Shown one piece after another: positions 1 through 33,880 of a stretch of DNA of 33,880 nt (the first letter of the stretch is position 1; every line of letters begins with the position of its first letter). Location: positions 1-33,880 of the forward strand of contig NZ_JAEELZ010000002.1 in the NCBI RefSeq assembly GCF_016282985.1. The letters are read 5' to 3'. This stretch comes from Methanosphaera sp. GTDB taxonomy: Archaea > Methanobacteriota > Methanobacteria > Methanobacteriales > Methanobacteriaceae. The translations under genes and the position numbers were made by a program. The notes below the pieces were generated by a model, which was given only the letters and a program-made list of their open reading frames with translations, was not told the DNA's origin and did no database searches.

Positions 1-358
1 AATAATCTATTTTTAACAAATTTTATAAAAAAAAATCTCTTAAAAAATCTAATTTTTAAATTAAAATAAATAAATATTATAAAAAAAGTTTTTTATAAGG
101 AAAATAGCATAAGGGTCATGTTTTCTAAGTAAGTACAAATTATTCCTCAACTATTTCCAGTAAAAGTATAATAATAGAAAAATAAAGGAAGAATGCAGAT
201 CGTACCTCATCTACGATTGTAATACGGGCCGTACCTTGCTAATTCCAATATCAACTATTATTGAATATATTTCAATACTTAAAGTTTACTTGGAAAACTT
301 CACTACTATATATATTCCTTGTTATATATAAATATACCCCTATTTTTCCTTAAAATTT
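1..358. other. Non-coding region downstream of mrtA
   Basis: No credible gene. The stretch is strongly AT-rich except for a short, less AT-rich patch at about 195-240 that holds two adjacent perfect inverted repeats, described separately as a possible small RNA. The rest looks like ordinary intergenic DNA, with A and T runs. A 32-codon open frame on the minus strand (140-238) has no ATG, GTG or TTG start and is preceded directly by a stop, so I do not call it. Confidence 0.6.
187..246. ncRNA. Possible small structured RNA (strand unknown)
   Basis: Two perfect hairpins lie side by side. ATCGTA/TACGAT at 199-217 has a 7-base loop. TACGG/CCGTA at 223-233 has a tight centre. GGAA at 187-190 and TTCC at 243-246, with GCA and TGC further in, could close them into a three-way junction. 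The patch is clearly richer in G and C than its surroundings, which in AT-rich archaea often marks functional RNA. No known RNA family was recognised. It could instead be a terminator region or a remnant of mobile DNA. Confidence 0.25.
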
Positions 359-380
359 AACCCAATTATAAAGCTGGGTT
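359..380 (-). terminator. Hairpin over the mrtA stop codon
   Basis: An inverted repeat AACCCA/TGGGTT with a 10-base loop encloses the mrtA TAA. On the minus strand it is followed by AAATTTTAAGG. It may mark the 3' end of the mrt transcript. Having the stop codon inside the loop is unusual, and the short U content makes a terminator call only tentative. Confidence 0.3.
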
Positions 381-2024
381 GATTAAGTCACGTTCACCGC
401 TAGGCATGAATTCTCTGATTGCACCTTTTGCGATACATTTTCTTGGGTGAGCCCAATCGAAGAGTAAGTTGTTATCTGCAAATGCTACTTTGATTAATGG
501 GTTAAGTGCAAATGCGTCTCCTCTTGCTGCGTGAGGTGCTTGAGCAATACCTGCATATTCAGGTTGGTGACCTACGTTCATTGCATAGTTAGGGTAGTTA
601 GGACCTCTTAATTCGTGTATAAGACCTTCGTCACTTCTTATGGATAAGGAGTTAGAAGAACCACATTGATCTTGTAAGTCGTAACCGTAGAATCCTAATC
701 TGCTGTGACCTTCTTTGTGTAATAATTGACTTAAGTACCATCCGTTTACACCTGCGTTGGAGTTAGCAGTTGCGAATGCTACTGAACAACCTGCACCTGC
801 TGCAGCTACACATGCTCTTTGTGATCCACCGAAGTGGTCTTCGAGTGCTGCTGGTACTTCGTATTGTTCTAATGCGTATAAAGTTACTTCACTTGCAATG
901 TCTCTTACTACATCGGTTGTTGCTTCAGCTTGACATAATCCACCGTAGTTTTTCTCTACGTAGTCTTTACCGTAGTAAATGAAGTCGTCTAAGATTTCGT
1001 CAGTGTATGCTGCTGTAGCATATTGAGTGAATCCTACACCACCAGACATGTATGAACCTAACCATACTTGGTCGTATAATGGGGATGCTCCACCGATTAC
1101 TTCTAAAGTAATTTCTGCTGGGTCGTCAGATACTCTGCTGGTTTGTACCATATCAGAGAATGCACCGAAGGTTACTCCTCCAGGTTCGTTAGGACCTCTT
1201 GCTCTTCTTGCTGGCATTGCGCTAGCCATGGAAATTACGTCTGCGTGTTTTGCTGCGTATGAGAAATCAGCAATAGCTGCTTCCCCTGCACATAATTTGT
1301 ATGCAGAGATGAAACTCATACCGATTTGCATAGCAGACCATCTTGAAGTGGTACCACCGTCACAAGCACGTACTACTAAAGTAGGTACTCTTGATACTTG
1401 GTAAGTTTTTTTACCTATGTATTTTTTGAGTTGTTCTGCTTGTTCTTCAGGGAATTCTTTGTTGATGTCGATAACAAATCTTTGATCTAATTGATCTACT
1501 AAGTCGTCGTCACCAGAGAAGATTTTTGCGTATGAATCTACTACTAATCCAGGGTCTACTTCTACCATGTGTTCTTGTACTACTGCTCCTCCAGGGAGTG
1601 CGTGGTTGATTGTTTCTAAGTACTCGTTGATTGTTTCAGGAGTTACTTCTACACCTAACCTTTGTTCAAGTACACCGTGTGCTGTATCCATACCTACGAT
1701 AATTGTTCTTTTAATATCGTCTACTAATTGTTGGATAGCAGAGTTGTTACAGAAGTGAAGGTCGTCCCCTTCAACATAAGTGTCTGTACCAGATACTTGG
1801 TAAGCCATTAATTTTCTTTGTCCGAGAGGTACCCCGATATCTGGGTTGTAGAATGGTAATCCTCCACGAGCTTCCATAGCTTTTTCAGCTTGTTCATTAA
1901 ATTCTCTTTTTCTTGCGGATTGTTCCCATCCACCATAGCAGTAATATTTAGTGTTTTGTTCTTCAGGGTCTTCATCGAATTTTTCTTGTAAAGCCTTTAA
2001 GAATAATTTTTTCTCATCTACCAT
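366..2024 (-). CDS. mrtA: Methyl-coenzyme M reductase II, alpha subunit
   Basis: The 552-residue catalytic subunit of the nickel-F430 enzyme that turns methyl-CoM plus coenzyme B into methane and the heterodisulfide. Family landmarks are all visible. VVQEHMVE carries the glutamine that ligates F430 nickel, and [10 protein letters not shown] carries the methyl-histidine. [11 protein letters not shown] carries the arginine methylated by Mmp10. [15 protein letters not shown] carries the active-site tyrosine, and [16 protein letters not shown] carries the thioglycine and the methyl-cysteine. Length is normal for the family. Its ATG shares one base with the mrtG stop (TAATG), and the GGTGG ribosome site lies inside mrtG, so the two are translationally coupled. 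The gene order B-D-G-A without C is the pattern of isoenzyme II (mrt). The choice of mrt over mcr rests on that order. Confidence 0.93.
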
Positions 2025-2821
2025 TAGTTACCACCTAATTTACTTTGTAAATCGTCGTTGAATACTTCTAAACCATATCCACCAGCAGTTCTTGCAAAGT
2101 GTACTTCTTCTACTACTTTAATTACTTCAGGGTCATCTCTTAAACTTACATTGTCGTATCTGTAAATTGTAGTGATTTCTTTAAGTTTGTCTTCTGGTAA
2201 TGGTTCTCCTACTGAAATAGGTTCGTCAAGTTCTACACCTACTTGATTTTTTACGTATTTTACTACGCCTTCGTCTTCATCAAATACGTATCTTTGTAAT
2301 GCGTCGAACATTAAACCGTTTTCGTCGAGTCTTAATGAGTGACCGTGTACGGTTGCTCCTCTTAAACCTGTTTTAGCTGGGTCGAAGAATTCGGATTCAA
2401 TTAATAATTTGGAAGTTTCTTCTAAGTCAGATTCTCTCATTTCAACTACTTGTCTTCCTGAAAGTGTACCTGTATCTACTCCTCTGAATCTTCTCATGTA
2501 TGATCTAGCTCTGTCGTATGGTTGAGCTGGTGCGTTATACATGGAATCTGCGAATTGTACGTATCTAATACGAATTCCTTTTTTAGCTCCGTCGATTGGT
2601 TCTACGAAGTCTTTCATATCATCTGCTTCAAAGTCCATTTCGTCGAGAGGTGGGTGTACTGTTTTGTAACCTTCCCCTGGATTTCTGTGACTTAAAAGTT
2701 TTACTATATCGTCATCTGCAATACTTCTTAGTATTTCGAGTTCATAATCTGGGTTTGAGTGTTTTCTACGGTTTTCCGCAATTTTACTTTCCCCAGGATA
2801 ATATTGTACGTCATATGCCAT
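2024..2821 (-). CDS. mrtG: Methyl-coenzyme M reductase II, gamma subunit
   Basis: Gamma subunit (265 residues) of the (alpha-beta-gamma)2 reductase, lining the active-site channel with alpha and beta. Conserved family stretches are present, including [20 protein letters not shown] and the [16 protein letters not shown] block near the middle. The start [19 protein letters not shown] after Met is typical of McrG/MrtG. The gene starts only six bases after mrtD ends, and overlaps mrtA by one base. Nothing looks truncated. Confidence 0.94.
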
Positions 2822-2827
2822 TTACAA

Positions 2828-3340
2828 TCACCTGATATATCTTACAGTTTCTGATGATTTTGCATTTGGATCAACTAATCCAATAAGTCTAGAATCAATT
2901 TTTTCTTCGAATCCTTCTCCATATTTCATGAAATCTGAAACAGAAGTTTGATTCTTAGTGAATACTCCAACTTTGATATCATAACCAAAGCTTAATGTAT
3001 CATTCAATATTTGATCCACTTGTTCTACAAAATCTTCGAGATTGTCTAATTGGACTGTTAAAATTATTTCTCCAACAGATACACGTAGTGGAACATCATT
3101 TCCCTTTACATTAATAGTTTTTCTATCCGTGTGGTTAACAGGTAACCCTTTTGCAGGACCAAAATTAACCATCGTTGGTAATGATTCACCATTTATTAAT
3201 ACTCTTAATACTCCATCCAAAACCAATACTTGATTCAATATTGTTTCAGTTGTACTAGGTTTTAAAATTCTGTATGGGAAAATTTTTACATCGGTTGCTT
3301 TTATAATATTTTCATTTTGTCCTTCTACTTCTGTTGACAT
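2828..3340 (-). CDS. mrtD: Methyl-coenzyme M reductase operon protein D
   Basis: A 170-residue McrD-family protein, encoded between the beta and gamma genes as in other mrt and mcr operons. It is not part of the mature enzyme. The family is thought to act in assembly, F430 handling or activation of the reductase. Recognisable features are the DVKIFPYRILKP start, the TETILNQVLVLDGV segment and FGPAKGLPVNHTDRK. It sits 17 bases after mrtB and 6 before mrtG, clearly in one transcript. The precise molecular role is unsettled for the whole family. Confidence 0.88.
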   Translation of the reverse strand: MSTEVEGQNENIIKATDVKIFPYRILKPSTTETILNQVLVLDGVLRVLINGESLPTMVNFGPAKGLPVNHTDRKTINVKGNDVPLRVSVGEIILTVQLDNLEDFVEQVDQILNDTLSFGYDIKVGVFTKNQTSVSDFMKYGEGFEEKIDSRLIGLVDPNAKSSETVRYIR

Positions 3341-3357
3341 GATTTAACATCCTATAA

Positions 3358-4686
3358 TTAGAGTGTATCTTTTACTTGACAAGCTCCTTCAGCTACATAT
3401 TTAACTGGTTCTCTTAAATTGTCTACTCTACCATATACTTCTCCAACTAATGCTGATGTAGCTTCTACAGAGAACATCTGAGTACCTGCATCTAAGGACA
3501 TAGCTGCTGTGTTACATGGAATTGCGTATCCTTTACTGTGTCTTGTTACTACGTGGTTACCGTTGAAAACACCAGGTCCTCCTCCACCGTAAATACCGTG
3601 TGAGAAGAAACTCATACCTACACCAGTACCCATTACTCTACCAAAGTCTACACCTGGTAAACCTGCTTCGTATTCTAAAATATCGTTGAAGTAAAGAATG
3701 GATGATGCGATACCTTGTGCTGCTCTTGCTGCACCTACGTTTACAATTACAGATGCAACGAGACCTGCTGCTGCATATGCGTTCCATAATGCCCAGTCAA
3801 CTGGTTCGTATAATTTGTATCCGGAAGGTAATGTTTCTTTTACTTTGATTACTCCATCGTCTAATGCTCTAGATAATAAACATACTACAACATCTCCAAG
3901 AGTACCTTTTCCGTTTTCTTTTACTAAATCGTAAACTAAGTTGTTTGCGTTTAATCCTTGGAATGCTAAACCTAATAAGTGGCTTCTTTCGAATGCACCG
4001 ATTGCGTCACCCATTTCAAAGGTAGCTGTTTGTTCTAAGATAGAAGATAAAGCTACTGCGTTGAGAGTGTTTTTCTTAGTAATAGCTACTACGTGGTTTG
4101 CACCAATGTTTCTTAAACTGTAACCTAAACCTTCAAGGTGAGTGGTTTGACCTAATAAAGTGGTTAAAGCTCCACCTAATTGAACGTTGTGTGGGTATCC
4201 ACCCATAGCAGCAGTTTTAATTTCTGATGCTTGGTATTTGTTAATATCGAAAGTGTCGATAATAGCTTGGATTAAAGCTGAACCTGTTGCTAATGGTGCA
4301 ACTGAGTAGTCACCTGCAACTTTTAATCTTTCTGATGGTAATTGTACTAATACTTGTTTTCCACCATTTAATAATTCTAAGTTAAAATCATCGTCACAGC
4401 TTACTCTTAACATTTTTGTCATTTTGTCAGCAATTGCATCTGCATTGTCGACAATAGCTAAATCTAATTCTCTACCTGGAATAAAGTTAGCTTTTCCACC
4501 GTAAGCTCCGCTTGCTAATGATTTTTCTATTCCTGCAAGGTTTACAGCAACAGAACGCTTAATTTCTTGTATAATATTTTTAATTGTAGGGTTTACTATT
4601 GGACTGATTGCTTCTAGAGGTACTTGTTCTTCTAAAAGTTTTCCATCTACCCCATATAAATCTATTTTGTCTTCATATGTTGGCAT
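3358..4686 (-). CDS. mrtB: Methyl-coenzyme M reductase II, beta subunit
   Basis: Beta subunit (442 residues) of the reductase and first gene of the mrtBDGA operon. The most diagnostic stretch is in the last third: [19 protein letters not shown] followed by [11 protein letters not shown], which line the F430 pocket and the coenzyme B channel. [19 protein letters not shown] at the N-terminus is the usual beta-subunit opening. The ATG at 4686 is preceded on the minus strand by AGAGGTG as a ribosome site. Upstream lies a 600-base AT-rich leader shared with a divergent gene, which must hold the operon promoter. Confidence 0.94.
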
Positions 4687-5286
4687 TTATATGTACACCT
4701 CTTAAAATAGTATATTCATTAAGAAATGAAATTATCATATTCATTCCGGGTTATAAATTTCTTATTCTTTATTTTCACATCACTAAATAAAAATCTATTC
4801 ATCAAATATTTAGTTGGTAAAAATAATGATGAAATATTAAATAGTAATACGTGTTTTTATATTGCTAAAGTGAAAAAAAATTCAGTATAAAACTTAAATA
4901 AGATAAAATATACCCTCCAACTGTCTAAAATACATTTCCATAATTGTGTTCAAATATTTATACAAAAAACACACCCAAAAGTTTAGGATATATTTAACCG
5001 TTTTAAAGTACGTTTATTAGAGTAATACAAAGATAAACATTTAGAATATTTTGTATTATTTTGTATTTGTAATAAATATTCTTACAATTGAAATATATAA
5101 TAAAATAAACATATAAATGTTTTCAATTTTTAAAGAAAAAAAGTAAAGTAATTATAGAATTATTATAGATTTATCAAGAATTAAATAAACACATTCTTAA
5201 TAATTTTAATCAAACTATTAAGTTAATAGATAATTAATAAAAATAAATTAAAATATTTGTATATTCAAATAATGATGGGGTTCTAT
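4687..5286. promoter_or_regulatory. Divergent intergenic region upstream of mrtB
   Basis: Six hundred AT-rich bases between mrtBDGA (minus) and the radical-SAM-like gene (plus), with no gene inside. The mrt promoter must lie here. A minus-strand TATA-like element is visible near 4902-4913, which would give a leader of about 200 bases, but this is only a composition-based guess. Other structure: a direct repeat ATATTCATT at 4712-4720 and 4737-4745 just upstream of mrtB, and a perfect inverted repeat GAATATTT/AAATATTC at 5044-5051 and 5074-5081. Either could be a regulator site. Confidence 0.4.
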
Positions 5287-6216
5287 ATGATTAAAAAAAA
5301 TATTAATTATAATTTACCAAATGATGTTGATTTAAATGACATAGAGTGTTTTTTTAAATTAGCGGAGAAAAATAAGCTGGAAAAAATATTCGATTTATCT
5401 GAAGATATTAATAGGAAAAATTTTGAAAAATTAAGTTATGAATGTAACATTTATTATCCGACTGTTTATCAAATTGAAGATAATTGTCCTACCTGCGGAT
5501 ATAGAACAAAGGAATCCAGACGAAAATATACTGAAGATTTTATCATCAAAAGCATTGAACATAAACTGGAAAATATTGAGAATTATCCCATATCAGGAAT
5601 AAATTGTTATAACAAAGACATATCAGGAATCCGTGAATTAATGTTTATACTAAATGCATTAGATAAAAAGAATAATTTAAAAATCAACGTAAGAGTCTCA
5701 AATTTTGAACATGTCAAACACTTAAAAAATTATAATATTAATTCAATAATTATCCAAAGCACAAAGAATAAACCCCATGCATTTAATAAGAATACTGATG
5801 AAAATATTGTAAAACTTGAAGAAGAAACCATAAAATACATTAAAGAAAACATGAATTTAAAAGTGACGTATGAATTTTTAATTAATTATGGAGAAAGTTA
5901 TGAGGATATACTAAATAAAATTTTGGAAATTAAAAAATATAATGCGGATTACATTGAAATTATAGGTTATGATCCTTTCATTGATAGTCCCGAAGAATAT
6001 AATCCCCAATATACTAAAGAGTATATATTAAAAATTATAGCTTTACTAAGAATTACATTTCCAAATAAAGAATTAAAAATACAATATGCGACAAACGGTA
6101 ACAATTTCCTAGATGAATACAAAAAAATTGGTATCAATACAATTACTGGAATATATACTAAAAACCTAAACAGTAATCTGGAAAATACGCATATTTTAGA
6201 AATTAATAAAAATTAA
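5287..6216 (+). CDS. Radical-SAM-like protein (BioB/HmdB-type fold)
   Basis: A 309-residue protein starting at the ATG at 5287, where GGGG seven bases upstream serves as ribosome site. A longer in-frame TTG start at 5257 has no such site. The C-terminal third (GYDPFIDSPEEYNPQYTKE, then a LLRITFP segment and GINTITGIYT) resembles the end of the TIM barrel in biotin-synthase-like radical SAM enzymes, including PylB, HydE, HmdB and HcgA. The expected cluster motif is degenerate: YQIEDNCPTCGYR keeps the CxxC pair, but the first cysteine of CX3CX2C or CX5CX2C is absent, replaced by Ile or Tyr. It may be a non-catalytic relative or use the cysteine 14 positions earlier (YECN). It is a lone gene. 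Function unknown. Confidence 0.5.
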   Translation: MIKKNINYNLPNDVDLNDIECFFKLAEKNKLEKIFDLSEDINRKNFEKLSYECNIYYPTVYQIEDNCPTCGYRTKESRRKYTEDFIIKSIEHKLENIENYPISGINCYNKDISGIRELMFILNALDKKNNLKINVRVSNFEHVKHLKNYNINSIIIQSTKNKPHAFNKNTDENIVKLEEETIKYIKENMNLKVTYEFLINYGESYEDILNKILEIKKYNADYIEIIGYDPFIDSPEEYNPQYTKEYILKIIALLRITFPNKELKIQYATNGNNFLDEYKKIGINTITGIYTKNLNSNLENTHILEINKN

Positions 6217-6247
6217 AAAAAATGAGAATTAAATCAAATAAAAAAAG

Positions 6248-6293
6248 CATAGATTCATTAGTTAAGAATTAATTCTTATACTATGATTCTATG
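6248..6293. terminator. Long imperfect hairpin between convergent genes
   Basis: CATAGATTCATTAG at the left pairs with ACTATGATTCTATG at the right with few mismatches, around a perfect 14-base palindrome AAGAATTAATTCTT at 6264-6277. It lies 32 bases after the plus-strand gene and could end its transcript. Confidence 0.45.
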
Positions 6294-6363
6294 TTCCGAA
6301 AAGTATTATTTTAGTCATATTAAGTTATAAGACTGGATAAACAAATAATACTGTTTAACAATC

Positions 6364-6401
6364 TATTAAAAAAATGAATTGAAGAAAAAACTTCAACTCA
6401 T
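6364..6401 (-). terminator. Hairpin plus U-tract terminator of mvhDGA
   Basis: ATGA-A-TTGAAG pairs with CTTCAA-C-TCAT across a six-A loop (6374-6401). Read on the minus strand, the stem is followed at once by seven T residues. Stem plus U-tract directly downstream of mvhA is a convincing transcript end. A further small repeat TTCTT/AAGAA lies between it and the gene. Confidence 0.6.
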
Positions 6402-6438
6402 TGTTCTTCATAAGAAGAATGTACTTATTTTAGTTTAC

Positions 6439-7872
6439 TTAGATTTTTTTTACTAAGTTACCCATGTGATCATATACTTCTACAGTAGATAATCTCATTT
6501 GGGTATCTAATTGGTGAGTTGCACATGAAAGACATGGGTCGTATGCACGGATAACCATTTCCATTAAGTTGAAGATTTTGTCGTCAACTTCTACACCAGG
6601 TTTGATGTATGTGTTTGCAACTTGTTGAATACCCATTTCCATAGCTGGGTTGTTTTGTACTGTAGCTACAATAATGTTTGCTTCAGTTACTAAACCGTTT
6701 TCATCAGTTTTGTAGTGGTGAGTTAAAGTTCCTCTTGATGCTTCAACAATACCTACACCTTCACCGGTGATTTGGCTTCTGTCGATAGCTCCAGGACGTT
6801 TTTCTCCACTTAAGTCTCCTTCAAGACCGTCAACTGCTAATTCTGCTGCTGCAACTAATTCGATAAGTCTTGCTGGGTGGAATAATAATGTTTCTTGTGG
6901 ACATTGACCGAATGTTGCTCTGAAATCATTTAATAATTCTTGAGCTTTTGGTGCTGCATCAGGCATTTTTTTACATGCGTTTAATCTGGATAATGGTGCT
7001 ACTCTGTATACACCTTCAGGATATCCGATGTCTTTGATGTAAGGGAATTTTAACCAGGAGTATGGTTTTACACCTTCAGCCATGTAGTCTGTGTAATCTT
7101 GTGGTGCAAATTCAGCATATTCTTTACCTTCTTTGTCAACCATTCTTACATTACCGTTGTACATATCCCAACTACCATCTTGTTTATCTACTAAACCACA
7201 GTGGTAGGTGCTTACGTAACCTAATGTTTTGATTAAGTCTAAGTTTTCTTCAAAGATAGGTTGTGCTGCTTCCCAGGTGTCCATGGAAAGTTCTAAACAT
7301 CTTTTTGCTTTTTCTAAGTCTTCAGCTTGTACTTCATCACTTAATTCAGTGGTGATTCCACCAGGAGTGTTTGATACTTGGTGAATTGGTCTTCCACCGA
7401 TTGTTGTGATGATATCTTGTGCGTGTCTTCTTAATTCTAATGCTTTTCCTGCTAATTCAGGGTAATCTTTAATGATTTGGAAGACGTTTCTGGTTTTTCT
7501 ATCTTTTCCACCGATAAAGTCAGGTGCACTTAAGAAGTAGAAACTTAATGTGTGAGAGTGGATAACTGAAGCCCAGTTCATGATTTCTCTCATTTTGTAT
7601 GCGGTTGGAAGTATTTCATCATCGTTGTAACCGAATACTTGGTCACATGCTTTAGCTGCAGCTAAGTGGTGTTGTACATCACAAATACCACAGATTCTAG
7701 GTACGATTCTTGGTACTTCTTCAATTGGTCTTCCTTGTAAGAATTTTTCAAATCCTCTGAATTCCATTACGTGTAATTTAGTATCTTTTACGTTTCCTTC
7801 TTCGTCGAGGTCTACAGTAATTTTTGCGTGACCTTCAATTCTTGTTACAGGTTCTAATGTTAATTCTACCAT
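6439..7872 (-). CDS. mvhA: F420-non-reducing hydrogenase, large subunit
   Basis: The 477-residue Ni-Fe active-site subunit of the soluble Mvh hydrogenase, which oxidises H2 and passes electrons through MvhG and MvhD to heterodisulfide reductase for flavin-based bifurcation. The four nickel-binding cysteines are present: RICGICD (residues 61 and 64) near the start and DPCLSCATH (447 and 450) near the end. A 24-residue tail follows the histidine. In many Ni-Fe hydrogenases the maturation protease cuts at this point. The gene is last in mvhDGA and is followed by a hairpin terminator. The mvhB polyferredoxin gene that normally follows is not here. Confidence 0.93.
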
Positions 7873-7891
7873 TTATTTTAGCCTCCTACAA

Positions 7892-8809
7892 TTAATCTCT
7901 TAGTTTTAATGGGATTAAAGCTGCTGGTAATGTGTAAGTATAGAAAGTTCCTACAATATCTTCTATTTGGTTTGCAACTTCTTCAGGATCAATTTCTTTA
8001 TCGTTTTCTACACCGAAGTCAGAACCGATAGCACTGATCATTTTTGCTCCTGCATCTAATACTTTGTCAGTAGGACCGTAACATCCTCTACATGGAGTGT
8101 CTACAGAAGGACATTGTGCTCCACATAATGGTCTTGTTGCAGGACCTAAACAAATTATACCTTGTGGTACTAAACATAAGTCTTTGTCAGTTGGTCCAAC
8201 TTCCCAAGGTCTTTTGATAGTATCCATTGCCATACCCGTAGGTGGTTTTTCTCTTTCACAAACATCACATAAGTTGTTGTCAGGAATTTCTGGAGCTTCC
8301 CCTTTAACTAATGCAATGAGTACTTGTGCAATTACATCTGATTTTGGTGGACAACCAGGTAATGCTGCATCCACTTTAATTACGTCAGATAATGGTCTTA
8401 CTCTGCTTTCTAAGTGAGGTACAGATTCATTAGGGATAATTCCTTCAGGGTTAACAGTTGAGCATGAGTTAATGTATGCTTCAGTTGTTAATTCGTCGTT
8501 GGTGTGTAAGTTTCCAAGACCAGGAATTCCACCGAATTCTGCACATGAACCGTAAGCTACAACGAAATCAGCTTTTTCTCTTAATACTTCAGCTAATTCT
8601 TTGTTTTCATCGTTACGAATTCCACCTTCAATTAATATAATGTCCATTTCTGGAATTTCATCATATTTAGTATCCATAAGTACAGGACTGAATTCGAATT
8701 CTGCTACTTCTAATACATCTAATAATAATTCGTGTAAATCTGTAAATGCAATGTGACATCCAGAACATCCACCGAGCCACATAGTTCCTATTCTTTTTTT
8801 ATCTGCCAT
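7892..8809 (-). CDS. mvhG: F420-non-reducing hydrogenase, small subunit
   Basis: The 305-residue electron-transfer subunit of Mvh. It begins with the [Ni-Fe] small-subunit motif WLGGCSGCHIAF (cysteines 15 and 18), which holds the proximal Fe-S cluster. Further cysteine groups follow: YGSCAEFGG, PGCPPK, CDVCEREKP and the CGAQCPSVDTPCRGCYGP run for the medial and distal clusters. There is no twin-arginine signal, in keeping with a cytoplasmic enzyme. It sits four bases after mvhD and 19 before mvhA, so it is cotranscribed. Confidence 0.93.
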   Translation of the reverse strand: MADKKRIGTMWLGGCSGCHIAFTDLHELLLDVLEVAEFEFSPVLMDTKYDEIPEMDIILIEGGIRNDENKELAEVLREKADFVVAYGSCAEFGGIPGLGNLHTNDELTTEAYINSCSTVNPEGIIPNESVPHLESRVRPLSDVIKVDAALPGCPPKSDVIAQVLIALVKGEAPEIPDNNLCDVCEREKPPTGMAMDTIKRPWEVGPTDKDLCLVPQGIICLGPATRPLCGAQCPSVDTPCRGCYGPTDKVLDAGAKMISAIGSDFGVENDKEIDPEEVANQIEDIVGTFYTYTLPAALIPLKLRD

Positions 8810-8813
8810 GTAC

Positions 8814-9242
8814 TTATTCCCCCTCTGCTAATTGTGCTTTAAGTGGTGAAGGACCTAATTCTTGAATTTCTGCAGTTACTCTTCTAATAGTACTTGCGAA
8901 TTTTTCTCCTTCTGAAGCTGAAATCCAATCGTGTTGAACTCTTTGTTTTTCAATTCCAAGTTCATCTAATAATCTGTAGATTAATCTCATTCTTCTATCG
9001 AATTTGTAGTTTCCTGCATCGTAGTGGCAGTCTCCCATGTGACATCCACCGATGAATACTCCGTCTGCTCCTTCTCTTAAAGCTTTGAGTATAAATTGAG
9101 GTTCAATTCTTCCAGAGCACATTACTCTGATCATTCTTATGTTAGGTGGGTATTGCATTCTTGATGTTCCTGCAGTATCTGCTCCACCGTAACAGCACCA
9201 GTTACAACTGAAAACGATTATCTTAATATCGTCGTTAGCCAT
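8814..9242 (-). CDS. mvhD: F420-non-reducing hydrogenase, iron-sulfur subunit D
   Basis: The 142-residue [2Fe-2S] protein that joins the Mvh hydrogenase to the HdrA subunit of heterodisulfide reductase. Family signatures are [30 protein letters not shown] and [12 protein letters not shown], which together hold the conserved cysteines. It is the first gene of mvhDGA, with a strong AGGAGG ribosome site nine bases before its ATG. The upstream region is shared with the divergent sufCB operon and contains repeated TGTACA elements. Confidence 0.93.
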
Positions 9243-9341
9243 TATTTTTCCTCCTATTATAAAAACATGATTATTTAACTAATAATAACCATTTAAAATT
9301 TTAAATGATTTACATTTAAATTTAATAATTTAAACACGTGT

Positions 9342-9384
9342 TGTACTTTATGTACAATTGTACAATTAACTAAAATAATGTACA
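9342..9384. promoter_or_regulatory. Clustered TGTACA operator-like sites upstream of mvhD
   Basis: TGTACAATTGTACA at 9351-9364 is a perfect 14-base palindrome. Another TGTACA lies at 9379-9384 and TGTAC at 9342-9346. The cluster starts 100 bases before the mvhD ATG, just upstream of AT-rich tracts that could be its TATA box. A metal or hydrogen-responsive regulator of the hydrogenase is a natural idea, but I cannot name it. Confidence 0.45.
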
Positions 9385-9592
9385 ATATTATATCACTTTA
9401 ACTATTATTATAAAGGTTATTTTATAGAAAAAACCGTTAAGTTTAAATATAATGAATGAAAATTTTAACTTTTTAAGAGAAAATTATATGGAATAAAAAA
9501 TTTAAAAAAAGCTTTCAAAGTAAATATTCATTAAATAATTAGATTTTAGAGATATTTCAAAATAAGATATTATTACAAAAAGAACGGAAAAC

Positions 9593-9608
9593 TTTAGGTT
9601 AACCTAAA
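9593..9608. promoter_or_regulatory. Candidate DtxR/IdeR-type metal-responsive operator
   Basis: TTTAGGTTAACCTAAA is a perfect 16-base palindrome. It closely matches the TTAGGTTAGCCTAACCTAA style of site bound by DtxR/IdeR/MntR-family iron or manganese regulators. It stands 208 bases before sufC. Fe-S assembly genes are frequent targets of such regulators. The regulator itself is not in this window. Confidence 0.5.
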
Positions 9609-9694
9609 TAAAATATCATGATTTAACATTATATTATAGAAAAATACACCAAATTTAATATTTTTAATAAAAGGAAAATATTAAAAAATAACAA

Positions 9695-9720
9695 TGTTAT
9701 ATAACGATGTTACATAACAT
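9695..9720. promoter_or_regulatory. Tandem TGTTA-N2-TAACA-like repeats upstream of sufC
   Basis: TGTTATATAACG at 9695-9706 (core GTTATATAAC is a perfect palindrome) and TGTTACATAACA at 9708-9719 follow each other with 13-base spacing, about 100 bases before sufC. The spacing and symmetry suit cooperative binding of a dimeric regulator. Identity unknown. Confidence 0.4.
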
Positions 9721-9816
9721 TTAAAAATATTATAGAATATATAATTAATAAAGAAAAAGATAGAACGATTTTTTATATAAAATAAAATTAATTATAAATT
9801 AAATTTTGGTGATTAA

Positions 9817-10554
9817 ATGCTACTTGAGATATCGGATTTAGAAGTAGAAGTAGAAGGAAAAAAAATACTTAATGGTGTTAACCTAATTATTAACGAAGGT
9901 GAAACACACGTTTTATTAGGACCTAACGGTGCCGGAAAAAGTACATTGTTCATGACAATATTAGGATTCCCAAATTACAAAGTAACGAACGGAAAAATAG
10001 TTTACAAAGGTCAAGACATTACAGAATTAGAAACTCATGAAAGAATTGCTTTAGGTTTAGGAGTTACATTCCAAAATCCACCTGCAATTAGAGGAGTAAA
10101 ATTAAAAGATTTACTAAAAATCGTTGATGAAAGACACGAATACAAAAGTGACGATGAATTAGACGAAGAAGTAGTAAAATTAGGTGAAAGATTAAAATTA
10201 AACGAACAATTCTTAGAACGTGACGTTAATTTAGGTTTTTCTGGAGGGGAAGTTAAACGTTCAGAATTATTACAATTATTAGCACAACAACCTGATTTTA
10301 TTATGTTTGATGAACCGGATTCTGGAGTAGACATTGAAAACGTTGAATTAATTTCTAAAGAAATTAGTACATTACTAGGCCAGGACGATGAAAACAGCAA
10401 AAAAGGTGGATTATTAATCACACACCTTGGTTACATCTTAAGATTTGTAGATGCAACACATGCACATGTTTTAATTGATGGTAAAATAGCTAGAACTGGA
10501 AATCCAGAAGAAATTATGACCGATATTAGAAAATCAGGATTTGGAGAGGCATAA
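9817..10554 (+). CDS. sufC: Fe-S cluster assembly ATPase SufC
   Basis: A 245-residue ABC-type ATPase that powers the SufBC scaffold building Fe-S clusters in the cytoplasm. Walker A GPNGAGKST is at residues 35-43, the ABC signature is LGFSGGE, and Walker B is FIMFDEPDSGVD. THLGYILRF holds the switch histidine. The start has GGTGAT three bases upstream, matching the end of archaeal 16S rRNA. It is followed by sufB with a one-base gap. Methanogens need many Fe-S clusters and usually carry only SufB and SufC of the Suf set. Confidence 0.93.
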   Translation: MLLEISDLEVEVEGKKILNGVNLIINEGETHVLLGPNGAGKSTLFMTILGFPNYKVTNGKIVYKGQDITELETHERIALGLGVTFQNPPAIRGVKLKDLLKIVDERHEYKSDDELDEEVVKLGERLKLNEQFLERDVNLGFSGGEVKRSELLQLLAQQPDFIMFDEPDSGVDIENVELISKEISTLLGQDDENSKKGGLLITHLGYILRFVDATHAHVLIDGKIARTGNPEEIMTDIRKSGFGEA

Positions 10555-10555
10555 C

Positions 10556-11773
10556 ATGGTTTCAATAAAAGATAAAGCAGAAAGTGCGGTAAATAAAAAA
10601 GCAAAAATAGGTGCAGATATAGATTTAAATGAATATCAAGCTCCTGATATAGATGCACATGAACATATTGATTCATTAGACGATTTAACTAAAAACGATA
10701 AAGAAACTTTAACAAGCGTAGGAATTATGACTGACGAAGAAGAAAGATCAGCTTCATTCTTACAAATGGATCAATCAGAAGTATTTGTTAATAATATGTA
10801 CCCAGGTATAGAAATAATGAGTACTGCACAAGCATTAGAAAAATATGATTGGTTAGCAGATTACATGTGGAATGCTGTTCAAGTAGATGCAGATAAATAT
10901 ACTGCAACAACTGAATTAGGTTCACGAAGTGGATATTTCATAAGAAGTTTACCTGGTGCTAAAGTGGAACTACCTGTCCAAGCATGTATGTATATTGGTG
11001 AAGACACAGTAAGACAAACAGCACACAACATAATCATTGCTGAAGAAGGTTCAGAAATGAATATTATAACTGGTTGTTCAACTGCAAAACACGTAAGTAA
11101 CGCAGCTCACATAGGAGTTTCCGAATTCTATCTTAAAAAAGATTCAAAAGTTTCATTTACTATGGTTCATAGCTGGGCTAAAGAAGTGGATGTAAGACCT
11201 AGAACTGGAGTAATAATGGATGACAATAGTACATACATCTCAAATTACATATTAACAAAACCTGTTAGAAACATCCAAGCTTACCCAACAGCATATGCTA
11301 ACGGACAAAATACAAAAGTATTCTTCCAATCAATACTTGCAGGAAAAGATGATTCAGTAATAGACCAAGGATCAAGAACAGAATTAAATGGTATAAACTC
11401 TCAATCAGAAATGATTACCAGAGCAATTTCCGAAGATGAATCAACAATCATTACAAGAGGAGACTTACACGGAAAGGCTCATGAAGCAAAAGGTCACTTA
11501 GAATGTATGGGATTAATCTTATCCGATGACTCAAAAATATATTCCATTCCTGAATTAAGAGGAGACTGTACAGATATGGAACTATCACACGAAGCAGCTG
11601 TAGGAAAAATTGCTGAAGCAGAAATACAATACTTAATGGCAAGAGGATTAACCGAAGATGAAGCTGCTTCTATGATTGTTAGAGGTTTCTTAGACATTGA
11701 TATTAAAGGATTACCTGAAGAACTTGCAAAAGAAACTAAAAACATCATGGATTTAAGTATGGAAGGAATGTAA
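10556..11773 (+). CDS. sufB: Fe-S cluster assembly scaffold SufB/SufD family
   Basis: A 405-residue SufBD-fold scaffold protein, partner of SufC. The middle section shows the right-handed beta-helix style of the family: IIAEEGSEMNIITGCSTAKH, then a TELNGINSQSEMITRAI stretch and GDLHGKAHEAKGHLECMGL. It is followed by IPELRGDCTDMELSHEAAVGKI, which holds a conserved cysteine and histidine. I use the ATG at 10556 because GGAGAGG at the end of sufC is a good ribosome site. The longer frame begins at a TTG within sufC. SufD seems to be absent, as is usual in methanogens, so SufB probably works as a homodimer. Confidence 0.9.
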   Translation: MVSIKDKAESAVNKKAKIGADIDLNEYQAPDIDAHEHIDSLDDLTKNDKETLTSVGIMTDEEERSASFLQMDQSEVFVNNMYPGIEIMSTAQALEKYDWLADYMWNAVQVDADKYTATTELGSRSGYFIRSLPGAKVELPVQACMYIGEDTVRQTAHNIIIAEEGSEMNIITGCSTAKHVSNAAHIGVSEFYLKKDSKVSFTMVHSWAKEVDVRPRTGVIMDDNSTYISNYILTKPVRNIQAYPTAYANGQNTKVFFQSILAGKDDSVIDQGSRTELNGINSQSEMITRAISEDESTIITRGDLHGKAHEAKGHLECMGLILSDDSKIYSIPELRGDCTDMELSHEAAVGKIAEAEIQYLMARGLTEDEAASMIVRGFLDIDIKGLPEELAKETKNIMDLSMEGM

Positions 11774-11921
11774 TATTTCTTCATATCTTTTTTTTAAAAA
11801 AAATATATTAAACTCCAAATAAAAAAAGACTATTTTTAAAATATGTATAAAAATTTTGTAAAATAAGATTTATAAAAAAAGTTATTGATAAAATAACCAA
11901 TTGATTATTTTATATTCCGAA
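11774..11921. terminator. Terminator region between sufB and the PRC-barrel gene
   Basis: Directly after sufB is a run of eight T residues, a typical archaeal stop signal for transcription. Nearer the convergent gene, ATAAAATAA/TTATTTTAT form a 9-base perfect stem at 11888-11913 around an 8-base loop. Confidence 0.5.
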
Positions 11922-12191
11922 TTATCCTGAGATAATAATAAATTCACCGACTTTTTCAACTTTACCGAATGGTATAATTAATAAGTCACCATTACGTTTT
12001 GCACCTTTAACATTAATATTTCTTTCAGTTTCTGTTCTAATAACAATATCGGTGATTTTTCCTGTTTTTTCATCAATAGTTAATTCTTCAAGATTTCCTA
12101 AGATACGAGCATTACTTGTAGCAACTTGATATCCTTTGATATCCGCCCATAACTTTTCTTCTCCTTTAATTAATTCCCTTTCATTAGTCAT
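11922..12191 (-). CDS. PRC-barrel domain protein
   Basis: An 89-residue protein with the pattern of a single PRC-barrel: a short strand-rich domain with GYQVATSNARILGNLEELTID, then KTGKITDIVIR and a closing LLIIPFGKVEKVGEFIIIS. Small archaeal PRC-barrel proteins are common and mostly uncharacterised. Relatives in other systems bind RNA or photosynthetic or cell-division partners. The ATG has AGGTGG just upstream. It is monocistronic or nearly so, with cobY upstream on the same strand after about 100 bases. No specific role can be given. Confidence 0.75.
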   Translation of the reverse strand: MTNERELIKGEEKLWADIKGYQVATSNARILGNLEELTIDEKTGKITDIVIRTETERNINVKGAKRNGDLLIIPFGKVEKVGEFIIISG

Positions 12192-12290
12192 TACTGTCCA
12201 CCTAAAGTTTTTATAGTTACTTATTTTGGTATAATTATGATATAATCTATGTAATCTAAACTATATATAATTTATTTTTTTTACAAAAAA

Positions 12291-12884
12291 TCATTTTTTA
12301 ATATAAATCTCTGATAAATTTAAATCATTCAATGTGTTTATGTTAAAAGCCAACTCAATGTTTTGTGATTGATATATTGTCTGATCTTGTTCATCATTAT
12401 TGGCTAATAATAAATTTACCCCCGTCGGAACCAATCCCTCAAAAACCAGAGTAGGCTTGATACCATGTTCGATAAATAAAGATTCAGGAACTGAAACACA
12501 CATAGCGGGTTTATTTCGTTCAAAATAATGTTTAAATACATCATCCAATTGTTCAGCAGTCACTAATGGCAAATCTGCAACAATGGTCATAATTACTTCA
12601 TCTTTTTCAACATATTCCCTATTTGAAAGAACTTCAGATAAATCCTCAATATAACCTTTACCGGAAGTAGGCACTATTGTAACCGGAAATTTTTTCATGA
12701 ATTTAGCCGTTAAAGGAGTGTTATCACTAACAGCCACCAATATTTTATCAACATATCTGGATTCCAACAACGCATCAACAACATAATTAATCATAGGTTT
12801 ATTATTGACTTCAACCATAGGTTTTTCACAATCCAAATCCATCCTAGTTCCTTTTCCACCTGCCATAATTAATGCAGTAGTCAT
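12291..12884 (-). CDS. cobY: Adenosylcobinamide-phosphate guanylyltransferase
   Basis: A 197-residue nucleotidyltransferase of the archaeal CobY type. It activates adenosylcobinamide phosphate with GTP for assembly of cobamides, which Mtr and the methanol methyltransferases need. The N-terminal ALIMAGGKGTRM loop and the EKPMVEVNNKPMI segment are the nucleotide-binding signature. VADLPLVTAEQLDDV later carries the metal-binding aspartate region. I start at the ATG at 12884, with GTGATT just before it, rather than the TTG 12 bases upstream. General MobA-like nucleotidyltransferases are the main alternative, but length and the opening motif favour CobY. Confidence 0.75.
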   Translation of the reverse strand: MTTALIMAGGKGTRMDLDCEKPMVEVNNKPMINYVVDALLESRYVDKILVAVSDNTPLTAKFMKKFPVTIVPTSGKGYIEDLSEVLSNREYVEKDEVIMTIVADLPLVTAEQLDDVFKHYFERNKPAMCVSVPESLFIEHGIKPTLVFEGLVPTGVNLLLANNDEQDQTIYQSQNIELAFNINTLNDLNLSEIYIKK

Positions 12885-13007
12885 AATCACACCCAATACA
12901 AAGATTTTAATTTAAGATAATATTATTTATAATTAGAAGATATACTAAATATTTATTAATAGAAAAAAAAGATATTAAAATAATCAAATAATACGAAGGT
13001 AAAAGAA

Positions 13008-13880
13008 ATGTTAGAAAATTTAAAAACCGTTATTTTATTAGGTTTTATGTCTGCAATTCTGGTAATAATTTTTGGATTCATAGGTAGCCTATTAAATTTA
13101 GGAAGACTGGGAATACTTATCGGAGTTTTATTTGCAATAGTTATGAATTTTGTGTCTTATTTTTATAGTGATAAAATAGCATTAGGTTCATATAATGCTC
13201 AAATTGTTTCAGAACAGGAATCACCAAATCTCCATAGAATAGTGGAAGATTTGGCTAATCATGCAGGAATCAAAAAACCTAGAATTGCAATAATCAGGTC
13301 AAATGATCCAAACGCATTTGCAACAGGCCGAAACCAAAGTCATGCAGCAATAGCAGTTACAACAGGAATATTGGAATTATTAAATGAAGAAGAATTAAGA
13401 GGAGTACTTTCCCACGAAATGGGACACATCAAAAATAGAGATATTTTAATAAGTTCCGTAGCAGCAACAATTGCAGGAATGATAGTGGCTGTTGCCAGTT
13501 GGGGTAGATATGCATTCATATTCTCAAATAATGATAATGGACTAATGGATGTTGTTGGTTCAATATTACTTGCAATATTAGGTCCATTAGCCGCTACAAT
13601 TATCCAATTATCAATCAGTAGAGCAAGAGAATTTAAAGCTGATGCAACAGGTGCAGAAATTTGTGGAAATCCATTAGCACTTGCCAGTGCATTAAGAAAA
13701 TTAGAATTTGGAACAACACAACATCCAATGCAAAATGCTAAAGAAACGGATGCTCATATGTTTATAATGAATCCTTTTGGAAATGCCGGTAATAAACTAA
13801 AAAATTTATTCTCAACCCATCCTGAAACAAGCGAAAGAATTAGAAGATTAGAAAGTATGGCAGGAAGACCATTAAACTAA
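13008..13880 (+). CDS. htpX: HtpX-type membrane zinc metalloprotease
   Basis: A 290-residue M48 peptidase of the HtpX family, a membrane quality-control protease. Two hydrophobic segments occupy roughly residues 8-52. The catalytic zinc motif HEMGH is at 136-140. Two more hydrophobic segments follow (about 147-170 and 180-205), then SRAREFKADATGAEICG with the third zinc ligand glutamate. AAGGT lies ahead of the ATG. It converges on mmp14, with five bases between the stops. Complete and of normal family length. Confidence 0.92.
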   Translation: MLENLKTVILLGFMSAILVIIFGFIGSLLNLGRLGILIGVLFAIVMNFVSYFYSDKIALGSYNAQIVSEQESPNLHRIVEDLANHAGIKKPRIAIIRSNDPNAFATGRNQSHAAIAVTTGILELLNEEELRGVLSHEMGHIKNRDILISSVAATIAGMIVAVASWGRYAFIFSNNDNGLMDVVGSILLAILGPLAATIIQLSISRAREFKADATGAEICGNPLALASALRKLEFGTTQHPMQNAKETDAHMFIMNPFGNAGNKLKNLFSTHPETSERIRRLESMAGRPLN

Positions 13881-13885
13881 TTTTT

Positions 13886-15247
13886 CTATTTTTTATTTTT
13901 TAAAATCCTTTGTTGCATTATACAAAAACCTTTTTTTGAACCGCCTATCGGATTAGTAGGTGTACCCAATGAGTTCATGCAACGAGCCATCATCAATGCC
14001 CCCATAGCCAAACCATCCTCGGCAAATATTATTTCTTTGAACATTCCGTTTAAATATTTATGAATTAACTTAGGTTTTTGACCAGTAGTGCCTGCACGTC
14101 CTGTTATACCAAGAGTCATATTTTCAGACAAGAGATTTAACCTTTTTGTTTCATCAAGTAATCTTTTAATGTAATATGCGTAAAAATCATCAATCTGAAG
14201 CATGACTGCGTTAATATCTGAAACATCAACACAATCATTAAATGTGTTTAATAATTTTTCTTCATTGTTTATACGAGAACCGATAATTTTTACATCAAGA
14301 TTATTTTTATTCTGTGAATATACATTCACCAATCCAAAATTATCAACATCCAAAGGTACTTCCATAATATCAATAAATGTATGCATTTTTTCTGTTATTT
14401 CATACAAAGTTTCTTCATTTAATTCAGCTGTTTTATGATTATTCTTTATGTCAATGGTTGAATAATTATCGTTTAATATTCCACAACCCCTTAACAATAT
14501 ATCAGAAATACCGCCTGCCAGACCAACATAATTACATAACAAATTAGCGTATGGTTTTGTATCATCAATTACCTGACCAGCAAGTGTTGTTCCCATGTCG
14601 ATGGATATTATAGGATTACGATAATCTATCGATGAACTTTTTGCAGCCAATTTAATACCTGCAGTAACAAGTTCCCCCTCCATTTCATTGGAAAGAACCC
14701 CTGTTGTTTTAGGGGGTGTAACACTTACTATAGAGCCATCAAATTGAATGTTGTTAAAGAATGAAAATTTTCTTATATGTTCAGGAATATTGTTAACTGA
14801 AAAAGGTGCCGTCATTTGTGAAGGTTTAATACCTATATTCAAACAAGCATCGGAGAGCGCCTTGATAATAAGACCCATTTCATTAGACAAATTAGAAATT
14901 GCTATTACTCCCGTTGAACGAACAACAAAATCAATGTCCTGAACAGTCATTTGAACTTGTTTTAAAGAATCAAGAATAGTTTGGGAAATACTTTCTTCTA
15001 TAGCCTCTTTTGACAGTTCTTTATTCCATATAGTATAACCGAATACTTCCTCAGATTCTTTAGGAGGCCTGATATCTCTGGTTAGATTAACCACTTTATT
15101 AATCTGATAACTTTGATTTGTTTTAATGTTGGTTGTTACAATAATTGATTTAATAGTAGTATTTCCTAACTCAACAGACAATACTGTAAAAAATTGATCT
15201 TTGATTAAAGAAGGGGAGATTTGGGGAAGTGATATTTTTTCGTACAT
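13886..15247 (-). CDS. mmp14: Methanogenesis marker protein 14
   Basis: A 453-residue protein that I recognise as the methanogen-specific marker 14 family. Two glycine/threonine loops, SVELGNTTIK near residue 26 and SIDMGTTLAGQ in the middle, look like the phosphate-binding loops of the ASKHA (actin/hexokinase/Hsp70) fold. GITGRAGTTGQKP is a third such segment. This resembles the ATPase part of proteins that reductively activate corrinoid methyltransferases, but no Fe-S cysteine cluster is visible. The ATG at 15247 lies four bases after the mtrH stop. A longer TTG frame overlaps mtrH and is rejected. Cotranscription with mtr suggests service to the Mtr complex. That is inference. Confidence 0.75.
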   Translation of the reverse strand: MYEKISLPQISPSLIKDQFFTVLSVELGNTTIKSIIVTTNIKTNQSYQINKVVNLTRDIRPPKESEEVFGYTIWNKELSKEAIEESISQTILDSLKQVQMTVQDIDFVVRSTGVIAISNLSNEMGLIIKALSDACLNIGIKPSQMTAPFSVNNIPEHIRKFSFFNNIQFDGSIVSVTPPKTTGVLSNEMEGELVTAGIKLAAKSSSIDYRNPIISIDMGTTLAGQVIDDTKPYANLLCNYVGLAGGISDILLRGCGILNDNYSTIDIKNNHKTAELNEETLYEITEKMHTFIDIMEVPLDVDNFGLVNVYSQNKNNLDVKIIGSRINNEEKLLNTFNDCVDVSDINAVMLQIDDFYAYYIKRLLDETKRLNLLSENMTLGITGRAGTTGQKPKLIHKYLNGMFKEIIFAEDGLAMGALMMARCMNSLGTPTNPIGGSKKGFCIMQQRILKNKK

Positions 15248-15251
15248 AGTA

Positions 15252-16184
15252 TCATAGTAAAATATTATAAGGATGTGAATCAACAGGTTGTATCTTTATT
15301 TCTTCGTTTGCTTCAGCAATAAACATATCCGTCATTGCACAGGCAGTGAAAGCTTTTTTGGTATTTTCAATCGGTCCAAATAGAACAAAGTCTCCTCCAA
15401 CCATTTGTTGAACAATATTTGCACCCACATCACATACAGGCCATACTTCAGGGTTTTCTTTTTTATATTGTTTAATCCATTCCCATGCTGAAGGTACATT
15501 GTGAACACCACTGCCTGCAGGATATCCCCATTTACTCTTTTCTTTTAAAGTGGTTCTGATTGCAATTCCTCCACCCTGTCCTAATGGAGTAACAGCAACA
15601 TCCATCAATGGCTTAATAATACCACAATCATCGGCAATTTCCAATAGACCTTTTTCTAAAATTCCTGAACCATTTTCCCATAAATCTATTTTTCCATCAG
15701 AACCTGGATTTGTAGGGTTAAAACCTAAAATTATTGAGGATGTAATGTCAGAATTTGTTAAAGCTTCAATTTCTTCATCGTCTATAGACATGTTTATTGA
15801 ATTATAGATAGTTCTTTCGGATAATCCTATTTCAGTCACATAAGCTGAACCTGCTATTCTAGCTTCAGCAGCTGTTGAATCTATTAAAAAAGGAGAATCT
15901 GAAATTTCACTTACAAAGTCAACATATTTTAGTAAAGCTTCAGGTGTTGAACCGAATATTTGTACAATTGCCGGATTTCCGGTTAAATCAGCCATTTCAT
16001 CCATTTCATTTAATAATGTTTCAGCTTTTTCTTTATCAAATATACCCTTGTTTTCATCAGACAGTATGTTATGTCCTGCATAAAAAATTGTTCCAGCCAA
16101 TGCTGTTGGATATTCACCAGGCTGCCCTCCAATTTTTACACCATATATATCAAATACTTCTTGTTTTTTCTCAAATTTGAACAT
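15252..16184 (-). CDS. mtrH: Tetrahydromethanopterin S-methyltransferase subunit H
   Basis: A 310-residue soluble TIM-barrel subunit that transfers the methyl group from methyl-H4MPT to the cobamide of MtrA. The opening FKFEKKQEVFDIYGVKIGGQPGE is split over typical strands of the family, and the ILGFNPTNPGSDGKIDLWENG and VTPLGQGGGIAIRTTLKEKS segments are diagnostic. GGGGATAATC precedes the ATG. It is the last structural gene of mtrEDCBAFGH. Length is normal. Confidence 0.94.
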   Translation of the reverse strand: MFKFEKKQEVFDIYGVKIGGQPGEYPTALAGTIFYAGHNILSDENKGIFDKEKAETLLNEMDEMADLTGNPAIVQIFGSTPEALLKYVDFVSEISDSPFLIDSTAAEARIAGSAYVTEIGLSERTIYNSINMSIDDEEIEALTNSDITSSIILGFNPTNPGSDGKIDLWENGSGILEKGLLEIADDCGIIKPLMDVAVTPLGQGGGIAIRTTLKEKSKWGYPAGSGVHNVPSAWEWIKQYKKENPEVWPVCDVGANIVQQMVGGDFVLFGPIENTKKAFTACAMTDMFIAEANEEIKIQPVDSHPYNILL

Positions 16185-16199
16185 GATTATCCCCTAACT

Positions 16200-16394
16200 C
16201 TAAATAATATGAAATTTTAGCATAATGATTATAAACAATAATGCTATAATTATACCATACAATATTCCAATGTCTCTGCCTAAAGTTTTTCCTGTTTGCT
16301 GTGAAAATTCACCGTGTGATTCCTCTAATTTTTCTTCCAATTTATCCAATCTTTCATTAATGGCCATTAAATCATTTTTTAAATTATCAGACAT
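16200..16394 (-). CDS. mtrG: Tetrahydromethanopterin S-methyltransferase subunit G
   Basis: A 64-residue single-span membrane subunit of Mtr. The N-terminal half is charged and helical ([19 protein letters not shown], probably a coiled coil in the stalk), followed by a hydrophobic helix at about residues 43-62. Its ATG shares one base with the mtrF stop (TAATG), a coupling seen repeatedly in this operon. Confidence 0.92.
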
Positions 16395-16579
16395 TACAAT
16401 CCCCCACTATAAAAAATTATGGGAATTCCAACAACTATGAGTGTTAATATAAATCCGATGATAATACCCATCCGAGTATTGCCAACTGCAGAAACCAACC
16501 TCTGATTTCTACCGATAATCTGAGTTTTATACTCTATGGATTCTGTTAATTTTTTTATATTGTTTAATGTATTTTTCAT
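16394..16579 (-). CDS. mtrF: Tetrahydromethanopterin S-methyltransferase subunit F
   Basis: A 61-residue Mtr subunit with a basic N-terminal half (NRQRL-like segment [16 protein letters not shown]) and one C-terminal membrane helix, about residues 36-58. It resembles the C-terminal anchor of MtrA, to which it is related in the family. It overlaps mtrA by four bases (ATGA) and mtrG by one. Confidence 0.92.
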
Positions 16580-17337
16580 AATTTTAAACTCCAGAATAAT
16601 ATTAATATTAGAACCAAAGTTAGAACAAATCCTATAACAATGCCTTGAACTTTACCGGCATAATAACCTGAAGAAAATTTTTCCAAACTTCCAATTTCAT
16701 TAACTTCTGATTTTAAATGACGGATTCTGTTTTCAATTTCCAATAATTTTAATGCTGATGAATCAACCGATGATGTTGAAGTTTCCATTAATTCATATGA
16801 TGAATCGTCCTCTTCCTCTTCTTCTTTTTCATTCAATTGAATTATCATCGGTTCTTCTTCAAAACAACCCGGATCATTTTCAATACACTCATTTATCTTA
16901 GCTGAAATATCATCAAGATTTTCATTATTTATCATGTCAATTATTGTTAATTGTTCCTGAAATCTTTCAACTGCTTCGATAGGTAAATTTTCTACAAATG
17001 GAATTGCCCCTGGAGAACCTAAAATTGATTTAGTATCTGGATCAATACCGTTATCATACAATGCTTTAACTGTTTCTCCAGTTATATGTCCCTGTACTTC
17101 CGAACCGCAGACAATTAAAAATCTTAAATTAGGATTTGAAACTATATTTGTAACTACTTTTTCAATTCCCAAATTTTCTGTATGTAATGGTCCGGCGATA
17201 GCTGCCCCCAAATTAACCACTTCATCATTCATCTTTGAACCTAAAGTAACTACTGCTACAGGACATTGTGGATCACCAACACTATAATCTCCTGTCTCTA
17301 AAGGCCATCCATCAATAACTTCTTTTTTATCAACCAT
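16576..17337 (-). CDS. mtrA: Tetrahydromethanopterin S-methyltransferase subunit A
   Basis: The 253-residue corrinoid-binding subunit. The cobamide's lower-ligand histidine is visible in [12 protein letters not shown] and counts to residue 84, the position reported for the family. [13 protein letters not shown] lies at about 49-61. An acidic linker with EKEEEEEDD at about 170 leads to a C-terminal membrane helix (about 228-251) that anchors the cobamide domain to the sodium-pumping part. The ATG lies 13 bases after mtrB. The linker is longer and more acidic than I would expect, otherwise typical. Confidence 0.94.
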
Positions 17338-17350
17338 AGACTCACCTTTT

Positions 17351-17653
17351 CTACACCAACAATAATATAAATATTAATGCCAATATTACTCCAATTACAA
17401 TATTTGTTAACATACCTGCTTTGTGATATATTCCTTCACGACCTGGTTGAGATAACCTTGAAGTTGAATTAGGATCAAAAGAGGATTCCAAATCAATTAT
17501 TGCTTCTTCTATTTTATCCAATTGTGATAAGAGTTCTTCAGTAGGAAATGCTGTAGACTTTACACCACCAACTATACCCTGACCTATAACCCCAGTATTT
17601 ACATCCATTTCTAAATTATCATCTATTATAATTTTTGATGTTTCAATAACCAT
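17351..17653 (-). CDS. mtrB: Tetrahydromethanopterin S-methyltransferase subunit B
   Basis: A 100-residue subunit with a soluble N-terminal part and one C-terminal membrane helix (about residues 82-100). The mtrC stop TAA is followed at once by its ATG (TAAATG), with GGGGATGAT inside mtrC as ribosome site. It probably helps join MtrA to the membrane core. Confidence 0.92.
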
Positions 17654-18439
17654 TTAATCATCCCCGTCATCAATCGGCCATAATCCAAATCTTCTAATCG
17701 ATGCTGCCTGCTGTTTAGTATATATGACATATTTTCTGAAAAATACAATCCATCCAATTAATGATATCAAAAGATAAAGCATCCAGAACTGTGAATTTAA
17801 GATACTGATAATAGAAATTACCATTAACATTAAAAATGCATTTGAACATGCCAAAGACAAAGTCCTATATTGATCTTCATTAGGTCCCATACATGAATTA
17901 TACGGATTCTGAATTGCCATTACTGCCATAATCATTATTAGTAATATTAGACCGGTCTGAATAACCTCTTCATAAATTACACTCTGATTATATGTATGTG
18001 CAATCAGACAAGACATTGATATCAGCACTATCAATGAAGCTAATGTAATTGATATGAATGCTTTGGATAATATTTCTACCTGAATCTTAAAAATATGTTT
18101 ACAAATCATTGACACAATATATGAAAGAATTATAGCTATTAATATACCCATTATAGGAAATGCTATTGACAGTTTTAGATAGGATGATATTAAGATTGCC
18201 GAAACATAACTGACTAATGCAACAGCCATCAGCATATATATTATAGAAGGAACACCCGTACCCAAACTATATTTTCCTATATGACGCAACGTATTGGTAG
18301 CGTATGCTGTTGCCAGGACTGAAGCTATGATTACAAGGATACCTCCCACCAGATATATCTGACTGCCATATATGCACAAGATACTTATAATTAATGTTAC
18401 CAACATGATAATTTGATTTGGTATTAAATCCTCAGCCAT
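17654..18439 (-). CDS. mtrC: Tetrahydromethanopterin S-methyltransferase subunit C
   Basis: A 261-residue integral membrane protein with about seven or eight hydrophobic spans, one of the three large subunits (C, D, E) forming the sodium-translocating core of Mtr. The loop YATNTLRHIGKYSLGTGVPS between the early spans is family-typical, as is the C-terminal RRFGLWPIDDGDD tail. It overlaps mtrD by eight bases. Confidence 0.93.
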   Translation of the reverse strand: MAEDLIPNQIIMLVTLIISILCIYGSQIYLVGGILVIIASVLATAYATNTLRHIGKYSLGTGVPSIIYMLMAVALVSYVSAILISSYLKLSIAFPIMGILIAIILSYIVSMICKHIFKIQVEILSKAFISITLASLIVLISMSCLIAHTYNQSVIYEEVIQTGLILLIMIMAVMAIQNPYNSCMGPNEDQYRTLSLACSNAFLMLMVISIISILNSQFWMLYLLISLIGWIVFFRKYVIYTKQQAASIRRFGLWPIDDGDD

Positions 18440-19136
18440 ATATTAACCCCCATATTATGAAAACATACACTAGTGAAAGAACAACCGAGATTATGAAACA
18501 GGATATTGTTCCGGAAATAATCTTTTGTTTAAATTTCTCATCATAGAAACCTTGAATCGTTCCCCCAATATTATAGGATGCCATAACTGCAACAATAAAA
18601 AACAACATTAATGAAAAAATCGTTGCCAATGTTCCATTTATTACTGTTGAATAATTCAAATAAGTTGAAAATGTGGAATAAATAGATGCAAATGCTAAAC
18701 TACCTCCAACACCTCCAAGCAATGAACCTATTAAACCACTAACATATGAAATTGTTGGAATTCCATGACCTGTTGTACCGGGACTTACAAAAGCGTCCTG
18801 TTCAAAACCTGTGAGGGGATCCTTCTCAAAATTTGAGGATGCAAGAGGAACACCAACCCCATAAATATGTATTACGTTTGAAAAAAACATGGTGATTGAC
18901 ATCATTATCATAGAACCTACTGCACCGCTTAGTGCTATAATGTAATTAGGTTGTCCAATTGCCAATGCTGCTGACAATATACCCGTAATACCCATACCTA
19001 TAGTTATCATTGGAGCCCCAGTAGGTACTCCTGCAGAAGTTGATAATGCTGCCGGTGCTCCACCCACAGGAATAAAATGAACCCCTATCCCAATAAGAGT
19101 TGAACCTATAATTAAACTAATTAATAATTCCCACAT
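18432..19136 (-). CDS. mtrD: Tetrahydromethanopterin S-methyltransferase subunit D
   Basis: A 234-residue integral membrane protein of the Mtr sodium-pumping core, with about six spans. A glycine- and alanine-rich segment VGGAPAALSTSAGVPTGAP follows the first span, and the long loop near residues 95-130 (GVPLASSNFEKDPLTGFEQD) is characteristic. I start at the ATG at 19136. The frame can be read one codon further to a TTG without any reason to prefer it. Confidence 0.93.
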   Translation of the reverse strand: MWELLISLIIGSTLIGIGVHFIPVGGAPAALSTSAGVPTGAPMITIGMGITGILSAALAIGQPNYIIALSGAVGSMIMMSITMFFSNVIHIYGVGVPLASSNFEKDPLTGFEQDAFVSPGTTGHGIPTISYVSGLIGSLLGGVGGSLAFASIYSTFSTYLNYSTVINGTLATIFSLMLFFIVAVMASYNIGGTIQGFYDEKFKQKIISGTISCFIISVVLSLVYVFIIWGLIYG

Positions 19137-19154
19137 CAATTAAATACACCCTTA

Positions 19155-20027
19155 TTATTTTTCATATTTTCCAAAGTTTATACGAGCATTCTTTTCAATA
19201 ATTATGTTTAAAATAAAAAACAACAACACAATTATTAAACCTGCTATCAATCCATAGTTTATTCCGAATACCAGATTAATCCAAAATGTTAGGAAAATTA
19301 TTAGTCCAAAACACAATCCTGAAATAGGTCCACCAAATTTAGAACAGAATCTAACAACATCAATAGAATTTCTTGAACCTAAAGGTGATTTTGTAGCTAT
19401 ATTTCCATTATTTGAAACTGCAATTCCAGAACCGAACTCATGATTCTGATATAATTTTTCTGCCCCATAATGAATATCTCCAATAGCAGAACCTATAGTT
19501 CCTAAAGAAATCCCCATCAGTAAAGCTGTTACAGGTAAACTTAATGGAACAGCAGGATCCAATAAATAAACCATAATATAAGATAATGTTGTAATTGAAA
19601 ATAGAGTTATGAATGCATGTGCTGCACTGATAGGAATATGTTTAATTAATACATCCAAAAACAATGGCTGATTATATAATGCCTGACTAGTTATACGTCC
19701 CATGTATGAAGTAATAGATAATATTACCTGAACAAGAGTTGCAATAAGAGCAGAAATTAATAATACCAATACAACAGGATAATTTAATGTAAATAAAACA
19801 TATGCTATGGAACCAGCAATTGTAGCTGTTGTACCCATTAGTACTGGTTCACCAGAAACTGCCCTATTGAAAAGTTTGTGCAAATTACCTACCTGAGGTG
19901 CTAATTGTACTTGAGAATTTGGATTACTGGTAGATGCTACATCAGATTCCAAATCCTCAAATATACCTGCAATTATAGCAATTAGCCCCATTAAAGCAAC
20001 AAGCACTAAATTAAAAAGCATATCCAT
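19155..20027 (-). CDS. mtrE: Tetrahydromethanopterin S-methyltransferase subunit E
   Basis: A 290-residue integral membrane protein, the first structural gene of the mtr operon. It has about six hydrophobic spans. The cytoplasmic loop after the first span (GIFEDLESDVASTSNPNSQV, then HKLFNRAVSGEPV) and the GSAIGDIHYGAEKLYQNHEF stretch are diagnostic and carry conserved acidic residues considered for sodium binding. GGGGAAAAG precedes the ATG. It follows mcrC after 15 bases. Confidence 0.94.
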   Translation of the reverse strand: MDMLFNLVLVALMGLIAIIAGIFEDLESDVASTSNPNSQVQLAPQVGNLHKLFNRAVSGEPVLMGTTATIAGSIAYVLFTLNYPVVLVLLISALIATLVQVILSITSYMGRITSQALYNQPLFLDVLIKHIPISAAHAFITLFSITTLSYIMVYLLDPAVPLSLPVTALLMGISLGTIGSAIGDIHYGAEKLYQNHEFGSGIAVSNNGNIATKSPLGSRNSIDVVRFCSKFGGPISGLCFGLIIFLTFWINLVFGINYGLIAGLIIVLLFFILNIIIEKNARINFGKYEK

Positions 20028-20042
20028 ACACTTTTCCCCAAT

Positions 20043-20645
20043 TTAATTTCCATAAGTCTGTATAGTATTTTCTACTTTATCAATAATTTCATCCAATTTA
20101 TCCTGAGAACATGTTTCACCACGAATTACATCAGTAATTAACTCAACAATTGTTCCTTTAGTCTCTGGTTTTTCTGGCATAACTGCGGCAGTTTTTACAC
20201 CGATACGTGCAAAATCCTCATAATCCACAGGGTATTGTGCAATAATTATAACAGGTTTGTTAATATTTTTCAATACATGTTTAGCTTTATAAATTATGTG
20301 ATTTTTTACTCCACCAAAGTGAATTAAAACAACTTTATGCCTATTCATCTGAGATATTTCTTTAGGTGTAACACCAAATAATCCTTGACCTCCACCAGAA
20401 GGCGTATCTTTTGGCACACCAGAACCTGCATTAAGCACCAAAGTACTGGTTTGAATATTTGCCTCCCTTAAAGCAAAGGTAATTTCACAAACAGGTTTTG
20501 TAATGTGTCTACGGCCGGGAGACATAGCTACAGCCAGTAAATCATCACCACATTGAGCATAAGTTCCCCTTTGTGCAATTCCACCACCTTCACCTATTCC
20601 TCTTGTTTCCCTACAATCTACTATATGAGTACTTTTTCCAATCAT
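20043..20645 (-). CDS. mcrC: McrC, component of the methyl-CoM reductase activation machinery
   Basis: A 200-residue McrC protein, clearly recognised from [20 protein letters not shown], then [20 protein letters not shown] and [12 protein letters not shown]. McrC is not a subunit of the mature reductase. It belongs to the ATP-dependent complex (component A3a) that reduces F430 nickel to its active state. It is normally found inside mcrBDCGA. Here it stands alone as first gene before mtrE, while the only reductase operon in the window (mrtBDGA) lacks a C gene. A minus-strand TATA-like TATAAATATA at 20674-20683 fits a promoter. Confidence 0.92.
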
Positions 20646-20788
20646 AATTACACTACCTGAAATATTATTATCTTATATTTATATTAATTAATTATCTGAT
20701 TTTCTTTCATTATATCTTTTTTTAAATATGATAACTGTGTAGAAAATATACGATACAAATAAAAATTATAATTTAGATATTAATATTT
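20646..20788. promoter_or_regulatory. Divergent promoter region of mcrC-mtr and mmp10
   Basis: Only 143 bases separate the two divergent starts. TATAAATATA on the minus strand (20674-20683) is well placed for mcrC, and GGTAGTG serves as its ribosome site. On the plus side AT-rich tracts run up to the mmp10 ATG with no ribosome site, so that message may be leaderless. Shared space suggests joint control of Mtr and reductase maturation. Confidence 0.5.
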
Positions 20789-22030
20789 ATGCAAATTATG
20801 GCTGATGTAGGTGGAATACCTGGAAAAAATTGTAGAGGTTTTTGTGAATATTGTTACTTCAAAACCGTCCGTGAAGCCAAGATACTTGGCTGTAAAAACT
20901 GTCCGCCGGGACAGATAGGATGTCCTCACTGTAGTACTGATACAAACATGACAAGAGATTATTTTCCTGCTTATCAAGTGTTATCAACATTACAAACAGA
21001 TATTTTCCAGAGAAACATTCCACAAGATACTATGGTAAATATTACAGGAGATGGAGATATAAGCTGTTATCCGGATCTTCTAAATTTAACTCGTGGAATA
21101 AAAGATATGGGCTTACCCATGCATTTAGGTTATACAAGTGGAAAGGGTATTGATGATGCCAATATTGTTGATACTCTGATAAACCATGGAGTTGTAGAAA
21201 CAACATATACAACTTTTTCAACAGACCCTGCTCTCAGAAAAAGATGGATGCATGATCCTACTCCTGAAGCATCCGTTGAAGCTTTAAAACGTTTTTGTGA
21301 ATCATGTGACGTACATGCGGCATCAATTATTATTCCGGGAGTTAATGATGGTGAAGAATTGGCACGTACCTGTGAAAATTTAGAATCCTGGGGTGCTAAA
21401 GCCCTCATTTTAATGAGGTTTGCAAACACCAGAAATCAGGGTTTAATATTAAGTGAAAAACCGATTATTCCGGGAATTGAACAACAAAGCATAGAAGAAT
21501 TCAAACAGCTAGTTATTGATACATCAAAAGAATATAATTTAAGAGTTACTGGAACACCAGTCTGTGATCCCGAAACAGACAGCCCTTATGCATTAGCTAA
21601 AGATAAAAATAAAGAATACCTTGAAATATTAACACCTATAAAAGCAGAAGCAACAATAATCACGGGAAAAATTTCAGCAGAATACATTTCAAAAATAATT
21701 GAAAATTTAGGTGCTTCAGAACATGTCAATGTAATCGGAACCGAACAGGAAATTGCTTGTTTAATTACAGAACAGGATTTAAGAGAAATTAACTTAGAAG
21801 AAGTAAAAGACACGGTAATCATTCCGGGAAGATGTTTTGTACATGACATGGTTGCTGAAGAGATATTCAGAAGCGATGGAAAATTCAGATTGATACATAG
21901 AGGACCTGATTTATTAACTGTTGACGGAGAAATGAGTGGAACTTTAACTAAAAATGATGTTTTAAAACATGAATTATATGCTTTTGAAGATTTAATTGAG
22001 TTAATAAATTATATGGGTGTAAAAATATAA
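20789..22030 (+). CDS. mmp10: Methanogenesis marker 10, McrA arginine methyltransferase
   Basis: A 413-residue B12-dependent radical SAM enzyme that installs the 5-methylarginine in the alpha subunit of methyl-CoM reductase. The radical SAM cluster motif CRGFCEYC is at residues 15-22. A second cysteine set, GCKNC and GCPHC (35-48), could hold another metal centre. The opening MQIMADVGGIPGKNCRG is the family's hallmark, and on that basis I use the ATG at 20789 although no ribosome site precedes it. The target arginine is present in mrtA in this same window. Divergent from mcrC-mtr and followed by taw2 after 12 bases. Confidence 0.9.
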   Translation: MQIMADVGGIPGKNCRGFCEYCYFKTVREAKILGCKNCPPGQIGCPHCSTDTNMTRDYFPAYQVLSTLQTDIFQRNIPQDTMVNITGDGDISCYPDLLNLTRGIKDMGLPMHLGYTSGKGIDDANIVDTLINHGVVETTYTTFSTDPALRKRWMHDPTPEASVEALKRFCESCDVHAASIIIPGVNDGEELARTCENLESWGAKALILMRFANTRNQGLILSEKPIIPGIEQQSIEEFKQLVIDTSKEYNLRVTGTPVCDPETDSPYALAKDKNKEYLEILTPIKAEATIITGKISAEYISKIIENLGASEHVNVIGTEQEIACLITEQDLREINLEEVKDTVIIPGRCFVHDMVAEEIFRSDGKFRLIHRGPDLLTVDGEMSGTLTKNDVLKHELYAFEDLIELINYMGVKI

Positions 22031-22042
22031 GAGGTTCATATA

Positions 22043-22774
22043 ATGAAAGGTAAACTAATAGGGGACATACTGGTAGTAAAAAAAGAACCGGATAATTTAG
22101 AGGAAATCATCAAATTACCTTATGTTAACAAGGTTGTTAAATTAGGTAAAATTCATGGCCAAAAAAGAGAACCTGAAGTTGAGATGATATATGGTGAAGG
22201 AACTGAAACAATACACAAAGAAAACTACTGTAAATTTAAGTTTGATGTAGCCAAAATTATGTGGTCCAAAGGAAATACTGGCGAAAGACTAAGAATGAGC
22301 AAGATGCCGGATAAAAATGAGACAATTATCGACATGTTTGCAGGAATAGGCTATTTTACTATTCCAATGGCCGTACATTCAAAACCTAAAAAAATTTACG
22401 CAATAGAAATAAATCCCGTATCATACAATTATCTTTGCGAAAACGTGAAACTAAACAAAGTCGAGGATATTGTAACCCCTATTTTAGGTGATTGTAGCTT
22501 ACAGAACTTTGATCATGAAGCAGACAGAATTATGATGGGTTACATTGGAGGAACACATCATTACCTGGATAGTGCTATGAAATATCTTAAAGAAGGAGGC
22601 ATTATCCATTATCATGAATCAACACCCGAACCTATACTATTCGAAAGACCTGTGAATAGAGTTGAAGAAGCTGCAAAAAAAGTAGGTAGAGAAATAGAAG
22701 TATTAAACAAACGTACAATAAAAAAATACTCCCCAGGCGTTTTTCATACAGTTGTTGACATAAAAGTTAATTAA
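22043..22774 (+). CDS. taw2: Probable tRNA-Phe aminocarboxypropyltransferase Taw2
   Basis: A 243-residue Rossmann-fold SAM-dependent enzyme of the Trm5/TYW2 group. SAM motif I is DMFAGIGYFTIP and motif II is IYAIEINPVSYNYL. At the place where Trm5 m1G methyltransferases have NPPY, this protein has DRIMMGYIGGTHH, the pattern of TYW2/Taw2, which adds the aminocarboxypropyl group during wyosine formation at position 37 of tRNA-Phe. The short length without the Trm5 N-terminal domain agrees. Trm5-like methyltransferase is the alternative. AGAGGT precedes its ATG. Its end overlaps the convergent cofG by eight bases. Confidence 0.75.
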   Translation: MKGKLIGDILVVKKEPDNLEEIIKLPYVNKVVKLGKIHGQKREPEVEMIYGEGTETIHKENYCKFKFDVAKIMWSKGNTGERLRMSKMPDKNETIIDMFAGIGYFTIPMAVHSKPKKIYAIEINPVSYNYLCENVKLNKVEDIVTPILGDCSLQNFDHEADRIMMGYIGGTHHYLDSAMKYLKEGGIIHYHESTPEPILFERPVNRVEEAAKKVGREIEVLNKRTIKKYSPGVFHTVVDIKVN

Positions 22775-23858
22775 TCTCATGTTGAAGTTTAATGACTGTA
22801 TCATAAACTTTTTCTTTTAAATATTTATCATTAATATATTTTTCATATACAGGCAATCTTTCTTTTAACGAAAAATTAATTTTACTTAACGTTGATGATA
22901 AATCATTAACGGAAGGCCAATCATTCTCAGGATTAACATAATCCTTTGTTAATGGAGAAATTCCTCCCATATCATCAGCTCCACATAAAATAAAGAAACT
23001 CATCCAATCATGATTTAAATTAGGTGGAATTTGTATACTGACATCCGGAAACATGACTGTAGCCAGAACAGTTAATTTTAACAAATCAATTAAAGATGGT
23101 TCAGGATGATCCTTCATAGGAATATTACTTTTAGGTTTAAAATTTTGAATAATTATTTCCTGAATATGACCATACTTGTCTTGTAAATCTCTTAATGCAA
23201 ATAAAGAATCTATATGATCATCAGTTGTTTCACCAATACCGATCAATAAACCTGTAGTGAATGGAATATTCTCTTTACCTGCATTTTTTATGAAATTTAT
23301 TCTTTTATCAGGATTTTTACCAGGACTGTCCTTGTGTACTATTGTTTTAAGTAATTTTTTATTTGTTGTTTCCAACATCAAACCCATTGATGCATTTACT
23401 TCTGACAAATATCTTAAATCAGACCTTGAAATTATTCCCATATTGGTATGAGGTAACATTTCATTATCCACCAGTATTCTTTCTGATAAATAATATACAT
23501 AGTCCACCATTGATTCAAAACCATACTTTTCTAATTCATTTTTTACATAATCATTTTTATCTGATGATTCGCCAAAAGCAAATAATGCTTCGGTACATTT
23601 GACTTTCTTAGCTTTTTGAACCATGTTAAGTACAGTTTCCTTGTTCATCACAAGATATTCCGCTTCATCAACATCCTGTTTAAAAGTACAGTATCCGCAA
23701 TTATTTTGGCAGATATGTGTTAAAGGTAAAAAAATATTTTTAGAAAAAGTAATCTCATTTGAACGATTATGATTTATTTCCTTAATAAAATCCAAAAAAG
23801 TGTTTAAATCAGCATTTAAAATATTTCTAGCTTCTATCTTAGATAATTCATTAATCAT
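22767..23858 (-). CDS. cofG: 7,8-didemethyl-8-hydroxy-5-deazariboflavin synthase subunit 1 (CofG)
   Basis: A 363-residue radical SAM enzyme that works with CofH to make the deazaflavin ring of coenzyme F420. The cluster motif CQNNCGYC is at residues 50-57. FGESSDKND, IQNFKPKSNIPM and the diagnostic GADDMGGISPLTKDYVNPEN stretch separate it from CofH. I choose the ATG at 23858 because GTGAT stands four bases before it. A GTG nine bases upstream is possible. It is third in the mptA operon and converges on taw2. Confidence 0.9.
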   Translation of the reverse strand: MINELSKIEARNILNADLNTFLDFIKEINHNRSNEITFSKNIFLPLTHICQNNCGYCTFKQDVDEAEYLVMNKETVLNMVQKAKKVKCTEALFAFGESSDKNDYVKNELEKYGFESMVDYVYYLSERILVDNEMLPHTNMGIISRSDLRYLSEVNASMGLMLETTNKKLLKTIVHKDSPGKNPDKRINFIKNAGKENIPFTTGLLIGIGETTDDHIDSLFALRDLQDKYGHIQEIIIQNFKPKSNIPMKDHPEPSLIDLLKLTVLATVMFPDVSIQIPPNLNHDWMSFFILCGADDMGGISPLTKDYVNPENDWPSVNDLSSTLSKINFSLKERLPVYEKYINDKYLKEKVYDTVIKLQHEIN

Positions 23859-23881
23859 TTTAATCACGTGAAAAAAAGAAA

Positions 23882-24331
23882 TTAGGATGTGAATTCGGTC
23901 ATACGAAGAACCATTGTTTCAACAAACATTGGTCCAAAACCAGATTTGTCCATGTAAAGAACTACATAAACTGCCAAATCATCTATCTGACCAATTGCAT
24001 ACTCTGCATAAAATCCGGTCATTTCAAAGGTATTCTTTAATTTTTCTATCCCATCCAAACCGTTTGACTGGTCGTAAACCTCTTCTGTTTTTCTTAATAT
24101 GGTATCTACCTTATCAGTAAATTCCCTTGCCTTATTGGACTCCTTTTCTATTTTTTTAATATTTAATTCTTCAAACAATTCCATCAGTCGTGGATACATA
24201 TCCTCAGGTTTAACTTTATTATGGGTTTTTCCCCTAATTATCATTGACTCCGTACTGTGAACTACTGGTTTACATCCTTCAAAGGCATCCATTTTCTCCA
24301 TGATAGGTCTTGATATTTCCATTACTTCCAT
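23882..24331 (-). CDS. Uncharacterised conserved archaeal protein between mptA and cofG
   Basis: A 149-residue soluble protein with no signal, membrane span or cysteine pair. It resembles the archaeal family I know as DUF2120, but that assignment is from memory. The N-terminus (SRPIMEKMDAFEGCKPVVHS then TESMIIRG) looks strand-rich, the middle is helical and charged, and a strand pair follows (IDDLAVYVVLYMDKSG, then FVETMVLRM). The start has GGAGTGA within the mptA stop region, only four bases after that gene. Location between a methanopterin gene and an F420 gene makes a part in coenzyme synthesis plausible, without further support. Confidence 0.7.
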   Translation of the reverse strand: MEVMEISRPIMEKMDAFEGCKPVVHSTESMIIRGKTHNKVKPEDMYPRLMELFEELNIKKIEKESNKAREFTDKVDTILRKTEEVYDQSNGLDGIEKLKNTFEMTGFYAEYAIGQIDDLAVYVVLYMDKSGFGPMFVETMVLRMTEFTS

Positions 24332-24335
24332 ATTT

Positions 24336-25280
24336 TCACTCCATATTATTTTCTTGTTTTAATTCGCCCATTGATGCAACTTTTTCAGCATAAGCATTAT
24401 GTTGATGAATACTTTCTTCATTAACTTGTTTTATTGTTACCATTGAATTGTCAGGCAAATCCGAATATTTCTCCAATAAACCTAATACCATGTTACGTAC
24501 ACAATCCTCTACAAAAACAGGATTTTTATGTGCATTTGTTACAATTTTGTTTTCATCAGGTCTTTTCAAAATTTCACATACAGGAGAACTCATAGAATTT
24601 TGTATAATTGTTATTAAATCATCAACATTGACATTTTGGTTTTCAGAAACTTCCAAAAGAATTGTTCCAATACCTCTTTGATTGTGTGATGCAAAAGTAA
24701 CTGCTTCTAAAACTTTTTGAGTGGTTTCCTCATCCAAAAATTCCAATAATTTTTCTTTGGATTCCTGTTCCACTGATTCCTGAGCACATGGACATACTGT
24801 CATACCCACAACCTGTGCACCAACCATTTTCCTTACAGAAATATTGCCTAAATCATCTTTCATAGCTATTGCTCTGGCAATGATATGTGTTGTTTCTTGA
24901 GTTTTTTTATGAGTGACTGGAGAAAATTTGTTAATTATGTATTCGCTTGTAGCTTCTGTTTCGGCTCTTACTGCATATTCATGTTTTTCTAATAATCGTT
25001 TAACCAAATTAGCGCAAATATCTTCTATATGAATTTCCATATCACTAACAGATTCATCTATTACTTCAGAGATCGCTTCCGGATTTCTGGACATGTGTAC
25101 ACCTTTTTGTGTACTTGGTAAATCTACAAAAGCATCAAAGGTCGGTAATAAAATTATTGGTCGTTTATTATCTCTTTGAATCTTCACTAATTTTTTAACT
25201 CCAGTAACACCCACACGTGTCAATGATATAGGTGCATTAGGTTGTTTATCTTGCGTATCTGGAAATTCTTGAACCGGCAT
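24336..25280 (-). CDS. mptA: GTP cyclohydrolase MptA
   Basis: A 314-residue archaeal GTP cyclohydrolase, the iron-dependent type that makes the cyclic phosphate of dihydroneopterin from GTP, first step to tetrahydromethanopterin. LTRVGVTGVKKLVKI, then LPTFDAFVDLPSTQKGVHMSR and MTVCPCAQESVEQES are family signatures. The last holds the active-site cysteine and metal region. AGGAG stands before the ATG. First gene of the mptA-unknown-cofG operon. Full length. Confidence 0.92.
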   Translation of the reverse strand: MPVQEFPDTQDKQPNAPISLTRVGVTGVKKLVKIQRDNKRPIILLPTFDAFVDLPSTQKGVHMSRNPEAISEVIDESVSDMEIHIEDICANLVKRLLEKHEYAVRAETEATSEYIINKFSPVTHKKTQETTHIIARAIAMKDDLGNISVRKMVGAQVVGMTVCPCAQESVEQESKEKLLEFLDEETTQKVLEAVTFASHNQRGIGTILLEVSENQNVNVDDLITIIQNSMSSPVCEILKRPDENKIVTNAHKNPVFVEDCVRNMVLGLLEKYSDLPDNSMVTIKQVNEESIHQHNAYAEKVASMGELKQENNME

Positions 25281-25421
25281 TATTATTTTCTCTCCTGTTT
25301 ATTAAAAATTAACTTATCTATGTAATGTTATATATTTTTTATATTTGAAATATCTTACCATAGAATTTAGAATAGAAAAAAAGAGATAGTTTTAAAAAGA
25401 ATAATTAAAAAAAAGAATTGA

Positions 25422-25931
25422 CTAAAAATTAATCATTGAAGAATTTAACTCTTCTTTAACAATATTTAGTACTGTTTGCGTGTATGTTTTTGTTACATTA
25501 TCTTCTTGAAGTAACAATTTGATAAATTTATTTAATTCGAATGTGTTTTTAAATTTTGCTATTATTATTCCATCAAATTGACCTGTTACATCATAAACTG
25601 CTAGTAAATTGTTTTTAAATGGTTCTTTTTCTGTTAAAAAGGATATTGTTCCACCTTTAATTTCAATACCGATTACTGCAGTCAAAGTATAACCTAATTT
25701 TTCATGATCAATAACTGGAACGAATTTACTTATAATACCAGATTTTGTTAATTTATCTACCCTATTATGTATTGTTCCAACAGAAACACCTAATTCTCTT
25801 GAAATTTTCCTATAGGATTTTCTTCCATCTTCACTTAATAATTCCAATATCTGTTTATCAAGTGAATCCATGTTCATTGCAATATTTTGAGGTTCAATAC
25901 TGTAGTCATTTAAATCTTGATTCATATACAT
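25422..25931 (-). CDS. Lrp/AsnC-family transcription regulator
   Basis: A 169-residue regulator. An N-terminal helix-turn-helix spans about residues 25-75 (DKQILELLSEDGRKSYRKIS, GVSVGTIHNRVDKL), followed by the ligand-binding RAM domain (TAVIGIEIKGG, then VYDVTGQFDGIIIAKF). Members sense amino acids or other small molecules and form octamers around DNA. Target genes are unknown. A perfect repeat ATAATA/TATTAT at 25977-25990 upstream may be its own operator. It is 141 bases upstream of mptA on the same strand, so some read-through into the coenzyme operon is conceivable. Confidence 0.88.
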   Translation of the reverse strand: MYMNQDLNDYSIEPQNIAMNMDSLDKQILELLSEDGRKSYRKISRELGVSVGTIHNRVDKLTKSGIISKFVPVIDHEKLGYTLTAVIGIEIKGGTISFLTEKEPFKNNLLAVYDVTGQFDGIIIAKFKNTFELNKFIKLLLQEDNVTKTYTQTVLNIVKEELNSSMINF

Positions 25932-26372
25932 CCCTACAATTATTATATATTATTTTTTGATACATCTACCAAATTTATAATACTTATTATGATATACACA
26001 TTATATAAACCTTTTGAGTTTTCTTTAAAAAAAAGAAAAAAATAATGATAATTTACAAAAATAGTAATGAAAAAAAATAAAAATTTCAAAAATCGATTAA
26101 AATAAATATTAAATTAATAAAAAAAAATTTTGAAAAAATGAAAATAGCCCATATGGAAAAATAAAAATTTAACAATAAAATATTTTCAATATATTAATAA
26201 ACCATGATAAAAAAAATAATCATTTTTTCGAATAAAATGTATTTTTTTCAATTAATCAAAATTCGATTATTTTTCTCAATTTGATGAATATAAAAAATAT
26301 TAAGAAAATCAAAATACAAATTATAAATTAATTAATAAAAAAAAGAATTTTAAAATACAATGGTGAAACATA
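25932..26372. promoter_or_regulatory. Divergent AT-rich region, Lrp gene to exported protein
   Basis: 441 bases, almost entirely A and T, with no gene. A palindrome ATAATA-CT-TATTAT at 25977-25990 lies 46 bases before the Lrp-family start and is a candidate autoregulatory site. On the plus strand ATTATAAATTAATT near 26319-26332 could be the TATA box of the following gene, and GGTGA at 26362-26366 is its ribosome site. ATCGATT-like words recur at about 26093 and 26270, but I see no clear array. Confidence 0.4.
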
Positions 26373-27065
26373 ATGAAATGGTACATATCTTTTATAATAA
26401 TAATTTTAATACTGATTGGCTTTCTTTATGTATCAACATCTTCATCATCAGATGATATTGAACCTTTGGGAAGGTTAGCATTTGTTAAAATAGCAAATCC
26501 GGACATGTATCCAGAACATGTGCATGCAAATTTATTAGCACAATATGCTGAAGAAAGAAATTCAAAATGTGCCATAGTTTTACATTTTGCGGGAAGTTCT
26601 AACTATAGAAATTTTTATAATGGAAAAGTATACATTATTGAAATGGCATTCATGGATACAGCAGGAGCACAAGTAAACATTGACTGGAATCAGGTATTAG
26701 ACTATGGAATTCATGGAGTACCCGATGACAAATGGAATTATAAAGTAGATGGAGAAATTTACGATAAATATGAAGATGCTTGGGCAAGAGTATTGGAAAT
26801 GGCCAAATCACAAGGACAAGAAGGACCTATACCTGTAGTATGGCATGGAACAGTTAGAGAAGGTAATATTTTCATTAACCCTGGATGTGGATTCCCATTA
26901 TATTACCAAGTATGTTCAAAAGAATTCGGACACTTTGGTGGAATAATGCGTGCAGCAACAGGTTCAATATTCCCATATTTCAATAATCCGTACAGATTTT
27001 ACGAAATACAACACGCACCGGAATTACAATATTACTACACACACAATATGTTAAACTATGAATAG
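26373..27065 (+). CDS. Membrane-anchored exported protein, unrecognised
   Basis: A 230-residue protein I do not recognise. A strongly hydrophobic segment at residues 4-22 followed by STSSSSDD is a signal anchor, so the rest should lie outside the membrane. The domain is rich in tyrosine, tryptophan and histidine and has only three cysteines (one near residue 66, then GCGFP and VCSKE near the end). GRLAFVKIANPDMYPEHVHA opens the domain. YGIHGVPDDKWNYKVDGEIY in the middle looks like an ordered enzyme or binding domain rather than a repeat or surface adhesin. It has its own promoter and a good GGTGA ribosome site, and no operon partner. Confidence 0.7.
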   Translation: MKWYISFIIIILILIGFLYVSTSSSSDDIEPLGRLAFVKIANPDMYPEHVHANLLAQYAEERNSKCAIVLHFAGSSNYRNFYNGKVYIIEMAFMDTAGAQVNIDWNQVLDYGIHGVPDDKWNYKVDGEIYDKYEDAWARVLEMAKSQGQEGPIPVVWHGTVREGNIFINPGCGFPLYYQVCSKEFGHFGGIMRAATGSIFPYFNNPYRFYEIQHAPELQYYYTHNMLNYE

Positions 27066-27075
27066 TATTAAAATC

Positions 27076-28248
27076 TTAAACATCAACTCCCAATTTTTCT
27101 TCTTTTATTTTTATTATAAGTTCTTTCAACTCTTTTAAAGGCATATCAGTACGCATACCTGTTAATTTAAAATGAGTTCTTGAAATAAAATATCCTCTTG
27201 CTTTAATTTCATCAATTACATCGTTAATCTTTGGAGAACTAATTTTTAAATTTTTACATATTTTATGAATATCATAAAAAGTTACAGGACCTTCCGCTTC
27301 TTCGTAACATTGATTAAATAATTTTAATAAATCCTCTTTTTTGTTTAACTCCAACTCTTCAGCAGTATCAATCATATCACCAATAAATTCCTTATCAGAA
27401 ATATTTCCCAACCATAATGGACCTGCTACAAGATATTTTTCTCCACACTCAGGACATGTAGTTGGCACCTTTGGAACAAAGCCATAAAATGTGTCCCTAT
27501 GCAAACAATTTGGACAATGAGTTATGAAACCAATGTTATTCAAAGATTCGTTTGTTTTCTTTCCGCCTCTTTTTATAACTGCATATATTCTCATATAATG
27601 TTCAGTACTATGTGAAAATAATACATGCATGTATTTCTGATTGACTGCAAGGTTTCTTGCAATGAAAGCCAGCAGTATTCTAATACCATTTTCATGGCAA
27701 TACTCTGTTTTTAATGGTTGTGCACCATATTTTCTTAGACAAGGATCATGATATGTTCCACATAAAGCCGAAGTATCCGTAGCACTTATACAGATTAAAC
27801 CACCAGGCCTGATATTTATTGCAGTTGACTGAGTAAACATTGAAGGAGTACCGAACGGATCAATATCAATTATATCAAATAAACCCTTATTTGACTGCAA
27901 TAATACATTTGCGTCATTTTTTTCAACCTCTACATTGGAAATGTCATTCAAAACCATGTTCTTTTTAGCTATTTCAACTGCCAAAGGATTTACATCCCCA
28001 ACCAAAACCTTTTCTACTCCCTGAATTTCTTTGGAATACCTTGCTCCCCTTATACCGGTACCTCCAAATGCATCGAATATTACCACGTCATGATCCAATG
28101 ATTTCCTATATTGATTTAGAACCACTACCGAAATATCCCTATTTAACTCCATTACAGGATTATAAAAAACCGGTGCCTTTGCAGAAACTTTTTCAAAATC
28201 AGGAACTTCTATCTTTACAAGCCCCTCTTCAATATAATGTGTGTCCAT
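27076..28248 (-). CDS. trm1: tRNA (guanine-26-N2) dimethyltransferase Trm1
   Basis: A 390-residue SAM-dependent enzyme that makes N2,N2-dimethylguanosine at position 26 of tRNA. The opening EEGLVKIEVPDFEKVSAKAP with VFYNPVMELNRDIS is typical. SAM motif I is FDAFGGTGIRGARY, and the catalytic DIDPFGTPSMF follows. A zinc ribbon lies at about residues 237-267 (HCPNC and TCPEC). The C-terminal winged-helix-like part is present. Its end is ten bases from the convergent exported-protein gene. Complete. Confidence 0.92.
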   Translation of the reverse strand: MDTHYIEEGLVKIEVPDFEKVSAKAPVFYNPVMELNRDISVVVLNQYRKSLDHDVVIFDAFGGTGIRGARYSKEIQGVEKVLVGDVNPLAVEIAKKNMVLNDISNVEVEKNDANVLLQSNKGLFDIIDIDPFGTPSMFTQSTAINIRPGGLICISATDTSALCGTYHDPCLRKYGAQPLKTEYCHENGIRILLAFIARNLAVNQKYMHVLFSHSTEHYMRIYAVIKRGGKKTNESLNNIGFITHCPNCLHRDTFYGFVPKVPTTCPECGEKYLVAGPLWLGNISDKEFIGDMIDTAEELELNKKEDLLKLFNQCYEEAEGPVTFYDIHKICKNLKISSPKINDVIDEIKARGYFISRTHFKLTGMRTDMPLKELKELIIKIKEEKLGVDV

Positions 28249-28435
28249 CTATGTAACTCCTTAATTTAGATTTTATAATATTTGTATATATTTAAAAAAT
28301 TCCTAATATACTTTAAAGATAGTAGCGTGAAAAAAATTATTAAGTAAAAACAAGATAATAAATATTATAGATAATTGATGAAAAAGACAATTAACATCAA
28401 CTACCAAATAATTGATTACTATAAGTGGCGAAATT

Positions 28436-29527
28436 ATGATAAATATAGCAAAACCTATAATTAGTGATGAAGAAATCGAAGCAGTAACCGAAGTTCTAAA
28501 ATCAGGAATGTTAGCTCAAGGTCCTAAAGTTGACGAATTTGAAAAGAAATTTGCAGAATATTCCGAAGCAAAATATGGAATTGCAACAAGTTCAGGTACA
28601 ACTGCATTACACACAGCACTTGTAGCTGCAGGAGTTGAAAGAGGTGACGAAGTAATCACAACACCATTTACATTTGCAGCAACCTCAAATTCTATTTTAT
28701 ATTCTGATGCTACACCGGTATATGCGGATATTGATCCAAAAACATTCAACTTAAATCCTGAAAAGATTGAAGAAAAAATTACCGACAAAACCAAAGCAAT
28801 AGTACCTGTACACCTTTATGGACAGCCTGCAGACATGGATCCAATTTTAGAAATTGCAGAAAAACATGACTTGAAAGTTATTGAAGATGCTGCTCAAGCA
28901 CATGGTTCAACATACAAAGGAAAAAAAATCGGAAGTATCGGTGACTTAGGATGTTTCAGTTTCTATCCTACAAAAAACATGACTACCGGTGAAGGTGGTA
29001 TGGTTACAACCAATGATGATGATTTAGCTGAAAAATCAGCAATGATTCGTGCTCATGGTGAAAGTAAAAGATACGAACAATCTCTTTTAGGTTACAACTA
29101 CAGAATGACAGATATTGCAGCAAGTATAGGAATAGTTCAATTAAAATCAATAGATAAATTCAACGAAAAAAGAAATGAAAATGCAAAATATTTATCTGAA
29201 GGTTTATCTGACGTGGAAGGAATAACCACCCCATGTGTTGACAGTAACGTTACCCACGTATTCCACCAGTACACAATAAGAGTTTCCAAAGACAGAGACG
29301 AATTCAAACAGTTCCTCACCGACAATGAAATTGGTACCGGAGTTCATTATCCTATAGTATTATACAAACAACCATATTACCAAAACCTTGGCATAACCGG
29401 AAACTGTCCTGAAGCTGAATTGGCTGCAAATCAAGTAATTTCATTACCAGTACATCCTTCACTTACTACCGAAGAACTGGATACAATTATAGAAACTGTT
29501 AAAAAAGGTTCTGAAAAACTATTATAA
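28436..29527 (+). CDS. DegT/DnrJ/EryC1/StrS-family sugar aminotransferase
   Basis: A 363-residue PLP-dependent aminotransferase acting on nucleotide-linked keto sugars, as in perosamine or related surface-sugar synthesis. [13 protein letters not shown] forms the PLP phosphate pocket, [19 protein letters not shown] carries the PLP aspartate, and [15 protein letters not shown] carries the Schiff-base lysine. [17 protein letters not shown] is conserved. I use the ATG at 28436 ([13 protein letters not shown]) because the longer frame starts at a TTG without support. The exact sugar cannot be read from sequence. It may be cotranscribed with the thiolase gene 54 bases on. Confidence 0.88.
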
Positions 29528-29581
29528 TTAATCTCCCCCTTTTTATTCTCTTTTTTTATAAAAAAACTTAGGAACATCAGC

Positions 29582-30436
29582 ATGAAAATAGAACAGACAT
29601 CATTTAACAGATATGTTAAAGAAAATGTTTTTGAAACCATAAAAACTTACCATCTCATTAATCCAAATGATAGGATAATGATTGGAGTATCCGGCGGAAA
29701 AGACAGTATTTTAACATTACATATGTTAAATAAATATAAAACAGAAAATAAGGTTAATTTCGACATAGAAGCCGTGTGCATTGATGAGGGAATTAAGGGA
29801 TACAGAGAAGAAGGCATTAAAACTGCAAAAGATAATTGTAAAAGATTGGACATTCCATTAACAGTTTATTCCTTCAAAGATGAATGGCACTATGATTTAG
29901 ATGACATCAGTGACATTTATAAAAGCACGTGCATGCCCTGCGGTGTTTATAGAAGATACCTGTTAAATAAGATTTCTTCCGAACATGACTGTGATAAAAT
30001 TGCAACAGGACACAATATGGACGATGAGATACAATCATTTTTAATGACCTTTGCCAGAAATGATCAGAACAAATTTCCAAAATTTTCTCCAATACTGGAT
30101 AAAATACACGAAAACATGGTGCCACGAATTAAACCATTATGGAGATTACCTGAAAAAGATGTTGGAATATGGTGTGTTGTAAATAATATTCCAATCCATA
30201 ATGAAGAATGTCCATACTCCGTAACATCACTCAGAAGTGAAGTAAAATTATTATTGAATAAAATAGAAGAAAAAGAGAAGGGTACTAAAAGGAATATATT
30301 TAATTCCTTCGAAAAAACATTTAAAATCAAACAGGAAAATATAAAATTAAATAATTGTGAAAATTGTGGACAACCAACAGCCAGAAGTCCATGTAAAGCC
30401 TGTGAAATTACAGAAGAGATAAAAAGTAAATTATAA
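29582..30436 (+). CDS. ncsA: tRNA 2-thiolation enzyme, NcsA/TtuA family
   Basis: A 284-residue adenylating thiolase that makes 2-thiouridine in tRNA. The PP-loop SGGKDS is at residues 37-42. Three cysteines for the [4Fe-4S] cluster are in place: CMPC at 117-120 and C210 in NEECPYS. GHNMDDE follows. A C-terminal zinc finger (CENCGQP and SPCKAC) closes the protein. The usual N-terminal CxxC zinc finger is missing: the protein starts where its second half would be, with Glu and Ser in place of cysteines. The frame upstream reaches a stop within 57 bases without coding for one. AGGA precedes the ATG. Confidence 0.82.
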   Translation: MKIEQTSFNRYVKENVFETIKTYHLINPNDRIMIGVSGGKDSILTLHMLNKYKTENKVNFDIEAVCIDEGIKGYREEGIKTAKDNCKRLDIPLTVYSFKDEWHYDLDDISDIYKSTCMPCGVYRRYLLNKISSEHDCDKIATGHNMDDEIQSFLMTFARNDQNKFPKFSPILDKIHENMVPRIKPLWRLPEKDVGIWCVVNNIPIHNEECPYSVTSLRSEVKLLLNKIEEKEKGTKRNIFNSFEKTFKIKQENIKLNNCENCGQPTARSPCKACEITEEIKSKL

Positions 30437-30646
30437 CTGGTCAGCGGTTTTGAAAATAGTACCGCCATATATCTCTTCCTGCATATCCTGAACTGCCCTT
30501 GCTGCCAAATCAGCCGTTTCTGCTATTTTTAATATTCGTCTTTTTCTAACGTTTAATGTTTTTCCACAGGTACATTTTTTAGTTTTTGAACCTTCTTTTG
30601 AGTATAACACCCTACCACAATCACACCTGTAAATTAAATATGTCAT
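30431..30646 (-). CDS. DUF1922 zinc-ribbon-like protein
   Basis: A 71-residue protein matching the DUF1922 family, known from a Methanothermobacter protein of solved structure (MTH1184, from memory). YRCDCGRVLYSKEGSKTKKC and CTCGKT give two CxC pairs, a compact metal-binding knuckle. The C-terminal helix ends in EEIYGGTIF. AGGTGGTG is a strong ribosome site. It follows the TraB-family gene by 17 bases and overlaps the end of the convergent thiolase by six. Function unknown for the family. Confidence 0.85.
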   Translation of the reverse strand: MTYLIYRCDCGRVLYSKEGSKTKKCTCGKTLNVRKRRILKIAETADLAARAVQDMQEEIYGGTIFKTADQL

Positions 30647-30663
30647 CGCACCACCTTTAATAA

Positions 30664-31983
30664 TTAAATACCAAATATTGCATGAAGATACGGTAAAAAT
30701 ACGTTATTAATCGTTATCAGAACACCTATTGTACATCCCAGATTGGTTCCGATAACCACCAGTATAACCCTAAATAATTTATTGTGCCATAAATCACCGA
30801 ACGTTTCGAAATCTGCCAGTTCATGCATGTCATCAAAACCTACCTTACGTAATTTTCCTTCCACCAATCCGGAAAACCATCCTGCTGCAAGCAATGGATG
30901 AATTACAGTTATTGGAGCAACGAGAAATGCCACTATTGCAGACTGTATTTTTGAACCTGACAACAATGAACCAAGAAAAGCTCCTCCCCCTGCAAATATC
31001 AGATAGTTTATCAATCCACCCTCTATATTAATACCCTGAAAAAATGCTACAATGAATATTAAAACGAATAACAGAGGAATAAGATACAGGATTATTTTGG
31101 TTATGGAAAATCTTGATTCCTTGATGTAATTTAAACTATCCAATGACGGAATCGTTTCAGGATTGCTTAGGAAAGTCAATATTCCCTGTTTATGACCTGC
31201 ACCCACTACCGCCACAACGTTTTTATCTTCCAGACTTTTCAGATTGTATGCCATGTATGCGTCCCTTTCATGAACCAATGCATTATATCCTCCGGGAGAT
31301 GCTTCTTTAAAGTAATTCATCACTTCGGTAATTGTGTCTTCCTGTTTTAATTTTTCAATCTCTTCCTCGATTGATTCCTCTTCATCATTTCCGAAAAGAT
31401 ATGAAGCAACAAGTTCATATATAAAGGTAAGTTTTTCCTTTAAAGTCATACCGTTAATTGTTCGTTTAAGGGTAATCTGTATATTACGGTCTATTAAGGC
31501 AACATCAGCATTTACTTCCTTGGCTATTCTTGCTGCTTCCAACATTTCAGAACCCGGTTTGACACCAACATCTTCACCCATCCTTTTTTGGGTATTGGAC
31601 AAGAATGCCGTGACTAATGTTACAATCAGATTGGATGATTTTAAAAGGGTTTTCAAATCCATTTTTTCTTCACGTACAACTCCGTAACTTTCATCCAATA
31701 ATCTCTGATATCTTCCCAGATCCAGTTCTATTGCAACTATTTCCGGTTTTTTTTCATAAATTGTTTCCCTTACGGAATCAACACTTTTTTCGGATATGTG
31801 TGCAGTTCCCACAATTTCCAATGAAGGTTCGTGTATTGGTTCAATAATATCTTCTTCAACTTCGGCGGAATCGGTTACATCAATATGTTCTTCTGAATCT
31901 GTGTTGTCATTAGGATAAATTCTAAGTATTGGTGGTCTGTGAAAATAAAGGTCCTTATCTTCATTTTGATTAATGTCACTCAT
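30664..31983 (-). CDS. TraB/PrgY-family membrane protein
   Basis: A 439-residue TraB-family protein. The N-terminal TraB domain begins near residue 55 with LEIVGTAHISEKSVDSVRE, followed by VAIELDLGRYQRL, and ends with VVAVVGAGHKQGI. These GTAHIS, ELD and GAGH motifs are the family's putative metalloprotease-like site. Residues about 293-439 form several hydrophobic spans. An acidic N-terminal extension precedes the domain. Bacterial relatives shut down pheromone activity. The archaeal role is unknown. It is the first gene of a pair with DUF1922. Confidence 0.85.
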   Translation of the reverse strand: MSDINQNEDKDLYFHRPPILRIYPNDNTDSEEHIDVTDSAEVEEDIIEPIHEPSLEIVGTAHISEKSVDSVRETIYEKKPEIVAIELDLGRYQRLLDESYGVVREEKMDLKTLLKSSNLIVTLVTAFLSNTQKRMGEDVGVKPGSEMLEAARIAKEVNADVALIDRNIQITLKRTINGMTLKEKLTFIYELVASYLFGNDEEESIEEEIEKLKQEDTITEVMNYFKEASPGGYNALVHERDAYMAYNLKSLEDKNVVAVVGAGHKQGILTFLSNPETIPSLDSLNYIKESRFSITKIILYLIPLLFVLIFIVAFFQGINIEGGLINYLIFAGGGAFLGSLLSGSKIQSAIVAFLVAPITVIHPLLAAGWFSGLVEGKLRKVGFDDMHELADFETFGDLWHNKLFRVILVVIGTNLGCTIGVLITINNVFLPYLHAIFGI

Positions 31984-32146
31984 TTTATCACAATTATAAT
32001 TATTTATATTGAATACAATTTTTTTATTTAGTAATATCTATAAATTATATATAACTTATTTTTTTTAAACTATTTCAATTTTAGTTAATTTTCAATTACA
32101 AAAAAACAATTATTAGTTATGAATATATATTATATAAGGACAGGAT

Positions 32147-32668
32147 ATGATGAAAATTATTACTACACCAATGTGCGAAGATGTTCTTAGGATATCCGGA
32201 CTGACTGAGTATCAGGTTGTTAATCCAGATGAGATTAAAGATGCCGATATTGCGATATTATTATCTGAAACCAGATCCGAAATTCCGAAATTATCAATTA
32301 AGTTAAATACATTTTCCCAGGTATATGAAAGTGTTCTTAAAATTCAAAGCCGTTTCAATACAGAAATAAATCAGGAAGAAATGGAAATTATAAAGAATTT
32401 AATTGATGAGAATAATGAAAAAAAAGATAATAGAAAAGATACTAAAGTAAAAGTATACAGTAATTTTTTAAAGGATATCATACTTGATATGGGTTTTACA
32501 ATAGATGATGATTATGATTATATGGTAGTTCCCGATTATTTGGATATCGAAGAAAATAATGAGGACTGTATTGTCATCCCATCACATAAAAATGTTTCAA
32601 AAAGCATTGTAGAAAGAGTTAAAAATAGATATGATTTATTGGAGAGGAAATTATGTATGAAACAATGA
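32147..32668 (+). CDS. Unknown protein translationally coupled to mmp7
   Basis: A 173-residue protein with two parts joined by a charged linker ([13 protein letters not shown], about residues 85-97). The first part ([20 protein letters not shown], then [14 protein letters not shown]) alternates strand and helix in Rossmann style. The second ([20 protein letters not shown]) is acidic. There is no signal or membrane span. AGGA precedes the start, and a second ATG follows immediately. Its 3' end overlaps mmp7 by 16 bases, implying coupled translation. It is probably methanogen-specific, and perhaps one of the small marker proteins. I cannot assign a number. Confidence 0.7.
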
Positions 32669-33561
32669 CATATACCGGTGGTATTCATAAACATTATGAG
32701 ATTGAAGAGTTAATTGAAGATTTAGGTGGATTTATTTTACAAAAGAATGAATCCCAATTAGATATTACTTTGACAATAGCCATACCTGCAGAAGATGTGG
32801 ATAAGATTGAAGTTAAAGCTAAAGAACTGTTGGGTGATGTTGAATTATCACCATTGGCAAGTACGGAAATAGCTGTAGTTTCACCTACTCTTGCAAGACA
32901 ACACTTGCCTCACGCAGCATGTGATATTGCAGAATACCTTAGAAGATATGGAACAAAAACCAACATGATCGGATTGGCCAGAGGTGCAGGTAAGGGTATT
33001 TCCCAGATCAGCAAACCTGAAAAGGATTTAATTGAAGAACATGACCTTGCCATCTTTTCATTAGGTAGTTTTGAAGACTGTATTCGTAAAAAAACACACC
33101 TGTTTGAAGATATTGACATACCCGTCATTGTTGTGGGCAGTCCTGAACTGGAAGCTGAAGAAATAAATGCCAATGCCTACGTTTCAGGTTTTGGAAGAAT
33201 TCCAAGAAGACTTAAACGTGGTGAAAACATCAGGGCTTTAAGAAAATTAGCAGAAACTGCTGAAGACATTATCGCAAAACAAAAAGAGGAACAGACTGAT
33301 GATCCTCTGATTATATCACCTGTTATTGCAAAAATAGCTATTGAAAGAAGTGTGGAAGAAGTTGAACACATTAACTCTCCTATGGCACTGGTAAGTCAAT
33401 TGGATGGTGTTCGTGTAAAATTGCCTTACGATGAATTCCATGAAAAAATAGCTGAAGTAAATGTTGAAGGATACCGTTTGGGTGATATTGCAGAAATTAA
33501 AAAATCAAAAATGTATGATCATATCCTAGTAAAAATACTTCCGGAAACATCCTTATATTAA
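32653..33561 (+). CDS. mmp7: Methanogenesis marker protein 7
   Basis: A 302-residue protein of the marker 7 family, found in methanogens and reported with McrC in the ATP-dependent component A3a that activates methyl-CoM reductase. Recognisable parts are [20 protein letters not shown], then [20 protein letters not shown] and [17 protein letters not shown]. It contains a single dispersed cysteine pair and no obvious cluster motif, and is predicted cytoplasmic. I take the ATG at 32653, five bases after GAGG. An ATG 12 bases on would be further from this site. T-rich sequence after the stop fits transcript termination. Confidence 0.85.
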
Positions 33562-33880
33562 TCTCCATATCTTTTCCTCTTTTTTTAAACATTTTAAAAA
33601 TATGGCTCTGTAGAAAACCTTGCTTTGAGGGAAATATGAGTAATAACCCAAATATAGTTTTATTACAGAGGGAAATATTTTATTTCAATATTTTCCTTTC
33701 TTCATCATAATACAATTCTCACTCATATTGAGTAATTGTATTTTTCATTTGATTCCTGCCTAATTGCCGCTAATGCTAAGCATAGTAAGTGGTACAGGCG
33801 ATCTCCGGGAAACCCTCGGTTCACATATAAAATACTTTGTTTATATAATTATATTTTTTTTAATCCTTCTCGTTGTATGT
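33562..33880. other. Non-coding terminal region with many inverted repeats
   Basis: 319 bases after mmp7 with no gene. It opens with a T-rich tract that probably ends the mmp7 transcript (about 33575-33587). From 33604 on it differs from ordinary spacers in holding closely packed repeats: CTCTGTA at 33606-33612 inverted as TACAGAG at 33664-33670, GAGGGAAATAT twice directly (33627-33637 and 33668-33678), and at least four hairpins. GGCTCTGTAGAAAACC at 33604 also looks like the terminal repeat of an insertion sequence. The window ends before the next gene. Confidence 0.55.
33711..33824. ncRNA. Possible structured RNA or IS200/IS605-type right end
   Basis: Hairpin 1 at 33711-33740 is TACAATT and ACTCA paired with TGAGT and AATTGTA, with a 3-base bulge and a 3-base loop. 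Hairpin 2 at 33758-33799 closes with GCCT/AGGC, continues with TGCC/GGTA, and contains ATGCT/AGCAT at its tip. Hairpin 3 at 33805-33819 is CCGGG against CCC and CGG with a bulge. It is followed by TTCAC. A hairpin and GGTTCAC at the edge is typical of right ends of IS200/IS605 elements, whose ends also encode guide-type RNA, but no tnpA or tnpB gene is visible. Confidence 0.3.

Follow-up and report, generated by a model that had tools for sequence, protein, structure and literature searches.

The right end of a tnpB element at the edge of the contig

The DNA analysed here (the window, 33,880 nucleotides) is the entire contig C48 of a genome assembled in 151 contigs. The genome belongs to Methanosphaera, a methane-making gut archaeon. 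Rfam gave no match in the window at gathering thresholds, and neither a tRNA nor a tmRNA was found in it. As a preliminary description had claimed, hairpins are packed into positions 33711-33824, and the final stem is followed by TTCAC. On the plus strand, this stretch folds at -31.8 kcal/mol, compared to a mean of -20.9 for shuffled sequences (z -3.26), and one of 200 shuffles folds as well; the fold of the minus strand is unremarkable (z -0.57). The G+C content is indeed raised (0.412 versus 0.320 for the whole window), but this is a weak signal on its own, as 9% of 114-base windows are equally GC-rich. The G+C content of the 83-base core (33742-33824) is 0.470, which falls in the top 1.5%.

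The hairpins do not stand alone but belong to a larger repeat that runs from an inverted repeat at 33604 off the end of the contig, and the gene adjoining it in the window encodes methanogenesis marker 7. The earlier statement that no transposase gene is in view was nearly right, except that the last codons of tnpB lie at the very end of the window. A tnpB-like gene just beyond position 33880, which had been named as a check, is present according to complete copies in related genomes. The features are listed below (TIR, terminal inverted repeat; TSD, target site duplication).

33584..33603, minus strand: predicted guide-coding stretch (TSD plus flank), read ATATTTTTAAAATGTTTAAA, placed from the position of the TAM
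33596..33603, no strand: 8-bp TSD, AAAAATAT on the plus strand and ATATTTTT in RNA orientation, the same at contig C86
33604..33619, no strand: right-end TIR, GGCTCTGTAGAAAACC on the plus strand, pairing with left-end GGCYCTGTAGAAATC in complete copies
33604..33880, minus strand: right-end part of the TIR-bounded tnpB element, its boundary at 33604 common to the copies on C132, C92, C13 and C56
33604..33826, minus strand: predicted scaffold of the omegaRNA, 3' of tnpB and reaching as far as the inverted repeat; diverged copies align with it throughout
33663..33671, minus strand: internal CCTCTGTAA, which can pair with TACAGAG at the element end; matching double change in L050
33671..33696, minus strand: hairpin 3, GGAAAATATT..AATATTTCC, a predicted fold (arm-swap test not significant)
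33710..33741, minus strand: hairpin 2, conserved AATATGAG loop and covarying stem (arm-swap test)
33742..33824, minus strand: most conserved part of the predicted omegaRNA (core), GTGAACCG...GCCTG...CAGGAATCAAATG, with 96% identity in the C57 element, which is diverged elsewhere
33849..33880, minus strand: 3' end of tnpB by translation (its final nine codons, IQREGLKKI, with the stop); full-length tnpB of L063 has this C-terminus as well

Architecture, copies and insertion sites

Further copies, which the preliminary description had asked to be sought, were found in the same genome. Contigs C132, C92, C13 and C56 terminate in near-identical right ends, which is why the assembly stops at the end of the window; a short diverged copy lies inside C57, and another diverged one on C94. 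Many right ends are 96-99% identical with one another. Complete copies were found in the best-assembled relatives, G008 and G010. They start with the left repeat GGCYCTGTAGAAATC... and end with the right repeat ...GGTTTTCTACAGAGCC, they are flanked by exact 8-bp TSDs, and tnpB follows the right end on the opposite (minus) strand. The simplest copies are about 1503-1511 bp long, with tnpB as their sole gene. Indeed, tnpB fills most of the 1503-bp copies (155-1264 in L077), and the Y1 (HUH) transposase TnpA is absent from them; the ORF list of L076 shows no gene inside the element beyond tnpB except overlapping antisense frames.

The ends of the element, inverted repeats (GGCTCTGTAGAAA) with 8-bp target duplications, are shared with an autonomous-looking 1203-bp insertion sequence in G003 and G010 that encodes an IS5-like DDE transposase, which scores 107.6 bits against the NCBIfam IS5 model, below the cut-off of 140. 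Most tnpB copies have tnpB in the place of the DDE gene, which was not found in the tnpB-only copies. The idea of a transposon right end at which a guide-type RNA (omegaRNA) is expected is upheld. As complete copies carry tnpB, a solo end is not what the family at large consists of, and an IS200/IS605-like end is contradicted by the TIRs and 8-bp TSDs. We consider it probable that the element consists of tnpB and its omegaRNA between the TIRs of an IS5-like DDE insertion sequence.

The DDE gene is present in some composites. Three TSD-bounded units combine it with tnpB and the omegaRNA region: in L074 the DDE reading frame is intact (325 aa) and tnpB is truncated, in L095 the DDE gene is split in two, and in L100 tnpB is intact and the DDE gene decayed. 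L095 (4204-5625) and L100 (3418-4866), which come from different genomes, also contain a further transposase-like reading frame of 473-482 aa with weak ISH6/IS66/ISL3 matches. In L069 (211-1632, G010), the left end is separated from tnpB by a transposase of the IS4 family (138 bits in NCBIfam, above cut-off), and inserts of about the same size occupy this place in L070 and L073.

As the window holds only the last codons of tnpB, the protein was characterized in full-length copies of relatives. These contain the Pfam domains HTH_OrfB_IS605, OrfB_IS605 and Cas12f1-like_TNB. One full-length relative reached 303 bits against NCBIfam guided_TnpB (cut-off 100), and ISDra2 TnpB structures matched it at E 2.6e-70. 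In the best ISDra2 alignment, the three RuvC-like acidic motifs (D-E-D) and the zinc ribbon of TnpB are present and aligned. Several copies have an intact tnpB of 369-370 aa, others a broken one (L065, L068), and the sole DDE copy found in the window's own genome has stops.

Searches in plasmid (near) and phage (distant) collections gave no match to the element. A pattern match on a Clostridia contig (L057) looks like chance, as tblastn found no tnpB there and only other reading frames were present. When TIRs and TSDs were searched around the tnpB genes of relatives (30 loci), convincing pairs were obtained in L143 and L147 (GGCTC family) and a weaker pair with another TIR in L148. At the remaining loci the best matches were AT-rich or short and were not accepted; L144-L146 and L172 are family members with no accepted TIR and TSD pair. 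Several smaller or altered forms were seen. L025 (2907-3323, G000:C57, 417 bp) and L106 (1610-1984, 375 bp) have the right-end RNA sequence and a TTTWWT flank, and no tnpB; they may be RNA-only copies that are served in trans, or products of internal deletion. L058 (~6883-6952) and L097 (~3273-3341) contain mini-elements, about 70 bp long, that comprise only the last right-end hairpin, from GGCTCTGTAAAAAA to the inverted repeat. In L121 (947-2527, G007:C147), tnpB is broken and a different inverted repeat (GACTCTTTAAAAAATTGGG) is flanked by an 8-bp TSD.

The remainder of the window's element lies beyond the contig end, and its other end is on contig C86, as identified by the matching TSD and the empty site. 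The partner search covered the left-end halves at other contig ends of the window's genome. The 8 bp outside the window's TIR (ATATTTTT, RNA direction) recur beside a left-end repeat at G000:C86 13254 (L179), where the first 185 codons of tnpB are open up to the contig end; the middle of this tnpB is missing from the assembly. When the flanks from the window and C86 were joined, six of 14 orthologous loci (L198, L199, L200, L201, L204, L205) aligned in one piece across the junction, and at the other eight the two sides of the junction aligned separately. Two further pairs of halves in this genome were matched by their target duplications (C132 with C129, C92 with C8). The empty site for L064, in G009, has 97% identity and contains no element. 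The empty-site search for L069 found nothing, and the site of L068 in G009 was too different to serve for comparison.

The predicted RNA and the motif beside the insertions

The right end can be aligned across strongly diverged copies, starting close to the stop of tnpB and reaching the inverted repeat. Its core has the layout GAACC-hairpin-GGRGAT-GCYTG...CARGAA, which, as judged by eye, follows the 3' ends of canonical tnpB relatives, so the proposal of a new RNA family stands only in part: the RNA is not wholly new in kind. At one canonical locus, L149 (G013:C93), tnpB is followed by its 3' RNA region and a tandem second copy of the start of that region.

RNAalifold found next to no consensus structure (-2.24 kcal/mol) in 22 right ends aligned with MAFFT, a result that we think is due to misaligned hairpins of variable length. 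It was replaced by an arm-swap permutation test, which supports hairpin 2 only. In this hairpin, the loop is kept and both arms change; arms from the same copy pair at -5.6 kcal/mol on average and swapped arms at -2.5, and none of 20000 permutations reached the observed value. The result holds without a near-duplicate. The compensatory changes that had been named as a test are present in the stem of hairpin 2. The arm-swap test did not support hairpin 3 (p 0.34), and the terminal stem between internal CTCTGTA and TACAGAG at the element end is not established (p 0.07). In one copy, L050/L121, which has a different inverted repeat, the internal segment and the repeat show a matching double change (CTCTTTA/TAAAGAG). 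A loop-to-3' pseudoknot (TATGAGT/ACTCATA) is perfect in the window and received no support from the permutations (6224/20000).

The RNA most likely comes from the minus strand, opposite to the strand that was first folded. The window copy alone folds better on the plus strand (z -2.9 to -3.3). Over the core of 16 homologues, however, the minus strand averages -17.2 and the plus strand -15.6, with the minus strand better in 11 of the 16, and across the set the arms of hairpin 2 show slightly stronger pairing on the minus strand. The orientation of tnpB and the flank motif also point to a minus-strand RNA. TTCAC, previously taken for the 3' end of the RNA, would then be on its 5' side, and the RNA would extend to 33604. 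By position and by the covariation of hairpin 2, a predicted structured RNA lies 3' of tnpB on the same strand, as in TnpB/omegaRNA systems.

In RNA orientation, the left flanks show a motif, TTTWWT, that directly abuts the target duplication. We counted 31 distinct left flanks, 17 from complete high-quality copies and 14 from left halves. The six positions read T (30), T (31), T (31), A/T, A/T and T (30); there is no comparable constraint at position -7 or within the target duplication, whose sequence is variable. All 17 complete high-quality copies have TTT at -6 to -4, as do 30 of the 31 tnpB-side flanks overall; on the right side of these complete tnpB copies, the mirror position has it in 4 of 17. 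DDE-only copies had TTT in 1 of 9 left flanks and 3 of 9 right mirror positions. Fisher tests on these contrasts gave 6e-8 and 5e-6. The nine controls come mostly from one other genome, whose transposase shares 76-79% identity with those of G008/G010; a different transposase preference could conceivably lie behind the contrast.

Six rows had been set aside before this count. Five of them have an imperfect TSD or TIR (L107, two of L111, L113, L121) and contain TTT in 2 of 5 cases; the sixth, L132, has TTT and is doubtful in its element identity. With all six included, TTT occurs in 33 of 37, and ATTATT accounts for three of the four exceptions (L107, L121, L196). The left halves L129-L131, which were counted, have a DDE-type left end, and L130 alone is tied to a tnpB-type right end (L191, by its TSD).

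Pairwise comparison of canonical TnpB relatives from the same archaeal family (20 loci) showed that multi-copy groups start with TTTAT/TTTAA and end with GTTCAA, with unrelated flanks directly beyond. On this ground, TTTWWT would be the kind of TAM used by this branch of TnpB. The simplest reading of the sequences is that TTTWWT acts as the TAM of TnpB, that the duplicated site and its flank provide the guide, and that TnpB determines which DDE-made insertions survive.

Proposed retention by TnpB, rival readings and known systems

The most parsimonious account has an IS605-type element as the source of tnpB and its omegaRNA, which then came to lie between the inverted repeats of an IS5-like DDE element. 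Both genes occur together in a few units; most tnpB copies have no DDE gene and are probably mobilised in trans. The omegaRNA, transcribed from the minus strand, would run from 33826 to 33604, take in the inverted repeat and end at the transposon end, and its guide would be taken from the duplicated target site and the flank just outside the element. TnpB may then recognise TTTWWT together with a match to the guide. An empty site would read TTTWWT-guide and could be cut, whereas an occupied site would be split, with the TAM beside only 8 matching bases. By cutting chromosome copies that lack the insertion, TnpB would let repair from the occupied copy restore the element, and insertions without a TAM at the right place and in the right orientation would be lost. 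That a guide from the right flank directs cleavage is suggested by this geometry. Taken as a whole, an explanation that combines a tnpB element with IS5-like TIRs, a minus-strand omegaRNA, an external guide and TnpB-driven retention appears likely to us.

The one-sided TTTWWT might instead be a target preference of the DDE transposase, acting in an asymmetric transpososome, with TnpB and its RNA as passengers that have no effect on insertion sites. All copies look DDE-moved by their TIRs and TSDs, and the DDE-only controls are few and mostly from another genome. We nevertheless consider this unlikely, because DDE-only copies with the same TIR, including L094 of G010, lack the motif, because it matches the TTTAT/TTTAA of canonical TnpB relatives with other types of ends, and because the composites L095 and L100, with a DDE-type left end, have it as well. 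TnpB-omegaRNA bound at TTTWWT could also steer the DDE transposase to insert next to it in one orientation. Such steering, which would make this a minimal TnpB-plus-DDE system of targeted transposition and a conceptual forerunner of CRISPR-associated transposons, would fit insertions that are fixed in orientation and register, but geometry alone gives both under the retention model, and we regard steering as quite improbable.

The copies are decidedly unlikely to be degraded, inactive remnants. Some tnpB genes are broken and the only DDE copy of the genome has stops, but intact tnpB genes, the high identity among right ends, exact TSDs and several copies in the same genome argue against mere decay. 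It is very improbable that the guide is internal and fixed just after the core (~33742), as an IS605-type relic, with mere filler up to the inverted repeat: the core with CAGGAATC does resemble canonical relatives and is the most conserved part, yet 33604-33741 keeps a covarying hairpin and motifs across diverged copies, and TTTWWT lies directly beside the TSD, the position that an external guide would require. It is likewise very improbable that a plus-strand RNA, such as an attenuator or an antisense RNA over the 3' end of tnpB, is the functional structure; the better plus-strand fold of the window copy speaks for it, and the homologue set, the arms of hairpin 2 and the lack of an Rfam match speak against it.

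Retention by cutting of empty copies is a known model for the TnpB of IS605. Under the retention reading preferred here, it would apply to a carrier with no demonstrated TAM preference. Transposase and TnpB share their recognition motif in IS200/IS605 elements, so that natural insertions cannot tell which of them shapes the sites. On the apparent DDE carrier, tnpB-free copies show no consistent motif and tnpB copies nearly always show a one-sided one. Compared with IS200/IS605 and IS1341-type TnpB-omegaRNA systems, the Methanosphaera element is alike in its TnpB family, in the predicted structured RNA 3' of tnpB, in a left-flank TAM, here TTTWWT, that resembles the TTTAT/TTTAA of canonical Methanobacteriaceae relatives and, by inference, in a guide from the right flank. 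It differs in that IS200/IS605 elements have neither TIRs nor target duplications, whereas this element has TIRs and an 8-bp TSD and its 1503-bp copies contain no Y1 transposase. The RNA core is about 140 nt away from the end of the element, a distance that includes the inverted repeat, and the TSD separates the TAM from the element. With IS5-family DDE insertion sequences it shares the TIR and 8-bp TSD of the 1203-bp IS5-like element, but most copies carry tnpB instead of the DDE gene.

Type V-K CRISPR-associated transposons combine a TnpB-derived effector with a DDE transposon and insert in a fixed orientation to a PAM-like motif. The pairing of a TnpB-type effector with a DDE transposon and the fixed orientation to a motif are alike here; unlike in Type V-K, neither a CRISPR array nor TnsB, TnsC or TniQ genes were seen in complete copies, and this TnpB keeps its catalytic motifs. 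In the portions of the open-licence literature available to us, we recognised no report of a prokaryotic TnpB carried by a DDE transposon, which does not prove that there is none; a study of TnpB elements of six bacteria treats IS605/IS607-type elements (PMC9956272). Two papers on Fanzor1 of eukaryotes and their viruses describe it in TIR/TSD transposons, some of them IS4-type with 8-bp duplications (PMC3627910), and assign both TIR and TSD to the RNA scaffold (PMC10711439). The likeness lies in a TnpB-like nuclease on a TIR/TSD transposon with the TIR within the RNA scaffold (PMC10711439, PMC3627910). In contrast, the present element is archaeal and carries TnpB proper, the variable TSD, which the motif abuts, appears to be guide rather than scaffold, and the TAM lies outside the TSD. 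The RNA-guided cutter TnpB appears to have exchanged its usual type of carrier for an ordinary cut-and-paste transposon, and on this it still seems to decide which insertions persist. If true, this would be natural evidence that TnpB itself makes that decision, and an archaeal parallel to Fanzors living on TIR transposons.
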